Source: Candidatus Thermodiscus eudorianus
GTDB lineage: Archaea > Thermoproteota > Thermoprotei_A > Sulfolobales > Acidilobaceae
Assembly: GCA_015521085.1 (NCBI GenBank)
Contig: WAOW01000004.1
Coordinates: 62,001 to 126,000, forward strand
Length of the DNA: 64,000 nt
Direction: 5' to 3'
Position 1 is the stretch's first letter. Every line of letters begins with the position of its first letter. Shown one piece after another: positions 1 through 64,000 of the stretch. The position numbers and the translations under genes are program-made. A model generated the notes under the pieces. It was not told where the DNA came from. It saw nothing but the letters and a program-made list of their open reading frames with translations, and ran no database searches.

Positions 1-573
1 GTCGAAATCCACCCTGACATTGACGCGATACAGCCTAACCGGGCTCCTAGCCCTATAGCCACACCTCACGCCCGGACTGCTATTTCCTCCGACTATAGCT
101 CCATCGTATTCCATAGCTACACCCAGGTACCGAGACAGTTTTCCAGGCCCCTCAACTACTCCATCAACTGGCGAGTAGCACGATCGAAGCAACACTGCTC
201 CTCCCCGACCAGGCTCGTGTGATACGATGTTGGTTAGTAGCCACCCGTGCATCCCGTATATCAGGAACCTGCCGGGCTCCCCGTAGAACCTCTCCCTGAT
301 CCTTCCGCCCTTGTACTTGCTGGCACGGGAACCGGGGTCGCAGTCGCCAAAGTAGGCTTCCGTCTCGATTATTATACAGGTCCTAGAGCCAGCCACTATG
401 AGGCTCCCCAGCAGGTCTCGGGCCACTATATCGGGCCTCCTAGCGTAGAATTCTTTTGGGTACCTGGATCCGTGGCATTCCCTCTCGACCAGTCCTTTGA
501 TCACGCGGCCCTCACCCTCCCCCGTGGTGGCTCCCCATGGGGTATTATGGGGGTCGAGCCGCAGAGAATTCAT
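1..573 (-). CDS. DNA-3-methyladenine glycosylase (AAG/MPG family), truncated by window edge
   Basis: The minus strand is open from an ATG at 573 to base 1, giving 191 codons with the C-terminus outside the window. It encodes an alkylpurine DNA glycosylase that would excise 3-methyladenine and similar lesions. Family blocks are in order: FYARRPDIVARDLLG, then IIETEAYFGD with the expected catalytic Glu, then FYGEPGRFLIYGMHGW, then a GPGKLSRYLG-like block. A second ATG directly upstream (576) is possible, and the poorly conserved first 30 residues may mean a later GTG start. The His found shortly after the catalytic Glu in human AAG appears to be Arg here. Family assignment is firm; exact specificity is inferred. 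Confidence 0.85.
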   Translation of the reverse strand, partial: MNSLRLDPHNTPWGATTGEGEGRVIKGLVERECHGSRYPKEFYARRPDIVARDLLGSLIVAGSRTCIIIETEAYFGDCDPGSRASKYKGGRIRERFYGEPGRFLIYGMHGWLLTNIVSHEPGRGGAVLLRSCYSPVDGVVEGPGKLSRYLGVAMEYDGAIVGGNSSPGVRCGYRARSPVRLYRVNVRVDFD

Positions 574-835
574 CATCTCTACGTGCGGTGGTTTTCAGCT
601 AGGTGTTGGCTCTTCATCCCTCCCGGTAGTGGTTGTTTGGGCTTGAAGGGTTTTTATCTTAAAAATGATTCCATGAATCATTATCAATTAGTATGTGTAA
701 AGTTTGTATTGTAGATAGGTAATTGAAGTATGTATGTATAATGACTCAATAACAAATAAAATCTTTGAATTCTCATAATATGACGTGGAAAGCGTAAAGC
801 GAACGTGTTAGAGGATGAGTGGGGTGTTATGAATA

Positions 836-1186
836 ATGGCAAAACAAGTCGGGTTAGATAAGGCAGAACTTGAGAGGGCCCTGAGGCACCTACTCCACTG
901 CTTCAAAGCTGCAAACCCAGAGGTCTCGGCTAGAATAGTAATGCTCTTGATGGATAACCCGCAGGGGCTAACGGTCAGCGACATCAAGGAGAGGCTAAAC
1001 GTCAGCTACGCGATGGCGCTGAGGATCGTCAGCGAGCTAGAGTCGCTAGGCGTCGTGGAGACCGATAGAGTCAAGGTGGTCAAAGGCCGCGGGAGAGCCA
1101 GGAAGCTGGCGAAGCTTTCGAAGGACGGTATCTCCAGGCTTGCCAGCCAGTGTATAGAGCAGCTCCAGCCCCTAACCAAAATATAA
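836..1186 (+). CDS. Winged helix-turn-helix transcriptional regulator
   Basis: A 116-residue basic protein. Residues about 30-85 match an archaeal winged helix: a helix (VSARIVMLLMDNP), a turn-helix (LTVSDIKERLNVSYAMALRIVSELESLG) and a wing rich in Lys and Arg (VKVVKGRGRARKLAKLS). The lysine-arginine wing suits DNA binding. It stands alone, facing the triosephosphate isomerase gene, behind about 260 bases of AT-rich DNA. No ligand domain is visible, so the target and signal are unknown. The C-terminal helix could serve dimerisation. Confidence 0.75.
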   Translation: MAKQVGLDKAELERALRHLLHCFKAANPEVSARIVMLLMDNPQGLTVSDIKERLNVSYAMALRIVSELESLGVVETDRVKVVKGRGRARKLAKLSKDGISRLASQCIEQLQPLTKI

Positions 1187-1221
1187 CTATTTTATTATTT
1201 TAATTAATAATATTTTTGATT
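1187..1221. terminator. AT-rich gap between convergent genes, likely two-way terminator
   Basis: The 35 bases between two convergent genes are almost entirely A and T, with T runs in both directions (TATTTTATTATTTTAATT and TATTTTTGATTTTA). Oligo-T tracts without a required hairpin are the usual archaeal termination signal. No stem is evident. Confidence 0.5.
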
Positions 1222-1896
1222 TTATGCCGTATCGAGTGATACGGCCAACTCCTCCAGCCTACCAGCAGGGTCCTCAGCCTTCATGACAGCACTAGCCACC
1301 AGCACCCCCCGAGCCCCCAGCTCATACGCCCGCCTAACATCGTCTCCCGAAGTGATTCCAGCACCGGCAAGAACCGGTATACTCGGGTCCACACTATGCA
1401 CCGCCTCCACACTCATCGTAACGACCTCGGGCCTAGCCTTGCTAACCGGTATACCGGTCCCTATGAGCTCCGGCGGCTCCACTGCTATAGCGCTAGGCCT
1501 GAGATAGGCAAGCCCGGAGGCCTCGCCAGGGGTATCAGCGCACGCAACCACCTCCTTACCGACGCCCTTGACCGCATCTATGACACGGGCTACATCACGG
1601 TAGACTAGTTTATGCTCGCTATGATTCACGAGGGTCCCCCTCACGGGAAGCTTCTCCAGCGACACGGCCGGAACGAACCCCGTCTTCGACCCATAATCCA
1701 CGGGGTCCAGATGCTGTAGGTAGACGTCGTCATAGACTTCAACGATCTTATACACGAGCGGTGATGGCACAGAGAGTATAATTCTAGTATTCGATAACCT
1801 GCCAGCCAACAGCCTCGCGGCCCTGGCTATCTCCAGCCCCGGCTCGCCGAAGGCTTGGGGATAGGCCTTGTAGTTTATGATCACTACTCTCTCCAA
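1222..1896 (-). CDS. tpiA: Triosephosphate isomerase
   Basis: Interconverts dihydroxyacetone phosphate and glyceraldehyde 3-phosphate. From the TTG at 1896 the protein has 224 residues, the usual archaeal length. This start has a GGAGG about 10 bases upstream; the longer open frame runs back into the neighbouring gene and is not used. Active-site residues are visible: Asn8 and Lys10 in the NYKAY block, catalytic His92 in VNHSEH, catalytic Glu140 in AVEPPELIGTG, and phosphate-binding Gly-rich loops near the C-terminus. It lies 52 bases after the aldolase/phosphatase gene on the same strand, so the two likely form a gluconeogenic transcription unit. Confidence 0.95.
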   Translation of the reverse strand: MERVVIINYKAYPQAFGEPGLEIARAARLLAGRLSNTRIILSVPSPLVYKIVEVYDDVYLQHLDPVDYGSKTGFVPAVSLEKLPVRGTLVNHSEHKLVYRDVARVIDAVKGVGKEVVACADTPGEASGLAYLRPSAIAVEPPELIGTGIPVSKARPEVVTMSVEAVHSVDPSIPVLAGAGITSGDDVRRAYELGARGVLVASAVMKAEDPAGRLEELAVSLDTA

Positions 1897-1948
1897 CGTC
1901 GTACAGCCTCCAGAATAAATAATGAGGAATTGGGGGTTCTTATGGAGG

Positions 1949-3115
1949 CTAGTCGTGTATCTCCTCGCCGGTAAGCTCCTCGCTATGCTTGACCATGGGC
2001 TTGTAACCCATCTCCACGGGCTTGAACCTGTCATGTAGCCTCTTCAGTATCTGCGGCAGTGTCGTGTACTCCATCTCCTCGGGGCCAAGCCTGTGGGGCA
2101 TGAAGGGTCCATGCCTCCTCAGGTAGTCGGCGATTCTCTGCGCTAGCCTCCTAGTCTCGTCGAAGGCCGGGTCGTCGAAGAGGTCGGCAGGCCCGATTAA
2201 CTCGCCGTTATGGACCTGGAAGCCTAGGGCCGCGACCCTAGGCGGGCCGTCGAACCTAGTCATCTTGGCGTCCTTCAAGCCAACGGGCATGAGGGGGCCG
2301 TGGTGGCTACCCCTCATCCAGCCGGCTACCAGGTGTGGGAAGCTGAAGGGCTCTAGCACTTCTCCAACGGCCGGGAACCCGCTCTGTGCACGTACTATCG
2401 CCACCGGGTCGTCCTTTCCAACGTACTTGCCTGCTATCAGGTTCAGCCTCTCGCTGCTCACTACTGCGGCTATCTCTCCATCGCTCTTCCTATAGATCCT
2501 CTTTATAACGTACCTCCCAGGGGTCCCGATGAGGGCTAGTATATCGTACATTTCCTCGGGAGCCTTCAACTGGACAACCCTGCCCTCGAATACGTCTAGG
2601 ACCTCGAATATGAAGCCGTCATGCATCCTGGGGTCTATCACTAGCCCTGCAGTCGAGAATGGGTCCGCGAACATCCTGAAGAGCGGGAGGTTGAAGGCCC
2701 CCGGCTCGGTCTTGTCGGCCATGAACACGACTATTGGCTCGGCGGGCCTCTCCACGAACTCCATCTCGGCTACTCCCGGCCCGAGCCCCCTCACGTTGCC
2801 GCTGAACGCGTCGCTGAGGAGATCCTGCCCGGCAGCATATAGGCCTAGCTCCTTGGCGACCTTTGTGGCCTCTTTGAAGGCGTTCCAGGCGAGCTCGTGG
2901 ATCTCTGGGCTATCGACTCCCTTGTAGTGGGTCATTATCAGCTGTAGATCGTCTCCGACGTGGGTTACGTAGAAGCTCTTTATCACGCCCTTCTTCCTAG
3001 CCTCTGCTAGGACCCTTGAGGCGGCGAGCATGGTGTCGGGGTGTACCTTGTGGTGTCCGGCTAGGCTCCCTATATCGGCTTTTATAACGCTTACAGTAAC
3101 CTTTTCTCCGGCCAA
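1949..3115 (-). CDS. fbp: Fructose-1,6-bisphosphate aldolase/phosphatase
   Basis: Bifunctional archaeal gluconeogenic enzyme that condenses triose phosphates to fructose 1,6-bisphosphate and then dephosphorylates it with Mg2+. The 388 residues are close to the family norm. Landmarks are the N-terminal IKADIGSLAGHHKVHP metal and His motif, AGQDLLSDAFSGN, the ADKTEPGAFNLP loop, AGKYVGKDDP with the expected Schiff-base Lys, and MTRFDGPPRVAALGF. The start is TTG at 3115, preceded by GGTGA 8 bases upstream, with a TTTAAA box further upstream. It is followed by the triosephosphate isomerase gene, matching its role in gluconeogenesis. Confidence 0.96.
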   Translation of the reverse strand: MAGEKVTVSVIKADIGSLAGHHKVHPDTMLAASRVLAEARKKGVIKSFYVTHVGDDLQLIMTHYKGVDSPEIHELAWNAFKEATKVAKELGLYAAGQDLLSDAFSGNVRGLGPGVAEMEFVERPAEPIVVFMADKTEPGAFNLPLFRMFADPFSTAGLVIDPRMHDGFIFEVLDVFEGRVVQLKAPEEMYDILALIGTPGRYVIKRIYRKSDGEIAAVVSSERLNLIAGKYVGKDDPVAIVRAQSGFPAVGEVLEPFSFPHLVAGWMRGSHHGPLMPVGLKDAKMTRFDGPPRVAALGFQVHNGELIGPADLFDDPAFDETRRLAQRIADYLRRHGPFMPHRLGPEEMEYTTLPQILKRLHDRFKPVEMGYKPMVKHSEELTGEEIHD

Positions 3116-3173
3116 GTAGTTTCACCTATGTATCCTGGTTGCCGGTAAAGGTTTAAAGATTAGTATAGTTTAC

Positions 3174-5006
3174 CTACGCGCCCCCATAGTAGTATTCTCC
3201 CTTGGACTTCTGCATTCTGTCGAGGAAGCTACCGGGCTTGTTGGCCCTGGGCCTCCCGCTTGTTGGGTCCCTCCTGAAAGTCACCCCTAGATCCTTCAGG
3301 AAGAGGTTCATCCCCTTGTGGAGGTTCATGGGCTTGTAGACGTGGCCCCTATACCCGGGCTCGCCCAGCACCGGTATCAGCTTATCGCTTATGAAGTCGA
3401 TGATCAGTATGTCGTGCTCTACGACGAAGGCTGCGGCACCCCTAGTCTCTGTAACCCTCCTGATCGCTCTAGCGACCGCTAGTCTCTCCTCGACGTCCAG
3501 GTACGCACTCGGCTCGTCGAGCAGGTAGATGTCGGCCTCCTTGGCCAGGCTCAGTGCCACGGCGAGCTTCTGCATCTCCCCGCCACTCAGCTTCCTGGCC
3601 TCCCTATCCCACAGCTTGTTTAGCCTGAGCTTCTGGACCAGCTCCATGTACAGCCAGGAGCCTGGCACCGCCGCCTCCGGGTTCGCCTCCCTCAATAGTT
3701 CTCCCACAGTCGCATCCTCCGGGAACAGTTCTGGGCTCACGTACTGGGGCTTGTAGCTCACCTGATAGTCTCCTCCGAGCACTACGACGCCCTCAACAGG
3801 CTCTATCTTGCCTGCGAGTGTCATTATGAACGTCGTCTTCCCGATACCATTAGGGCCGACAATACCTATGACCTCACCACTCCATATCTCCCCCGCTTCA
3901 GCTTCCAGGATGAAGTCCCCGCGCTTGACCTTGAGGTCCAGCCATTCGAGGTACTTCCACTTCCTCCCCCCTCCGGTTACCTCCTCGGCCGTGGCCTCCG
4001 CCAGCTTCCTGAACCTGATGGCCTCCTTCCTAAGCCTGATGTTCTCCGCCGGCAGGTAGCCTTCGAGGAAGTTGTTGATCCCGACCCTGGTCCCGTAGGG
4101 CGAGGATACTATGCCGTAGGCCCCGGGCTCTCCGTAGAGTATGTGGGTGACCTCTGTCACATAGTCGAGTACTGCCAGGTCGTGCTCGATAACCAGGTAA
4201 TACCTGTTGGGCTTCACCTCCCTCGTGATCAGGCTGGCCAGCCTCATCCTCTCCTTCACGTCGAGATAGCTACTGGGCTCGTCGAATATGTAGACGTCCG
4301 CGTCCTTAGACAGGGTGGCTACTATGAGCATCTTCTGGAGCTCGCCGCCGCTCACCTTCCTAACATCCCTATCCCATATCCTGTCAAGACCCACCTCGGC
4401 CGCGAGATCCCTCGCGATCCCCCTCTCATCGGCCCTCTCAAGCAGCTCGCCTATGGAGCCCTTCAAGTACCGGGGCACCAGGTCGACGTACTGTATCTTG
4501 TGGGCGACCCTTAGCTCGCCATTGGCTAGCCTCTGCATGTACGTCTGCAGCTCGCTCCCACGGAACCTCCTCACGATCTCGTCCCAGTCGGGGTCCGAGC
4601 CCGGGACGCCCAGGTTCGGCTTCAACTCACCGCCCAGTATCCTAACCGCCGTCGTCTTACCAGTCCCATTCTTCCCGATCAGTCCAACTACTTTGCCTTC
4701 CTTGGGTATGGGGAGCTTGTAGAGTTTGAACCCGTTCACGCTATACCGGTGTATGGCTTCTTCTTCGAGCTCGCTCGGCAGGTTCACGATGTATATCGCG
4801 TCGAAGGGGCAGGCCTTGACGCACAGGCCGCATCCTATGCAGACATCTTCGAATATCACGGGCTTGCCTTTCTTCTCCTTGTCAGCCTGTATCGCTATCC
4901 CCTTCCCGCTCTTATTGACCGGGCACACGTTGATGCACTCATAGCTACACTTCCTGGGCTTGCACGTGTCATAGTCTATTACCGCTAGCCTTATCTTACC
5001 GGTCAT
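3174..5006 (-). CDS. abce1: ABCE1/Rli1 ribosome recycling ATPase
   Basis: Splits post-termination ribosomes into subunits and is essential in archaea. The 610-residue protein has the canonical order: an N-terminal Fe-S domain with two 4Fe-4S cysteine sets (CKPRKCSYECINVCP and CIGCGLCVKACP), a first nucleotide-binding domain (Walker A GKNGTGKTT near residue 112, signature VSGGELQ, Walker B VYIFDEPSSYLD), a hinge, and a second domain (GPNGIGKTT, LSGGEMQK, YLLDEPSAYLD). All key residues appear intact. It ends about 60 bases upstream of the aldolase/phosphatase gene on the same strand, but a TATA-like TTTAAA box lies between them. Confidence 0.97.
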   Translation of the reverse strand: MTGKIRLAVIDYDTCKPRKCSYECINVCPVNKSGKGIAIQADKEKKGKPVIFEDVCIGCGLCVKACPFDAIYIVNLPSELEEEAIHRYSVNGFKLYKLPIPKEGKVVGLIGKNGTGKTTAVRILGGELKPNLGVPGSDPDWDEIVRRFRGSELQTYMQRLANGELRVAHKIQYVDLVPRYLKGSIGELLERADERGIARDLAAEVGLDRIWDRDVRKVSGGELQKMLIVATLSKDADVYIFDEPSSYLDVKERMRLASLITREVKPNRYYLVIEHDLAVLDYVTEVTHILYGEPGAYGIVSSPYGTRVGINNFLEGYLPAENIRLRKEAIRFRKLAEATAEEVTGGGRKWKYLEWLDLKVKRGDFILEAEAGEIWSGEVIGIVGPNGIGKTTFIMTLAGKIEPVEGVVVLGGDYQVSYKPQYVSPELFPEDATVGELLREANPEAAVPGSWLYMELVQKLRLNKLWDREARKLSGGEMQKLAVALSLAKEADIYLLDEPSAYLDVEERLAVARAIRRVTETRGAAAFVVEHDILIIDFISDKLIPVLGEPGYRGHVYKPMNLHKGMNLFLKDLGVTFRRDPTSGRPRANKPGSFLDRMQKSKGEYYYGGA

Positions 5007-5153
5007 TTGTCACCTTTCCCCGAGTGGCTCTCTCATGTGGTACGGAGGGTTAAATCGTACCCCATGTCTGATGAGTATGCCCTCTAGAACTGGACTAGAA
5101 ATGGGAGGTGGAGGAGGTAAAAAGGCAGGGGTTCCCAGGCTCGTGTCTCTCCC

Positions 5154-5837
5154 CTAGAATTTGAACTCGTACTTCTCGCCTGGCTTTAGAACAACGACCT
5201 TAGTATCGGGGCTCTTGTCCTTGACCAGCTTCTCGAACTCCTCGGGTGTGCCGTAGAGGACGGGGAATGTCTTGTAGTGCATGGGGATCGCTACCTTCGG
5301 CTTTATCAGCTCCACGGCTTTAGCGGCTTCGACGGGGTCCATGGTGAAATGGCCTCCGATCGGGAGTAGCGCGATGTCGGGCTTGTATATCTCTCCTACA
5401 AGGGCCATATCCATGGTGACCCCGGTGTCCCCTGCGTGGTATACTGTTCCCTCGCTTGAGGTTACCACGACTCCTGTGGGGGCTCCTATCGGGCTGCTGT
5501 GGGTTGCTGGGACGAGCGCTATCTTTAGCCCGTCGACCAGCATGGGGCCGCCTATGTTGCCCCCGATAGCCCTTGAGGGATCGCCTATCCTCTCGCCCAC
5601 GTGGTTGGCCAGCTCGAATATGGCTACAACCTTTGCCTTGGGATTGTTCCTCAGGATTACCTCGGCGTCTCCCAGGTGGTCTCCATGTCCATGGGTTAGT
5701 ATGACTAGGTCGACGTCCCGTATCTCGCTTGCCTTCACGGGAGATAGTGGGTTGGAGAGGTAGGGGTCTATGAGTATCTTCTTACCATCTACGTATAGCT
5801 CGAACGCGGAGTGTCCATAGTATTTCAGATACGCCAT
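5154..5837 (-). CDS. Metal-dependent hydrolase, UPF0173 metallo-beta-lactamase fold
   Basis: A 227-residue metallo-beta-lactamase-fold protein of the UPF0173 group. Metal-binding motifs are present: THGHGDHLGD near residue 49, HAGDTGVT near 135, and MHYKTFP near 186. The substrate of this widespread group is unknown. It is divergent from the methionine aminopeptidase gene and shares a short promoter region with it. ABCE1 lies downstream on the same strand but 147 bases away, so co-transcription is uncertain. Confidence 0.9.
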   Translation of the reverse strand: MAYLKYYGHSAFELYVDGKKILIDPYLSNPLSPVKASEIRDVDLVILTHGHGDHLGDAEVILRNNPKAKVVAIFELANHVGERIGDPSRAIGGNIGGPMLVDGLKIALVPATHSSPIGAPTGVVVTSSEGTVYHAGDTGVTMDMALVGEIYKPDIALLPIGGHFTMDPVEAAKAVELIKPKVAIPMHYKTFPVLYGTPEEFEKLVKDKSPDTKVVVLKPGEKYEFKF

Positions 5838-5884
5838 TATCCTTCACCCCGACTACTTCCAGGATAACAGTAGGACTCCAAGCT

Positions 5885-5897
5885 CTTAAAGTTAAAC
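5885..5897. promoter_or_regulatory. TATA-like box usable in both directions
   Basis: The sequence CTTAAAGTTAAAC lies between divergent genes. It can be read as a TATA-like element towards the hydrolase start at 5837 (about 50 bases) and towards the aminopeptidase start at 5942 (about 50 bases). Archaeal TATA boxes sit about 26 bases before the transcript start, which would leave leaders of about 25 bases each way. This is inference from position and composition. Confidence 0.35.
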
Positions 5898-5941
5898 GAT
5901 TCTCCATAACTAGGGGATTAGTGTGGAGGGCTTGAAGGGGG

Positions 5942-6874
5942 ATGTCAAGCTTCTCCGATGAGGCCGTTGAGAAGCTGGTTAGGGCTGGCGAGATAGCGGC
6001 CAAGGTCCGGGATAGTAGTGCTGGGCTCGTTAGACCCGGTGCCTCGGCCAGGGAGGTCTGCGAGAAGGTCGAGGGATTGATCAGGGATATGGGTGCTGTG
6101 CCAGCTTTCCCTTGTAATTTCAGTGTAAACGAGGTGGCGGCCCACTACACCCCGGGTATAGATGATGACGTGAAGCTGGTCGGCATGGAGGTGGTCAAGG
6201 TAGATATAGGAGTCGCGGTCGACGGGTACATTGCCGATACGGCGGTGACAGTCGACTTATCCGGCCTCTACGAGAGGCTCCTCGAAGCCTCCAAAGCCGC
6301 CCTGGAGAGGGTTGTAGCGATAATGAAGCCCAATGTCAGGATATATGATATAGGTAGGACTGTGGAGTCGACCATACGGAGCTACGGGTTCAAGCCGATA
6401 AGGAACTTGACGGGCCACACCATAGACAGGTGGAGGATACATGCCGGGACCCAGATACCCAACTACCCCGATAGGACAACGTTCCACAGGAGGCTCAAGC
6501 CTGGGACCCTCGTGGCTGTTGAACCCTTCGCAACTAACGGGAGGGGGTTCGTGAGGGAGGGTGGAATCACTAATATCTACTCCTATACTGGTAGAAGGGG
6601 GAAGTACAAGCTATCTAATATAGAGGAGGAGATACTCCAGTACATAATAGATAACTACCGCACGCTACCCTTCACCCCGAGATGGCTCCTCCAGAAGTTC
6701 AAGCCGGAGGAGATAAAGCCGGCTATAAAGAGCCTCGTCGCAAAGGGCATACTATACAATTACCCGATCCTGGTAGAGGCCAGCAAGGGGATGGTGTCAC
6801 AGTTCGAGCACACATTCCTGATACTAAAGGACAGAGTCATAGTGACTACCTGCCCGGAGTGCAACACGCAGTAA
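5942..6874 (+). CDS. map: Methionine aminopeptidase, type II
   Basis: Removes the initiator methionine from nascent proteins. The 310 residues fit archaeal type II enzymes. The five metal ligands can be traced: two Asp in VVKVDIGVAVDGYIADTAV, His in GHTIDRWRIHAG, Glu in VAVEPFATNGRG, and Glu in the C-terminal FEHTFLI block. The type II insert, a helical winged segment around residues 205-270 (ILQYIIDNYRTLPFTPRWLL), is present. It is followed after 69 bases by the DUF1512 gene, which has its own TTTAA box. Confidence 0.96.
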   Translation: MSSFSDEAVEKLVRAGEIAAKVRDSSAGLVRPGASAREVCEKVEGLIRDMGAVPAFPCNFSVNEVAAHYTPGIDDDVKLVGMEVVKVDIGVAVDGYIADTAVTVDLSGLYERLLEASKAALERVVAIMKPNVRIYDIGRTVESTIRSYGFKPIRNLTGHTIDRWRIHAGTQIPNYPDRTTFHRRLKPGTLVAVEPFATNGRGFVREGGITNIYSYTGRRGKYKLSNIEEEILQYIIDNYRTLPFTPRWLLQKFKPEEIKPAIKSLVAKGILYNYPILVEASKGMVSQFEHTFLILKDRVIVTTCPECNTQ

Positions 6875-6893
6875 ACCCCAAACTAATTATACT

Positions 6894-6905
6894 AAGATTT
6901 AACCC
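6894..6905 (+). promoter_or_regulatory. TATA-like promoter of the DUF1512 gene
   Basis: AAGATTTAACCC lies about 45 bases before the TTG start at 6944, with purines just upstream as in a BRE. The position fits a transcript start near 6925. Inferred from sequence only. Confidence 0.35.
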
Positions 6906-6943
6906 TCGTATCCGAGCCCAGGATAGAAAGGGTTGCTGACGCG

Positions 6944-8056
6944 TTGGTGGAGGCTGCAAGCCTAGCGGACTGGATAAGCGCCATAAGCCAACTACTATTC
7001 CTACTCATATTCATACTACTATTCCTAGGCGTCAACCAGAGGTTCCAGGTATACGTATGGAGCAGGGACATAAAGGCCAAGCTAGTAATAATCAACTCCA
7101 TGGCCGAAGAGGCTAGGAGGAAGACCCTCGACTTCATGAACGCCAACAAGGCCAAGAACCCGAAGAAGCTATTAGACAGGCTCAGCGACTTCTTCGTCAT
7201 AAGCCCCGTCGACTTGGAGCCCACCGACATAATACGGAGACTCCAACACCTCCTAGACGTGAGGAGGAGAAGGTTCAAGGACGTCTTCAAAGAGGCGATG
7301 CCAGAGGCCGACGAGTACACTAGGAGCAGGGCCGAGACCGCCTCCGAGATCGCCTCCGCCCTAAACTTCATCTACAAGTACGTGCGGCACCTGCTCATAA
7401 CCGGCGAGAAGACAAAGAACTGGATACTCATCATGCAGCTGCAACTCATAATGCCACAGATACTGAGGATAGCCAGGATGTATAGGGACGCGTTGGACGA
7501 CTTCCTCAAAGGCGTCCCTATAGGAGACTCTGCCGGGCCGATGGTAGCGTTAAACCTGGCAGGCTACGACGCCGCCTGGAAGGAAATCGACGAGGAAACA
7601 GTATACAGCGTGGCCGACATCGAGGGCCGGAAGACGTATATCGTCAAGGCAAAAGGGCCAGGGTCAAGCGTGGGGAAGCCGGGGGTGGCAACGGCTAAAC
7701 TAATAGAAGAGCTTGTGAGTAGAGGCGAGAAGCCCTCGCTCATCGTGACGGTCGACGCAGCCCTAAAACTAGAGGGAGAGGAGACGGGGTCCATAGCTGA
7801 CGGGGTGGGCGCTGCGATCGGCGATCCAGGCCCCGAGAAGATTAGCTTCGAGAGGATAGCCGCCAAGTACGATATACCCTTGAGGGCTGTGGTCATCAAA
7901 ATGGGCCTTGAGGAGGCGATCCAGGCCATGAAGAAGGAGATAGCGAACGCTGTGGAAGACGCCGTGGATAGAGTGAAGGAGATCATAAAGTCGGAGACTA
8001 GTGAAGGCGAGACCGTGGTAGTGATAGGGGTTGGTAACACTATAGGCGTCAAGTAG
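6944..8056 (+). CDS. DUF1512 family membrane-anchored protein
   Basis: A 370-residue protein that I recognise as the archaeal DUF1512 family, of unknown function. Residues about 8-28 form one hydrophobic segment (ISQLLFLLIFILLFLGV). A charged helical region (about 35-160) follows, then an alpha/beta C-terminal region rich in Val and Gly that ends VVVIGVGNTIGVK. That segment resembles a nucleotide- or small-molecule-binding fold, but no classical P-loop is visible. The start is TTG at 6944. A small membrane protein follows 6 bases later, so the two probably act together at the membrane. Confidence 0.75.
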   Translation: MVEAASLADWISAISQLLFLLIFILLFLGVNQRFQVYVWSRDIKAKLVIINSMAEEARRKTLDFMNANKAKNPKKLLDRLSDFFVISPVDLEPTDIIRRLQHLLDVRRRRFKDVFKEAMPEADEYTRSRAETASEIASALNFIYKYVRHLLITGEKTKNWILIMQLQLIMPQILRIARMYRDALDDFLKGVPIGDSAGPMVALNLAGYDAAWKEIDEETVYSVADIEGRKTYIVKAKGPGSSVGKPGVATAKLIEELVSRGEKPSLIVTVDAALKLEGEETGSIADGVGAAIGDPGPEKISFERIAAKYDIPLRAVVIKMGLEEAIQAMKKEIANAVEDAVDRVKEIIKSETSEGETVVVIGVGNTIGVK

Positions 8057-8062
8057 CCGGGG

Positions 8063-8368
8063 GTGTATGGTGGAGTGGCTAACCCGCTATTCCCGGACTG
8101 GATGCAGTCACTCCTACTCCTCCTATTCCTAGGCATCGCCATAGCACTGGCGCTGCAACAGGCGAAGGAGCTGAAGAAGATACAGGTCGCCGGGCAAAAG
8201 AAGGTATACACGCTGTTGCAATGCGGTGAAAAAGAATATACCAGGGAGTACAGGGAGGGAGACTACGTGGGAGCCAGGACGAACTGCAACGAGGAGGAAG
8301 GCATAATCACCAAGATATACGCCGTATACCAACAAGGAGAAAAGGGAAAGAAGCCGATGAAGACCTAG
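8063..8368 (+). CDS. Small single-pass membrane protein, partner of the DUF1512 gene
   Basis: About 101 residues from the GTG at 8063; another GTG lies 12 bases later. Residues about 13-33 (WMQSLLLLLFLGIAIALALQ) form a transmembrane helix, followed by a basic stretch and a small soluble domain with two cysteines (LLQCGEKEY and ARTNCNEEEG) that could pair or bind metal. I do not recognise a family. It lies 6 bases after the DUF1512 gene, so co-expression and interaction are likely. Confidence 0.65.
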   Translation: MYGGVANPLFPDWMQSLLLLLFLGIAIALALQQAKELKKIQVAGQKKVYTLLQCGEKEYTREYREGDYVGARTNCNEEEGIITKIYAVYQQGEKGKKPMKT

Positions 8369-8383
8369 CTGACGCAGAACCCG

Positions 8384-8405
8384 CCTGGGGCTAGGAGCTC
8401 CCAGG
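8384..8405 (+). terminator. Possible hairpin between convergent genes
   Basis: Inverted arms CCTGGG (8384-8389) and CCCAGG (8400-8405) sit in the gap between the small membrane protein gene and the convergent glycerate kinase gene. No clear oligo-T tract follows, so a terminator role is tentative. Confidence 0.3.
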
Positions 8406-8445
8406 GAGGGTTATGAAGAACACCGGGTTACACGAGGCAACTAAC

Positions 8446-9828
8446 TCAATCCCTAAACCCTCGCGATCCGTCTCCGGAGCCCTTCTCGACTAGCACGACA
8501 ACCACACTGTTAAGGTTGGAGTCAAGGGGGCCCGTGACAATCAACCCGTCTATAGCCTTCAGGGCTTCATAGGAGTTATTCGAGTTTAGATACTCGCCGG
8601 GATCCAGCCTCCTAAGCCTCAACTCATTAGAGTCTCCAGAAACGACGATCGCGCCAGCCGCATCACTATTACCGTCTATCCCGTCCGTATCCATGGCCAG
8701 TAAACCCATAACTCCGTCGCCACCGAGCCAGTAGTCCACGGAGGCCAGCCAGGCTAGAGCCAGCTCCTGGTTCCTACCTCCCTTGCCCCCGGGGTTCCTC
8801 ACGGTCACGGTAGTCTCCCCTCCAAGGATTAACGCCGCCGGCGTCTCCACGGGTATGCCCCTCTCGTACGCCTCTAACGCTATTGAGGCTAGGACCCTGC
8901 CAGCCTCCCTGCTCTCGCCGTCAAGCCGGCTCGTGAGTATAATGGTATTGTATCCCTGTCCTTCCAGGAATGATGCCAGCCTCCTCAACACATCTAGATT
9001 AGATGCGACAAGCCTGTTAGAGACGTTACTAAACACAGCGTCGCCCGGCTTAGGGGTCTCTGGTCGGAGACCCCTCAAACCCTCCTCCAAGACTTCAATT
9101 ACACGCTCCGGCATCTTGTCCCGCAGACCGTACTTGTCCACTACCCTAAGTGCATCACCATAAGTCGTGGGGTCAGGTACCGTGGGCCCAGACGCAATTG
9201 ATTCGAGCCTGTCCCCAGGTACGTCGCTCGCATAGAAGCCATAGACGGGACCTGGGGAAGCGTGTTTAGCGAGCCATCCACCCTTAACTAAGCTCAAATG
9301 CTTCCTGACAGTGTTTATCTCGTGTATATTCGCCCCAGAGTATAGGAGCTGCCTTGTCGCCTCCACGATATCATCTATCGTTAACCCTGGCTGCGGCTTC
9401 TCCACCAGGGCACTGCCACCGCCTGATACGAGGACGATAAGCCCCTTGCCAGCCGAGGACTTAGCCCACTCTACGACAGCCTCGCCAGCCCTCAGGCTGT
9501 CCTCGTCGGGTACGGGGTGGCTAGCCCGGATCACCTCAAGCCCGTCGATCTTCTCTGCTTTCCTCCACTTGGGTATAACTACAACTCCCCCCTCAATCCT
9601 ATCGCCCAGTAGCTCGACCGCGGCGCGGGCCATAGGCACGCTAGCCTTTCCGAAGGCGATGAGGATGCTTGCATCGGGCTTGTTAACCCTTAGGGCACGG
9701 CTAGTCAACAGGTGGAGATTACTGGCATCTACGACAACGGAGACCAGTCCTCTCAAACGCTCCCTCAAGCCTCCAGGACTATGCACGTGGCAGCACCCTT
9801 CCCCGTCGAGATTTCTCGCAGCGTCCAT
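8446..9828 (-). CDS. Glycerate 2-kinase (DUF4147/MOFRL family)
   Basis: Phosphorylates D-glycerate to 2-phosphoglycerate with ATP, as in the branched non-phosphorylative Entner-Doudoroff pathway of thermophilic archaea. The 460 residues carry the N-terminal DUF4147 domain (IAFGKASVPMARAA; HPVPDEDSLRAGEAVVEW; VLVSGGGSALVEKP; INTVRKHLSLVKGG) and the C-terminal MOFRL domain (LILGGETTVTVRNPGGKGGRNQELALAW; AMDTDGIDGNSDAAGA). It is divergent from the 2-oxoacid:ferredoxin oxidoreductase operon, which would oxidise pyruvate made downstream of its product. The start is ATG at 9828. Substrate is inferred from the family. Confidence 0.92.
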   Translation of the reverse strand: MDAARNLDGEGCCHVHSPGGLRERLRGLVSVVVDASNLHLLTSRALRVNKPDASILIAFGKASVPMARAAVELLGDRIEGGVVVIPKWRKAEKIDGLEVIRASHPVPDEDSLRAGEAVVEWAKSSAGKGLIVLVSGGGSALVEKPQPGLTIDDIVEATRQLLYSGANIHEINTVRKHLSLVKGGWLAKHASPGPVYGFYASDVPGDRLESIASGPTVPDPTTYGDALRVVDKYGLRDKMPERVIEVLEEGLRGLRPETPKPGDAVFSNVSNRLVASNLDVLRRLASFLEGQGYNTIILTSRLDGESREAGRVLASIALEAYERGIPVETPAALILGGETTVTVRNPGGKGGRNQELALAWLASVDYWLGGDGVMGLLAMDTDGIDGNSDAAGAIVVSGDSNELRLRRLDPGEYLNSNNSYEALKAIDGLIVTGPLDSNLNSVVVVLVEKGSGDGSRGFRD

Positions 9829-9903
9829 GATCCACTGAAGATTATTATAGCAACCAGGCTATACATGTTATATCTAGAAGCCATTTAACGGGAGTGACGG
9901 AGA

Positions 9904-10470
9904 TTGAGGTTCGAGATACGTTGGCATGGACGCGGCGGTCAGGGAGCCGTCACCGCGGCCATGGTTCTGGCCAACGCAGCTATCTACGAGGGGAAGTATG
10001 CGCAGGCGTTCCCAGAGTTCGGTGCAGAGCGTAGGGGCGCCCCTGTAAGGGCCTATACGAGGGTTGCCGATGCCCCCATAAGGACTAGGTCGCCGATCCT
10101 CACCCCAGACGTGGTAGTCGTGCTTGACCCTAGCCTGCCGAAGGAGCTCTACCTGGAGGGTTTGAAGGAGGGTGGAGTGCTCCTAGTCAACACTAAGAAG
10201 TCGCCGGAGGAGTTCGAGGAGTCAATGGGGATAGGGGGCAAGTATAGGGTGTATACGGTCGACGCGACGAGGATTGCCCTGGAGGTGCTGGGCCTCCCGA
10301 TAGTCAACACCGCCATGGTCGGTGCCCTGGTCAAGGTACTCCCAATAGTATCCCTGGAGAGCGTCGAGAGGGCGATCCTCGACACCTTCCCTGGAAGGAT
10401 TGGTGAGAGGAACGTGGCGGCCATTAGGGCCGCCTATGAGTCCGTTTTCGAGAGCGCGATTGCGAGGTGA
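9904..10470 (+). CDS. porG: 2-oxoacid:ferredoxin oxidoreductase, gamma subunit
   Basis: First gene of a four-subunit operon for CoA-dependent oxidative decarboxylation of pyruvate or a related 2-oxoacid, passing electrons to ferredoxin. The 188-residue protein has the family N-terminus (EIRWHGRGGQGAVTAAMVLANAA), the FPEFGAERRGAPVRAYTR block and the late IVNTAMVGALVKVLP segment. The start is TTG at 9904 with GGAGTGACGGAGA upstream. Subunit order gamma, delta, alpha, beta is the standard archaeal arrangement. Pyruvate is the likeliest substrate, though 2-oxoisovalerate cannot be excluded. Confidence 0.95.
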   Translation: MRFEIRWHGRGGQGAVTAAMVLANAAIYEGKYAQAFPEFGAERRGAPVRAYTRVADAPIRTRSPILTPDVVVVLDPSLPKELYLEGLKEGGVLLVNTKKSPEEFEESMGIGGKYRVYTVDATRIALEVLGLPIVNTAMVGALVKVLPIVSLESVERAILDTFPGRIGERNVAAIRAAYESVFESAIAR

Positions 10471-10475
10471 GGGGG

Positions 10476-10799
10476 ATGGAGTCCAAGGAGTTGCCTGCAT
10501 GGAACGAGATTCCTTCCGGCGGTATAGTTATCGAGCCGGGTAACTCTGCCGAGAGGTATACCGGTGACTGGCGTGTCTTCAGGCCTGTACTAGACCAGGA
10601 CAAGTGCATTAGGTGTCTGCTCTGCTGGGTCTACTGCCCGGACTCCGCCTTCGAGATCGTAGAGGAGCCTTACACCACCAGTAAGGGCAGGAAGTATACC
10701 TTCAGCCTGAAGATAGACTACTACCATTGCAAGGGATGCGGTATATGCGTAGAGGAGTGCCCGGTTGACGCTATAGACTTCGTGGAGGAGGTGAAGTAG
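10476..10799 (+). CDS. porD: 2-oxoacid:ferredoxin oxidoreductase, delta subunit (2x4Fe-4S ferredoxin)
   Basis: A 107-residue ferredoxin-like subunit that carries electrons out of the complex. Two clusters are shown by CIRCLLCWVYCPD and CKGCGICVEECPVDA. I prefer the ATG at 10476, which has GGTGAGGGGG just upstream, over the GTG at 10467 that overlaps the gamma-subunit stop. The alpha-subunit gene follows after 2 bases. Confidence 0.95.
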   Translation: MESKELPAWNEIPSGGIVIEPGNSAERYTGDWRVFRPVLDQDKCIRCLLCWVYCPDSAFEIVEEPYTTSKGRKYTFSLKIDYYHCKGCGICVEECPVDAIDFVEEVK

Positions 10800-10801
10800 C
10801 C

Positions 10802-12028
10802 GTGGCGGTTACGCTCCAGCGGGCTAGGGTTGAGTGGAAGCGTCTACCCCTCTCAAGTAACTACGCCGTGGCGTACGCCGTGAAGGATCTCGACGTCGAC
10901 GTGGTAGCGGCGTATCCTATAACGCCCCAGACTACTGTGGTCGAGAAGATCTCAGAGTTCATAGCAAACGGTGAGCTCGACGCCGAGATGATCCACGTCG
11001 AGAGCGAGCACTCCGCGCTAAGCGCTACAATAGCCGCGTCTGCGGCGGGCGCGAGGGCCTTCACAGCTACAGCAAGCCAAGGGCTGGAGTTGATGCACGA
11101 GATACTGCATATAGCCAGCGGGCTAAGGCTACCCGTCGTCATGAGCATAGCGACGCGAGCGTTATCAGCCCCCATAAGCATATGGAACGACTACAGCGAT
11201 ATAATGAATGCACGCGATACTAGCTGGGTGACGATCCTGGCTTCAACCGCGCAAGAGGTGTATGATAGCGTCGTGCAGGCCTTCAGGATAGCCGAGGATC
11301 CAGAGGTGATGCTCCCGGTAATGGTTGGGTACGACGGGTACCTGATGAGCCACACCTACGAGCCAGTACTAGTACCCTCCGACAACAAGCCCATCCTAGA
11401 GTACGCGCCCAAGAACTACAACAGGATAAAGCTGGACCCGGAGCGGCCCGTGACCATGGGCACGCTAGCGGGCCCCGAGTGGTATTATGAGATCAAATAC
11501 CAGCAGGTTGCTGCCATGAAGAAGGCCCTCGACAAGGCCAGGGAGGCCGACGAGGAATTCAAGGCGATGTTCGGGAGGGGCTATGGGCTCATAGAGACCT
11601 ATATGGTTGACGACGCCGACGTGGTCATAGTCTCCTACGGCGGGTTACACGGTACGGTGACCGAGACGATAGACATCCTACGCGAGAAGGGCGTAAAGGT
11701 CGGCGCTGCGAGGATCAGGCTGTGGAGGCCCTTCCCCGTGGAGGACGTGAAGAGGGCCTTATCCAATGCGAAGCTAGTCACAGTTATAGACAAGGCGATA
11801 TCCTATGGAGCCCGCATAGCCGGGCCCGTAGCCCTTGAGATAATGTCGAGCTACTACCACGACGAGGAGAAGCCCATGATAATGAGTGTAATAGCCGGAA
11901 TAGGGCAGAGGCGGATAACAGAGCACACTATCAAGGAGATAATTGATTATTCTTTCAAGGTCCTTGAACGGGGCAGAGCCCCAGGCGAATCCCTGTATTG
12001 GGGAGTGAGGGGTGTAAGCTATGAGTAG
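10802..12028 (+). CDS. porA: 2-oxoacid:ferredoxin oxidoreductase, alpha subunit
   Basis: A 408-residue alpha subunit. Diagnostic blocks are AAYPITPQTTVVEKISEF near residue 36, IHVESEHSALSATIAASAAGARAFTATAS near 80, and HEILHIASGLRLPVVMSIATRA. These form the pyrimidine-binding side of the thiamine diphosphate site and the 2-oxoacid pocket. The C-terminal half has the transketolase-C-like domain (VVIVSYGGLHGTVTETIDILREKG). The start is GTG at 10802 and the 3' end overlaps the beta-subunit start by 8 bases, indicating translational coupling. Confidence 0.96.
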   Translation: MAVTLQRARVEWKRLPLSSNYAVAYAVKDLDVDVVAAYPITPQTTVVEKISEFIANGELDAEMIHVESEHSALSATIAASAAGARAFTATASQGLELMHEILHIASGLRLPVVMSIATRALSAPISIWNDYSDIMNARDTSWVTILASTAQEVYDSVVQAFRIAEDPEVMLPVMVGYDGYLMSHTYEPVLVPSDNKPILEYAPKNYNRIKLDPERPVTMGTLAGPEWYYEIKYQQVAAMKKALDKAREADEEFKAMFGRGYGLIETYMVDDADVVIVSYGGLHGTVTETIDILREKGVKVGAARIRLWRPFPVEDVKRALSNAKLVTVIDKAISYGARIAGPVALEIMSSYYHDEEKPMIMSVIAGIGQRRITEHTIKEIIDYSFKVLERGRAPGESLYWGVRGVSYE

Positions 12029-12989
12029 CCAGGTTGCACGCAAGAAGAGGCCCTTCAAGCTACTAACCCAGATACCAAAGGAGGAGCTGCTAGCGCCGGG
12101 CCACGGTCTATGCGCCGGGTGCACTGCTGGCACTATAGTACGGCATCTACTGAAGGTCGCCGGGAGGAACACGATACTAGTAAACGCTACTGGCTGCGTC
12201 GAGGTATCAACCACGCCATATCCCTACACTAGCTGGAGGATACCCTGGCTCCACCTCGCCTTCGAGAACGCCTCAGCGGCGGCCAGCGGAGTCGAGGCTG
12301 CTATAAAAGTGTTGCAGAGGAAGGGCGTCATAGACCCCGACGAGAAGATCAATGTAGTGGTCCTGGGAGGCGATGGCGGGACCTACGATATAGGCTTCCA
12401 GGCCCTATCCGGCATGCTGGAGAGAGGCCATAATGTAATGTACGTGCTCTACGATAACGAGGCCTACATGAACACCGGTATCCAGAGAAGCGGTTCCACA
12501 CCGCTATACGCGTGGACGACCACGACTCCGGCCGGTAGAGTGTGGAAGGGTGAGAGGAGGCCGAAGAAGCCTATAGCGGACATAGTAGCTGCCCACAGGG
12601 TACCATACGTCGCGACAGCGAACCCGGCTTACCCGCTAGACATGCTGAACAAGTTCAAGAGGGGCCTAGAAGTAGAGGGACCCTCCTTCATACACGTACT
12701 ACAACCCTGCCCCACCGGGTGGAGGTTCGACCCACGCTACGGCATAAAGATAGCCAGGCTCGCCACCGAGACGGGAATGTGGATAAACTGGGAGCTCGAC
12801 CACGGGGAGTTCGACGTCACCGTACCAGTGCCCAGGAGAAAGCACGTCCGCCACTACCTCAAGATGCAGGGCAGGTTCAGGCACCTCACCGACAAGGAAA
12901 TCGAGGACATACAGAAGTGGGTCGACAGCGAGGTGGAGAGGATCAACAAGCTGGTTGGCCGGCAGGTAATAGGGCCCGTCGAGGAGTAG
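12021..12989 (+). CDS. porB: 2-oxoacid:ferredoxin oxidoreductase, beta subunit
   Basis: A 322-residue catalytic beta subunit that binds thiamine diphosphate and a 4Fe-4S cluster. Cysteines occur in GLCAGCTAGTIVRHLL and NATGCVEVSTT, with a further one in LQPCPTGW. The thiamine-binding motif is GGDGGTYDIGFQALSGMLERGHNVMYVLYDNEAYMNTG, ending in the usual QRSGSTP. It closes the operon; the next gene has its own promoter-like sequence. Confidence 0.96.
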   Translation: MSSQVARKKRPFKLLTQIPKEELLAPGHGLCAGCTAGTIVRHLLKVAGRNTILVNATGCVEVSTTPYPYTSWRIPWLHLAFENASAAASGVEAAIKVLQRKGVIDPDEKINVVVLGGDGGTYDIGFQALSGMLERGHNVMYVLYDNEAYMNTGIQRSGSTPLYAWTTTTPAGRVWKGERRPKKPIADIVAAHRVPYVATANPAYPLDMLNKFKRGLEVEGPSFIHVLQPCPTGWRFDPRYGIKIARLATETGMWINWELDHGEFDVTVPVPRRKHVRHYLKMQGRFRHLTDKEIEDIQKWVDSEVERINKLVGRQVIGPVEE

Positions 12990-13051
12990 AATCCTACCCT
13001 CCACATAAAAACACCCCCACCCGATATTTTCCAGGCGGTGCTAGAGGTAGA

Positions 13052-13753
13052 ATGGATGATAGGATAATCGGCGTGGTGGGAGGGCTAAGCCCCTACTCGA
13101 CAATCCTATACTACAAGTTCCTAGTCGAGGCCTACAGGGAGAAGAGGGGGAGGGACCCCCGCATACTCCTCTACAGCGTGCCGGTCCAAGAGATGTGTAG
13201 CTATGTCAAGTCAGACAATGTAGAAGGTGCTAGAAGGCTTCTGAGCGATGCCCTAAGAGCTCTATCCAGCCTCGGCGCCGACCCCATAATACTGGCGGCC
13301 AATACGCCCCACGTGTTCCTAGACGACGAAACGATAAGAGAGTCGATCGGCGGTAGGGAGTTCATTGACATAAGGGAGGCCGTACTCTCCAAGATCAAGT
13401 CACTGGGAGTGAAGAGGATAGGCCTCCTCGCCACCAAGGCCACGGTGGAGAAGAGACTCTACCACGACTATCTGGAAGGCCACGGGATAGAGGTTATAAC
13501 ACCAAGCAGGCTATCACAGGAGCGCCTAGACACGCTGATAGAAAAGTTAACCACCGGAGTCATACCCAGCTCGGAGAAGCTGACAATGGCCACGATAGTC
13601 TCAGAGCTAGTCGGCAAAGGCGCCGAAGCAATCCTCTATGGCTGCACGGAGCTCTCGCTACTAATAGGCCGGGTCTCGATCAACAAGCCAGTTATAGACA
13701 GCCTAACCGAGCACGTGAGATACGTAATAGACAAGGTGACTGGTACACAATAA
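13052..13753 (+). CDS. Aspartate/glutamate racemase family protein lacking the first catalytic Cys
   Basis: A 233-residue protein of the two-cysteine, cofactor-independent Asp/Glu racemase family. It begins MDDRIIGVVGGLSPYSTILYY at the ATG at 13052; a longer upstream frame reads through the preceding gene and is rejected. The N-terminal active-site block, normally CNTxH, reads AANTPHVF, with Ala83 in place of the Cys. The C-terminal block YGCTELS keeps its Cys (residue 198). With one catalytic base missing, normal two-base racemisation is doubtful. Possible roles are one-directional racemisation, as reported for an E. coli homologue with Thr at this position, or another reaction. An ACATAAAAAC box upstream fits a separate promoter. 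Confidence 0.85.
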   Translation: MDDRIIGVVGGLSPYSTILYYKFLVEAYREKRGRDPRILLYSVPVQEMCSYVKSDNVEGARRLLSDALRALSSLGADPIILAANTPHVFLDDETIRESIGGREFIDIREAVLSKIKSLGVKRIGLLATKATVEKRLYHDYLEGHGIEVITPSRLSQERLDTLIEKLTTGVIPSSEKLTMATIVSELVGKGAEAILYGCTELSLLIGRVSINKPVIDSLTEHVRYVIDKVTGTQ

Positions 13754-13782
13754 ACCCTTCCCTGGACAGTGGTATCAAGTGG

Positions 13783-13842
13783 ATGATGCGCTCGGCGTAA
13801 CGGACCGCTACCCCGGGGGATGAAGAGGGTCTTGAGTGCTGA
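13783..13842 (+). ncRNA. Candidate C/D box sRNA (weak)
   Basis: In the gap after the racemase homologue, boxes appear in the right order and spacing for an archaeal C/D guide RNA: C-like ATGATGC (13783), D'-like CGGA (13801), C'-like GGGATGA (13817) and exact D box CTGA (13839). Short GTG and CAC flanks could form a terminal stem. Three of four boxes have one mismatch, and the region also carries an antisense open frame, so this is only a candidate. No target was assigned. Confidence 0.2.
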
Positions 13843-13992
13843 CACGCCCAGCTAACCAGAGACTTATGCCGTGGAAGCCTGGAGAAGCTATAACCTGCCC
13901 TCTAGCCACCAAGGGTATCGAGTGGGATGAAGACTCCACGGGCCCGAGCCGGAGTACGGCTATGAGGATACCTGTCTCATCAGACCACCCGT

Positions 13993-14436
13993 CTATGGCG
14001 TTGGCAGCATCTGCCTCTCAATTATATGGTATATGAGCTGCCATCTCGGGTCTCCGTACAGGGCTTGGGTCAGCATGTCGAGTAGCTCAGACTTTATGGA
14101 GCCCAGGCACTCCGGGTCCATTATCCCGGGGTCTATTTCCAGGGCGAACCCCTTGTTTTCCCCGTTTACATACAAGTACCTGACGAGCTCATTGTCTCTG
14201 ATCATCCGGACATTGATGTTGCCGACGGAGACGGTCTCATACACATCTAGGAAGTCACCGGCCTCCTCTGTGAAGTCAGAGCTACACACTATCCACCTAG
14301 CCCTGCAGTCGGGCCTCTCCCCCCTCCAACAAGCCATATCTATCACTCCAGGTACCGATATATCGATGGAGTCTAAATAGTAGAGGTATGTGTCGTTCCA
14401 CTCGGGTGCCGGATTTGGAGGATCAATCGAAGCCAT
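13993..14436 (-). CDS. Hypothetical acidic protein, possibly frame-shortened
   Basis: A 147-residue acidic protein from the ATG at 14436 that I do not recognise. It has no signal peptide or membrane helix; visible blocks include GVIDMACWRGERPDCRARW, VNGENKGFALEIDPG and LLDMLTQALYGDPRWQLIY. Its start overlaps the divergent HIT gene by about 50 bases. Past its stop, the -1 frame stays open for about 70 codons, from about 14019 to a stop at 13808, with protein-like composition (AIDGWSDETGILIAVLRLG). The true product may therefore be longer if a base is missing near 14015-14020 or the ribosome shifts there. Confidence 0.5.
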   Translation of the reverse strand: MASIDPPNPAPEWNDTYLYYLDSIDISVPGVIDMACWRGERPDCRARWIVCSSDFTEEAGDFLDVYETVSVGNINVRMIRDNELVRYLYVNGENKGFALEIDPGIMDPECLGSIKSELLDMLTQALYGDPRWQLIYHIIERQMLPTP

Positions 14437-14969
14437 GGTACAAGATACTCTACGCGCCCTGGCGCATGAAATACATAACGGGCTCCGAGAGGCACGAGGG
14501 ATGCGTCTTCTGTAAGGCCCCGGAGCTAGACGACAAGTCGGCGCTGATAGTGTATAGGGGGAGGCTGTCCTACGTCATACTAAACAAGTACCCCTACAAC
14601 TCGGGCCACGTAATGATAGTACCCTACAGGCACGTCTCCAGCATCGAGGACCTCACGCTACCGGAGCTGGCCGAGATGTCGCTCCTGGTCAAGGCAACCC
14701 TGAAAGCCCTCCGCGAGGCCTACAAGCCCCATGGATTCAACATAGGAGTCAACATCGGGGAAGCCGCCGGCGCCGGTATTGCTGGCCACGTCCACATACA
14801 CGTTCTACCGAGGTGGTGCGGGGATACGAACTTCACGGTAATGTTCTCGGCGACCAAGGTGGTCCCGGAGGAGCTAGAGGCTACATACGAGAAGCTCAAA
14901 AGCATACTCCCCGGGAAGGTAAGGGAGGTGCTAGAGGAGGAAGGAGTGGAATGGGACACCTCTTCATAG
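14388..14969 (+). CDS. HIT family hydrolase (Ap4A-type)
   Basis: A histidine-triad protein that would hydrolyse dinucleoside polyphosphates or adenylated substrates. The core starts at LYAPWRMKYITG, followed by CVFCKAPELDD, NKYPYNSGHVMIVPYRHV, FNIGVNIGEAAGAGIAGHVHIHVLPRW with the HxHxH triad, and the C-terminal helix. The start is uncertain: ATG 14388, GTG 14406 and TTG 14415 are all in frame, and the later ones shorten the overlap with the divergent gene. The 3' end overlaps the DHH gene by 19 bases, placing this gene at the head of the MoxR operon. Confidence 0.9.
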   Translation: MCRSTRVPDLEDQSKPWYKILYAPWRMKYITGSERHEGCVFCKAPELDDKSALIVYRGRLSYVILNKYPYNSGHVMIVPYRHVSSIEDLTLPELAEMSLLVKATLKALREAYKPHGFNIGVNIGEAAGAGIAGHVHIHVLPRWCGDTNFTVMFSATKVVPEELEATYEKLKSILPGKVREVLEEEGVEWDTSS

Positions 14970-15973
14970 TAACGCACACAGACCTCGACGGAGCCGGTTC
15001 TGCCGCCGCCGCCCTAATAGCCTATGGCAGGGGGATAGACGAGTCGACCATCCTATTCGCGGAGCCCTACAACCTGGACGAGGTGTTGTCGAGCCTATCC
15101 GGTAACCTGGACAGCGGCGATAGAATAGTTGTATCAGACCTAGGCCCCAATAGGGATTCCATAGACAACGTCCTAAGGCTGGTGGGGGAGTTCACAGGCC
15201 AGGGTGTAGCAGTCGACTGGTACGACCATCACATATGGCCCGATGAATGGCGGGAGGCAATGCGTAGGGCGGGTGTCAGGCTGACCATAGACACCTCAAC
15301 ATGCGCCACGGGCGTCGTAGCGAGATACGCCACGAAGTACAATGAAACAGAGTATACCGAGTACCTGAAGGAGCTCGAATCCACGGTATGCGCCGCCGAC
15401 CTGTGGAGGTGGGATCACCCGCTCGCGCCTAAGCTCTTCCGGGTGGCGGATACACGCTATAACGAGGGCTCCAACGAATGGCGCAGGAAGCTGATAGCAA
15501 AGTTCTCCCAGGGCGTTCTATGGGACGAGGAGCTAGATGAGAAACTCCAGGAGTACCTCAACAGGGAGCTAGAGAACTTCAACAAGATAATCTCCACCAC
15601 CGTAGTCGCGGAAGGCGAGTGCAGGGTAGCGGCGGCCTTCAAAGAGAGGGGACCCCCAGCCAATAGCTTCATCGGGGCGAGCCTACTCTCCAGGTACAAT
15701 GCAGACATAGCGGTTATCATAAGAGGTAACGGGGGCCTCTCACTGAGAAGCAGAGGGGTTAACGTGCAGATAGTAGCCCTCTCTCTCGGCGGGGGCGGGC
15801 ACCCCCGGGCCGCGGGCGCCCGGCTCGACATACCCCTGCTAGTCAGGTTATTCGGCAGGCTCTGGAGGAAGGCTGTCCCGAGGTATGCGGCTAGGCTCGT
15901 GCTTAAGACCGCCGAGGAAACAGGTGTATGTAGGGGGATAGGCTCCGAAGTAGAGTCGGCAAGGATGATGTAG
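14951..15973 (+). CDS. DHH family phosphoesterase
   Basis: A 340-residue DHH-DHHA1 phosphoesterase. Motifs are THTDLDGAGSAAAAL at the N-terminus, VVSDLGPN near residue 58, the name-giving DHH in VDWYDHHIW near 90, and a C-terminal GGGGHPRAAGARL substrate-binding loop of the DHHA1 type. The family includes exonucleases such as RecJ, nanoRNases and cyclic-dinucleotide phosphodiesterases; the substrate cannot be told here. The ATG at 14951 has GAGGAAGGAG just upstream; a longer open frame upstream is only the HIT gene in another frame. Two bases separate it from the next gene. Confidence 0.88.
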   Translation: MGHLFIVTHTDLDGAGSAAAALIAYGRGIDESTILFAEPYNLDEVLSSLSGNLDSGDRIVVSDLGPNRDSIDNVLRLVGEFTGQGVAVDWYDHHIWPDEWREAMRRAGVRLTIDTSTCATGVVARYATKYNETEYTEYLKELESTVCAADLWRWDHPLAPKLFRVADTRYNEGSNEWRRKLIAKFSQGVLWDEELDEKLQEYLNRELENFNKIISTTVVAEGECRVAAAFKERGPPANSFIGASLLSRYNADIAVIIRGNGGLSLRSRGVNVQIVALSLGGGGHPRAAGARLDIPLLVRLFGRLWRKAVPRYAARLVLKTAEETGVCRGIGSEVESARMM

Positions 15974-15975
15974 CT

Positions 15976-17412
15976 GTGAAGCCGGTAATCGGCCTGCTGG
16001 TGATAATACTAACCCTACTAGCCCCGCTGGAGGCTAGTGCACAGGAACTGCCTCGGCACCCGCCACTCGTCCCCAAGAAGGCTATAGAGCCCAGGGCTGC
16101 CCTACTGGTCGACCCTGGCGACCTGGCCTACCTGGCGAGCACTGCGAGCTATCAGGCTGGCGTCGTGGCTAATCTCACGGGGAAGAAGTTCACCACCCTG
16201 GCCCCTCTAGTAAACCTGCTCGACGATATCTCGCGATTGTTCCTAGCCGCCGCTAGGGCCAACTCGTCTACTCCACAGGTCTTCGAGGGCGCTGGAAGCG
16301 TTGAAGAGAAGCTTGCAACCCTGCGCGGCTACATGGGCCAGCTGGCCGCTGGCGACCTGAGAGACCTGGCTATGGATACGCCCGTGGTGATACCAGCTTG
16401 TAGGTCGGAGCTCGAAATCGATGGAAAGCCCATAGTAGTGTATAGGGTATCGAACCCGTACATGCCCCTGGAGCTACAGGACTGCCGTGTTCCTAGAGAC
16501 GAGGTCAGGCTGGAAACCGCGCTGGACTCGATACTAGCCTTACTCGCGTTTAATTCATCCGTGAAGATAGATGGCATGTACCTAATCGTCACTGTCCACG
16601 TCCCCAGGGACACCGCGTACCCGGAAGTCGTGGACTCGATACTCCAGGGCAGGCTGGGCTGGAAGGTGGCCGAGATCCTCTCCAAGTCCAGGCTTGAGGT
16701 TAATGAAACCCTCATCGAGGAACTACTCGGTATAGTAAAGAATGGCTCCGAGGCCGAGGCATTGAATGCCCTGAGAACGCTGAACTACTACGCGAAACAG
16801 GGCCTCATAGACGAGGACACGTACCTCGAAGCCCTTAAAATCTACAGGGACAGGTTCGGGACAATAGCCCCCTTGACCAGCCAGGAAAACAGGGGCAAGA
16901 ACCAGGTCGAAGTCAACATCTCATCATTCCTAACAGGACTCGAAGACGTAGTCAAAGGCGCCGAGAAAGCCAGAGCCTCGGTGCAAGTAAGCAAGAAACA
17001 GCCAAGCCGGGAAGCCAGGGGGTGGCACCTATCACAGCCTAGCCCCACGATAGTGGTAATAGCGGGCATAGGGCTACTAGCCATCGCACTAGCCGCCGAG
17101 AGGGACAGGCTAAGACCGGGCCTAGACGTGGCCAGGATACTCCTGGGCAAGCCGCCCTCGCGGCCGAGCCCATCCACATGCTACCGCCTCTTCGTGACGG
17201 CGCTAGCCATGAGGGGGCTGAAGAAAGAGCCCTGGGAGACTCCGCGGGAGTACTTTGAGAGGATCCGTGGGAGGGTTTCACATGATGTCGCAGCCCTACT
17301 CGAATCACTGACTACTGCATACGAGGACGCCGTGTACGGCCTGGAGGAGGTCAGCGTTGACCCCGGAGCCTGTATAGCTGGGGCTAGGAGGGTGGTGATA
17401 CATGGAGTCTAG
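15976..17412 (+). CDS. Secreted/membrane protein with DUF4129-like C-terminus (MoxR operon)
   Basis: A 478-residue protein starting at GTG 15976. Residues 1-23 look like a signal peptide (VIGLLVIILTLLAPLEASA), followed by a large extracytoplasmic region, a membrane helix near residues 355-372 (TIVVIAGIGLLAIALAA), and a cytoplasmic tail. The tail CYRLFVTALAMRGLKKEPWETPREYFERI resembles DUF4129, a domain common beside MoxR and DUF58 genes and transglutaminases. The layout suggests a signal or assembly factor crossing the membrane, with the tail facing the MoxR ATPase. It overlaps the next gene by 11 bases. Function unknown. Confidence 0.7.
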   Translation: MKPVIGLLVIILTLLAPLEASAQELPRHPPLVPKKAIEPRAALLVDPGDLAYLASTASYQAGVVANLTGKKFTTLAPLVNLLDDISRLFLAAARANSSTPQVFEGAGSVEEKLATLRGYMGQLAAGDLRDLAMDTPVVIPACRSELEIDGKPIVVYRVSNPYMPLELQDCRVPRDEVRLETALDSILALLAFNSSVKIDGMYLIVTVHVPRDTAYPEVVDSILQGRLGWKVAEILSKSRLEVNETLIEELLGIVKNGSEAEALNALRTLNYYAKQGLIDEDTYLEALKIYRDRFGTIAPLTSQENRGKNQVEVNISSFLTGLEDVVKGAEKARASVQVSKKQPSREARGWHLSQPSPTIVVIAGIGLLAIALAAERDRLRPGLDVARILLGKPPSRPSPSTCYRLFVTALAMRGLKKEPWETPREYFERIRGRVSHDVAALLESLTTAYEDAVYGLEEVSVDPGACIAGARRVVIHGV

Positions 17413-18796
17413 GAAGTGGCTGGGATTCCTCCTCGTGCTAATAGCGGTTATAGCTAGTCTAGAATACCTCCCAAGAGACCTGCTGGTGAGGGTCGCTATA
17501 CCCCAGGACGCCTCCTACCCCCTGAATGAGGGACCCTCCGGTACGAGCATCCTCTGGAGGGCGCTGGAGAAGAGGGGGTTCAAAACCAAGATAGTCTACG
17601 GGCTGAGCGGTATGCCGGATCTCGCCGGTTACAAGGACCTAGTATACCTCGCTGTCGGCGGCGTGACACGGGAAGGGACAGGGCTGAAAGAGGCGTATAG
17701 CCTGCTTGAGAAGGCCAGAGCCCGGGGCCTCAGGATCCACTATGTGTTACTGGATGAGGCCCCGACGCCCCCGGTAAGGGACTTGACTAGGCAGGCCTCC
17801 CTCCTCATCTGCGGCAGTATCCCTCCCCAGATACGCGGCATACTCAACTCGACAATATCAACGTTCTACGGGCTGGTACAGGGTGAGGGTTATGATATCC
17901 CGACCGGGTTCACGGGCTACATAACCTTCACCGGAGACCCCATCGTATACCCAGTGAAGCCCCTGCTACCACAGGAGCTAAACTCCTTCACGGCCATAGC
18001 GGCCGCATGGCCCTACCCGGCTGAGCCGTACCAGGGTAAATGGTATATTGTTGGGGTGGAGTGCAGGTCTGCACGGGGCAGCGTGGTGCTCATTGCCGAT
18101 AGCACTATCGCCGTCAATCTGGTAACCGGGACCTACAATAAATCCCTAGACTATATAGTCAACCTCATAGCTGATCGCGTAGCATCGCCGGAGACAACCC
18201 TGGTGGTTTCGGACGAGGAACTCTATGTGGCTCCTGGCAACGAGAACGTGCAGCTGATCCTCAGCCTGCACCCATCGATCCTGTTACTGGCGGCCTCGCG
18301 GCTCTACGGGAAGGCCGAGTCCGTGGCCACGTCTCTTATGGCGAAGAAGGGCTTGACCCCGTTACTCATCGCCGGTATAGCCTCTATACTAGCGTCAGCG
18401 GCCCTCTACTCATCGCTCCCGCCGAGAACCGGGAAAGAGGGAAGACGTGGTAGTAGAATAGCGGGGTTCGGCGCCATCCTCTCTTCTTTGAAGACCCTGT
18501 TCGCCCCACTCGACAGTGTCGTGCCCTTATGCTCTATAGCTTCGAGGTACCTGGAGCTACCGGTCAGCGGGGTAAGCCATAATGTAGAGCGCGAGCTAAA
18601 CCGGTTGAAGGACTCTATAGTCAGGGAGTGTAGTAGGGTTGAGAGGATGAGGGTGTTTTCGAGGTTCCTCCCGGTATGGGGGCTTGTTAAGAGGAGGCTT
18701 GAGTCTAGTCTAGTCGTGTATCTCTCGCTTGCAGGAATCTATGACTATGAGGAGGCGCAACGCGTGGTAAAGGGTGGAGGTAGTGGTCGAGGTTAG
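17402..18796 (+). CDS. Membrane protein with DUF4350-like domain (MoxR operon)
   Basis: A 464-residue protein with an N-terminal helix (about 6-22, [18 protein letters not shown]) and a second near residues 318-340 ([20 protein letters not shown]). The outer part starts with [22 protein letters not shown], typical of DUF4350, which is usually found next to MoxR and DUF58. The sequence LVYLAVGGV is followed by a Rossmann-like segment ([18 protein letters not shown]). The C-terminal tail is helical and basic. It overlaps both neighbours (11 and 23 bases), so translation is coupled. Role inferred from context only. Confidence 0.7.
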
Positions 18797-19739
18797 CAGA
18801 GTTGAGAGGGTAGCCTCAAGGATCATCTCCGAGGTATCAAAGATTATAGTGGGCAAGGAACACGAGTTAAGGCTACTGCTCGCATCGCTCCTCGCAGGAG
18901 GCCATGTTCTCCTCGTCGGCGTGCCCGGCGTCTCGAAGACGAGCCTGGCCAAGTCGCTTGCGATGAGCTTGAACCTGGACTTCAAGAGGATACAGTTCAC
19001 GCCGGATTTACTTCCAGCCGATATACTCGGGACAATGGTATACAACCAGGCTACAGGCGACTTCAGGTTCAGGAAGGGACCCATATTCGCGAACATAGTG
19101 TTGGCGGATGAAATCAACAGGGCCAGCCCTAGGACCCAGAGCGCCTTCATAGAAGCCATGCAGGAGGGCCAGGTGACCATAGAGGGCGTCACCCACAAGC
19201 TGCCGAGGCCCTTCATAGTCATAGCAACCATGAACCCGATAGAGTTCGAGGGCGTCTACCCCTTGCCCGAGGCCCAGGTCGACAGGTTCCTAATGAAGAT
19301 TGACATAGGGTATCCAGGCTACGAGGAGGAGAAGGAGATACTAAAGCGGGTGGACGTTATAGAGGAGTTCAACATAAACCCCGTCGCCTCAGGAGACGAT
19401 ATACTAGAGGCCCAGAGGACGATAAGGAGGGTGAGGGTCTCGGACCCGGTAATAGACTATATCGTGAGGATCGTTAGAGCCACGCGAGAACACCCGCTAG
19501 CCAGGCTAGGCGCCAGCCCGAGAGCCTCAATATACCTCATGAGGACTGCCCAGGCCTGGGCAGCGATGGCCGCGAGGAGCTACGTGACACCCGACGATGT
19601 AAAGGAGGTAGCCATACCAGTCCTATCCCATAGAATCCTCCCCAAACCCGGCGCCGCCAGTGATCCCGGAGTCCAGGCCAGGATCGTTCAACAAGTCCTC
19701 GGGAGCGAGCCGACGCCAAGCCCTCCCTGGAGTGACTAG
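18774..19739 (+). CDS. MoxR family AAA+ ATPase
   Basis: A 321-residue MoxR AAA+ ATPase. Walker A is [15 protein letters not shown], Walker B is [24 protein letters not shown], and sensor 1 is [28 protein letters not shown]-terminal lid ([20 protein letters not shown]) completes the fold. MoxR ATPases act as chaperones that mature or insert cofactors into partner complexes, often with DUF58 and von Willebrand A proteins. GTG at 18774 is taken as the start; GTG 18783 is an alternative with GGAGG just before it. It overlaps the preceding gene by 23 bases and lies 2 bases before the DUF58 gene. Confidence 0.95.
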
Positions 19740-19741
19740 CC

Positions 19742-20899
19742 GTGGCTAGGATAATAGAGAGGGGGCTCACAAGGGAGGGTCATACACTCATCCTGGTAGG
19801 CCTGGTGCTGCTAGCCTGGGGCATATACTCTTCCTCGGAATACCTGCTCGGCCTCGGCCTGGCGATATCCATGGTTCCACTGGCGGGGTTGTTAATTGTC
19901 GAGGCAGGCCTCTCCCAGGTGACTGGGAGGACCCAGAGGATAGTCGCAGGCGTGCCGGTCGAGGGTAGACTGGCCCTAGTGGAGTTCCAAGGCGACATGG
20001 ACAGTATCACTGTACTCCCGTTGACAGTCGAGTTGAGGGACGAGGCGCCGCCTAATGTAGAGGTTGTCGGGTCGACCAGTGTCAAGGCGATAGTTCTCCC
20101 GGGGACGAGGTTCTACGTCAATTACAAGGTCGTGGCGAGGACGGGGCTCAGAAGGTTCGGCCGCGCCACTGCCAGGATCACGGATCTCCTAGGACTCTAT
20201 AGGGTGGCGATAGAGTTCACGCCCCTCGGCGACTCGTACTTGAGGGCGACGCCCAGGATAGAGTACGCTGATCTCGGCAAGGAGGCTGTAGGCGATTTGC
20301 CAGCCATCGTGAGGCTGACGGCAAGGCATAGGGGCACCGAGTTCTACATGGTGAGGGAGTATCAGGAAGGCGATGACCCGAGGTTGATCGACTGGAAGGC
20401 TACTGCTAGGCTATCCACCCTCGTTGTCAAGGAGATGCGGCAGGAGGCCTCAAGCCCCGCCATCATACTATTCACCCCCTCTCCGCTAGGCGACAGGGGA
20501 GAACCCGGTAGGACGCCCTTTGAAAGGCTAGCCAGGATCGTTGCTGGCCTTGCGGAGTCGTTGTCGCGGCTTAACAGGCAGATCGGGTTTATCGGCTTGG
20601 TGGAGGAACCCGTGGTGGTCCCCCCTCTGGCGGGGCCGCGTGGGTTCGCTGGCGTGGTCGATGGAATATCTAATACGCCCCCAGAGTCTCCTCTGCCGGG
20701 CAATGTAGCGTTGATTCTGCGCGAGTACATGGAGAAGTATGTTAGGGAGCGGCCCCTCATAATAGTGGTTTCTCCGGGGAGCTACCTAGAGGAGGTCGCC
20801 TCCAAGCTCTCGCCATTAATTAAAGAGATGAATTTGAAGTTTATTGGTGTGGGCTTAGAGGGCGGGGAGGTGAAGGTGTCCTGGACGCGAGGCGCATAG
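19742..20899 (+). CDS. DUF58 domain membrane protein, MoxR partner
   Basis: A 385-residue DUF58 protein. Two N-terminal hydrophobic segments (about 14-30 and 36-54) anchor it. A beta-rich domain follows, then the DUF58 signature EYQEGDDPRLIDWKATARLSTLVVKEM near residues 205-230 and a von Willebrand A-like C-terminal half (PAIILFTPSPLGDRG; RPLIIVVSPGSYLEE). Such proteins are the usual partners of MoxR ATPases. It starts at GTG 19742, 2 bases after MoxR, and is followed after 5 bases by a polytopic membrane protein. Confidence 0.92.
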   Translation: MARIIERGLTREGHTLILVGLVLLAWGIYSSSEYLLGLGLAISMVPLAGLLIVEAGLSQVTGRTQRIVAGVPVEGRLALVEFQGDMDSITVLPLTVELRDEAPPNVEVVGSTSVKAIVLPGTRFYVNYKVVARTGLRRFGRATARITDLLGLYRVAIEFTPLGDSYLRATPRIEYADLGKEAVGDLPAIVRLTARHRGTEFYMVREYQEGDDPRLIDWKATARLSTLVVKEMRQEASSPAIILFTPSPLGDRGEPGRTPFERLARIVAGLAESLSRLNRQIGFIGLVEEPVVVPPLAGPRGFAGVVDGISNTPPESPLPGNVALILREYMEKYVRERPLIIVVSPGSYLEEVASKLSPLIKEMNLKFIGVGLEGGEVKVSWTRGA

Positions 20900-20904
20900 C
20901 CAGA

Positions 20905-21999
20905 GTGCTATCAGGAGCGCTCTACCTCCTCTCACTGGCTATAGCCGCCTATCTAGCCGGGACAGCTTTATCGTCGTCTAGGATCCCCTATGTAGGGGTG
21001 ATTCCCCTAGAAGCCAGGTATCTATCCTACGCCATAGCCCTATGGGCGTTCATCAGGCCTAGAGATCGTTGGCTTATCGGCGTTCTAATACTAGCGGCAC
21101 TAGCATTATCTCCCTATGACCCTCTGCATCTAGTATCGGCGTTGTTACTAGTCTACTTCTCGGGAAGCCTCTACGCGTTTCTAGGGGAGACTAGGGTAGT
21201 TAGCCTCTCCAGGCTTTTCATAGGGCTTCTTGCACTGGTCGTCCTCTACGGCTCCTTCGTATTGACGGGTTATGGGGCCGGGAGGTTGCTGAGGGAAGCC
21301 ATGAGCTGGACTCCTCCCTTCAAGTGGGATGCATACGCTATCGCTACACTATTAAAATCGACACTATTATACAGGGTAATGATTGTAACCATACTAGCGG
21401 CGCTACTCTACAGGATCGCTCGCAGCGCCACGGACCTTATAGTAGCCATGAAGGCCCGGGGAGAAGCGGCCAAGGCCCTCCTCAACATAGAATACGCGGG
21501 GATGGAGAAACAGCTAGCACGGTTCGAGGGCCCCCAGTATCCTGCGCTCGAATGGGGCTTGAGCCTGCTAATGACGATGCTAGCAGCCCCGCTTGTCTAC
21601 TCCCTGGTCACAGCGTTTATCCAGGGGATAGTCGATAGGCTAGGTGTGCACGCTGGGACCTGGATGCCCGTAGCAGCGGCCATCGCGTCTACGATAATAT
21701 CGTGGATTCCACTCAAACTGATAGCTTCGACCCTGACAAGGACCGTGCCTAGTAGCCAGTTGCTTTCGGAGAAGCCGGGTAGAAAGCTGGCATCGATAAT
21801 CATACTATCGCTGATAATTATAATACCATTGTTCCTAGTCCTGCAGGCTCCAAAGGACCTGATAGTAGAGGCGATAACTGGGAAGCCCTCCAGCCTGCAA
21901 GACCCCCTAGCAGGCAAGATCAATGAGCCGAGCACAAGCTACTACAGGAACTTGGCCAAGCTAGTCGACCTGATCGTGAAACTCTTCTGGGGAGGATGA
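20905..21999 (+). CDS. Polytopic membrane protein closing the MoxR operon
   Basis: A 364-residue protein with eight or nine predicted membrane helices, for example ALYLLSLAIAAYLAGTAL, LIGVLILAALALS, IGLLALVVLYGSFVL, IVTILAALLYRIA and SIIILSLIIIIPLFLVL. A polar loop follows the fifth helix. I do not recognise a family. It lies 5 bases after DUF58 and is probably the membrane component on which the MoxR-DUF58 module acts. The GTG at 20905 is the first usable start in frame. Confidence 0.7.
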   Translation: MLSGALYLLSLAIAAYLAGTALSSSRIPYVGVIPLEARYLSYAIALWAFIRPRDRWLIGVLILAALALSPYDPLHLVSALLLVYFSGSLYAFLGETRVVSLSRLFIGLLALVVLYGSFVLTGYGAGRLLREAMSWTPPFKWDAYAIATLLKSTLLYRVMIVTILAALLYRIARSATDLIVAMKARGEAAKALLNIEYAGMEKQLARFEGPQYPALEWGLSLLMTMLAAPLVYSLVTAFIQGIVDRLGVHAGTWMPVAAAIASTIISWIPLKLIASTLTRTVPSSQLLSEKPGRKLASIIILSLIIIIPLFLVLQAPKDLIVEAITGKPSSLQDPLAGKINEPSTSYYRNLAKLVDLIVKLFWGG

Positions 22000-22043
22000 G
22001 GGCACGGCGATAACCGGGGCCCTGGGGGGCTGGGCAGGGATAA

Positions 22044-22055
22044 GTTGTATATTAG
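22044..22055 (+). promoter_or_regulatory. TATA-like promoter of the eIF2B-like gene
   Basis: GTTGTATATTAG lies about 45 bases before the GTG at 22095. AGGAGGG follows at 22071 as part of a possible leader. Positional inference. Confidence 0.35.
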
Positions 22056-22094
22056 ACGGTCGAAGACACTAGGAGGGCGGATGCCCGGGGACAC

Positions 22095-22967
22095 GTGAAG
22101 ATGACTCTAGCATCGTTATCAGAGGCTGTAGAGAGTGTTAGGAGGGAGCGGATAAGAGGTGCCAGGTGGAGCCTCTACACCATAGCGAGGGCTGTCATAG
22201 AAGAGCTTGAGAAGGGAAATATAAGCTGCAGCAACATAGGCGAGGTATCGGCTCTAGTGCTCTCAGCCAATAGAAGTATGGCCCCACTAGCGAACCTGGC
22301 CTATGTGTTGGAAGAGGCCTGCTCTAGAGGAGCTAGCCTGCTGCAAGTGGTTAGAAGAGTCATGCAGCACCAGCAGAGGAGCATAGAGCTGATCAGGGAG
22401 TTCGGACACCAGCTGCCAGTAGATGCTAAGATAGCCACGATCAGCTACAGTTCTTCGGTCGAGGCAGTCCTTCTAGCGTCAGCCGATAGGAAGCCACATG
22501 TGACGGTCCTTGAGAGTAGGCCTGGAGGCGAGGGGGCGGTGCTGGCATCGACCCTTAGGGACGCTGGCCTCAGGGTCAAGCTCTTACCGGACTCGATGAT
22601 GTATAGGGCCGTAGAAGAGACGGACGTGGTAGTCGTTGGCGCCGACGCTGTTACGAGAGACGCGTGCCTAGTGAACAAGGTTGGCACACGCCAGATAGCC
22701 CTGCTGGCAGGCCTCTACAAGAAGCCAGTACTAGCAGTCTTCGACCTACTCAAGATACACCCGGAGACGACCTGCGACACCCATCCCATAGAGGAGAGAA
22801 GCTACATGTCACCGGGCTACGGGCCCATCCGCTACCCACTATTCGACAAGACAGAGCCAAGCCTCATCTCCAAGGCAGTAACAGAAAAGGGCATAATAGA
22901 CTACGAACCCGACACGCTGGCTAGACTATGGCGTAGTGTTATCGACGAGATCATAGCCCCCGGCTAG
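22095..22967 (+). CDS. eIF2B alpha/R15P isomerase family protein
   Basis: A 290-residue member of the eIF2B-alpha/beta/delta and ribose-1,5-bisphosphate isomerase superfamily. An N-terminal helical region (RGARWSLYTIARAVIEELEKG) precedes a Rossmann-like domain with IATISYSSSVEAVLLAS, VLESRPGGEGAVLASTL, VVVGADAVTRDACLVNKVGTRQIALLA and the C-terminal DYEPD block. The catalytic Cys that R15P isomerase carries in its THCNSS-like block is missing here (ISYSSS), so a regulatory or eIF2B-like role is more likely than AMP-pathway isomerase activity. The start may be GTG 22095 or ATG 22101. Confidence 0.8.
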   Translation: MKMTLASLSEAVESVRRERIRGARWSLYTIARAVIEELEKGNISCSNIGEVSALVLSANRSMAPLANLAYVLEEACSRGASLLQVVRRVMQHQQRSIELIREFGHQLPVDAKIATISYSSSVEAVLLASADRKPHVTVLESRPGGEGAVLASTLRDAGLRVKLLPDSMMYRAVEETDVVVVGADAVTRDACLVNKVGTRQIALLAGLYKKPVLAVFDLLKIHPETTCDTHPIEERSYMSPGYGPIRYPLFDKTEPSLISKAVTEKGIIDYEPDTLARLWRSVIDEIIAPG

Positions 22968-22982
22968 CGCGCTCCCACCGCG

Positions 22983-23019
22983 TACAAGCCCCCGGGTGAG
23001 GCCCCCGGGACTCCTTGTA
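22983..23019 (+). terminator. GC-rich hairpin after the eIF2B-like gene
   Basis: Arms TACAAG (22983-22988) and CTTGTA (23014-23019) enclose two copies of GCCCCCGGG (22988 and 23001), which add an inner CCCGGG pairing. It starts 16 bases past the stop codon. There is no strong T tract, so termination is plausible but not certain. Confidence 0.35.
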
Positions 23020-23097
23020 TGGACTAGGCCATCTTGATCCGTTTTAATTCTATGCAACATAGTGTTCTCCACGGACAACAAATTAGAGGTGGTGGAT

Positions 23098-24156
23098 GTG
23101 AAGTTCCTCAGATGCAAGGAAGTCCCCCCGCCAACAGGCAAGAAGATAGCCATAGTCGGGGCAGGCCCTGCCGGCCTAGGCGCGGCTGGCATACTAAGAT
23201 GCCGGGGCCACGAGGTCGTGGTCTACGACCAGAACCCAGAGCCCGGAGGCCTAATCCTATTCGGGATACCGATGACCAGGATACCAAAGGGACCAGTTAG
23301 GAAGGGCATCCAGGAGCTCATAGATGCTGGCGTGAAGTTCGTACTACGCACCAAAGTCGACATGACAGGAGACCTCGGCTTGATGGACGAAATAGTGGCT
23401 CCAGGGGAGAGAGTCCACCTAGAGGACTTGATAAACGAGTACGACGCCGTCCTAATAGCCACCGGGACCTGGAAGACCAGGGCCATGGGCGTTGCAGGAG
23501 AAGACCTCCCATGGGTCTACCCGGCCGTGGAGTGGATAGTAGCGGTCCATATGGCCAAGTACGGCTACAAGCCGTGGGACAGCGTGCCGAAGCTAGAGGG
23601 CAGGGTGCTGGTTATAGGCGGTGGACTCACCGCGGCAGACGCAGTGTTAATGCCGCTGACCTACGAGGAGTTCAAGGGCAAGGTCCGCGAGGTAGTCCTG
23701 AGCTATAGAAGGTCGGCCGAGTACGCTCCCATGGGTAAGAGGGAGATAGACAACCTCATAGCAGCCGGGGCTAAGTACTGGGAGCTGACGCAGCCCGTGG
23801 AGTTCAAGGAGGAGAATGGGAAGAAGATAGTGAAGTTCGTTAGAATGAGGCTGGTCAAGGTGAGTGCTGAGGCGAGGCCGAAGCCAGTCCCGATCGAGGG
23901 AAGCGAGTTCGAGGAGGAGTTCGACTATGTATTGAAGGCTGTGGGCGTGTTGCCGACGCCCCCCATCAAAGACGGCTGCTGCGGGATCAAGGTAGACCCC
24001 CACGGAACCATAGTGACAGACGACAACTTCATGACAACCAGGGAAGGCGTCTTCGCAGCTGGAGACGTAAGACACGGGCCAAGCCTAATAGGACCGGCCC
24101 TGAAGAGCGGCATGGACGCCGCAAAGAAGATACACGAGTACCTAACATCCAAATAG
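23098..24156 (+). CDS. GltD-like FAD/NAD(P)-dependent oxidoreductase
   Basis: A 352-residue flavoprotein related to the small subunit of glutamate synthase and to the NfnB/SudA oxidoreductases. It has the FAD motif KKIAIVGAGPAGLGAAGILRCRGHEVVVYD, the substrate-side GGLILFGIPMTRIPKG, the NAD(P) motif GRVLVIGGGLTAADAV, and the closing FAD motif TREGVFAAGDVRHGPSLIGPAL. The N-terminal Fe-S domain of full GltD is absent, so it needs an outside electron partner. GTG at 23098 is chosen because AGAGGTGGTG precedes it; a GTG 36 bases upstream is also in frame. A TTTTAATT box lies near 23042. Confidence 0.88.
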   Translation: MKFLRCKEVPPPTGKKIAIVGAGPAGLGAAGILRCRGHEVVVYDQNPEPGGLILFGIPMTRIPKGPVRKGIQELIDAGVKFVLRTKVDMTGDLGLMDEIVAPGERVHLEDLINEYDAVLIATGTWKTRAMGVAGEDLPWVYPAVEWIVAVHMAKYGYKPWDSVPKLEGRVLVIGGGLTAADAVLMPLTYEEFKGKVREVVLSYRRSAEYAPMGKREIDNLIAAGAKYWELTQPVEFKEENGKKIVKFVRMRLVKVSAEARPKPVPIEGSEFEEEFDYVLKAVGVLPTPPIKDGCCGIKVDPHGTIVTDDNFMTTREGVFAAGDVRHGPSLIGPALKSGMDAAKKIHEYLTSK

Positions 24157-24169
24157 GCCAGAAGGCCGG

Positions 24170-24212
24170 GGGGACCCGTCCCCAGGGGGATAGAGACCCT
24201 TCGGGCGGGTCT
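24170..24212. terminator. Tandem hairpins between convergent genes
   Basis: Two stems follow the oxidoreductase gene: GGGGA/TCCCC (24170-24174 with 24179-24183) and AGACCC/GGGTCT (24194-24199 with 24207-24212). A TTGTTTTTAT tract follows at about 24238. They sit between two convergent genes, so a two-way terminator is likely. Confidence 0.45.
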
Positions 24213-24242
24213 TCGAGCGAGAGCCGGGGGCTTACATTGTTT

Positions 24243-26231
24243 TTATGAACGCCTAGACATGCTACCGATAGCCACTCCTATCATCACGCTGAATATCGCC
24301 GTTACAGCCAAGACCAAGCCATACACTGGGCTAGCCTCTCTACCAGTACCACTCTGTGCGCCACCGCTTGATTCGCTGGTCCTCGTTTGTTCTCCTCCAT
24401 GAGTGCTCCCGGCTTGTGTAGTCGTTGTCGTCATCGTTTGCTGCACCTGTTCTGGCCTCGGATGTGTTATCTTGCTGGTTTCATTTGATAGCATCCATGT
24501 TAGCCACCCGTAGAGTATCGCATGGCTACTAGCCATGACCTTGGTCTTGGCGTCATTGCTAGCGTTAGCGAGCTCCAGCAGGAGAGGGATCTGTAGCGAG
24601 GCATTACCTGTCCTGTTGTAGAGTGTCGCCGCTAGTTGTTCTAGCCCCTGCGAGGTCCTGGCTGGGTCGAGAGTGAACGTCTCGTGTATAACCCCGGTAG
24701 TGAGAGATATGGATTCTATAGAGTAGCCGATTATCGCTATCTGGTTATTAGTAGTGGATGCTAGCTCGACGAGGAACGCTGGCAACTCCGCTTGACTTGC
24801 CCCGGCTCCTGCCTCTTCTAGCAGCGTCTGCAGGTATGCTGTTGTACTCCTAGCCTCGGCCTCCAAGAGGCGTGCGACCTCCTCTAGGCTCTGTTTGCTC
24901 ACAGTATAGTTGCTCGCTCCTACCAGTCTCGTGGATAGGTTTGCCCAGAACATGGCCCAGACGGCCATAGACTTAGCGTTACCGAGGAGTTCCAGCGGCG
25001 ATGTTATCACGCCTCCGAAGAACGTCCGTGGCAGATAATAGAAGCCATTGTCTTTTTCGAGAGAGTCGACCGCCTTTTGGTAGTAGTATGTGGCGATGCC
25101 TAGCTTGGCCCATGCCTTCGCTAGGCTCTCGACCGCCTGGGGGTTTAAGGCGGATCTCTGGCTGTATTCTGTCAGGGTATCGTATGCCCTGGAGATAGAG
25201 GTGTTCACGTCGGCGACGGCTGAAGTCACGTTTAGGTTGCTGGAGACTGCTATGTCAGCGTACATTGCCTGGTAGGCGTAGGAGAGGGCGTCGACGGCGT
25301 CGAGCGCCGCCGGATAGTAGACTCCACGGTTCAACAGGTCTAGCGCCTCCCTCATCCTGGCGGACGCGTTGGCCTCTAACCCCTGTATGAATCTTACATC
25401 GCTATGCTGTATGCTGTCTAGTACGTCCTCTACGGTTCCATTCGCTGTGTATACGAATTCGACTAGCATGTCGGAGGCGCCACTTCCAGGGACGGGCGCC
25501 TTTAGAGTGGGGCTGACAAGGGTCTTGTTAGTCAACAGGGTAAATGCCTCGTTCAACGTGGATATAGACACCACCCTTACTCCGAGCTCCTCGCCCATCT
25601 TAACGAGGTCTACCTTGACCGGCTTTCTCTCAGCGTACACGAAGGGGCCAACTCGGACATACTTTGTCTGGTAGTACGTGTAGACCTCCTGGCCAGCCGG
25701 TATCATGAACAGCTTCGCCCCAACGCTAGCAGCCGCCTCCAGCTTCTCCTTCAAGCCGCCGACTGGACCGATACTAGTATCGGGCTGGATCATGCCGGTC
25801 ACGGCGTAGGAGGCAGTGCAGGTCTGGTTCTCTAGAGCTAGTAGCGTCGCCAGTGCCATGGCGAAGCCAGCGCTTGGACCGCCGACGATTATAGAGTTCG
25901 ACTCGATATCATAGAAGAAGTCGTACCTCGTCATATCGACCCCCGCTAGCAGGGAGGCCGCGTAAGCTGCTATCCTTGCACTCCCCTGCGTGTCAACCAT
26001 GGATGCAGGGCTCGTGGATATGTAGACCTTACCGCTCCCCGGGTATGCTATCCTAACGGTCAGGTTGCCGGCCACGCCCTTGCCATTTGAGGCCACGGCT
26101 ACAATGTAGGCCCTGCACTCCCGTATACTAGTGTATTCCCCGGCGCTGGCTGGGTGCGCAACCGGCTGGGGGAGCGTTGCTGCGAGAACGAGTAGGATCA
26201 TTATAGCCCCTATCCCGGCCCGTCTAGCCAA
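24243..26231 (-). CDS. Extracytoplasmic Lon-like (S16) serine protease with C-terminal anchor
   Basis: A 662-residue protein. Residues 1-30 form a signal peptide (IMILLVLAATLPQPVAHPASA). A Lon protease domain follows with catalytic Ser120 in VGGPSAGFAMALATL and Lys161 in GPVGGLKEKLEAA, about the usual spacing. There is no ATPase domain. The central region (200-580) is helical with many N-glycosylation-like Asn-x-Ser/Thr sites. Then comes a Thr/Ser-rich linker and a C-terminal membrane helix (YGLVLAVTAIFSVMIGVAIG). It probably acts on the outer face of the membrane. The start is TTG at 26231 with AGGGTG upstream. Confidence 0.88.
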   Translation of the reverse strand: MARRAGIGAIMILLVLAATLPQPVAHPASAGEYTSIRECRAYIVAVASNGKGVAGNLTVRIAYPGSGKVYISTSPASMVDTQGSARIAAYAASLLAGVDMTRYDFFYDIESNSIIVGGPSAGFAMALATLLALENQTCTASYAVTGMIQPDTSIGPVGGLKEKLEAAASVGAKLFMIPAGQEVYTYYQTKYVRVGPFVYAERKPVKVDLVKMGEELGVRVVSISTLNEAFTLLTNKTLVSPTLKAPVPGSGASDMLVEFVYTANGTVEDVLDSIQHSDVRFIQGLEANASARMREALDLLNRGVYYPAALDAVDALSYAYQAMYADIAVSSNLNVTSAVADVNTSISRAYDTLTEYSQRSALNPQAVESLAKAWAKLGIATYYYQKAVDSLEKDNGFYYLPRTFFGGVITSPLELLGNAKSMAVWAMFWANLSTRLVGASNYTVSKQSLEEVARLLEAEARSTTAYLQTLLEEAGAGASQAELPAFLVELASTTNNQIAIIGYSIESISLTTGVIHETFTLDPARTSQGLEQLAATLYNRTGNASLQIPLLLELANASNDAKTKVMASSHAILYGWLTWMLSNETSKITHPRPEQVQQTMTTTTTQAGSTHGGEQTRTSESSGGAQSGTGREASPVYGLVLAVTAIFSVMIGVAIGSMSRRS

Positions 26232-26341
26232 TTATTTTGCACCCTGTATGAAAGTTATGGGAGTGCTGGAGGGTTATACGCGCTTCCAGGAGAAGATAGT
26301 GGAATTCCCGTGGGCCTCGGGATCGAGGCTGTCTCCTGCTT

Positions 26342-28036
26342 CTAACCGCCTGCCATCCTAAGGCTGCCTTCAAGGTTCAACGGCGGCAGGTCCTCTGGAC
26401 TGATGAGCAGGTCCAGGACGAAAGGCTTATCCGCCTCTAGGAGATCCCTTATGGCAGAGTCGATTTCTTCATCGCTCCCTACAGTAGTTCCTTCGGCGCC
26501 GAAGGCCCGTGCTAGGGCTTCGAAGCTGGGGTTGGTGTGGATGGTTCCATACACCCTGCCGCTCTTCTGCATCTTCTGCCTCAGCAGGAGGACTCTATAG
26601 GAGTTGTCGTTGACTACGATCACCTTAACGGGGATACCCTCCCGGACAGCGGTTTCCAGGTCTTGGAGCGTCATCATGAACTCTCCATCGCCAACCACGG
26701 CTATGACCTCGCTCTCTGGGTTCGCGAGCTTCGCCCCCAGCGCGGCGGGGAAGGCGTATCCCATCGCTCCCAGGTTTGTAGCCGCTAGAAACCTGCCGGG
26801 CTTCGTTATCCTTAGGAAGTCGTAGGTGTAGACTATGTGGGTTCCCTGTCCCCCGGTTATTATTGTGTCCTCGTCTATCCGGTCGTTTAGCTTCTTGAAG
26901 AATAGTGAGGGGTTGGCGAAGCCCTCGTATCTCCTCTCAACGGCTTCTTCCAGCATGCCCTCCCAGGCGGACTTGTATCCTGCTATCTCGCCGTCCCACT
27001 CTTTCTTGTCCTCCTTTACACCACTCTTCCTGGCCTCCTCCAATAGCATCAGCGCGAAGTGGTACGGCGAGGCCTTAACCAAGCGGGTATAGTATATTGG
27101 TCTCTTCTCGACGACCGGGTTCTCTGATACGATGTCTATATCGCCCTCGGGATACACTGTGTAGGCGTAGGTAGCTATATCGTCTAGCTCATCGCCTAGA
27201 ACTAGTATATAGTCTGCGCTCTCAAAGGCCTTATCCGCTGGGAGGGACCCTCCGCCAAACCCGACCCTGCCAAGACACCTCGGGTGGACCTCGCTGCACG
27301 CACCACGCCCGTTACCGCTCGTAACGACGTATGCCCCGAGCCTCTCAGCGAGCTCGTCTATCACAGAGTTCACACCGTCTCCAACGCACTCGCCAGTAGC
27401 GTAGATCAGGGGCTTGCTAGCCCGCACTAGGTCGCCGAGCACCTCCTTCACTATATCGACTGGCGGCTTCGCAGGTTCTGGGATGAGGTCTGAGAGGCCT
27501 CCTGGGAGGCGGCTGGCTGGAACTGGCTTGCTCCAGAGGTCCTCTGGAACCTCAAGTAGGACGGGTCCCCTGGGGGGCGTGAAGGCCGTCCTCACGAGGT
27601 ACCCGAGGCTGCGTTCTAGGTCCTCCGGATCATCTATCCTCACCGTAGCCCGTGTGAGGCTCTTCGCTATGGATTGCTGGTCTACCTCCAGCCATGAGTC
27701 GGTTCCATATAGACGGCGCTTGACCCCTCCAGACAACAGTATGAGGGGGACCTTGTCCTTGTACGCTACACCGAGGCTTATAAGGGAGTTGAGGAATCCC
27801 GGCCCCGCGTGTACCAGTGCCGCGCTCAGCTGCCCGCTTGACCTGTACTCGGCGTCGGCCATGGCGACTGCTACCTGCTCGTGCCTCACCGAGACGTATC
27901 TGAGATCGCTTCTCCTGTCATAGAGCGCGTCTACGAAGTCGACCACGCTAGTCCCTATAATCCCATATATCCTCTTTACACCGAGCGCCTTGAGGTACTC
28001 CGCTATATAGTCCGCCACACGGTTTATCCCAGCCAT
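26342..28036 (-). CDS. Thiamine-diphosphate enzyme, acetolactate-synthase-like
   Basis: A 564-residue enzyme of the acetolactate synthase/pyruvate oxidase/glyoxylate carboligase superfamily. The N-terminal domain carries the catalytic Glu in SVRHEQVAVAMADAEYR, the central domain holds LIYATGECVGDGVN, and the C-terminal domain has the thiamine and metal motif VVGDGEFMMTLQDLETAVREGIPVKVIVVNDNSYRVL. No small regulatory subunit or other branched-chain gene is nearby, so true acetolactate synthase is uncertain. It lies 22 bases after a D-2-hydroxyacid dehydrogenase gene on the same strand, which suggests a shared oxoacid pathway, perhaps around glyoxylate or hydroxypyruvate. That is inference. Confidence 0.82.
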   Translation of the reverse strand: MAGINRVADYIAEYLKALGVKRIYGIIGTSVVDFVDALYDRRSDLRYVSVRHEQVAVAMADAEYRSSGQLSAALVHAGPGFLNSLISLGVAYKDKVPLILLSGGVKRRLYGTDSWLEVDQQSIAKSLTRATVRIDDPEDLERSLGYLVRTAFTPPRGPVLLEVPEDLWSKPVPASRLPGGLSDLIPEPAKPPVDIVKEVLGDLVRASKPLIYATGECVGDGVNSVIDELAERLGAYVVTSGNGRGACSEVHPRCLGRVGFGGGSLPADKAFESADYILVLGDELDDIATYAYTVYPEGDIDIVSENPVVEKRPIYYTRLVKASPYHFALMLLEEARKSGVKEDKKEWDGEIAGYKSAWEGMLEEAVERRYEGFANPSLFFKKLNDRIDEDTIITGGQGTHIVYTYDFLRITKPGRFLAATNLGAMGYAFPAALGAKLANPESEVIAVVGDGEFMMTLQDLETAVREGIPVKVIVVNDNSYRVLLLRQKMQKSGRVYGTIHTNPSFEALARAFGAEGTTVGSDEEIDSAIRDLLEADKPFVLDLLISPEDLPPLNLEGSLRMAGG

Positions 28037-28058
28037 CCAACCACCCTTGAGGTAACTG

Positions 28059-29063
28059 CTACATGTTCACCACGTTCAGCGGCTTCTCTCCCTTCAACAC
28101 GCGAACAACGTTCTCCACGGTGACCTGTATTATACGAGTCCTCGCATCGCTTGTAGCCCCGGCTATGTGGGGCGTCGTGATTATATTAACACCCTTAACC
28201 TTTATCAAGGGATGATCCGGGCCCGGCGGCTCTACAGTGTAGACATCCACGGCGGCGCCCATAATCCAGCCCTCCTTCAAGGCTCTGGCCAGCGCCTCTT
28301 CATCCACTATCTCGCCCCGGGACGGGTTGATCAGTATGGCGGTAGGCTTCATGAGCCGCAGCTCCCTCTCGCCAATCATACGCCTAGTCTCCTCGGTGAG
28401 TGGAACATGTATGGATATGACGTCGCTCAGCTTGAGTAGCTTGGGGAACGGCGCATACTCCACACCCAGTTCCTCCTCCTCGCTACGGGAAAGCCTGTAC
28501 TTATCGTAGTAGAGTATCCTGACATCGAACCCCCTAAGCCTCTTGACGACCTCCCTGCCTATACGCCCCAGGCCAATCACGCCCCAGGTCTTCCCGAAGA
28601 GATCATAGGTGCCTAGCTCCATGAGCTCCCACTGGCTCCACAGGCCGTTGGAGAGGTCGTTGTGGGCCTTCATGAGCCTGCGGAGGAGTGCTAGGGCCGT
28701 CATTATAGTGTATTCTGCGACCGACACGGCGTTCGCGGCCCCGATGTTGGCCACGGGTATCCCCTTCTCGGCGCAGGCCTTTACGTCTATGTGATCGTAG
28801 CCGGTGCTAGGCTGTGCTATTAGCTTGACCTTCTTCATCATACTGCATATCTCTCTCGTGATGCGGAACCTGAAGCTATAGTCTCCGATGACGACATCGG
28901 CCTTCTCTAGGGCCTCCTTCACCGCCTCGCGGTTGCCGGGGTCTTCCAGGACTATGATGTCGAGTGGCTTGTCCAGCTCCCTGGTATAGGGCGCGAATAA
29001 TGCCCTGAAGAAGGATTCGGGTAGAGGGCTCATGCTGACTATTGTGTAGGAGTCGCTCTCCAT
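28059..29063 (-). CDS. D-isomer-specific 2-hydroxyacid dehydrogenase
   Basis: A 334-residue NAD(P)-dependent dehydrogenase of the glyoxylate/hydroxypyruvate reductase and phosphoglycerate dehydrogenase group. It has KLIAQPSTGYDHIDVKACAEKGI, the nucleotide motif GVIGLGRIGREVVKRLRGF, the catalytic Arg in INPSRGEIVDEEALARAL, the Glu in VDVYTVEPP, and the His in ITTPHIAG. No C-terminal ACT domain is present, arguing against regulated serine synthesis. I take the ATG at 29063, preceded by GGTGGGA, over the GTG at 29081. It is first in a pair with the thiamine-diphosphate enzyme. Confidence 0.9.
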   Translation of the reverse strand: MESDSYTIVSMSPLPESFFRALFAPYTRELDKPLDIIVLEDPGNREAVKEALEKADVVIGDYSFRFRITREICSMMKKVKLIAQPSTGYDHIDVKACAEKGIPVANIGAANAVSVAEYTIMTALALLRRLMKAHNDLSNGLWSQWELMELGTYDLFGKTWGVIGLGRIGREVVKRLRGFDVRILYYDKYRLSRSEEEELGVEYAPFPKLLKLSDVISIHVPLTEETRRMIGERELRLMKPTAILINPSRGEIVDEEALARALKEGWIMGAAVDVYTVEPPGPDHPLIKVKGVNIITTPHIAGATSDARTRIIQVTVENVVRVLKGEKPLNVVNM

Positions 29064-29103
29064 GGATCCCACCGTCGGCACTTCACTTATATGTGTCGAC
29101 AGT

Positions 29104-29115
29104 CTATATATTAAT
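29104..29115 (-). promoter_or_regulatory. TATA-like promoter of the hydroxyacid dehydrogenase pair
   Basis: Read on the minus strand this is ATTAATATATAG, about 45 bases before the ATG at 29063. Position and composition fit a TATA box. Confidence 0.4.
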
Positions 29116-29136
29116 GTTAGACCTAGCTAGACGGCT

Positions 29137-29148
29137 AAGTTAATATCA
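29137..29148 (+). promoter_or_regulatory. TATA-like promoter of the GNAT gene
   Basis: AAGTTAATATCA lies about 50 bases before the ATG at 29194, back to back with the promoter of the divergent dehydrogenase. Confidence 0.35.
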
Positions 29149-29193
29149 CCTCCGGTTACAAGTAGCCTACGATCCCGGGGAAGGAATGAGAGC

Positions 29194-29784
29194 ATGGAGA
29201 TAGTAGTAGAAAGGGGTAGTCTCCGAGTCCTAGAGGAGCTGCTCACCGAGTCGATGGGCGAATGGCACTCCTACTATGCAGTCGAAGCGGTCAGAGGCGG
29301 GATAGCAGAATACCTTCTAGCCTATATCGACGGGGCGCCCAGGGGCGGTATAGTGTACTACTCTATCCCCTTCAAGAGAGGCGGCGATCTAACCATAATC
29401 TACTATGTCGTGGTGTCGCCCCGGGCAAGGGGCCATGATATAGGTAGGATACTAGTATTGAGCGTAGAAGAGATTGCAGGGTCCAAGGCCTACCTGGCCA
29501 CTATTGGAGAGGGCAACATCGCCAGCAGGAGGATGTTCGAGAGCATCGGCTACCGCATCTACACCTACGACTCCATAGAGGAATCCCACGGCCATGCCAT
29601 AGCGAGGAAGATCGCCAGGGCATCGTGCGGGTATGAGGATAGCATGGTGGCTGTAAAGCCGGGCGATACGGGTCTAGGATTAATAGCGGATCTAGACGAC
29701 GACGCCGTGGAGAGGGTCTTCCAGGCTATATGCTATAGGCCTTGGAAGAGGCTTAGAAGGCGCGAGGCTATACGTGTACAATAA
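29194..29784 (+). CDS. GNAT family N-acetyltransferase
   Basis: A 196-residue acetyltransferase. The acetyl-CoA-binding motif is in IYYVVVSPRARGHDIGRILVLSVEE, and the later strand-helix is IGEGNIASRRMFESIGYRIYTYD. A C-terminal extension of about 60 residues (with VKPGDTGLGLIADLDDDAVERVFQ) is not part of the core fold. The substrate is unknown. GGGGAAGGA precedes the ATG. The next gene lies 45 bases downstream in the same direction. Confidence 0.82.
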   Translation: MEIVVERGSLRVLEELLTESMGEWHSYYAVEAVRGGIAEYLLAYIDGAPRGGIVYYSIPFKRGGDLTIIYYVVVSPRARGHDIGRILVLSVEEIAGSKAYLATIGEGNIASRRMFESIGYRIYTYDSIEESHGHAIARKIARASCGYEDSMVAVKPGDTGLGLIADLDDDAVERVFQAICYRPWKRLRRREAIRVQ

Positions 29785-29829
29785 ATCCCCTCGACTCGCC
29801 ACGCCGAGAGGGGGCACCGGGGGAGTGGA

Positions 29830-30165
29830 ATGACGGTTGTAAGCTTGAAGCTGAAGAGGCTGGTCGACAAGGCTATAGAGCTCTACAACAGGTATAGGGC
29901 GCCTGAGAGCGTCGCGAGGCTCGAAAGGATTGAGGGTGACGTGGTCGTCGTCAGGTTTGATGGGAGCTTCTGCCTCACATGCGGTATAAACGACTGGGTG
30001 GAAGACTTCAAATACGTCCTAGAGGACCTGGGCGCCGAGGTGGAGCTGCTAGAGATAGTAGAGCCCGAGGACCCTTTCTCGGAGGAGCTATGGAGGATAG
30101 GATTCTTCCGGGTTAAGAGGATCCCCGACAGGATAAGGGAGCCCCAACAAGAGATACCAGTCTAG
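29830..30165 (+). CDS. Small protein with CxxC motif, possibly NifU-like
   Basis: A 111-residue acidic protein. The segment DVVVVRFDGSFCLTCGINDWVEDFKYVLEDLGAEVELLEIVEP is reminiscent of the NifU C-terminal fold, with a CxxC that could bind Fe-S or zinc, but similarity is loose. The start is ATG at 29830 with GGGGGAGTGGA just before it. It ends overlapping the convergent transporter gene by 4 bases. Function not assigned. Confidence 0.6.
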   Translation: MTVVSLKLKRLVDKAIELYNRYRAPESVARLERIEGDVVVVRFDGSFCLTCGINDWVEDFKYVLEDLGAEVELLEIVEPEDPFSEELWRIGFFRVKRIPDRIREPQQEIPV

Positions 30166-31376
30166 GCTGAACCTGGAGCCACCATAGCTCTAGACTCCCC
30201 ACCCCCAGACCCGACTTCTCTCCGGAAGACGACGGCGAGTATAGTCAGCGCTACAGTATATAGCACGGCGGTCAACCTAAGGGGGAGCTCCAGGTCAATG
30301 TCGAGTAGCCACCCTCCAACAGCCCTTCCACCACCGGCCGGTATGGTCCACGAGAGGCTTAGGAAGGCCGAGGCTGTGCCCCGTAGCTCCATTGGAACAA
30401 GCCTCATAACGAAGGCCGTGAAGAGCGGGTTCGCGACATTCATAAGCACACTCCTAACCAGATAGATCGCCGCAGCTACCGGGAAGCTATCCACTAGAGT
30501 CATCGCTATGAGCAGTGGTATGCTAGCATAACTGACCGCCAGGTATACCCTCAATACCCCGCCCGCCCTATCAGCGATCCTAGGCATTGCAATCATGAGA
30601 GAAGCCATTGCAAGCTCCTGGAGGCCGAAGACGCTGCCCAGCTCGGCGCTAGTCACCCCGTATTTCGCCGTGAAGTAATAGTCTATGTTGTGGATGCTCA
30701 TCGCCGCTCCAAAGCCTATAACCATGTTGATGACCGCTATCAAGTAGAAGCTCCTGGTGAACCTCCTAGCGGCCCCCAACAAGCTATACCCACGTTTCCC
30801 CTCTACAGTGATACGCTCCCTCAAGCCCAGTACAACCGGGATCGTCAACAATAGTATGAGCGACGAGGCCACGATACTATACCTGTATGCCTCAAGCAAT
30901 GGCACACCGTGATACCGGTGTGCGAGCACTGGTAGCCATCCCAGGAAGCTACCCATACCACCGCCAAGCGTGCTCGCCGCCGAGACATAGCTGTAGGTGT
31001 AGTGGAGCTCCTCGTCCCTACCGGTACGGGCCAGCAGGGCCTGCTGGGCGACGAAGCCCAGGCCACTAGCCATCCCGTTGAGGAAGAAGCCGCCAGCTAC
31101 AAGGTAGGTCCTGCCGGTCGATACTAGTAGCAGGGCGAGGGTGCCTATCGCCGAACTCGCCACCAACACGCTCCTAGACCCGTATCTATCGCTGAGGGAC
31201 CCTCCAAGCAGAGTGAATACAGCGCTTGAAAGGACAGCCGTGCTCCCCACTAGACCGTATTGGCTGCCAGTATAGCCCAGGCCCCGTAGGTACGGGGCTA
31301 GGACCGACCATAGCAGCCCCCACGAGAGCCCCCAGGCTAGCCCGGCGATGATCAAGCGTTTCAGCTGGCCATCCAT
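30162..31376 (-). CDS. Major facilitator superfamily transporter
   Basis: A 404-residue protein with about twelve hydrophobic helices. The loop after helix 2 reads GGSLSDRYGSRSVLV, matching the MFS GxxxDRxGRR motif, and the equivalent loop in the second half is MPRIADRAGGVLRVYL. A charged central loop (LRERITVEGKRGYSLLGAARRFTR) divides the halves. The substrate cannot be predicted; drug or metabolite export is typical of this shape. It lies between a small Cys protein and the aldehyde oxidoreductase gene. Confidence 0.88.
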   Translation of the reverse strand: MDGQLKRLIIAGLAWGLSWGLLWSVLAPYLRGLGYTGSQYGLVGSTAVLSSAVFTLLGGSLSDRYGSRSVLVASSAIGTLALLLVSTGRTYLVAGGFFLNGMASGLGFVAQQALLARTGRDEELHYTYSYVSAASTLGGGMGSFLGWLPVLAHRYHGVPLLEAYRYSIVASSLILLLTIPVVLGLRERITVEGKRGYSLLGAARRFTRSFYLIAVINMVIGFGAAMSIHNIDYYFTAKYGVTSAELGSVFGLQELAMASLMIAMPRIADRAGGVLRVYLAVSYASIPLLIAMTLVDSFPVAAAIYLVRSVLMNVANPLFTAFVMRLVPMELRGTASAFLSLSWTIPAGGGRAVGGWLLDIDLELPLRLTAVLYTVALTILAVVFRREVGSGGGESRAMVAPGSA

Positions 31377-31460
31377 GTACCCGGCACCGAGTCCGGGGGA
31401 GGAAGGTTATTGGAGGCCGATATATAGATGAGGGTAATAATAGAATCCTAAGTATATCCC

Positions 31461-33314
31461 TTAGGCCAGGGACCTCTTCATAGCGCTCTCAAGAGCCTTA
31501 AGGGCATCGCCCCGAGCCCACTCTAACCCGAGCCTCTCAACAGTCTCCGGCAGTGGAACCCCGAGCTCCGGGTGCCAGCCCCTTATCCTATAGTACTCCC
31601 TTATGGCTTCCACCTTATCCTGCTCGTCGATGAACGCCTTCTCACCCCTTAAGGGCCCCTCGGGCTCGGGCTCCATCCACCTCCTGGGTATGTCGTCGTG
31701 CAGGGGCGGGTAGAGCCCGCTGAGCACCGCGTGTATCCTGGCCAGCGCCTCGGCCCTTCTAGGCACTAGTAGCAGGTCCTCTATACTCCTCTCCTCGCCG
31801 GTAACGTACTTGTAGAACTCTACTATAGCCTCTCTCGGGTAGGGGACGAACCTGCAGATCCCAAGGGTGTCGAATAGCGCGTCCAAGTCCCTGGCGTCAG
31901 CCATGCTCTTGACTACATCCCTAGCAGGCCCACTGCTCGGGGGATCCCTGGTTCTAGGCCATCCCCTTAGGTGGCTGGCGCCTACATCGGCCGTGGCATA
32001 GCTGACGGCGAGTCCTCTCCTGCCACGCGGGTCCCAGGCCGGTGCCTCCAGCTTCTTCACGTGCACCGCCCGCTCGCCTCCGACACCAAGTATCCTTGAG
32101 GCCTCGGCGACCCCCTCGGCTAGTACGGCGCCGATTCCCCGCCTGTATGCGATGTCGTTGATCAGCCTCTCGACGGCCTCCGCGTCGCCGAAGCCCTCGG
32201 CGGTGATTCCATAGCTTGCCGGGTCTAGTAGTCCCTCTTCGACTAATTCGAGGAACCAGGCTATCACGTTCCCGGTGCTGATAGAGTCAATTCCCAGGTC
32301 GTCGACGAGCCTGTTAAAGTAGAGCACGGCGTCCAGGTCGAACACGCCAGTTGAGGCTCCGAGCATTGCGAGGTTCTCGTATTCGGGCTTGACCAGGAAC
32401 TCGAACCCCTTGAACCTGGACTTCGCATAGCGGGCGCACTTGATCGGGCAGCTAGCCCCGTGTATATACCATGGGGGCTCTGCCTCCCTCTTCTTTACCT
32501 CGCCCCCTCCGAGCTTCTCTGCCAGCTCAACCGGGATCCACGGCTTCCGGAAGTTGTAGCTGGGGCTCATACCCATCTGGGCGGAGTATAGGAGGGCGTT
32601 AGTCGTGCCGTACGTGCGCATGTCAGCGTACCTCCCGCTAGACGCGAAGTAGTCATACCACTTCCTACCTAGCCTGGAAAGGGATTCTTCGTCGGCGACG
32701 CTAGGCTTCTTGGAGCCATATACGGCGATCCCCTTCAGCTTCTTGGAGCCCATGACAGCCCCCAGGCCCCCGCGGCCAGCGGCCCTCTCCTCGTCGAAGG
32801 CTATATGGGCGAATCTAACCAGGTTCTCGCCTCCCGGCCCTATGACTGCTACACTAGCCTTGGCACTGGTCTCATCCCTAATCCTGCGGGTGGCCTGAGG
32901 GACCCTCAAGCTCCACAGCTTCTCAGCGCCCCGGATCTCGGCCTCGCCGTCGTTCACCCAGAGGTAGACCGGGTCCTTTGAAGCCCCCTCGACCACTATC
33001 CCGTTGAACCCGGCCTTCCTAAGCAGGGGGCCGAAGAAGTCTCCAGCAGAGCTGTCGTGGATTAGGCCCGTGAGCGGGCTCCTGGACACGACGCTTACCT
33101 TGCTGGCACCGGGCACGAGTGCGTTGAAGAAGCCGGCGGCGAACACGATCTTGTTGGAGGGCGACAGGGGGTCCGTGGCCGGTGGAACCTCCCGGTAGAC
33201 TAACAGGGTCCCCAGTGATTTTCCGCCCAGGAACAGGGTGACCGTCTCCTCGTCCAGCTCCTCAACCCGCACAGTCGACTTAGACAGGTTTACCCTTAGG
33301 ATCTCCACGGTCAA
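31461..33314 (-). CDS. aor: Aldehyde ferredoxin oxidoreductase (tungsten)
   Basis: A 617-residue enzyme of the tungstopterin AOR family, oxidising aldehydes to acids with ferredoxin as acceptor. Pterin and family blocks are VSVVSRSPLTGLIHDSSAGDFFGP, GRGGLGAVMGSKKLKGIAV, and LGIDSISTGNVIAWFLEL. The Fe-S motif, usually CxxCxxxC, reads GASCPIKCARY: the first cysteine is Gly, while the later two and a C-terminal Cys (LGICRF) remain. This may affect the 4Fe-4S cluster or mark a subfamily. AOR usually detoxifies or uses aldehydes from 2-oxoacid metabolism, fitting the oxidoreductase operon elsewhere in the window. Confidence 0.93.
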   Translation of the reverse strand: MTVEILRVNLSKSTVRVEELDEETVTLFLGGKSLGTLLVYREVPPATDPLSPSNKIVFAAGFFNALVPGASKVSVVSRSPLTGLIHDSSAGDFFGPLLRKAGFNGIVVEGASKDPVYLWVNDGEAEIRGAEKLWSLRVPQATRRIRDETSAKASVAVIGPGGENLVRFAHIAFDEERAAGRGGLGAVMGSKKLKGIAVYGSKKPSVADEESLSRLGRKWYDYFASSGRYADMRTYGTTNALLYSAQMGMSPSYNFRKPWIPVELAEKLGGGEVKKREAEPPWYIHGASCPIKCARYAKSRFKGFEFLVKPEYENLAMLGASTGVFDLDAVLYFNRLVDDLGIDSISTGNVIAWFLELVEEGLLDPASYGITAEGFGDAEAVERLINDIAYRRGIGAVLAEGVAEASRILGVGGERAVHVKKLEAPAWDPRGRRGLAVSYATADVGASHLRGWPRTRDPPSSGPARDVVKSMADARDLDALFDTLGICRFVPYPREAIVEFYKYVTGEERSIEDLLLVPRRAEALARIHAVLSGLYPPLHDDIPRRWMEPEPEGPLRGEKAFIDEQDKVEAIREYYRIRGWHPELGVPLPETVERLGLEWARGDALKALESAMKRSLA

Positions 33315-33365
33315 GCCCTAGACCCCCTCTAAACAATAAGACGCCCACTAGATAAAACACTTCCC

Positions 33366-33437
33366 AGGGGGCCTATGAGGTAACGGCCGTGACCTCAGCA
33401 CAGGCTGTGAGGAGCCGTGTTTAACCCGAGGCCCCCT
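33366..33437. repeat. 72-base imperfect multi-branched inverted repeat
   Basis: Perfect 9-base arms AGGGGGCCT (33366) and AGGCCCCCT (33429) enclose two smaller stems, GAGGT/ACCTC around 33378-33395 and GGCT/AGCC around 33403-33416. This would fold as a three-way junction on either strand. It lies upstream of the AOR gene and downstream of the Yip1-like gene. No tRNA T-loop or anticodon arm fits. Role unknown. Confidence 0.5.
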
Positions 33438-33489
33438 CCAAGGAGGGACCCTCCAGCACCTCTATGCCCCCGGTCGATAGTTAGCCTAT

Positions 33490-34080
33490 CTACACTACCA
33501 GCTTGTAGAGGAGCGGGAGCACCGCTCCCACGGCCGCGTAGCCTTTCCCCACTCCAACTTTCACGAGTCCATAGGCTGTTAGCAGGAAACCCACTACCAG
33601 GAGTGCCAGGCCTATGGGGGATGTGGAGGCCGAGACTAGGCTCTTGAAGTGGAGATCACCGGTTATAGCAAGGTACACTATCCTCAGGCTGTATGGTAGC
33701 ATGCTGGAAGCCCTCACCGCTAGGACCGCGTGGATGGGCGGCCGGTTCCTGTCTAGCAGTACGGGGATCATTATCAGGATCGAGTCGATGCCCGCGGCGA
33801 CGAGCGGGAACAGGAAGCTATATACTAGGGCCTCCAGGGGGGCGATGGCGAACTCCAGCAGCTTGAGGCCTATTAGGCTGTGAAATGCCACGGCGAGCAT
33901 TACGAGCACGAAAGTGGCCATGGATATGCCGAGCCAGGCCCCTATATAGAAGGATGCAGTGAAGTAGATTCCATACTGCCTGGTATAACGTCGTATCTCC
34001 GCGAAGACCCTGCCGGGCGATACTACTGCCTTGAAGGGCGCGGTCAACCCGTTTCTAAGCAGGTGCATCATGGAGGGCAT
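33490..34080 (-). CDS. Yip1-domain-like membrane protein
   Basis: A 196-residue protein with about five hydrophobic helices. It begins with the short amphipathic stretch LLRNGLTAPFKAVVSPGRVFAEI, which is typical of Yip1-domain proteins; these share a five-helix bundle and are often of unknown function in archaea. GGTGGAG lies 5 bases before the ATG at 34080 and a TAATTAATATA box about 45 bases upstream. Divergent from glmS. Confidence 0.7.
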   Translation of the reverse strand: MPSMMHLLRNGLTAPFKAVVSPGRVFAEIRRYTRQYGIYFTASFYIGAWLGISMATFVLVMLAVAFHSLIGLKLLEFAIAPLEALVYSFLFPLVAAGIDSILIMIPVLLDRNRPPIHAVLAVRASSMLPYSLRIVYLAITGDLHFKSLVSASTSPIGLALLVVGFLLTAYGLVKVGVGKGYAAVGAVLPLLYKLVV

Positions 34081-34209
34081 GCTACTCCACCCATAGGATT
34101 ATTCTATGTATAGCATCATGTATATTAATTAGAGAGGGTTGTCTCCGTGTTAATCTGAATTTAGAAAGTACAGCATCCCAGAGATTGGAGGAGCCGTGGT
34201 GTGTGACTG

Positions 34210-36051
34210 GTGTGCGGTATCATCGGGTTAACCACGGAGAAACGTGGCAATATCGCCGAGCTGCTCGTCGAGGGCCTGAGGAGGCTGGAGTACCGGGGGT
34301 ATGACAGCGTCGGCATAGCCCTTGTGGGGTCTAACGGCCTAGTCATACGTAAGGCCGCTGGCAAGATAGACGACTTCGCCAAGAAGATAGACTTCGCCAG
34401 CCTGAAGGGCAAGGCCGGGATAGGGCATACGAGATGGGCGACGCATGGGAGCCCAACCGACTACAACGCCCATCCCCACACCGATTGTAGGGACGAGATA
34501 GCAGTCGTCCATAATGGCGTCATAAGGAACTTCGCCTCTCTAAGAGAGGAGCTCGCGGCGAGGAACCATAGACTGAAGAGCGAGACCGACACCGAGCTCA
34601 TAGCGCATCTAATAGAGGAATACCTTGCAAGAGGCGATGAGTTCATAGTGGCGTTTGCCAAGGCGCTATCGAGGTTACAGGGGACCTATGCCCTAGCCAT
34701 AGTCCACAGGCGGGAGCCCGACAGGGTCTACTTCGCCAGGATGAGGAGCCCACTACTCCTAGGCCTAGGAGAGGGAGAAAACGCTGTTGCCAGCGACATC
34801 CCAGCCCTCCTAACCGTGACCAGGAGGATACTGCCCCTGGAAGACGGCGAGTTCGGATACATAACGCCCAGGGAGGTGAAGATATACAGGCTCAACGAGG
34901 AGGGAGTAGCCAGGGTCCCGGCCGGGGAGCTAGCGTCTAGGACGAAGACCATCGAATGGACCCCTGAAGCCGCGTCGAAATCCGGGTATCCACACTTTAT
35001 GATAAAGGAGATATATGAGCAGCCCCAGGCCCTCTACGACACATACAATGGGTCCATCGAGGATCCGGCTGTGAGGGAGGCCGCCAGGCTACTCGTAGAG
35101 TCTGATAAGGTCATCATAGTAGCCGCTGGCACGAGCTACCACGCCGGCCTAGTCCTACACTACTTCCTATCCAGGCTCGCCAAGAGGATTTCGAGCCCCT
35201 TGATAGCATCGGAGTACGAGGTCCTGCTCCCGGTCGTGGACAAGGATACCCTCGTAGTCGCGGTCAGCCAGAGCGGGGAGACCTTCGACACCCTGGAAGC
35301 CGTGAGGCACTACATGGAGAGGGGAGCAAAAGTGGTTGGCGTTACAAACGTGATCGGCAGCGCCCTCTCAAGATACGCAGACCTCAGCCTCTACACTCGG
35401 GCCGGGCCCGAGATAGGAGTCGCCGCCACCAAGACATACCTGACACAGATACTGCTCCTCGAACTACTCGCCGTCGCCGCCTCTAGGGAGAACAACGTTA
35501 TAGACGAGGACGAGGCCAGACTCCTAAGGAACATGATCGGAGACGCCCCAGTTGTGGTTAAAGACGCTATAGAAGTCGGAGATCCCGAGGCCCGAGAACT
35601 CTCCAGGGTCATCCAGAGAAGCAGCATGTACATACTAGGCCGCGGGCTCGGCGCGTACCTGGCTAAGGAGGCCGCATTGAAGGTGAAGGAGATAGCCTAC
35701 GTCCATGCGGAGGCGTACCCCGCGGGGGAGAGCAAGCACGGGCCCATAGCCCTCGTCGACAAGGGCTTTCCCGTCTTCGTGCTAGGCACCAGCGACTCCC
35801 CAGAGGTATCCGGTAACGCCATAGAGATGAGGGCTAGGGGTGCGTGGGTCAGGGTAGTCAAGCCAGCGAATCTAGAGTTGGACCTGCCCAGGGATATCAT
35901 GGTCCAGGACTCCCCGCCGACAAGCCACATACTCCTAGAGCCCTTCAGCATAATACCATTCTTCCAGCTACTAGCATACCACATGGCAGTCCGCAGGGGA
36001 TATGATCCCGACAAGCCACGTAACCTAGCCAAGACGGTTACCGTCGAGTGA
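34210..36051 (+). CDS. glmS: Glutamine-fructose-6-phosphate aminotransferase (isomerising)
   Basis: Makes glucosamine 6-phosphate from fructose 6-phosphate and glutamine, the entry to amino-sugar synthesis for glycans. The 613 residues hold an N-terminal glutaminase with catalytic Cys2 (MCGIIG from the GTG at 34210), GHTRWATHG, NGVIRNF, and two SIS sugar isomerase domains (VIIVAAGTSYHAGLV; SQSGETFDTLEAV; RGLGAYLAKEAALKVKEIAYVHAEAYPAGESKHGP), ending NLAKTVTVE. All expected residues are present. The sugar nucleotidyltransferase gene begins 18 bases later, so the pair forms a UDP-amino-sugar operon. Confidence 0.97.
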   Translation: MCGIIGLTTEKRGNIAELLVEGLRRLEYRGYDSVGIALVGSNGLVIRKAAGKIDDFAKKIDFASLKGKAGIGHTRWATHGSPTDYNAHPHTDCRDEIAVVHNGVIRNFASLREELAARNHRLKSETDTELIAHLIEEYLARGDEFIVAFAKALSRLQGTYALAIVHRREPDRVYFARMRSPLLLGLGEGENAVASDIPALLTVTRRILPLEDGEFGYITPREVKIYRLNEEGVARVPAGELASRTKTIEWTPEAASKSGYPHFMIKEIYEQPQALYDTYNGSIEDPAVREAARLLVESDKVIIVAAGTSYHAGLVLHYFLSRLAKRISSPLIASEYEVLLPVVDKDTLVVAVSQSGETFDTLEAVRHYMERGAKVVGVTNVIGSALSRYADLSLYTRAGPEIGVAATKTYLTQILLLELLAVAASRENNVIDEDEARLLRNMIGDAPVVVKDAIEVGDPEARELSRVIQRSSMYILGRGLGAYLAKEAALKVKEIAYVHAEAYPAGESKHGPIALVDKGFPVFVLGTSDSPEVSGNAIEMRARGAWVRVVKPANLELDLPRDIMVQDSPPTSHILLEPFSIIPFFQLLAYHMAVRRGYDPDKPRNLAKTVTVE

Positions 36052-36069
36052 GACGGGGGTGTGTTCGTC

Positions 36070-37212
36070 GTGTGGACGGCTATACTAGCTGGAGGATGGG
36101 GTAAGAGGCTGGGCCCACTGACTAGTAAGAGGCCCAAACCCCTTATCCGCCTAGGAGGCAAGAGGATACTCGACTATACCATAGGCCAGGTCCTACAGGT
36201 TAGACCCGAAGGTGGGAGGATTATAGTTAACCCATCAATGATACCGTTAGAGGGGGCTCCACCGGGCTTCGAGGTCGTAGCACAAAAGGAACCCGGCCTT
36301 AACAACGCGATAAGTCATGCCCTGGAAGACGTCCCTGAGAGAGAGGTGTTGCTTTCATTCACAGGATACCTTGCTAGGCCGAACAACATAGCTGCTAGGC
36401 TGCTGGACTCCTATAGCGAGAGCCAGTACCCCGTTGTCATGGCGTTGGCTCCTATAGCTAGTGGCCTGGAGACTTTTGGCTTCGTGAGCGTGGGCTTGAA
36501 GGGTAATGTGGAGAGGATAACCGAGACCCTTGAAGAGTGGAGGGCCGGGAGAGGCTACGTCTTTGCAGGCGTCTTGATCGGCAAGTCGACGGTCCTAAGG
36601 ATATTGTACGAGAAGGGGTTCATGGATGGGATGAACGTTCTGGCCAGGAGGGGGCTCGTGGGAGCGTATATATGGGAGGGCGACTGGCTGGAGATAGCCT
36701 ATCCATGGGATCTCCTAGAGGCGTATAGGCTGGTGCTAGACAAGTACTCTACTACTATAAGGGGCAGGGCGGAGATCGACCCCTCGGCTAGGATCGGTAA
36801 CGGCGTCGTCATAGAGTCCAACGCGGTAATAGAGGAGAACGTTGTCGTCAAAGGCCCCGCCTTCATAGGCAGCAGGGCTAGGATCGAGGCTAACTCCGTG
36901 ATAGGCCCTGGAACAGTGATAGAGGAGGGCTCGGTAATAGGGCCCCTATCCATAGTCAGGAGAAGCGTCATCCTAGAGGAGAGCAGGATAGGCGCGGGCT
37001 CGGTGCTAGCGTCAAGCATAGTCGGCGAGAACAGTAGGCTCCCACCCTATACTGTGGCCCGTGACGGGGAACTAGCCGGGATCCCCGAGTGGATGAAGGG
37101 CCTGGTTGAGGGCAAGCCCAAGAAAATAGTCCTCGGAACAGTCTTCGCCCCCTATACGACGCCAGACGAGATCACCTGCAAGAGCCTACAACCAGGCACG
37201 CTAGTTAAATAA
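36070..37212 (+). CDS. Sugar-1-phosphate nucleotidyltransferase with left-handed beta-helix
   Basis: A 380-residue GlmU-like enzyme that likely makes an NDP-sugar, most probably UDP-GlcNAc given glmS upstream. The N-terminal nucleotidyltransferase domain starts MWTAILAGGWGKRLGPLTSKRPKPL. Hexapeptide repeats (IDPSARIGNGVVIESNAVIEENVV) from about residue 240 form a left-handed beta-helix, as in bifunctional GlmU-type archaeal enzymes. The GTG at 36070 has GGGGGTG 8 bases upstream, better than the GTG at 36061. Confidence 0.88.
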   Translation: MWTAILAGGWGKRLGPLTSKRPKPLIRLGGKRILDYTIGQVLQVRPEGGRIIVNPSMIPLEGAPPGFEVVAQKEPGLNNAISHALEDVPEREVLLSFTGYLARPNNIAARLLDSYSESQYPVVMALAPIASGLETFGFVSVGLKGNVERITETLEEWRAGRGYVFAGVLIGKSTVLRILYEKGFMDGMNVLARRGLVGAYIWEGDWLEIAYPWDLLEAYRLVLDKYSTTIRGRAEIDPSARIGNGVVIESNAVIEENVVVKGPAFIGSRARIEANSVIGPGTVIEEGSVIGPLSIVRRSVILEESRIGAGSVLASSIVGENSRLPPYTVARDGELAGIPEWMKGLVEGKPKKIVLGTVFAPYTTPDEITCKSLQPGTLVK

Positions 37213-37232
37213 CAAGTAAGCCCGGTAGCAGA

Positions 37233-37359
37233 GCCCCGCCAGCCAAGGGAACGACCTCACCGCTTTGGCCCCACATCACCATATATTTCAGCCCGGTCCA
37301 CCTCTCCTGGTAACGTCTGAGGTGGACCATCGATCACCGGGGACCCTGGCTGGCGGGGC
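37233..37359. repeat. Nested 127-base inverted repeat in an intergenic gap
   Basis: Outer arms GCCCCGCCAGCCA(A)GGG (37233-37249) and CCCTGGCTGGCGGGGC (37344-37359) pair over 13 plus 3 bases with a single bulged A. Inside lies GGTCCACCTC (37295-37304) with GAGGTGGACC (37319-37328), a perfect 10-base stem with a 14-base loop. The whole gap between the nucleotidyltransferase and ASCH genes is taken up by it. It lacks motifs of tRNA, 5S, SRP or RNase P RNA. A structured RNA or a long leader element is likely. Confidence 0.6.
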
Positions 37360-37374
37360 CACGGGGTAATAGGA

Positions 37375-37971
37375 GTGGCTGGCAAGGGTAAAAAACGGAA
37401 GGTCGTCTTCCTCGGAAGGCATATAATGCTCAAGGGGGAGTATGCTGGGAAACTGTTCTCGGGCGAGAAGAGAGCCACTGTGAGGCTCGGCATCGTCAGG
37501 GTAAGGCACCCAGAGGTCATAATACACGCGGGAGGCAGGCCCGTGGCAAAGGCCAGGATAAGGGAGATAATTGTAAAACAGGTGAAAGACCTAACGGATG
37601 ATGACGCAAGGCTCGACGGTTTCAAAAGCAAAGAGGAGCTATTCAGGGAACTCAAGAAGATGTATAGAGACATCAGCTTAGACGACTACGTGTCGGTCAT
37701 TACATTCGACTCGATCAGGAGGCTAGACGAGCAGGCCTCCGAGGACCCCTATAGAGGGCTATCCCCAGGCGACTTGGCTCGTATAGCGCTCAGGTACCTA
37801 AAGGACGAGCTTGACGACGAGGAGAGGAGGATCCTCCTTGACCTAACTAGGACCAATAGCATCAGGCTGACGGCTACTAGGTTGTATGGCGGCGTGCATA
37901 GGAGGAAGAATGTCAGGAGGGTTCTAAGAAGGGCCCTGCATAGGCTGAAGGAACTCGGTGTCCTGGGGTAG
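37375..37971 (+). CDS. ASCH domain protein
   Basis: A 198-residue basic protein. The N-terminal 110 residues match the ASCH RNA-binding beta-barrel (VVFLGRHIMLKGEYAGKLFSGEKRATVRLG, then VIIHAGGRPVAKARIREIIVKQV, closing with YVSVITFDSIRRL). The rest is helical and very basic (RLYGGVHRRKNVRRVLRRALHRLKELG), perhaps for RNA contact. The start is GTG at 37375, 16 bases after the nested inverted repeat. Function in RNA metabolism is inferred. Confidence 0.8.
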   Translation: MAGKGKKRKVVFLGRHIMLKGEYAGKLFSGEKRATVRLGIVRVRHPEVIIHAGGRPVAKARIREIIVKQVKDLTDDDARLDGFKSKEELFRELKKMYRDISLDDYVSVITFDSIRRLDEQASEDPYRGLSPGDLARIALRYLKDELDDEERRILLDLTRTNSIRLTATRLYGGVHRRKNVRRVLRRALHRLKELGVLG

Positions 37972-37975
37972 AGGC

Positions 37976-38004
37976 GGGCGTCTATCGCTTTATAGTAGAC
38001 GCCC
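37976..38004 (+). terminator. Hairpin after the ASCH gene
   Basis: GGGCGTCTA (37976-37984) pairs perfectly with TAGACGCCC (37996-38004) around an 11-base AT-rich loop, 4 bases past the stop codon. It may end transcription or protect the 3' end. Confidence 0.45.
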
Positions 38005-38073
38005 GGGTATACTAGTCACAGGGTACTGGCCCGCCTGTGGGGTCTCGGCCATGTCTTGGAGGTGTACCCTCTA

Positions 38074-38343
38074 TTGGAGCATGAGATTGTCGAAGTAGGG
38101 CCTTGTCCGGCATGCGGGGCGCCCGGAGACTATAAGTATAAGCTGAAGTGGCCGGGCGAGTCCAGTAACGATGTAGTCATATCGGTTTCATTCGAGTGCC
38201 CTGTCTGCGGGTATAGGGTGTCTGGAGAGAGAATTATCGTCCCCCTCAAGGCTCTTTACCTGATGAGGAACATGTTCATGCCAAGACTGAGGCCGGTAAT
38301 CGAGAAGATGTACTTGACATCTCGCATGTCCTTGGACAGGTAA
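38074..38343 (+). CDS. Small zinc-ribbon protein (ZPR1-like fold)
   Basis: An 89-residue protein with two CxxC knuckles, CPACGAPG and CPVCGYRV, separated by a beta-strand segment (ISVSFE), a zinc ribbon resembling half of ZPR1. Its C-terminal tail is helical and basic. The TTG at 38074 has a perfect GGAGGTG 9 bases upstream; TTG 38056 and GTG 38062 are in frame but lie before that site. Function unknown; RNA or translation factor contact is plausible. Confidence 0.7.
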   Translation: MEHEIVEVGPCPACGAPGDYKYKLKWPGESSNDVVISVSFECPVCGYRVSGERIIVPLKALYLMRNMFMPRLRPVIEKMYLTSRMSLDR

Positions 38344-38351
38344 AGTATAAG

Positions 38352-38369
38352 GCCTCCCGGCTGGGAGGC
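38352..38369 (+). promoter_or_regulatory. Hairpin masking a ribosome binding site
   Basis: GCCTCCC (38352-38358) pairs perfectly with GGGAGGC (38363-38369) across a GGCT tetraloop. GGGAGG within the right arm is the only good ribosome binding site before the GTG at 38378 (9-base spacing). Folding would hide it, which could couple or regulate translation of the second zinc-ribbon gene. Confidence 0.5.
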
Positions 38370-38377
38370 TATGTTGG

Positions 38378-38605
38378 GTGTTTCATGCAATGACTCGGTG
38401 GAAGCTTGCTTGCACGGAGTGCGGCCGAACCTGGGAGTTGCCAGTCAGCTTCAGGCTCGATAAGATGGGCCGGATATACCATTTCTGCCCCTACTGTAAG
38501 AGGAACACCTTCCACATAGTTCTAGGTAAGGTATCGGATGGTGCCGCTGACACCGTAGAGGCTGAGGAGGCCCTTTACCTCGGAGACGAGCTCGCTGAAG
38601 GGTAA
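38378..38605 (+). CDS. Small zinc-ribbon protein
   Basis: A 75-residue protein with CTECGRTWELP and CPYCKRNTFHI forming one zinc ribbon, followed by an acidic tail. Its start may be GTG 38378, served by GGGAGG, or ATG 38390. The last 84 bases overlap the convergent ThrRS editing gene, so the tail coding is constrained by the other strand. It lies 34 bases after another zinc-ribbon gene and is probably co-transcribed with it. Confidence 0.6.
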   Translation: MFHAMTRWKLACTECGRTWELPVSFRLDKMGRIYHFCPYCKRNTFHIVLGKVSDGAADTVEAEEALYLGDELAEG

Positions 38606-39901
38606 GACCTCCTGGGTCCCTGGCCTGGCACGCCTCCTAACGGTTACAGTCCCAGACTCCATCTCCCTCTCGCCTATAGTCGCTATGTAGGGTGCCCATA
38701 GCCTGCCAGCCCTTCTAACCCTGGCTCCAACCCCCTTGGTGGTCTCATCGACTACAACACTGGCCCCTATGCTGGCTAGCTCCCTTACAATAGTCCTGGT
38801 ATAGTCGGCTACGGTTTCCCCCACTGGGATCACGTATACCGTTATGGGGTGGAGCCATACTGGTAGCGTGGGCGTGTGGTCTGTGGCCTCTGCAGCTGTC
38901 GCCTCATAGTCCACCGCCGCCCTGGCTAGATTACCTAGGGGGCCTACCAGGGTATAGCCCTCCGTCTCTACGCCTAGGGGGAGACACGCTTTACCCTGGT
39001 AGAGGACTAGGTTTCCCTCCACGCCCAGATCTAGGCAGTCTGCATCGCCGCACAGCTTGATCCTATGTAGCTGTTTCACCATGCCTGGGTCAATCTCTTC
39101 TAAGATTTCGCTAATACTGGCCTCGGTCTTCACTACAGCTGAGGCTAGTGGCGTGCCTGTAACCGAGTTCAGGGGGGCGGTAGAGCCTTCAATGTAGAGG
39201 TGTTTTACCTTGTCTACCATATGCATGTCGCTTGGATCCACGTAGGGAGTGTTCCTGTAGTGGTCTACTGGTCTCTGCAGCGCCTCTATCCTCTGTTTCA
39301 GCCTGGCAACTAGGTTGGTGCTAATCCATGATTCGAACCTGGTCAGGCCGAATAACTCAATTTTCTCCTTTGTTAACCCGCTGAAGCGTAACGTCCCCGG
39401 GGAGAGGCATTCTGGTACTAGCTTCATGTTGATGGCCTTATCCAGGTCTATGCGCTTGCCTTCATACCTATACCATACCCTAGCCTCCGTGGGGGTTATT
39501 GTGCGTGAGAGTTCTGCTAGTGGATGGCCTTTTGCGTGGAGCTTGAACTCCTTATACCATCCGAAGGGGGCTCTATGTAGTTCTCCCTCCCACGCGCCAC
39601 GGAGCTCCCTCTCTATCATCACTAGTATACGGTGCGCCTTGGCCGGCCGTTCTAGGTTGCTGCTTAGATGCGCGTAGGGGTATAGCACTATAGAGGAGGA
39701 CTTCACAGTGTCGCGGGCATATTTCAGGATCTCTCTAGCGGCCTCTGCGGCGGCCTCTTCGGAATCGCCCCTTTCAACACTTAGGTATGCTACGGTGGCG
39801 TTTCTGCTCGCGTATTCTGATGGGGGATCGGGTGGGTTTTTGATCGCGGGTTTGTGGGTCTTGTACCATATTTCCTCGGCGTGGATCAAGAGTATCCTCA
39901 A
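38522..39901 (-). CDS. Stand-alone threonyl-tRNA synthetase editing protein (ThrRS-ed)
   Basis: A 459-residue protein made of the archaeal ThrRS N-terminal editing domain and an anticodon-binding domain, without the class II catalytic core. The editing domain shows ILLIHAEEIWY, VAYLSVERGD, VLYPYAHLSSNLERP and RAPFGWYKEFKLHAKGHPLAELSR, the conserved pocket of this domain. The C-terminus has TLPVWLHPITVYVIPVGET to VSEVKGL, the anticodon-binding fold. Class II motifs 1 to 3 are not found in the middle. It should clear Ser-tRNA(Thr) in trans while a separate catalytic protein does aminoacylation, as known in crenarchaea. The start is TTG at 39901. Confidence 0.92.
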   Translation of the reverse strand: MRILLIHAEEIWYKTHKPAIKNPPDPPSEYASRNATVAYLSVERGDSEEAAAEAAREILKYARDTVKSSSIVLYPYAHLSSNLERPAKAHRILVMIERELRGAWEGELHRAPFGWYKEFKLHAKGHPLAELSRTITPTEARVWYRYEGKRIDLDKAINMKLVPECLSPGTLRFSGLTKEKIELFGLTRFESWISTNLVARLKQRIEALQRPVDHYRNTPYVDPSDMHMVDKVKHLYIEGSTAPLNSVTGTPLASAVVKTEASISEILEEIDPGMVKQLHRIKLCGDADCLDLGVEGNLVLYQGKACLPLGVETEGYTLVGPLGNLARAAVDYEATAAEATDHTPTLPVWLHPITVYVIPVGETVADYTRTIVRELASIGASVVVDETTKGVGARVRRAGRLWAPYIATIGEREMESGTVTVRRRARPGTQEVLPFSELVSEVKGLLSLYGVSGTIRYLT

Positions 39902-40070
39902 GGCAGTGGCCCCACCGTTTACTTACGATTCTTTGCCCGTCTAAAAAGCGCGTGAACGAGTTATCCTGTATTTGGGGACCTCCCACGTCGGGCTATCTAT
40001 CTTTTACCTGGGTTGTACGCTATATGGTTAATTGTTTGGGTTTCCAGGCCCGGCGCACGTGGAATATGTC

Positions 40071-40105
40071 CGGTGCACTGGGGGACTAGGAACCCTGGTG
40101 CACCG
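40071..40105 (+). promoter_or_regulatory. Hairpin upstream of radA
   Basis: CGGTGCAC (40071-40078) and GTGCACCG (40098-40105) form a perfect 8-base stem with an inner GGG/CCC pairing, 55 bases before the radA start. A CCATATTACC TATA-like sequence follows at about 40109. It could be an operator for a dimeric protein or part of another transcript. Confidence 0.3.
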
Positions 40106-40159
40106 TAACCATATTACCCTTGGCGCATAGGGAGAGGAGTTGAGGGGGACTGGAAAGAT

Positions 40160-41716
40160 ATGGCTAAGAAGCAAAAGGAAATAAAAGATATAACCGATCT
40201 CCCGGGTGTAGGACCCAATGCCGCCCAGAAGCTGATAGAACACGGCTACACCAGCATCGAGGCGATCGCAGTCGCAACACCACACGAGCTCAGCCAGGTG
40301 ACAGGTATACCGTTACCGACGGCCCAGAAGATAATACAGGCCGCCAGAGAGGCCCTGGATATACGTTTCAAGACCGCTAAGGAGCTTAAGATGGAGAGGC
40401 TGAACGTCAGAAAGATAACGACTGGGAGCAAGGCCCTCGACGAGCTATTAGGCGGTGGCGTGGAGACTAGGACGATCACCGAGTTCTTCGGAGAATTCGG
40501 GAGCGGTAAGTGCTTCTCAAAGGATACAACCGTCTACTTCGAGAATGACGGCGAGCTGCATGTAATGAGCATAGAAGAGGCCTATAAAAAATACCTCAAG
40601 GATAATGGAGAGGTACGCGTAGACGAGGGATACGCTGTACCAGTCCACAACCTCTGGGTTTACTCCGTTGACACCTCCAGTATGAGGCTAGTGAAGACCA
40701 AGGCGAAGTTCATCTACAGGGAGAAAGTTAGGAACATAGTCAAGATAACATTCGACAACGGCGTGGAAGTAAAGACCACCCTAAACCACCCAGTGCTAGT
40801 CCTCGGCGGGGAAGGAAAGCCGCAATGGAGGCCTGCCCGCGAGGTAAAGCCTGGCGATAGGGTCGTGGCCCTAAGGGAGATCCCAGTCGACCGCTCGAAT
40901 ACAGGGCTTGGAGACGCGGGAGAGAAGCGGAGGCTTCTAAAGCCCACGGTAAAGGTTCAGAGCCCAGAGAGCTTCGACTTATCCGGGCTAGTCGAAGTAT
41001 ATAGAGTGGCCTCCGCCGAGATAGAGGGGTACAATGACTGGGTATACGATCTAGTCGTGCCGGGTATACACAACTTCATAGCTCCAAACGGCTTGATACT
41101 ACATAACACCCAACTCTGCCATCAACTCGCCGTCAATGTACAGCTGCCGGAGGACCAGGGAGGCCTGGACGCCAAGGCAGTCTACATAGATACAGAGGGC
41201 ACTTTCAGGTGGGAGAGGATCGAGCAGATGGCCAGAGGAGTGGGCCTAGACCCAGACGAAGTCATGGAGAAGATATACTGGATAAGAGCAATAAACAGCC
41301 ACCACCAGATGGCCATAGTAGAACAACTATTCGATCTACTAAAGAGGGAGCCGATAAAGCTGGTAATAGTCGACTCTGTGACCGGGCACTTCCGAGCCGA
41401 ATACCCAGGACGTGAAAACCTGGCGATGAGGCAACAGCTCCTGAATAAGCACCTCCACCAGCTGGCCAGGCTAGCTGAGATATACAACGTGGCGGTCGTC
41501 ATAACAAACCAGGTAATGGCCAGGCCAGACGTATTCTATGGAGACCCGACCACGGCCGTGGGAGGCCACGTGCTATACCATGCGCCGGGCGTACGTGTGC
41601 AATTGAAGAAGAGCAGGGGCAACAAGAGGATAGCAAGGGTGGTAGACGCCCCTCACCTCCCCGAGGGAGAGGCGGTCTTCGCCATAACAGAGTGGGGCAT
41701 CAGGGACGTCGAATAG
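40160..41716 (+). CDS. radA: RadA recombinase containing a mini-intein
   Basis: The archaeal RecA/Rad51 recombinase, forming ATP-dependent filaments for strand exchange. The 518-codon frame is extein 1-117, intein 118-316, extein 317-518, giving a mature 319-residue RadA after splicing. The N-terminal helix-hairpin-helix domain ([27 protein letters not shown]) precedes the core. Walker A is split: GEFGSGK ends the first extein and TQLCHQL begins the second. Walker B ([12 protein letters not shown]), the FxxA-like linker region and the L2-side block ([27 protein letters not shown]) are intact. Without splicing the P-loop cannot form, so activity depends on it. Confidence 0.97.
40511..41107 (+). 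other. Mini-intein in RadA at the Walker A lysine/threonine junction
   Basis: A 199-residue in-frame insertion. Splicing block A begins with Cys118 ([11 protein letters not shown]). Block B has [23 protein letters not shown] with the TxxH motif. Block F is [19 protein letters not shown], and block G ends LILHN with His315-Asn316, followed by Thr317 as the +1 nucleophile. Size and the absence of LAGLIDADG-like segments mean no homing endonuclease domain, so it is probably fixed by vertical inheritance. Location in the ATP loop is a known type of intein insertion site. Confidence 0.93.
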
Positions 41717-42170
41717 CGGAGTGGCCCGGCTTAGACCCGAGACACCCCCTAACACACTCAACCAACCCGTCACTACAAACTCTACCCCGGCAAACCACGC
41801 CCCTGGCACCCAACTCGACCCAACAAGCTATATCCTCCAAGACAATACGGCTACCATCCCACGCACCCCTACCCACGACCTCGCCGCAACACCGCAGGGT
41901 AACCACGGGAACCCTATGCCTCAGGTCGCTCAAGACATCGCGTTCAACCACGTGCTCGATGGTAACGGTTGGCTCCTCCGGGAACCCACAGGCCCTGCAG
42001 GAGAGTCCCTTGCACAACACGATCCAGTACCCGATACTACCCTTAGCGAATCTTATCCTCCTAAGCATCCGGTTTGGATAGCGCGACTTCAAGGGTAGTG
42101 TCAGCTTCACCACATCCCCGACGCCAAGCTCCTCTAAGCCCTTCAATGGGTCAAGGGACACGCCCTTCAC
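41700..42170 (-). CDS. Cysteine-rich hypothetical protein, third gene of the peptidase operon
   Basis: A 156-residue protein I do not recognise. It contains eight to nine cysteines, including [25 protein letters not shown] and CVRGC, suggesting metal binding or disulfides. The GTG at 42170 overlaps the prepilin-peptidase-like stop as GTGA; a longer ATG-started frame (42233) is less likely. Its 3' end overlaps the convergent radA by 17 bases. It may be a small factor serving the membrane peptidase encoded just upstream. Confidence 0.55.
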
Positions 42171-42805
42171 CCACCAAGCAAACTGGCTACCGGCCCGTCT
42201 CCAAACAAGAGGGCAGCCGATAGACCCAGCCATAGGAGCGTTACTAGTGGGAGTAGTGGCGTAGCCTCGATTTCCTTATCCCAAGCATTGAGACGCGCGA
42301 TTATCTCGTGGGGGTCCCCCTCTATGCGGGAACCCGATGGAATCCACCAGTGAAGGTGTTCCACGAGGTACGACCCCTTAACCCTCACCCGGCCCCTGGC
42401 AAGGCATCTCACGCCACACGCCCGGTATAGCTGGATTGCTAGGTAGGCGACGACGAATGGAATAGAATAGGTAATAGATAGGAGGACTGATGGGAAGATA
42501 CTGTTGGGGACGGCCGGTAGTGCTATGGCGAGGAAGGAGACAGCCGCTAGATCAGCCCCGCCTATCAGGTCGATCTTGTACATCAACCCCACGAACAATA
42601 CCATAAGCCCGTTCATTGCATAGAGGTAGAGGTAGCTCCACGGGCCCTGGGGCTTATTCATTATCGAGGCGAGCCCCAGCACGCCTAGGATCGGAGCCGG
42701 TATGAGCCATAGCTCTGGGTCCACCTCCCTGTAGATGTAATCCATTATCCCGGCTATCGTGAAGACGGCTAGTGTGAGGGCAGAATTCACGACTTCTATG
42801 TTCAA
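42167..42805 (-). CDS. Prepilin-peptidase-like membrane protease (A24 family)
   Basis: A 212-residue polytopic protein with the two aspartates of A24 aspartic proteases: Asp in GIMDYIYREVDPELW near residue 22 and Asp in the IDLIGGADLAA motif (the GxGD equivalent) near residue 85. Helices at the N-terminus and in YLYLYAMNGLMVLFVGLMY and PLLPLVTLLWLGLSAALLF fit the fold. It would process class III signal peptides of archaeal pilins or archaellins. No pilin or archaellum gene is in this window. The TTG at 42805 overlaps the preceding stop as TTGA. Confidence 0.8.
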   Translation of the reverse strand: MNIEVVNSALTLAVFTIAGIMDYIYREVDPELWLIPAPILGVLGLASIMNKPQGPWSYLYLYAMNGLMVLFVGLMYKIDLIGGADLAAVSFLAIALPAVPNSIFPSVLLSITYSIPFVVAYLAIQLYRACGVRCLARGRVRVKGSYLVEHLHWWIPSGSRIEGDPHEIIARLNAWDKEIEATPLLPLVTLLWLGLSAALLFGDGPVASLLGG

Positions 42806-43131
42806 TGGCTCCCCTCCCTGATCATGGATTCGACACTCTTTACTAGATCGAGCGGGTGCCTGCCGGGTTTATCCCTCCTATCGTCGACCATCACTATAGT
42901 GACCACACGGTTCACTCCCAGGCCAGTGAGCCTATCGTGTATCTTACCCAGTATCTCGCCCACCCTGGTGAGGTCGTCCAGGGATATGACCGTCGTGTCG
43001 GGGGTGACTATGGGGTCGAATCCCTCCTCCACCAATACCTTGACCGCCTCGGCCACGTACTTGGACACGCTCCTCTCGCCTGTTATGGGGACCACTTTAA
43101 AAGACACTATCGGCACCGCCACGCACCCCAT
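42802..43131 (-). CDS. Thiamine-binding protein family (MTH1187/YkoF-like)
   Basis: A 109-residue MTH1187-type protein. The family forms ferredoxin-like alpha/beta dimers that bind thiamine or its precursors. Blocks are VSFKVVPITGERSVSKYVAEAVKVL, YVAEAVKVLVEEGFDPIVTPDTTVI and VNRVVTIVMVDDRRDKPG. It starts the small operon with the prepilin-peptidase-like gene, whose start overlaps its stop by 4 bases. The functional link between the two is unclear. Confidence 0.8.
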   Translation of the reverse strand: MGCVAVPIVSFKVVPITGERSVSKYVAEAVKVLVEEGFDPIVTPDTTVISLDDLTRVGEILGKIHDRLTGLGVNRVVTIVMVDDRRDKPGRHPLDLVKSVESMIREGSH

Positions 43132-43237
43132 ATACTAGTTGAGTGGTTGGTCGAATATTACTTTCGTACGATCACCCTGCTTAACAATTAGAGCATGCGT
43201 TATAGTATTGCCAGCGTATATTATTGGTTGTCGAGTT

Positions 43238-43250
43238 AACAAATATATCC
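43238..43250 (+). promoter_or_regulatory. TATA-like promoter of the YhhQ-type gene
   Basis: AACAAATATATCC lies about 45 bases before the ATG at 43291, with purine-rich DNA upstream. The ribosome binding site GGGTGGA follows. Confidence 0.45.
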
Positions 43251-43290
43251 CGTCTAGGGCCAGGATATAGCGCTAGGGTGGATCGAGACG

Positions 43291-44046
43291 ATGAACGAGA
43301 TACGGCTAGACAGGGCCTCAACCCTCTACGCGGTACTAGTCGCACTGTTCACCGGAAGCCTGGTCTCATCCAACTACCTGGCGTCGAAACTGTTCTCAGC
43401 AAACATACTAGGATACACCGTAGCGGCCCCAGCAGCTGTACTAGCCTACGCCATGACCTTCCTATTCACCGATATAATCAGCGAGGTCTATGGTAGAAAG
43501 GCAGCGGGCACCGCCGTCCTAATAGGATTCGCGACCCAGATAATAGTACTCCTCTACAACTACTTCGCCATAGAACTCCCCTACGCCCCCTTCAGCCCCG
43601 TCGGCAAGGAGGCCTACGAGGCCGTAGTAGGCAGTAGCGCTACCATAATCATAGCCAGCCTAACGGCATACCTCATAAGCCAGACCCACGACGTGTGGGC
43701 CTTCCACTTCTGGAAGGCCAAGACAAGGGGGAGGATGCTCTGGCTCAGGAACAACGCCTCGACGATGGTAAGCCAGCTAATAGACACGGCGATATTCATC
43801 ACGCTAGCCTTCAACATACTACCGAGGCTAATGGGTGGAAACCCGCTCCCCTGGAGCGCGGTGGAGAGTATAATAGTGGGCCAGTATATAGTGAAGTGGC
43901 TTATAGCGCTGGGCGACACCCCGCTAGTGTACCTGGGCACATACCTCGCCCTCAATTATATAGGCGTGGAAATACCGGGGAGGCTTGGAGTCGTAGGAGA
44001 CAGGGGCTATCCTGGTAGAAGCCTATTCCACGACCAGGGCTCCTAG
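43291..44046 (+). CDS. YhhQ/VUT family queuosine-precursor transporter
   Basis: A 251-residue protein with about six membrane helices, of the YhhQ (VUT) family that imports 7-cyano-7-deazaguanine. Family blocks are SNYLASKLFSANI, FTDIISEVYGRKAAGTAVLIGFATQI, RGRMLWLRNNASTMVSQLIDTAIFI and QYIVKWLIALGDTPLVYLG. Archaea use this base for archaeosine in tRNA, so a salvage role is plausible. The start ATG has GGTGGATCG upstream. Its end overlaps a convergent gene by 24 bases. Confidence 0.88.
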   Translation: MNEIRLDRASTLYAVLVALFTGSLVSSNYLASKLFSANILGYTVAAPAAVLAYAMTFLFTDIISEVYGRKAAGTAVLIGFATQIIVLLYNYFAIELPYAPFSPVGKEAYEAVVGSSATIIIASLTAYLISQTHDVWAFHFWKAKTRGRMLWLRNNASTMVSQLIDTAIFITLAFNILPRLMGGNPLPWSAVESIIVGQYIVKWLIALGDTPLVYLGTYLALNYIGVEIPGRLGVVGDRGYPGRSLFHDQGS

Positions 44047-44256
44047 CCGGGCCGCAGTCCTAGCGATCCTCTCAGCGAGCCCCCTGCTCCTAGTCTTTAC
44101 AAGGGCAAGCTCATTCAAGTAGACTATCTTCAAGCCCTCTACCCTGCTCCTGTCCAGGACGGCGTCGAGCTTTTCAATGTCGATGGGTATGACGTAGTAT
44201 CCATGGGGGTCCCTCCTAGAAAGTATATCCCTCAACACGCTTCCCAGGGACTCCAT
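44023..44256 (-). CDS. Small hypothetical protein
   Basis: A 77-residue protein (MESLGSVLRDILSRRDPHGYYVIP, then a basic helical tail ending RLGALVVE) that I do not recognise. It has one potential alpha/beta fold and no membrane helix. The ATG at 44256 has GGGGGTG 8 bases upstream; a TTG at 44298 is in frame. It overlaps the convergent transporter gene by 24 bases. A TTTAAATA box lies near 44337. Confidence 0.55.
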   Translation of the reverse strand: MESLGSVLRDILSRRDPHGYYVIPIDIEKLDAVLDRSRVEGLKIVYLNELALVKTRSRGLAERIARTAARLGALVVE

Positions 44257-44421
44257 GGGCCATACACCCCCATTCCAGGACAGGGACGAGTTTCCCAAGG
44301 CTGCCCAGCATTATCAGTGGTATCGTCGAGCCCATATTTAAATCTTAATACAATGAAACTATTTAAAGGCAAAGAAGGGATGCCGCGTTCACTGCCCACT
44401 CCCGGAGGGTCCCCCCAAGCG

Positions 44422-44889
44422 TCAACCACTGTTAACCGGTCGAAGATGGCCCGCAGCCAGAAACGCGGCTCCGGCTTCGAGTATAAGGCCTCCCACGAGG
44501 GTATAGGGATCCAGCTTCAAAAACACCAGGACAGAGCCCGTTACCGCGAAGACCACGGCCAACAAGGCTACCCTGCCACCCCGCAGGAGGGCTACCGAGG
44601 AGACCAACACTATAACCAAGACCATGTCAACCACAGCGTCGGCCACCACAGGTAGATCGTATACGAGGGAAGCGGCCTTGACAGCCGAAACGGCTAGCAA
44701 TAGAAGGCCGGCCACACGAGCCCTCCCGGAATACCTTGTAGAATAGACGAGGCCCGCCGCGATAGATGCCGCCAGCAAGAGTAGATTATAGGCTATGAGC
44801 GCCCCGAGGCTCTGCAGGGATAACCCGATTATCGCCTCGAACACCGCAATGGCCAAGAGGAAGTAAGTGTAGAAGAGGATCCTCGTCAA
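44422..44889 (-). CDS. Hypothetical membrane protein
   Basis: A 155-residue protein with about five hydrophobic helices (ILFYTYFLLAIAVFEAIIGL, IAYNLLLLAASIAAGLVY, AGLLLLAVSAVKAASLVYDL and others), no charged catalytic motif and no known family. It begins 4 bases inside the end of the M42 aminopeptidase gene (ATGA-type overlap), so it is translationally coupled to it. Function unknown. Confidence 0.65.
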   Translation of the reverse strand: MTRILFYTYFLLAIAVFEAIIGLSLQSLGALIAYNLLLLAASIAAGLVYSTRYSGRARVAGLLLLAVSAVKAASLVYDLPVVADAVVDMVLVIVLVSSVALLRGGRVALLAVVFAVTGSVLVFLKLDPYTLVGGLILEAGAAFLAAGHLRPVNSG

Positions 44890-45944
44890 GGCTCTAGACC
44901 CTCTTCGACGATTGCAGCCAGGCTTCTAACCCAGTTGGCATAGTCGGATAAGCTCATCTTCTCGACAAGGCTATGCGTATACTTTAGAGGCGATGAAATA
45001 GCGATCGAGGGGACGCCAGCCACGTGGAACGCCGCCGCGTCGGTGCCTCCTCCAGCCGAGGAGACCTGTACGGGTATACCTTTATCACTTATCGTAGCGT
45101 GGATCCTCTTCACAAGCCTGGCAGGGGACACATAGGCGTTATCTATGGCCCTCAGGACCGGCCCTCCTCCGAGCTTCAATCCACCCGTAACCGAGGGATG
45201 GCAACAGGTGACGGTGTCAACGGCTATGAAGAGGTCTGGCTCAAGCCTCCTGTTGAGGGCTCTGGCGCCCATGAGGCCGACCTCCTCCTGCACAGTCCAG
45301 GCCAGGATCACCTCGGCCTTTGGATTTACAACGCCGCTGCCAATGAGCCTGGCCAGCTCCACTAGCGCCGCGCATCCAGCCCTATCGTCGAGGGCCCTGG
45401 AGGCCACGTATCTACCACCGGCTAGATACGAGATATGCTTCTTGAAGGTCACCTGGTCCAGTACATTGACCCCCAGTTCCCTGGCTTCATCGCCCGACTC
45501 GGCTCCCACATCGATCCTCAACTCATACCACGGCTTCACCTGGCTCTCCTGCCGGGTGGTTCGGGAAGCGAAGCGTAGATGCGGAGGCTCTGCTCCTATG
45601 ACGCCTGGTATAGCGCCCTTCTCTCCATGCACCAGGACGTGCCTAGCCGGTAGTATCGCGTCGTCTATGCCCCCTAGCTTCCTGAAGGATAGGAGCCCGT
45701 TATCCTCTATGCCGGTAACCACTAATCCTATCTCATCCATGTGGGCTGCTATGACTATCCTCGGGCCGCGCCCTCCGAGGTGTAGGAGTAGGTTGCCTAT
45801 CTTGTCCTCCTCGACCTTCCCGTACTTCGAGGCAATCTCCCTTAGGTAGTCCCGGACCCTGTCCTCGTAGCCTGGAGCGCCGGGTAGGAGGATTAGGTCT
45901 TCCAGGAGAGTCCTGTCTGGCGCCAGGGTCTCCAGGTAGGGCAT
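44886..45944 (-). CDS. M42 family metalloaminopeptidase
   Basis: A 352-residue dinuclear zinc aminopeptidase of the TET/glutamyl aminopeptidase group. Ligands are visible: His in VIAAHMDEIGLVV, Asp in SRALDDRAGCAALVEL, Glu pair in WTVQEEVGLMGARAL, Asp in FIAVDTVTC and His in KYTHSLVE. Such enzymes form dodecameric particles that digest peptides from the proteasome. The ATG at 45944 has GGTGG upstream; GTG 45956 is in frame. Followed by a coupled membrane protein gene. Confidence 0.93.
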   Translation of the reverse strand: MPYLETLAPDRTLLEDLILLPGAPGYEDRVRDYLREIASKYGKVEEDKIGNLLLHLGGRGPRIVIAAHMDEIGLVVTGIEDNGLLSFRKLGGIDDAILPARHVLVHGEKGAIPGVIGAEPPHLRFASRTTRQESQVKPWYELRIDVGAESGDEARELGVNVLDQVTFKKHISYLAGGRYVASRALDDRAGCAALVELARLIGSGVVNPKAEVILAWTVQEEVGLMGARALNRRLEPDLFIAVDTVTCCHPSVTGGLKLGGGPVLRAIDNAYVSPARLVKRIHATISDKGIPVQVSSAGGGTDAAAFHVAGVPSIAISSPLKYTHSLVEKMSLSDYANWVRSLAAIVEEGLEP

Positions 45945-46012
45945 CCTGTGATCCACCGGTTAGTATCCAACGTTGCACTCTTCCGGCATAAATTTAGGGG
46001 GTTGTGTAGGGT

Positions 46013-46555
46013 CTAGCCCAGTTCGACTGTGGCCTTGCCCACTACTCTCCCGTCTAGCCTCACCACCAATAATACCTGGTCTGGGACTTGTTCTCCCAGG
46101 TTCACTGTTAGGGTCTCCTCATGGAGGACCTGTACGCATACGGTCCCTGGCGGCGGGGAGTTTATGTCCAGTATAAGCGTCTCCTCCTTCTCCTGGTATG
46201 TCAGGTTGGCCTTGTAGCAGGGGTTCGGCAACTCTATTTGCAATGTCAGGTTTCCATCGTCGTGGTATATTGTTATGCTGAACTTGTACACGGTGAGGGT
46301 GACGGCGTTACCGGTGGAGTTCCCACTGGATGCTCCCATATTGCCTCCTGTCTCCGTTGTGCTAGTAGTCCTCTCTACTGTCGTACTTGTAGTGGTTTCC
46401 TTGGGGGTATTAGCGGCTCCCGTGGTTGTAGAGGGGGTGGTTGTGGCTCTAGTATTTGCTGGAACGGCCTCGTTGGCGTACATTACAGCGGCGACTGCTA
46501 TCACCAGCAGTATTATTGCTATTGATGCAGCCACGTTCTTGTCCACTGGCCTCAC
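46013..46555 (-). CDS. Membrane-anchored protein with Thr/Ser-rich stalk
   Basis: A 180-residue protein. An N-terminal anchor (IAIILLVIAVAAVMYANEA, about 10-28) leads to a stalk of Thr, Ser and Ala (30-85) with likely O-glycosylation, then a beta-rich domain (VTLTVYKFSITIYHDDGNLTLQIEL; ILDINSPPPGTVCVQVLHEETLTVNLGEQVPDQV) with two cysteines, CYK and VCV, that may pair. It resembles archaeal surface proteins; no enzyme motif. The start is GTG at 46555. Confidence 0.7.
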   Translation of the reverse strand: MRPVDKNVAASIAIILLVIAVAAVMYANEAVPANTRATTTPSTTTGAANTPKETTTSTTVERTTSTTETGGNMGASSGNSTGNAVTLTVYKFSITIYHDDGNLTLQIELPNPCYKANLTYQEKEETLILDINSPPPGTVCVQVLHEETLTVNLGEQVPDQVLLVVRLDGRVVGKATVELG

Positions 46556-46640
46556 CCATGGCGTGATATCATTCTAGCTATGGGGCGTTCCCCGCGGTAA
46601 TTACGTTATCTAGCCTTGAAACCGCTGGTGATGGCCGGTT

Positions 46641-46670
46641 ACACTCTCGTGTGACACGGTCCCACCGTGT
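46641..46670. repeat. Tandem short palindromes between divergent genes
   Basis: ACACTCTCGTGT (46641-46652) is followed at once by ACACGGT-CCC-ACCGTGT (46654-46670), a perfect 7-base hairpin. The pair sits between divergent genes and may be an operator or a structured leader. Confidence 0.4.
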
Positions 46671-46706
46671 AGCAACCCACTTAAGTAACTCCGTGAAAGT
46701 CGTAGT

Positions 46707-46719
46707 CTAGTATATAACC
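46707..46719 (+). promoter_or_regulatory. TATA-like promoter of the small gene at 46.75 kb
   Basis: CTAGTATATAACC lies about 40 bases before the ATG at 46752. A GGGTGATCGGT motif precedes the start codon. Confidence 0.4.
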
Positions 46720-46751
46720 ACGGGTTGCAATAGACGAGTGGGGTGATCGGT

Positions 46752-46967
46752 ATGAAGAAGGCACTAACTAGGCTAGCGAGGATAGCCAGGAGAAACCCGC
46801 CCGAGGTGTATGGACCCACCCCCATACTAGAGGAGTTATCGGCCATGGGGGTAGTAGACGCTATGGCGCAAGGAGGCCAGCCAGCTGGGATAGAACTCTC
46901 AGAAGCGGTTAAAGCCAGGACATACGCCCGCTACGGCCACCTGGCATATATAAACACGTTCAGGTGA
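46752..46967 (+). CDS. Small hypothetical protein
   Basis: A 71-residue basic protein (MKKALTRLARIARRNPPEVYGPTP...LAYINTFR). It has a basic N-terminal helix and a hydrophilic remainder, with no recognised family. Promoter-like and ribosome-binding sequences support expression. The last 8 bases overlap the convergent kinase-like gene. Confidence 0.5.
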   Translation: MKKALTRLARIARRNPPEVYGPTPILEELSAMGVVDAMAQGGQPAGIELSEAVKARTYARYGHLAYINTFR

Positions 46968-48327
46968 GCTCTATCCCGACCCCGCTGAAGACCTCCCTAG
47001 CCCTCCTATACTGGACCGGCAGGATCCTGAGCCAGTTCCAGAGCCTCTTATCCCCTAGCTCCCTTACCACCTCGTCTCTAAGGGCACCGATCCCGTCCAA
47101 GTACCCCCTCAGACCCTCAACGATGAGATCCCCCCTCTTCCCGAGAAGCACCGAGTAGTAGACATAGACTATCAGATCCCAGGCCCCCCTCCTGGCCGTG
47201 AACCCCCTAGCCTGCTCGGCGTCCACAAGCCCCACAGTGTCCCCATCTATGACGAAGTTGCCCGGGTTGGGATCGCCCAGGACGTATCCATGGCCGTGTA
47301 TAGTGGCTAATGCCTCCCCCGACATCCTCCAGTAGAGGGGCTTATCACTGTCGAGTACGGGCTCGCCCTCGGCGAACTCCCTAACCATTACCGCCTTGGT
47401 CGGGTCTCCGCACACGCCTAGTATCCTGGGCGTTGGTATAACGCTTCTGAGCACCCTTAGGTGTCTATACTCGTTGGCGAGCCTGGACTTCGGGGTTATC
47501 AAGTAGTTTAGAGCTGGCGAGCTTGCAATCGACGCGGGGAGCCATTTGACAATCATCCTAAGATACTCTTTCACCGCCACCCTATCGCCCTTCTCGCCCC
47601 TGCATATGACTGTCGAGGAGGTCCACTGGGACCTCTTACATGACTCCACGACGCCGAGGTAGTATCGCGCTAGCTCCCTGGGCCCCGGGCACTCGTAGTG
47701 GAACCGGCCCTCTGGAAGCCTCACGTGCCTCGAAGGATCCGGGGCCTCCGGAGTCGAGATACAGTAGTTGAGCGTCATCCTACCGATCCTACCCATGTAC
47801 CTGGCCACGTTGCCAGCCATGCCGAGCGTCTTGAGCTGTAGCTTCCTAATGTTGGATACAATGTATTCCCTATACCTCCTAGGCTTGACCTTGACTAGGC
47901 CTCCTTCAACGACTCCCGCAACACTGGCATGCTCCAGGTATGCACTAACAGTCTCATCGCTATTGATTGCGTCGCCTATCAGGCACCCCAAGGTGCTCCA
48001 AAGCATGTAGGCTCTACTGGCCGGGAAGAATGATGCCTCGACGCGGGCCTCGGCGGTTAAGGGGCCTAGGCGCGAGACCAGGTCAGCCGCCTGCTCCGCT
48101 ACAACCCTCTTCCTATAGGTGTTGATTACCTCCTCCAAGCTATCGCTGTATGCTTTAAGCGGTGGGAGCAGGAGCCCGGCTATCCTCTCGCCGGCCAGGC
48201 TGAACTTGGCGTCGAGCTCAAGGTAGAGTCTAGGCGTGGATAGGGTTCTCGTCTCTTCGTTCCACTGGGGTATGACTGCCTTGTCGTCGACGATTATCCT
48301 GTATCCCGGCCCCTGTATCTCCTCCAA
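46960..48327 (-). CDS. Kinase-like protein with long N-terminal region
   Basis: A 455-residue protein whose C-terminal third resembles a protein kinase or aminoglycoside phosphotransferase fold: YRHLRVLRSVIPTPRILG, then AVMVREFAEGEP as the hinge, HGHGYVLGDPNPGNFVIDGDTVGLVDAEQAR as the catalytic and metal loops (GDxxxxN, then the D of the metal motif), and ARRGAWDLIVYVYYSVLLG. The first 250 residues are not recognised. It may act like archaeal Bud32/RIO-type kinases or phosphorylate a small molecule. Its TTG start at 48327 lies inside the end of the DUF504 gene. Confidence 0.7.
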   Translation of the reverse strand: MEEIQGPGYRIIVDDKAVIPQWNEETRTLSTPRLYLELDAKFSLAGERIAGLLLPPLKAYSDSLEEVINTYRKRVVAEQAADLVSRLGPLTAEARVEASFFPASRAYMLWSTLGCLIGDAINSDETVSAYLEHASVAGVVEGGLVKVKPRRYREYIVSNIRKLQLKTLGMAGNVARYMGRIGRMTLNYCISTPEAPDPSRHVRLPEGRFHYECPGPRELARYYLGVVESCKRSQWTSSTVICRGEKGDRVAVKEYLRMIVKWLPASIASSPALNYLITPKSRLANEYRHLRVLRSVIPTPRILGVCGDPTKAVMVREFAEGEPVLDSDKPLYWRMSGEALATIHGHGYVLGDPNPGNFVIDGDTVGLVDAEQARGFTARRGAWDLIVYVYYSVLLGKRGDLIVEGLRGYLDGIGALRDEVVRELGDKRLWNWLRILPVQYRRAREVFSGVGIELT

Positions 48328-48566
48328 ACGACTACACCCTCGGAGTCGCGTATCTCCACTATCCTATGCAGGGGGATCACGGTCTCCTCGTCGTCGAGGT
48401 AGACAGCCCATTCCGTCACTCTCTCCACCCGGTTTAGGGGGAGGCTTTTGAGCCGTGCACCCGTCTCGGGTGTACGGTCTATGTACATGATGGTGTAGTT
48501 ATCACCTCCCTCGCTGTATAGTAGCTTGTTGATCTCTTGTTTTATTCTACTCCTCCTTCTACCCAA
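48294..48566 (-). CDS. DUF504/UPF0248 family protein
   Basis: A 90-residue protein of the DUF504 (MJ1316) family: INKLLYSEGGDNYTIMYIDRTPETG, LPLNRVERVTEWAVYLDDEETVIPLHRIVEIRDSEGVVVWRR. The family occurs alone or fused to RNA-related enzymes and probably binds RNA. The TTG at 48566 matches the usual start of the family; a longer frame reads into the divergent HIT gene. The end overlaps the kinase-like gene by 34 bases, suggesting coupled expression. Confidence 0.75.
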   Translation of the reverse strand: MGRRRSRIKQEINKLLYSEGGDNYTIMYIDRTPETGARLKSLPLNRVERVTEWAVYLDDEETVIPLHRIVEIRDSEGVVVWRRYRGRDTG

Positions 48567-48603
48567 CGCTCTACATCGGGGTAGGTGTTGACGCCTGGAC
48601 CCT

Positions 48604-48616
48604 AAATTATATACTA
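48604..48616. promoter_or_regulatory. Shared TATA-like box for divergent DUF504 and HIT genes
   Basis: AAATTATATACTA is centred 44 bases from both divergent start codons (48566 minus, 48654 plus). It reads as a TATA-like box on either strand. No other AT-rich element lies in this gap. Confidence 0.4.
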
Positions 48617-48653
48617 GCCCGTGTAACTGGCCCAGCGTTACGGTGGGGTTGGC

Positions 48654-49094
48654 GTGGAGCACTGCGTGTTCTGCAGGATCGTCAGGGGCGAGATCCCAGC
48701 CTACACTGTATACAAGGACGACGACGTCACCGTTTTCCTCGACATCTACCCGGTCGACAAGGGCCACCTACTAGTAGTCTCCAACACCCACTATGAGTCC
48801 GCGGAGGAGGCCCCACCGGAGACGGCGGCCAAGGTATTCGCGGTGGCAACAGCCTTCGCCAGGATCTACAGGGTCAGGCTAGGGGCCCCAGGAGTAAACA
48901 TACTGACGAACTCGGGGCGCCACGCTGGCCAGGAGATCTTCCACTTCCACGTGCACGTCATCCCCCGGTGGAGGGGTGGGGGATGGAGGGCGCTCCTAGC
49001 TAGGCATAGGTTGACCGAGGACGAGGCTAGGGAGGTGCTTGGCCTCCTAGAGCAACACCTGGATATAGTCAAAGAGTATGCTAGCCGGGTTTAG
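48654..49094 (+). CDS. HIT family protein (Hint-like)
   Basis: A 146-residue histidine-triad protein: CVFCRIVRGEIPAYTVYKDDDVTVFLDIYPVDKGHLLVVS at the start, GVNILTNSGRHAGQEIFHFHVHVIPRW with the triad, and a helical end. It likely hydrolyses AMP-amidates or dinucleotides. This second HIT gene differs from the one at 14.4 kb, which has another N-terminus. The GTG at 48654 has GGTGGGG upstream. It overlaps the convergent ClC gene by 4 bases. Confidence 0.92.
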   Translation: MEHCVFCRIVRGEIPAYTVYKDDDVTVFLDIYPVDKGHLLVVSNTHYESAEEAPPETAAKVFAVATAFARIYRVRLGAPGVNILTNSGRHAGQEIFHFHVHVIPRWRGGGWRALLARHRLTEDEAREVLGLLEQHLDIVKEYASRV

Positions 49095-50455
49095 ATGACT
49101 GGCCTCGTCTCAAGCTGCGGCGGGTACACGCTGGCCTCCCCAGTTATCTCCCTAGCTATATAGGCTGCAGCGAGCGTGGGGGCTATCAGGTAGTAGTTCC
49201 TACCCATCTCCCCGATTATAATTGACACCGCCAAGGGGACCTTCCCCGCGGCCCCGAAGAAAGCAGCCATCCCCACGTACGCGTAAACATGGCCTGGTAA
49301 CGTGGCGTGGCTCCCGAGGAGTACATAGTATGCCCACCCGAGTAGTGCTCCCGAGAGTAGCGAGGGGGCGAAGACCCCTCCGCTCGCACCAGAGCCCACC
49401 ATGAGCGAGGTGGCAGTCATCTTGGAGAGCGCCACTACGACTAGGAGGAGTGCTAGTGGTAGGACCTCCCTGTAGGGCAGGTAGTGTTGTATATCCCCGG
49501 TCAGTGCTATCACGATAGCCTTCTTGCCGGAGCCAGCTATGATTGGAAACGCCAGTATCAATGGGATGGCTATCAGGCTACCCATCACCGGTTTAGCCTC
49601 GATAGGCAGGCCCAGCCTCCTAACCAGCCTCTTGAAGACCCGGTCTGTGGAGGTGACCATCTTTATGAATATGTAGACGAATGGGGCTACGAAGAATCCC
49701 AGGCCTAGGAGCGTTAGGAGCCCGCCTACACTGTAGATCAGTGATGGCTCGACTATGATTCTGGGCAGGGGTTCGACGAACCTGAAGTAGGGGGCTGTCA
49801 CCGCGTACGACACGAGGGCTGCCACGAAGGACGGCATGAAAGCCTGGGCCTCAAGGTCCCTCTTGTAGAGCACTTCTGTCGCGAAGAATGTGCTGCCCAG
49901 GGGGGCCCTGAAGGCCGCTGACAGGGCCGCCGCTATCCCCGCTGTGAACGCGATACTCCTGTCCCTCCTCGACAATCCGAGTATCCTCGCGATCCACGAG
50001 CCGAAGCCTGCTCCCATGTGGACGCTGGGCCCCTCCACCCCCGCGCTAGTACCCGTCCCTATGGTTAGCACGCTTGCGACCAGCTTCACAATGGGCACCC
50101 TTAACGGTATCAGCGCTGCCCGCTTGTGATAGGCGAATATCGCGGCTTCGGTCCCGCCCCCCTCGGCCTCTGGAGCTATCCTGTACACGATGGGGGAGCT
50201 CAAGGCGACCCCTGCTATGACGAGTAGGGCTATCTTGGCCTTGTCACTGGCCTGGGCGAATACTATGGATAGGTCGGTGGTCTGCGTCGCGAGGTTGACT
50301 CCCAGGAAGTGGGCGCTGTAGGCTACGGCTCTGGTTAGGAGGTTGAAGAATACTATGACCACGCCGCCGGCTATGACCCCTATTATAGTCCCGAGTATGA
50401 GCCATTTCTCGGCATACGCTAGGGCGTAGACTCGATCCCTCAGCCTCCTGGCCAA
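49091..50455 (-). CDS. ClC family chloride channel/antiporter
   Basis: A 454-residue ClC protein. Selectivity motifs are GTGTSAGVEGPSVHMGAGFGSW, the GAPLGSTFFATE-like segment (RAPLGSTFFATEVLYKRDL), and GSGASGGVFAPSLLSGALLG. Eighteen-helix topology is consistent with the hydrophobicity. No C-terminal CBS domains are present. It would move chloride, or exchange it for protons, across the membrane. The start is TTG at 50455 with GGGGAGG upstream. It follows surE by 12 bases on the same strand. Confidence 0.93.
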   Translation of the reverse strand: MARRLRDRVYALAYAEKWLILGTIIGVIAGGVVIVFFNLLTRAVAYSAHFLGVNLATQTTDLSIVFAQASDKAKIALLVIAGVALSSPIVYRIAPEAEGGGTEAAIFAYHKRAALIPLRVPIVKLVASVLTIGTGTSAGVEGPSVHMGAGFGSWIARILGLSRRDRSIAFTAGIAAALSAAFRAPLGSTFFATEVLYKRDLEAQAFMPSFVAALVSYAVTAPYFRFVEPLPRIIVEPSLIYSVGGLLTLLGLGFFVAPFVYIFIKMVTSTDRVFKRLVRRLGLPIEAKPVMGSLIAIPLILAFPIIAGSGKKAIVIALTGDIQHYLPYREVLPLALLLVVVALSKMTATSLMVGSGASGGVFAPSLLSGALLGWAYYVLLGSHATLPGHVYAYVGMAAFFGAAGKVPLAVSIIIGEMGRNYYLIAPTLAAAYIAREITGEASVYPPQLETRPVI

Positions 50456-50467
50456 GCCTCCCCTCCC

Positions 50468-51265
50468 CTAGCGTTCAAGCCTGGCTATGAGGTCGTTGAA
50501 GTAACCCTCGTTCCTCTCTATTATCGAGTCCGTCGTTAGTAGCTGGAAGCTTATCGGCGTTATAGCCACATTCTCCTCCACGTGCACGACGTGCACGTCG
50601 GTCCCGGGCTCTGGCTCGGCCATCGTACCGTACATCCAATAGTACTTGTTTCCGCGTGGATCGAAGCTCACGTTTATCCTCTGTAGGAACTTTATGGAGG
50701 CCATCCTGGCTATCTTGACCTGCGTTGTATCCCTTATCCTGCGGGGGAAGTTGACGTTTAGCACCTGCACGTCGCGGGGCATGCCGTGGTCGAGGACGTA
50801 CTCGGATATGCTCCTTGAGATCCTCAGTATCCGCTGGTAGTAGTCCGGGTCGGCGAAGCTATTCGAGTCCTCCACGGCGGCTGAGAAGGCTATCGCTGGG
50901 ATGCCGAGGAGAGCCGCCTGGGCAGCCGCCCCAACGGTGCCGCTGGACAACACTACTTGAACACTGGTGTTGTCTCCTATGTTGACCCCGGAGACTACTA
51001 GGTCGAGCTGTGGAACGGCCTCGTTCAGCGCCAGATAGATTATGTCGCTGGGGGTCCCGTTAGTCAGGTAGATATCCACGTCCCAGTACCGCACCCTGTA
51101 TACTCTAAGCGGCTTGTGCAGGGTTATCCCGAGTCCGCTGGAGCTCTTAGGGGTCTCCGGCGCGAATACTATGGTCCTGCCCAGAGGCCTCACGGCATCG
51201 TAGAGTAGCTTGAGCCCGAGGCTATATACGCCGTCGTCGTTGGTGACGAGTATCTTCTTGTCCAT
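50468..51265 (-). CDS. surE: SurE 5'/3'-nucleotidase, copy 1
   Basis: A 265-residue SurE survival protein, a metal-dependent phosphatase of nucleoside monophosphates. Motifs are ILVTNDDGVYSLGLKLLYDAV, LTNGTPSDIIYLAL, VVSGVNIGDNTSVQVVLSSGTVGAAAQAALLGIPAIAFSA and NVNFPRRI. It differs from copy 2 (52.5 kb) in the metal-loop neighbourhood and C-terminal region. The start is ATG at 51265. The ClC gene follows after 12 bases. Confidence 0.94.
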   Translation of the reverse strand: MDKKILVTNDDGVYSLGLKLLYDAVRPLGRTIVFAPETPKSSSGLGITLHKPLRVYRVRYWDVDIYLTNGTPSDIIYLALNEAVPQLDLVVSGVNIGDNTSVQVVLSSGTVGAAAQAALLGIPAIAFSAAVEDSNSFADPDYYQRILRISRSISEYVLDHGMPRDVQVLNVNFPRRIRDTTQVKIARMASIKFLQRINVSFDPRGNKYYWMYGTMAEPEPGTDVHVVHVEENVAITPISFQLLTTDSIIERNEGYFNDLIARLER

Positions 51266-51317
51266 CCTGGACCCCTCTAGGAAACTGTACAGGAACCAGG
51301 ATAAAGGCGTGTAGGAG

Positions 51318-52379
51318 CTAGCACTCTATACTATATGGTTCAACGACCCCCTCAGCAACCCTATCCAAGCCACTATACTTGCTGGGCAGGGGTTTGCCGG
51401 CAACGATATTCTCAACCAATAGCCTGGCTATTGAGGGGGCAAGGCTGATCCCCGCTCCATTAAACCCGGTCAAGGCATACACCGAGTCCCGGATCTCCGC
51501 CGCCAAGGGGAGCGAATCCCCAGTCGTTATACAGGGGGCCGACCATATCTGAACGATCCTGGACTCCCAGGCCTCGGGGACCCGGCTCGCATACTGTTCT
51601 AGCACCCTGTATGTATCCTCTGGGTCGGGCTTGAACCCCTCGAACGGATCATCTATCACGGCATTGGACCCGTCGCCTATGTTGAACCGGCTCCGGCTAA
51701 CTGGGACCAGGTAGTAGCCCAGGGAGTCGTCCTCGATAACCATCCCCGGGGTGGGTCCCTCTACACTGGCTAATTGGCAACGGTAGATTACTGTCGCCCC
51801 GGATACCTCGGGCAACAGCTGGGGCGTCCAGGGCCCAGCGGCTACGATAACCGGCCCCTCCAGCCTCTCCTCCCCGGCGTAGAGCCACGGGCCGCGTCTA
51901 ACCGCCCTGGACTCGTGTATCCTCACGCCCATACTGGTTAGAGTGGAGTAGAGGCTGTTTATGACCCAGCCAGTATCTACTATGAACGTCTTTATAACCG
52001 CGTAATAGTCTCCTCCGAGGTCGAAGTCAATCCCGAGATCTTCTATACCGGTTCTGGGCGGTGATAGGCCTAGCTTCCCATGTATCTCCATGATCCTCTC
52101 AGCGCACTCCCTGTTCTTGACGACCCATAGCGCGGGTTTCTCGACGATCCTCCCCTCGGATCCAGGCAGCCCCCTATAGAACTCATAGGTCTCGATGACA
52201 TGCCTCAATAGGTCCTCCTCGAATATAGTCACCAATATGCCAGCGCTCTTGCCAGAGGCACTATAGCCGGGGTACTCCATCTCGTATAGGTCGACGCTAA
52301 ACCCCTCTCGGGCCAGGAAGTACGCTGCAGAGAGCCCCGCAATGCCCCCGCCGACTACAGCCGCTTTCGCCAAAGGCAT
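51318..52379 (-). CDS. FAD-dependent oxidoreductase (DAO family)
   Basis: A 353-residue D-amino-acid-oxidase-type flavoprotein. The FAD motif is KAAVVGGGIAGLSAAYFLAREGFSVDLYEME near the start, followed by GYSASGKSAGILVTIFEEDLL, the middle substrate-binding sheet, and VYALTGFNGAGISLAPSIARLLVENI closing the site. It could oxidise an amine, glycine, proline or glycerol-3-phosphate type substrate. I take the ATG at 52379, with GGAGGAGG directly ahead; a TTG two codons later gives better spacing, and a longer upstream frame is unlikely. It lies between two surE genes. Confidence 0.85.
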   Translation of the reverse strand: MPLAKAAVVGGGIAGLSAAYFLAREGFSVDLYEMEYPGYSASGKSAGILVTIFEEDLLRHVIETYEFYRGLPGSEGRIVEKPALWVVKNRECAERIMEIHGKLGLSPPRTGIEDLGIDFDLGGDYYAVIKTFIVDTGWVINSLYSTLTSMGVRIHESRAVRRGPWLYAGEERLEGPVIVAAGPWTPQLLPEVSGATVIYRCQLASVEGPTPGMVIEDDSLGYYLVPVSRSRFNIGDGSNAVIDDPFEGFKPDPEDTYRVLEQYASRVPEAWESRIVQIWSAPCITTGDSLPLAAEIRDSVYALTGFNGAGISLAPSIARLLVENIVAGKPLPSKYSGLDRVAEGVVEPYSIEC

Positions 52380-52490
52380 CCTCCTCCGGTAGACGCCGTA
52401 GAGACGGTCCCAGCGCGGTAGACCCGACTCCTCCAAGCAACCAAGGGGACTTATAACCTGGAGCGAGGCGTCTTCCATGGGAGCACGGCG

Positions 52491-53264
52491 TTGAAGGTAC
52501 TAGTCACCAACGACGACGGCATAGAGGCTCCAGGCATCTACAGCCTAGTCAAGGCGTTGAACAACGCAGGCCACACTGTATACGTGGCGGCCCCAAAGGA
52601 CCCCGCCAGTGGTATGGGCAAGGCGTTGAAGGTCAGGGCCAGGTATGGGGAGGCCAGGTACGAGGGCGCACGGAGAGCCTGGTGGGTCGAGTCAACCCCC
52701 GCGACGGCGGTCTACCTAGCCATAAACCTACTCGTCGACGAGGAGATAGACGCCGTTGTCTCCGGGGTCAACAGGGGGCCGAACATAGGGCTGGAAGACC
52801 TACTAACGAGCGGCACCATAGGAGCGGTCATGGAGGCGGCGCTCAACGGGCTGCCCGGCGTTGCGGTGAGCCTTGCCACGGACAAGGGAGTAGACCCGGG
52901 TGAATACGATCTAGCCTCGAACCTCGCAGCCAGGCTGGTCCCAATGCTAGCAGTACTCGACCCGGGCGAGTTCGTGAACCTCAACGTGCCCGAGAACCCC
53001 CGGGGCGTCATGGCGACACGCCTAGCGTGGAACAATTACCGGGTCAGGCTGAAGAGGGTAGACGGATTCGTGGCCCCCGAGGCGCACGGGTTCAGGGAGA
53101 GGTACTGGGATCTGGCCGAGGGGACCGACGTTTGGGCCGTGATGAACGACTACGTGAGCGTAACGGTCATAGACCTGAGGAACCTAACGGATAGCATCGT
53201 AGACCTGGAGAGGACCGGTGAAATAGCACGCAACCTAGGGCTACCCCGGAGGGGCCTCGGCTAG
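52491..53264 (+). CDS. SurE 5'/3'-nucleotidase, copy 2
   Basis: A 257-residue SurE family phosphatase: KVLVTNDDGIEAPGIYSLVKALNNAGHTVYVAAP, ESTPATAVYLAINLL, VVSGVNRGPNIGLEDLLTSGTIGAVMEAALNGLPGVAVSLA and VNLNVPEN. Start TTG at 52491. It diverges from the FAD oxidoreductase gene and shares moderate similarity with copy 1. The end overlaps the convergent LutB-like gene by 24 bases. Two SurE proteins may differ in nucleotide preference. Confidence 0.93.
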   Translation: MKVLVTNDDGIEAPGIYSLVKALNNAGHTVYVAAPKDPASGMGKALKVRARYGEARYEGARRAWWVESTPATAVYLAINLLVDEEIDAVVSGVNRGPNIGLEDLLTSGTIGAVMEAALNGLPGVAVSLATDKGVDPGEYDLASNLAARLVPMLAVLDPGEFVNLNVPENPRGVMATRLAWNNYRVRLKRVDGFVAPEAHGFRERYWDLAEGTDVWAVMNDYVSVTVIDLRNLTDSIVDLERTGEIARNLGLPRRGLG

Positions 53265-54455
53265 GAGGCCAGCGACGTAGTTCCTCCTGAGCCAGTGTAT
53301 TATCCTCGACAAGGGTATCTCCACGGGGCACACCTCATCGCACCTACCGCACTGGAGGCATAGGAGGCTGAGGGCCCCGGCCTCCTCCATGCTATGGGTT
53401 ATCGCAGTCCAGTTGATCCCCATGGGCCCGCCGTACACTGGGCCTCCCCAGACGTTGGCGGTGTGCCTCCACACCGGGCACTCCCACTGGCACCTGCCGC
53501 ATCTTATACACCTCAACTGTTCTCCGAGGAGGGTCCCTCTAGCCCTAGTCCTCCCATTGTCGACGAGAACCAGGTGCACCTCCCGGGGGCCGTGAGCGCC
53601 GTATACGCGCCTATGCTCTATGTCGGCGGTGCTGGAGGGCCCACTTATCACGTTAAGGTACGTGGGCGGGTATAGACCCGCATAGGCGGCCTGGACAATG
53701 GCCTGCTTGACCGCGGTTTCGAGGGTGTCGACCACCTTCTCAACGCCAGCGACAATTATGTGCCTCTCGGGGAGCCCGGTCACGAGCCGTATATTGCCCT
53801 CGTTCTCCACCAATACAACGCTAGCCGTGTCGGCGGCGATGGCATTGGCACCGCTTACACCATAGTCGGCTCTGGAGAACTTCTCCCTCAGGAACCCCCT
53901 AACCGCCGAGACTATGTCCTCGGGCCTGGGGTCCCTCGGCAGTTCCAGGCCTAGCTTCTCTCTAACCAGTTTAGAGGCTTTTTCAACGGTCAAGTGTATG
54001 GCGGGGGCCGTGGTGTGCATGGGCTTCGAGCCCTCAAGCTGTATCAGGAGCTGGCCCAGGTCCGTCTCCCACACCTCGTTGCCCTTCTCGGCCAGGTACT
54101 CCCTCAGGCCTATCTCTTCGGCGACCATGCTCTTCGAGAAGACCACTAGCTTGCCAGACCCCACGATGTCCCCTACTATCTCCCTGGCCTCCACCGCGTC
54201 CCCGGCAAGGTAGACCTTAACCCTATGCCTCTCCCCAGCCTTCACCAGCTCCTCTATCAACTCATCTAGCCGCTCAAGGCTACGCTTCCTAGCCTCCAGG
54301 ACCTCCTCGGCGAGCCTCCTAACATACTGGTAGGCCTCCAGTATGCGGGGGACCCTCTCCTCTGCGTGTACACTAGACTTCCACACGGCCTGCTGGAAGG
54401 ACTCGTCCCCCAGGACCCTATAGATCCTATCTACAACATCCTGTATGCCCGTCAA
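53241..54455 (-). CDS. LUD-domain iron-sulfur protein (LutB-like)
   Basis: A 404-residue protein related to the lactate utilisation LutB/YkgF group. Residues about 50-300 form a LUD domain (VVFSKSMVAEEIGLREYLAEKGNEVWETDLGQLLIQL; GVSGANAIAADTASVVLVENEGN). The C-terminus has two 4Fe-4S motifs, CIRCGRCQWECPVW and CLQCGRCDEVCPVEIP. It is the last gene of a four-gene unit with a flavin oxidase, a ferredoxin-like protein and a CCG-domain protein. Its TTG start overlaps the upstream stop as TTGA. Electrons from 2-hydroxyacids probably pass here. Confidence 0.88.
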   Translation of the reverse strand: MTGIQDVVDRIYRVLGDESFQQAVWKSSVHAEERVPRILEAYQYVRRLAEEVLEARKRSLERLDELIEELVKAGERHRVKVYLAGDAVEAREIVGDIVGSGKLVVFSKSMVAEEIGLREYLAEKGNEVWETDLGQLLIQLEGSKPMHTTAPAIHLTVEKASKLVREKLGLELPRDPRPEDIVSAVRGFLREKFSRADYGVSGANAIAADTASVVLVENEGNIRLVTGLPERHIIVAGVEKVVDTLETAVKQAIVQAAYAGLYPPTYLNVISGPSSTADIEHRRVYGAHGPREVHLVLVDNGRTRARGTLLGEQLRCIRCGRCQWECPVWRHTANVWGGPVYGGPMGINWTAITHSMEEAGALSLLCLQCGRCDEVCPVEIPLSRIIHWLRRNYVAGLLAEAPPG

Positions 54456-55429
54456 CCCCGCTCACCGGCTAACAGTAGCGATATATCGATTATCTCGGCA
54501 TCGTCCGCAACCCGTGACAGGTTGGCGTGGCATATAGGGCATAGGGTAACGATCCTCCTACCCCTCTCCCTCAACTCCCTGAACCGGGCCTCGGCTATCC
54601 TCCTAGAGAGCCTAGGCGCGATACTCTCGATAGGCCCCCCGCAGCAGTAGGTCATCCTCCCAGACCTCTTCGGCTCGACAACCCTGTAACCGGCGCCCGC
54701 GAGGAGCCTCCTCGGCTGGGCTATGATACCCAGGCCCCGCGCGTAGAGGCAGGGATCGTGTATAACGATATCGCCTCCTCCCCTCCTGGACGCGGGCTTG
54801 TAGCCTCTCTCATCCAGTACCTCAAGGTATGACTTGACCTCCAGGTCGAAGCCGTCGATATACTCTGGGTAGACTTCCCGTAGCACGTGCGTGGTGTGGG
54901 GGTCAACAGTCACTACCAGGGGGGCGCCGGTCCCCTTCAGCGCCTCGTAGACCCGCGTTGCATGCTCCCGGAAAACCTCTTCGAGGCCGAGATCGTAGAG
55001 TAGCACTCCACTGTACCCGTCTAGATCGGGTCTATAGGCTATCCTAACCCCGGCTTCGGCTAACAGCTCTACTATGGCCCTGAGGACCCTCCTAGAGTAT
55101 TCTACCTCGGCCTTGCTGGGCTTGGCGAAGACGCCTGCTAGATCCGTTAACTTCAGCCTCCTAGCGGCCCTCAGGAGGAGCCCTGAGGCCCGGGAGCCCT
55201 CAAGCCTCTCAAGGTACCTGACCATGGCGTTTATGTAGGGCATCAGCTGGTAGAGCCCGCCTGTGTAGAGGAGGGCGTCGCCCTCCCGGGGCAGGTCTAG
55301 GCCCTTGCTCCACTCATGTATGACTTCGGGCTTGACGGGGACCGGGAGGCCCCGTCTACGCGTCTCCTCGGCCATCATCAAGAGTATCTCTTTAACGTCA
55401 AGCAACCGAGACACCCTCCTAGAGTCCAC
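54452..55429 (-). CDS. CCG-domain (Cys-rich) redox protein
   Basis: A 325-residue protein with a C-terminal CCG domain: HDPCLYARGLG, TYCCGGPIESIAPRLSRRIAEARF and LCPICHANLSR. GlcF and heterodisulfide reductase B-type proteins have two such domains; the N-terminal half here keeps the fold but lacks the CCG cysteines. It may begin at GTG 55429 (overlapping the preceding gene by 11 bases) or at TTG 55405, which has GGAGGGTG upstream. With the small ferredoxin gene before it, it amounts to a split GlcF. Confidence 0.82.
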   Translation of the reverse strand: MDSRRVSRLLDVKEILLMMAEETRRRGLPVPVKPEVIHEWSKGLDLPREGDALLYTGGLYQLMPYINAMVRYLERLEGSRASGLLLRAARRLKLTDLAGVFAKPSKAEVEYSRRVLRAIVELLAEAGVRIAYRPDLDGYSGVLLYDLGLEEVFREHATRVYEALKGTGAPLVVTVDPHTTHVLREVYPEYIDGFDLEVKSYLEVLDERGYKPASRRGGGDIVIHDPCLYARGLGIIAQPRRLLAGAGYRVVEPKRSGRMTYCCGGPIESIAPRLSRRIAEARFRELRERGRRIVTLCPICHANLSRVADDAEIIDISLLLAGERG

Positions 55430-55715
55430 GGCTGTAGAGGGCCCTAGCAGCCCTCACGACGCCGACTATATCCAGGGAGGCCGGGCACTTCAAGTGGCAC
55501 GCCTCGCATAAGAGGCATGTATAGAGGCTGTTAATAGCCTCACCAGTATAGCCGGCCTCCCCCCGGGCTATGGCTAGGGCCAGGTTCACCCGGCCCCGGG
55601 GCCCATAACCCCTATGGGGGCCCAATGGTAGAGTGGGGCATAGGGCCTCGCAGAAGCCGCAGAACATGCACTTACCGGCCTCCGCCAGTATATACTCGCG
55701 GGGGTCCCTCTGCAA
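55419..55715 (-). CDS. 2x4Fe-4S ferredoxin-like protein (GlcF N-terminal part)
   Basis: A 98-residue protein with two clusters (CMFCGFCEALCPTLP and CLLCEACHLKCPASLDI), matching the N-terminal ferredoxin half of GlcF-type subunits. The start is TTG at 55715 with GGGGAGGGGTGG upstream, 21 bases after the flavin oxidase gene. It relays electrons between the flavoprotein and the CCG protein. Confidence 0.88.
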   Translation of the reverse strand: MQRDPREYILAEAGKCMFCGFCEALCPTLPLGPHRGYGPRGRVNLALAIARGEAGYTGEAINSLYTCLLCEACHLKCPASLDIVGVVRAARALYSRGL

Positions 55716-55736
55716 GCCGCCACCCCTCCCCGGGCC

Positions 55737-57152
55737 CTACACTACCTTGCCCGGGTTGAGTATGCCCTTCGGGTCGAATACCCTCTTCACGCCTCTCATC
55801 AGTTCCAGGAGCTTCTCACTCCCCCGGTGTCTAGCCTCCAATTCCAAGCCCTCCTTCTTGAGGGTCCCTATGCCGTGCTCCGCGCTCACGCTACCGCCAA
55901 GCCTTAGGGCTAGTCTCATGACCTCGTGGTACCACTCCTCAACCCTCCTACGCTCCTCCGAATCCCTGGGGTCGAATCCCACGGCCGGGTGCAGGTTCCC
56001 ATCGCCTATGTGGCCCCCGAGCATCATGGTGAACCCGTACCTCTTCGATATCTCCACGAGGCCCTCCACGGCCTCCACCAGCCTGCTGGGCGGCACCACG
56101 ATATCCTCTATGAGGACCATGACCTTCCCGGCCCCGCCCAGCCTCTCACGGGTATAGTGTACCTGGGCGGTGAACAGGTTCTTCCTGATCGAGAAGAGGC
56201 CCTTCTCCAACGCCTCTTCCGTGGTCCAGGCCCTATAGAGTGTATGGGCCCCATTGTCAACCGCTATAGAGGAGAGCCAGTCGAGCATTCGACCAGCCGC
56301 CTCCCTATAGACGTCGACGCCGACCAGCAGCATGTGGCCCCTGGCATCCAACTCTACCCCGGCCAGGCGCTTGGCCCTCTCAACGGTCTCAGCCTCCATG
56401 AACTCTGCTATGTAGGGCGTCACCCTACCCTGCTTGATCTCGATGACGGTCTGGGCCAGGTCTTCGAGCCTCTCGTAGAACGCCAGTATGTAGACGACCT
56501 GCTCTGGTATGGGGGTGATCCTTAGCACCGCCTCGGTGACGAGGCCCAGGGTCCCCTCGCTACCCACGATAAGCCGGGTCAGGTCATAGCCCTGCCTGCA
56601 CTTCACAGTTCTACAGCCGACGCGTACCAGGCTCGCGTCCTCGTCGGCCACCACGAGTTCGAGGCCGAGGACCCAGTCCCTCATAGTACCATACTTGGCC
56701 CCCCTCATGCCACCGGCTCCATTATTTATGGCTCCTCCAACCGTGGCTACTGCACTGCTAGCCGGGTCCACGGGGAACATGTAGCCGTAGCTGGCTAGGG
56801 CGTTGTTCAGCTCGTCAAGCCTCAAGCCGGGCTCGACCACGACGGTCCCATCTACTATATTCACCTCGCGTAGCCTCCTCATCCTCTCAAAGCTAACGAC
56901 GACCCCGCCCTCCACGGGGTACGCGTTGCCCGACAGGCTGGTCGCACTGCCCTGGGGATAGACGGGGAACTCCATTTTATAGGCGAGCCGTACTAGCTTC
57001 CTAACGTCGCCGGCGTCCTCGGGGAAGACAACGGCCTCGACGCCCTCGGCTTCAAGACCGCTGGGCTCCCTAGTGTAGAGGCGTATAATCCCTGGATCAT
57101 CGATAACCTTGTCCCTACCCAGTGCTCCGCGTAGCTTCGAGGCGATACCCAA
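55737..57152 (-). CDS. FAD-linked D-lactate/glycolate dehydrogenase (GlcD family)
   Basis: A 471-residue FAD-binding oxidase of the GlcD/D-lactate dehydrogenase family. The PCMH-type domain has VRKLVRLAYKMEFPVYPQGSATSLSGNAYPVEGGVVVSFERM and VDPASSAVATVGGAINNGAGGMRGAKYGTMRDWVLGLELV. The C-terminal cap carries GHIGDGNLHPAVGFD and VSAEHGIGTLKKEGLE, metal/substrate ligands in D-2-hydroxyacid dehydrogenases. It heads the four-gene redox operon and likely feeds electrons to the Fe-S proteins. The start is TTG at 57152. Substrate inferred (D-lactate or glycolate). Confidence 0.92.
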   Translation of the reverse strand: MGIASKLRGALGRDKVIDDPGIIRLYTREPSGLEAEGVEAVVFPEDAGDVRKLVRLAYKMEFPVYPQGSATSLSGNAYPVEGGVVVSFERMRRLREVNIVDGTVVVEPGLRLDELNNALASYGYMFPVDPASSAVATVGGAINNGAGGMRGAKYGTMRDWVLGLELVVADEDASLVRVGCRTVKCRQGYDLTRLIVGSEGTLGLVTEAVLRITPIPEQVVYILAFYERLEDLAQTVIEIKQGRVTPYIAEFMEAETVERAKRLAGVELDARGHMLLVGVDVYREAAGRMLDWLSSIAVDNGAHTLYRAWTTEEALEKGLFSIRKNLFTAQVHYTRERLGGAGKVMVLIEDIVVPPSRLVEAVEGLVEISKRYGFTMMLGGHIGDGNLHPAVGFDPRDSEERRRVEEWYHEVMRLALRLGGSVSAEHGIGTLKKEGLELEARHRGSEKLLELMRGVKRVFDPKGILNPGKVV

Positions 57153-57296
57153 GCACAGGCACCTACTAGCATCTAAGCCCAGCCAGCGCTATAATACGGT
57201 TGGACACGGACCTTAGGCGTACACGCCAGATTTTACCGTCGCGTTCAGCCATACAGCGGGGGTCCCGCTAGGGGCCTCCTTGGAGGGTGGCCTGCT

Positions 57297-58160
57297 GTGG
57301 ACAGGGACGTGCTCGTGTCGAGGATATCTGAGGCTATGGTGTCCTGCATAGACCCGCCGCCGAGCGACGGGATCCTAGTCATATACGACGGCGGTAGCAG
57401 TAATGTGGCGAGCGTCATAGTGGATGCGGCCAAGGCACTAGGCGTCGAGTCGCACCAAGTGGATCTAGACACGTATGGGAGGCCACTGGAGAGGGTCCCC
57501 CAGGGGCTCCAGGACCTACTGGAAGGAACCAGGTTCGACGCCAGCTTCTACGTGGCAGGGGTGAAGCCAGGCGAGCTCAGCTTCCGGAGCAAGCTCATCG
57601 AAGCCCCAACGGGCAAAGGCGCTAGCCACGTGCACATGCCCAAAGCCACCATGGATATACTTAGCAAGGTAAGGGACTGCGGCTCGATCAGGAAAGTAAT
57701 CCACGACATCCACCAGGCCCTAAAGGACGCGTCGAAGGTCAGGGTCACATCCAAGGCGGGGACCGACGTCACCCTAGAGGTCGGATCCTACAGGTGGGTT
57801 GTCGATGACGGGGTCATACCCCGGGGAGAGTGGGGTAACTGGCCTCCGGGAGAGGTCTACACCACGCCCTCCAATGCCGAGGGCGTGATAGTTGTCGACG
57901 GCGTCATAGGGGACTACTTCTCGATGAAATACGGCCTGCTCCGGGAAAGGGTCATGATAGAGGTGTCCAGGGGCCGGGTCGAGAGAGTCGAGGGAGGGAG
58001 GATAGCGGCTGAGCTAGAAGAATACCTAGCCGCCCATGACTGCGGGCTCATGGTAGGCGAGCTGGGGATCGGAGGAAACCCATACATCGAGAGGCCCATA
58101 GGGAACATGCTCCACGACGAGAAAATGCCGGGGGCCCATATCGCCTTCGGCGACCCCTAG
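57297..58160 (+). CDS. M29-like aminopeptidase, ends early through a -1 frame change
   Basis: A 287-codon frame for an archaeal M29-like (aminopeptidase T-related) protein: WGNWPPGEVYTTPSNAEGVIVVDG, VGELGIGGNPYIERPIGNMLHDEK and GAHIAFGDP, all typical metal-binding segments of the family. It stops right after GAHIAFGDP, where relatives continue with a Gly-rich and His-Asp segment. That missing tail occurs in the -1 frame starting at 58157. The stop follows a CCCC run (58154-58157) on which a tRNA-Pro could slip back by one base with full re-pairing. Either one C has been lost, the sequence has an error, or a programmed -1 shift is used. GGAGGGTGG precedes the GTG start. Confidence 0.8.
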   Translation: MDRDVLVSRISEAMVSCIDPPPSDGILVIYDGGSSNVASVIVDAAKALGVESHQVDLDTYGRPLERVPQGLQDLLEGTRFDASFYVAGVKPGELSFRSKLIEAPTGKGASHVHMPKATMDILSKVRDCGSIRKVIHDIHQALKDASKVRVTSKAGTDVTLEVGSYRWVVDDGVIPRGEWGNWPPGEVYTTPSNAEGVIVVDGVIGDYFSMKYGLLRERVMIEVSRGRVERVEGGRIAAELEEYLAAHDCGLMVGELGIGGNPYIERPIGNMLHDEKMPGAHIAFGDP

Positions 58161-58276
58161 GCGGCAGGACCGGGGCCGGGTGGAAGTGCCCGATACACGT
58201 GGACGTGCTCCCGCTCAAAACCACCGTGATTGTAGGGGGCCAGGTCCTGGTCAGGGATGGAGTGATCAACCTATAA
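58157..58276 (+). pseudogene. Displaced C-terminal segment of the M29-like gene
   Basis: From CTA at 58157 the -1 frame encodes 39 residues (LGGRTGAGWKCPIHVDVLPL, then TTVIVGGQVLVRDGVINL and a stop at 58274-58276). This is the expected family C-terminus, with the HxD metal ligands and the final VDG-like turn. It has no start codon of its own, so it is translated only through a frame change or is dead. Confidence 0.75.
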
Positions 58277-58368
58277 CCCCCGGAGGGTCCCTCCACACAA
58301 GCCCCCCTTCCGGCACAGGCTCTATAATAGAGGCTGGAGGGGGACGGTATGGGGGGAGGTAGCGCGTA

Positions 58369-60009
58369 GTGATAAGACGGATACTGGAGCGGATAGACGG
58401 TAGGGGGTACAAGGCCTACAAGGATCTCGCCGGGGCCAGGGAAGAGGTCGACGGCCACCTGGTAGTGGTTGACAGGGTACAGGGAGACCCCTTCGCTCCC
58501 CCCAGCATTATACGTGTAGAGACTCGGGTCAGGATCCCCAGGGGCCTGGAAAGCTACCCGGTACCGGTCGAGGACTTCCTACTACGACGGGCCCACAGGA
58601 TCGCTGGCAGGTATTCCATGAGGGGCGCTGGCGAGGGGCACAGCGGACTCTTGAGGGTCCCCCGGCCGGGCCCCGTCATACTGCGCAGGAGCGCCGTCCA
58701 CCTAGGCAAGACCCCGGGAGGCTATAGGCTGACCCTGAGGCTCTGGCTCGGCCTACCCTCTAGGAGGAGGCGTGTCCTGGGAGGAGTGGCGGGCGAGCTC
58801 CTGCTTGAGAGGGTCCCTCGCCTCGTTGACGAGGTCGTGAGGGCCCTAGGGGACCCCCGGCTCCGCCCTCACGTCGACGCCTGGCGGGAGCAGGAGTATA
58901 TCCGGGGCCTGCTGGAGCCTCGGGGGCTCGTGTCCTTTGTAGGAGACGGCAGTATCCTTCCGAGGGCGTGTGGGGGGTGCGAGGAGCCCCTCCGGGATGC
59001 GGTCCCCTTCGAGTCTCCCCCGAGCCTGCGGGTCGAGTTCGAGCTACCCACTGGCAGGGTTGTCAGTGGCATGGGCTTGAGGACCGGGCTCACCCTGATA
59101 GCGGGCCCGGCCTTCTATGGCAAGACTACCCTGCTGGAGGCGATCGCCCACGGCGTCTGGAACCATGTGCCAGGCGATGGCAGGGAGCTAGTCGTGACCC
59201 GTAGGGATGCGGTCTGGATTCAGAGCGAGAACGGCCGGTGGGTCTCGTGCGTCGACATGGGGCCCTGGGTGGAGCACCTCCCCGGCCTGGAGGACCCTGG
59301 CTGTTGGAGCACTAGCGATGCCAGCGGTGCCACGAGTGCTATAGCGAGCGTGCAGGAGGCTATGGAGGCCGGGGCTAAGGTGTTGCTTATAGACGAGGAC
59401 TGGACCGCGACTAACTTCATACACAGGGATAGGTGGACTGAGGAGGTCACGGGTAAGAGGACGCTCCTCTCGATAAGCGACCTCGCCCCAGCCCTGAAGG
59501 AGAAGGGGGTGAGCGTGGTCATAGTGGCTAGCGGCAGTATAGCACTGCTCCAGGCCGCCGATACCGTTGTTGTAATGGACGAGTACAGGGCGAGGGACGC
59601 CACCGGGTACGCGTTGAAGGCCAGGGAGAGCCTAGCCGCTCTGGACGGCGGGGAGCGGGTAGAGTACAGGATGCCGAGGGGGAGGAGGCTTGTGAAGCCC
59701 CTCAGGCTGGAGAAGCCCAAGCTACGGGGGACCCTCCTTGAGGCGAGGAACCTGAGGGACAGGGTCGACTTGTCAGGGGCGACGCAGTTGGAGGAAGAGG
59801 GTCAAGCCTCCACAGTGGTGGCGGGGGCTGAGGCGGTCCTCTCCAAGACGGGTCCTCTCGTGTCGTTGGCCAGGTCTGTGGCTGACGCAATGGCCCGGGG
59901 GGATTGGGGTGTTGTGCAGAGGACCCCGGGGCCGGGTCTTGCGGAGGTCCGCTGGCTCGACATACTCTACCTCGTCAACAGGGTTCCAGGCCTCCACGTG
60001 GTGCATTAG
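58369..60009 (+). CDS. ABC-class ATPase (PF09818 family)
   Basis: A 546-residue protein that I recognise as the ABC_ATPase family, which is widespread in bacteria and archaea but uncharacterised; a trypanosome relative works in RNA editing. The N-terminal region (about 1-230) is basic. The ATPase core has Walker A GPAFYGKTTLLEAI, a signature-like segment SDASGATSAIASVQEA, and Walker B AKVLLIDEDWTATNFIHRD, with sensor VVIVASGSIALLQAADTVVVMDEYRAR. The start is GTG at 58369. It precedes topoisomerase VI B by 62 bases on the same strand. Confidence 0.85.
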   Translation: MIRRILERIDGRGYKAYKDLAGAREEVDGHLVVVDRVQGDPFAPPSIIRVETRVRIPRGLESYPVPVEDFLLRRAHRIAGRYSMRGAGEGHSGLLRVPRPGPVILRRSAVHLGKTPGGYRLTLRLWLGLPSRRRRVLGGVAGELLLERVPRLVDEVVRALGDPRLRPHVDAWREQEYIRGLLEPRGLVSFVGDGSILPRACGGCEEPLRDAVPFESPPSLRVEFELPTGRVVSGMGLRTGLTLIAGPAFYGKTTLLEAIAHGVWNHVPGDGRELVVTRRDAVWIQSENGRWVSCVDMGPWVEHLPGLEDPGCWSTSDASGATSAIASVQEAMEAGAKVLLIDEDWTATNFIHRDRWTEEVTGKRTLLSISDLAPALKEKGVSVVIVASGSIALLQAADTVVVMDEYRARDATGYALKARESLAALDGGERVEYRMPRGRRLVKPLRLEKPKLRGTLLEARNLRDRVDLSGATQLEEEGQASTVVAGAEAVLSKTGPLVSLARSVADAMARGDWGVVQRTPGPGLAEVRWLDILYLVNRVPGLHVVH

Positions 60010-60071
60010 GGTTTTAGTCGATCGCCTCGCACTACTACTGTCGAATCGCCGATTGAGGGTGTATAGGGGGA

Positions 60072-61781
60072 TTGCCGGGGAAAGCTGCTAGCAGGGCCGC
60101 TGGCGGGAGCGCTGCTAGGGGCGCCGTGGAGTCGGAGCGTCAGGGTGTTGTGGAGAAGTATAGGGCTATGAGCCCGGCGGAGTTCTTCAGCCGTTACAAG
60201 GAGCTGGCCGGCTTCTCGAACCCGACGAGGGCGGTCTACCAGACTATCCGTGAGCTGGTGGAGAACGCTCTCGACGCCACTGATACTCACGGTATACTCC
60301 CCGTTATACGGGTGGTTATACGTAGCGCCGAGGGCTTCGAGGAGAACAGGTATACCGTTACAGTGGAGGACAATGGTATAGGGGTCCCTCCCACGGTTAT
60401 GGCCGACGCGTTCGGCAGGGTGTTGTATTCGAGCAAGTACGTCATAAGGCAGACTAGGGGCATGTTCGGCCTCGGGGTCAAGGCGGCGGTGATCTACGGG
60501 CAGCAGACTGCTGGCAGGCCCGTCACGGTCATCTCGTCGACTGGAGACTCCGATTACGTCTACATGAAGAGGCTGTTCATCGACATAAACGAGAACAGGC
60601 CTAGGATCGTGGAGGAGGGGCAGTGGAGGAAGAAGGGCTCCTGGCACGGGACCCGGGTCTCCATAACCATAGAGGGGGATTGGAGGAGGGCCCGCTCCAG
60701 GGTCATAGAGTATATTAAGAGGACGGCGATAGTGGCGCCCTACGCGGATATCTACCTGGAGACGCCCGAGGGCGAGGTGTACATATTCCCGCGTATGACC
60801 AGGAAGATGCCCCGGCCCCCCAGGGAGGCCAAGCCCCATCCCCACGGGGTGAACCTTGAGCAGTTCAAGATGATACTCCAGTCGACGACCGCTAAGACCA
60901 TTAAGGACATGCTCGTGACCGAGTTCCAGAGCGTCGGCGCTAAGAGCGCCGAGGAGTTCCTCAAGAGCGTGGGCGTGAGGCCCAACGTGAGCCCCAAGAC
61001 CCTGTTGAGGCGGGAGTACCAGCAGCTGCTGGTCAGGTTCGTGGATAGGCTCAGGGAATACAAGGGCTTCAGGGGGCCTAGGAGCGACTACCTGTCCCCT
61101 ATAGGCGAGGACCTGATAGTTATTGGGTTGAAGAGGATGTTCAGGCCCGAGTTCGCCGCCGCTGTGACGAGACCTGCTAGATCCTATATGGGGCATCCCT
61201 TCATTGTAGAGGTCGGCCTCGCCTATGGCGGTTCAATCCCCTCTAGGGACGAGCCCCTATTGCTGAGGTACGCCAACAAGATACCGCTACTCTACGGCGA
61301 GAGGGAGGACGTGTCCTACAAGGTCGTGTCAAGCGTTAACTGGAAGAACTACTATGTAGAGTTCCCTGCCCCCCTGGCCGTGCTGGTCCACATAGCGAGC
61401 ACCCGCATACCCTACAAGGAGGCTGGCAAGGAGTCGATCGGGGACGTGCCGGAGATAGAGTCCGAGATAAGGGCTGGCGTGTGGGATGTGGCCAGGAAGC
61501 TAAGGCTATTCCTCTCCCGCAAGAGGAGGGAGTCCGAGATCCGGAGGAAGATAGTGACGCTGGCCAAGTACATACCGGAGGTCGCGAGGAGCTTCGCGAT
61601 ACTCTCCAAGCCGCCGGAGAAGTGGAGTCCTCCCAGGCCCGAGGACGAGGAGAAGCTGATCGAGGCCCTGGTCAAGCTCGTGGCTAAGACGATAGAACTC
61701 CCCAGCACGGGTACGGGAGAGGAGGATGTGGACCCCGAGGAGGTGGTTAGGAGCATCATAAAGGAGGTCGAGACCAGGTAA
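60072..61781 (+). CDS. top6B: DNA topoisomerase VI subunit B
   Basis: A 569-residue type IIB topoisomerase ATPase subunit. The GHKL fold shows [11 protein letters not shown] (Asn/Glu), [10 protein letters not shown], and [15 protein letters not shown]. The H2TH domain and transducer ([23 protein letters not shown]) follow, with the switch Lys in that region. With subunit A it relaxes and decatenates DNA by double-strand passage. The start is TTG at 60072. The A subunit is not adjacent: an ATPase gene intervenes. Confidence 0.97.
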
Positions 61782-61864
61782 CGGGCCCGTGTACCCCTCC
61801 CAAGCCTCCACGGGCCCGCGGCCTATAGGCCTACCAGCCTTTGTAACACGCCATGCTACACCCT

Positions 61865-61877
61865 AGTTTATATAATC
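61865..61877 (+). promoter_or_regulatory. TATA-like promoter of the inserted ATPase gene
   Basis: AGTTTATATAATC lies about 42 bases before the TTG at 61913. Because it sits after the ATG at 61853, it favours the later start codon. Confidence 0.45.
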
Positions 61878-61912
61878 TAGAAGTCCTACATGTAGATGTA
61901 GGATGGACTGGT

Positions 61913-63262
61913 TTGGTAGACCCCGGACGCCTAGTGGATAGAGCCAGCGAGCTTGAGAAGCTGGACAAGGCCTGGGAGAAGGGAGGGCTGGTCGTAGTCT
62001 ACGGCCGGAGGAGGATTGGGAAGACCAGGCTCATACTAGAGTGGGCCCGCGGGAAGAGGCACGCATACTACCAGGCAGGGCTCTGGGGCCACAGGGCGAA
62101 TATAGAGGGCCTCTCACAGGCTATAGAAGAGCAGCTGGGTGTACCTGGAGCCTCCGGCGTAGGCGATCTAAAGAGCCTTCTAAGCCTCACGGCGGGGTTT
62201 GTACGGGAGAGGGCGGCTGTAGTAATAGATGAGTTCACCTACTGGGCCCGGACGGATCCAGGCGTGGTCAGCGATATACAGTGGTTCGTAGACCACGTAC
62301 TACCCGGTAGCAAGCTACTACTAGTGCTTACTGGCAGCCTCTTGGGCGTTATTGAGAGGAGTGTGCTAGGCGGGGGTGCACCCCTCTACGGTAGAGCCGG
62401 CTTGAGGCTGAGGATAGAGGAGCTGAGCCCCTGGTGCATCCCATCCTTTGCCCCGGGCTACACGCCGAGCCAGCTAGTGGAGACATACTCGCTCTTCGGA
62501 GGGACCCCCTACTATCTACGCCTCCTAGATCCCTCCAAGACCCCGCTCGACGCCTGGCACGAGCTACTGGGGCCCCAGGGCCTGCTGGGTGACGAGCCCA
62601 TCTTCGCCCTCAGGGACGAGTTCCGCGACCCCCACCCCTACCTGGCACTTCTACAGGCGATGGCCGCGGCTCCGTGGACTCTCGTGGGGAAGGCTGCCGC
62701 TAGGGCGGGACTCCCGTCTAGCCACGCCAGCATATACGCCAGGAGGCTCGTCGCCCTGGGCGTGTTAAGGGAAGTCCCACTGCTCTCCCCGGGTAGGAGG
62801 AGGCTGTATTCTATAGTTGACAAGCCGTTGAGGGCACTCCTTAGCTATCCGGCTCACGCCCTTGAGGGGGACTCGCCTAGGGTGAGGCAGTGGTATGCCA
62901 GGATTGTAGCCCAGGGCTGGGAGGAGCTAGCCATGTACCATGCAACGTATCACTTGGCTCGGGTGCTTGGGGTTAACGCTTCGAGGGCTGGGAAGGTTCT
63001 CCATAGGGGTGGGGAGGTTGACTGGGTCGTTATCGACGAGGAGAATGAGAGGATCCTGGCTGTGGAGGCTAAATGGACCAGTATGTCCAGGGTGGATGCG
63101 GAGAGGCTGGCGGGGAGGTTGAGGAACCTTGTGCCCTCGCTCCTACCAGCCAGGTATGGTCACTATCCTGTGACCCCGGTACTGTACCTCAGGGGAGCTG
63201 GCGGGGGCGGGGGTTATCACCTCGTGACCCCGGGGGATTTACCGTGGGGTGAGTGCAGGTAG
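61913..63262 (+). CDS. Archaeal ATPase with DUF234/PD-(D/E)XK-like C-terminus
   Basis: About 449 residues of the archaeal AAA-type ATPase plus DUF234 family. The N-terminus reads LVDRASELEKLDKAWEKGGLVVVYGRRRIGKTRLILEW (Walker A), with Walker B AAVVIDEFTYWARTDP and LLLVLTGSLLGVIERSVLGG. A winged-helix segment follows (AAARAGLPSSHASIYARRLVALGVL). The C-terminus has VDWVVIDEENERILAVEAKW, a nuclease-like D...ExK motif. The TTG at 61913 lies downstream of the TATA-like box; ATG 61853 is in frame but lies before it. It sits between top6B and top6A. Such genes are often mobile and of unknown function. Confidence 0.85.
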   Translation: MVDPGRLVDRASELEKLDKAWEKGGLVVVYGRRRIGKTRLILEWARGKRHAYYQAGLWGHRANIEGLSQAIEEQLGVPGASGVGDLKSLLSLTAGFVRERAAVVIDEFTYWARTDPGVVSDIQWFVDHVLPGSKLLLVLTGSLLGVIERSVLGGGAPLYGRAGLRLRIEELSPWCIPSFAPGYTPSQLVETYSLFGGTPYYLRLLDPSKTPLDAWHELLGPQGLLGDEPIFALRDEFRDPHPYLALLQAMAAAPWTLVGKAAARAGLPSSHASIYARRLVALGVLREVPLLSPGRRRLYSIVDKPLRALLSYPAHALEGDSPRVRQWYARIVAQGWEELAMYHATYHLARVLGVNASRAGKVLHRGGEVDWVVIDEENERILAVEAKWTSMSRVDAERLAGRLRNLVPSLLPARYGHYPVTPVLYLRGAGGGGGYHLVTPGDLPWGECR

Positions 63263-63393
63263 CGGGAACTCTATTCTTTTGATGGTTTTACGTTATTTAC
63301 GTTGTCTGGGCCCATGGCCTCTATATCTTTAATTGCCTCCCCGCGTGCCTTATCTAGAGGAGCCGGCTAGAGGGTATTGTAGGGGTACTGTAG

Positions 63394-64000
63394 TTGCAGG
63401 GCGGCGGTAGCGGTATCGACAAGGTGGACTTGGAGGCTAGGAGGAGGGCTGCCCGGGTAATCCACGAGAGGTTCTCCAGGATCCTTCGGGACTTGTTGGA
63501 GTCTAAGCCCCCGGTCCTGGAGATTCCTAAGCGTACGTTGAGTAACGTGCGGTTTGACCCGGAGAAGGGTATCCTGGTTATGGGCGAGGAGAAGATTAGG
63601 CGTGAGTTCCTCAACATGGGTGAGACTCGTAAGTTCATGCAGACCCTCTTAATGGCCGCCATAATATACCAGGCCCTCGTCGAGAACGAGTACCCCACTA
63701 TAAGGGACCTCTACTACAGGGGGAAGCACACTATAGTCTATAGGGACCTCCGGGGTAGGAGGAGGGAGGAGAATACCTGGAACGAGCAGAGTGAGAGCGA
63801 CGCTGCGATCCGCGACATAGAGGTCTACACGGGCCTCCTCCGCGAGGACATGCTGATACTCTCCAAGGAGAAGGGTAAGGTCGTCGGCCGCATGACCATA
63901 CGTAGCGGGGGCGACGTCATAGACCTCTCCCGGATGGGCCATGGCGCCTATGCGATCGAGTCTACCCCCGACCTCATAGAGTTCCTAGACGTTGACGCCG
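63394..64000 (+). CDS. top6A: DNA topoisomerase VI subunit A, truncated by window edge
   Basis: Open from TTG 63394 to the window end (202 codons), homologous to the Spo11-like cleavage subunit. The winged-helix domain with the catalytic tyrosine is visible: YPTIRDLYYRGKHTIVYRDL, near residue 105. The start of the Toprim domain follows (KVVGRMTIRSGGDVIDLSRMGHGAYAIESTPDLIEFL). The C-terminus lies beyond the window. GTG starts just downstream are also possible. It pairs with top6B upstream, with an ATPase gene between. Confidence 0.95.
   Translation, partial: MQGGGSGIDKVDLEARRRAARVIHERFSRILRDLLESKPPVLEIPKRTLSNVRFDPEKGILVMGEEKIRREFLNMGETRKFMQTLLMAAIIYQALVENEYPTIRDLYYRGKHTIVYRDLRGRRREENTWNEQSESDAAIRDIEVYTGLLREDMLILSKEKGKVVGRMTIRSGGDVIDLSRMGHGAYAIESTPDLIEFLDVDA

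Follow-up and report, generated by a model that had tools for sequence, protein, structure and literature searches.

The question raised by this locus is why the reading frame of a metalloenzyme gene, for which all parts of the coding sequence seem to be present, should change at a run of four cytosines. The window, i.e., the whole stretch of 64,000 nucleotides that was analysed, belongs to a 1.52 Mb draft genome of 10 contigs. On its plus strand, an ORF at positions 57297-58160 begins with a GTG start codon, comprises 287 amino acids (287 codons, 57297..58157) and ends with ...GAHIAFGDP, followed by the stop codon TAG at 58158..58160. The CCCC run is located at 58154..58157; it consists of the last 0-frame codon CCC (58155-58157) and of the C of the GAC codon before it. 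The missing C-terminus (39 amino acids, LGGRTGAGWKCPIHVDVLPL...) is encoded in the -1 frame from position 58157, where CTA GGC GGC AGG... is translated as LGGRTGAGWKCPIHVDVLPLKTTVIVGGQVLVRDGVINL; the 39 codons together with the stop codon TAA (58274-58276) occupy 58157..58276. An open stretch of the -1 frame extends from 58040 to 58276 and overlaps frame 0 by 121 nt, and a shift at the C run is the only one within this overlap that matches the sequence of the relatives. Since the four close relatives L031-L034, which are 51-53% identical to the broken gene, run on unbroken as GDP-L-G-x-x-T-G-A and end at the matching point, the 0-frame part and the tail are one gene with an exact junction. When the two frames are joined, 0 residues are lost or gained against these relatives (GDP, continued across the junction by LGxxTGAxW). 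The original prediction of a frame ending at GAHIAFGDP-stop, with the C-terminus in the -1 frame from 58157, is thus borne out by the ORF, the codon scores and the alignment of the relatives, while its estimate of about 325 residues for the full-length product was corrected to a predicted 326.

The tail of 39 codons is genuine coding sequence, as is clear from its codon usage and its similarity to relatives. Scored with the genome's own codon model, it reaches +0.48 bits/codon in the -1 frame, compared with +0.50 for the N-terminal part, while the values for the tail in frame 0 and in the +1 frame are -0.95 and -0.46 bits/codon, respectively. Its identity to the relatives over the aligned positions is 49-59% (N-terminal part, 50-52%), and most of the differences are found at third positions. 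The remaining coding sequence is intact, as had been proposed. The intact relative L032 is as distant from the other family members as the broken gene is. At sites that are invariant in the other members, the N-terminal part of the broken gene is changed in 23 of 117 cases and that of L032 in 25 of 119; in the tail, the count is 4 of 18 for both genes. Because such changes are no commoner than in an equally distant intact gene, any inactivation would have to be recent; given the absence of decay, it must be either recent or not real.

Concerning the nature of the encoded protein, the 0-frame part matches the Pfam family PF02073 (M29) with 34.7 bits against a curated cut-off of 27 (E=1.1e-8); a match to the family was likewise obtained with the four relatives. 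A profile of the intact relatives matched 7cn3 (NicX, a 2,5-dihydroxypyridine dioxygenase) as the only solved structure (E=4.1e-8), and the predicted structure of an intact relative, which is of moderate confidence (mean pLDDT 68.7), gave Foldseek matches to the M29 aminopeptidases PepS, AmpS and AmpT with E values of 5.6e-16 to 8.3e-14; NicX was also matched by this fold. Alignment with canonical M29 proteins places the metal-ligand positions of the EEHYHD motif (PMC7023490) on both sides of the junction, as originally predicted: E186 (57852-57854), E255 (58059-58061) and H281 (58137-58139) in the 0 frame, H301 (58196-58198) and D303 (58202-58204) in the tail. The motif is incomplete, however, as the active-site tyrosine, seven residues past the histidine, is replaced by leucine in the broken gene (in its -1 frame) and in the four close relatives. 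The protein is therefore M29-like, in agreement with a match above the cut-off, but without the M29 tyrosine. It further differs from AmpS, AmpT and PepS in that members of this family are shorter (324-343 amino acids versus about 410) and in the placement of the last two ligands, which in this genome lie outside the 0 frame. With NicX, the family shares the fold match and the C-terminal H-x-D (H318 and D320 in NicX), albeit at low identity over a partial alignment; this likeness is one of sequence and fold. Together, L031-L034 make up a small subfamily that combines the M29 fold with leucine in place of the active-site tyrosine and that is found in few Acidilobaceae genomes.

Among 214 genomes of the order surveyed with a cut-off of E<=1e-25, the family is present in 13. 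None of the other family-bearing genomes (12 of 12) contains an internal stop, making the TAG at 58158..58160 the sole stop inside the family among the 13 genomes. Lack of the C-terminal segment in relatives would have spoken against the original prediction; every relative has it, uninterrupted (12/12). The junction was read in 10 of the other members, and each of these has kept the H-x-D of the tail. The named matches are Acidilobaceae or Desulfurococcales MAGs, and no viral relatives were found. The gene is flanked by a divergent FAD-linked oxidase gene (55737-57152, minus strand) and by an ABC-class ATPase gene (from 58369, plus strand). In the sister genomes G002 and G001, these two genes adjoin with a short gap and the M29 gene is absent, nor was it found in other genomes of the same genus. 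The M29-like gene is accessory, either acquired here or lost from the sister species, which would make its inactivation tolerable. The FAD-linked oxidase gene is part of a four-gene cluster on the minus strand (53241-57152), together with genes for a small Fe-S protein, a CCG-domain protein and a LUD-domain/4Fe-4S protein; the cluster resembles a lactate or glycolate oxidation operon and is syntenic in G002.

The interpretation we favour, somewhat ahead of even odds, is a recent inactivating one-base frameshift in the short C run of an accessory M29-like metalloenzyme gene, and we infer that the break lies in the DNA of the organism. The loss of one base from the run would have broken the frame; the ribosome would read up to the TAG and release a protein of 287 amino acids without the C-terminal H-x-D pair. 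In the M29 enzyme AmpS, the second metal is held by H381 and D383, and the activity of LmAmpII is abolished by mutation of the tested residues of the EEHYHD motif (PMC7023490). In NicX, the H-x-D pair helps to hold the iron, and the mutants H318A and D320A are dead (PMC7910607). As the H-x-D ligands of both the M29 aminopeptidases and NicX correspond to positions in the unread tail, the 287-amino acid product, missing the ligands of the second metal or of the iron, respectively, should be inactive in the manner of either enzyme. The break is shared by no homologue and, as judged from the alignment, would remove residues that are essential according to PMC7023490; both features are those of a disrupted gene. 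The apparent slip site would be the leftover of a C run that has lost a base.

Second to mutation, and a possibility to which we assign about one chance in three in words of judgement rather than of computation (the same applies to the weight given to mutation), stands one isolated error in the C run, made in sequencing or in the consensus, with the gene intact in the organism. Errors of this kind classically concern one base of a homopolymer, the assembly is a draft in 10 contigs, and the frame is intact on both sides of the junction, with normal codon usage and no relaxation. The C run is short, however, and this assembly shows few frame breaks. When 838 kb, or about 55% of the genome, was compared by blastx with G016, a complete genome of the family (1,669,696 bp), and with part of G002, four candidates passed the filters. 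On inspection, neighbouring genes accounted for two of these (a pair of ABC ATPases and a pair of CBS-domain proteins), a third proved to be a short segment with matches on both strands, and the fourth was a genuine frame break within a PIN-domain gene. Over the 569,513 bp covered by conserved blocks, this leaves one clear break. When single-base deletions were planted as a control, the survey recovered 62% of them overall, but just 2-25% of those lying within 120 nt of the edge of a block, which means that breaks near gene ends, such as that of the M29-like gene, are undercounted. Frame breaks amount to a few per genome in this assembly. At about one per 0.57 Mb of conserved sequence and 62% sensitivity, this is unlike assemblies with systematic homopolymer errors, so that a generally error-prone assembly is unlikely, and systematic assembly error was rejected as the main cause on the basis of that rate. 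Moreover, both clear breaks, in the M29-like and the PIN-domain gene, affect genes of a dispensable type, which fits mutation better, although two cases are few. The PIN-domain gene lies outside the window, on contig C4 of G000 at about 258,123-258,541 (C4b 196123-196541), and its N- and C-terminal parts match a single relative protein in different frames. An ab initio scan of codon usage revealed two more ORF ends, both on the minus strand (G000 C5, about 230,132, and window position 51,320), at which the coding signal continues in the +1 frame without a nearby start codon; each may represent either a further frame break or an overlap of two genes.

Much less probable, at roughly one chance in eleven, is programmed -1 frameshifting, in which the proline tRNA on CCC in the P-site would slip back by one base, with TAG in the A-site, so that a fraction of the ribosomes would make the 326-amino acid enzyme. 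The junction C-C-C-C-T-A-G is as originally described, in that perfect re-pairing on CCC enters the correct frame and yields exactly the sequence of the relatives; the tail is also free of relaxation, and slippage confined to the P-site and in need of no stimulator has been described for an empty A-site (PMC8211752). The slippery run is not independent evidence, however, because it would arise automatically wherever a C run had lost a base. By the definition in PMC8211752, GA-C-CCC-TAG contains no X-XXY-YYZ heptamer, as re-pairing is confined to the P-site tRNA and CTA in place of TAG violates the YYZ rule. A stimulatory structure would be expected 5-9 nt downstream of the slip site; the RNA beyond or around the junction is no more stable than shuffled sequences (z = 0.36 for 58158-58257, 0.45 for 58163-58212 and -0.39 for 58100-58260, in a model that does not include pseudoknots), and no Rfam families were found at 57100-58500 and no tRNA in the whole window. 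Furthermore, of the 646 conserved genes in the 838 kb surveyed, 6 likewise terminate in CCCC-stop, and a conserved -1 extension was flagged in none of these. In the relatives, the slip site is missing or unused: the junction codons are CCG CTC, CCT CTG or CCT TTG, and in one case CCC CTG, which is read in frame. Accordingly, the arrangement is conserved in none of the 12 other family members of the order.

Conservation in relatives is common for programmed -1 frameshifts, but not universal. It is lacking for the Saccharolobus solfataricus gene fucA1, the only case demonstrated in Archaea (PMC8211752), as most relatives carry an intact gene; a lack of conservation would therefore, by itself, be compatible with recoding. 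Like fucA1, the M29-like gene encodes an enzyme in two overlapping parts whose frames are offset by -1, and it has intact relatives. While fucA1 possesses the A-AAA-AAT site, tandem rare codons and a stem-loop, the M29-like gene has C-CCC immediately followed by TAG and no structure beyond that of shuffles. That it might be, after fucA1, a second cellular gene of Archaea to depend on -1 frameshifting for its expression, through a bare P-site slip of the proline tRNA on C-CCC before a stop and with no stimulatory structure, is slightly less probable still. Thus, among the three causes originally considered, the programmed one is possible but unsupported by heptamer, structure or a conserved slip site, whereas recent mutation or error accounts for everything observed. 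That the truncated 287-amino acid protein is itself useful in a new, non-catalytic role is very improbable: the 0 frame is a clean ORF, but two metal ligands conserved in the family are missing, and the tail, although unread, still gives the appearance of selection at the protein level.

If recoding were true, -1 frameshifting would have been shown for no more than two cellular genes of Archaea, and the present case would be of the simplest kind. Recent mutation, the preferred reading, carries a caution instead: a slippery-looking run is left behind when a homopolymer loses a base, and its presence where a frame is broken is, by itself, no evidence of recoding. The M29-fold subfamily lacking the tyrosine, present in a few Acidilobaceae, represents a small, uncharacterised group of enzymes.
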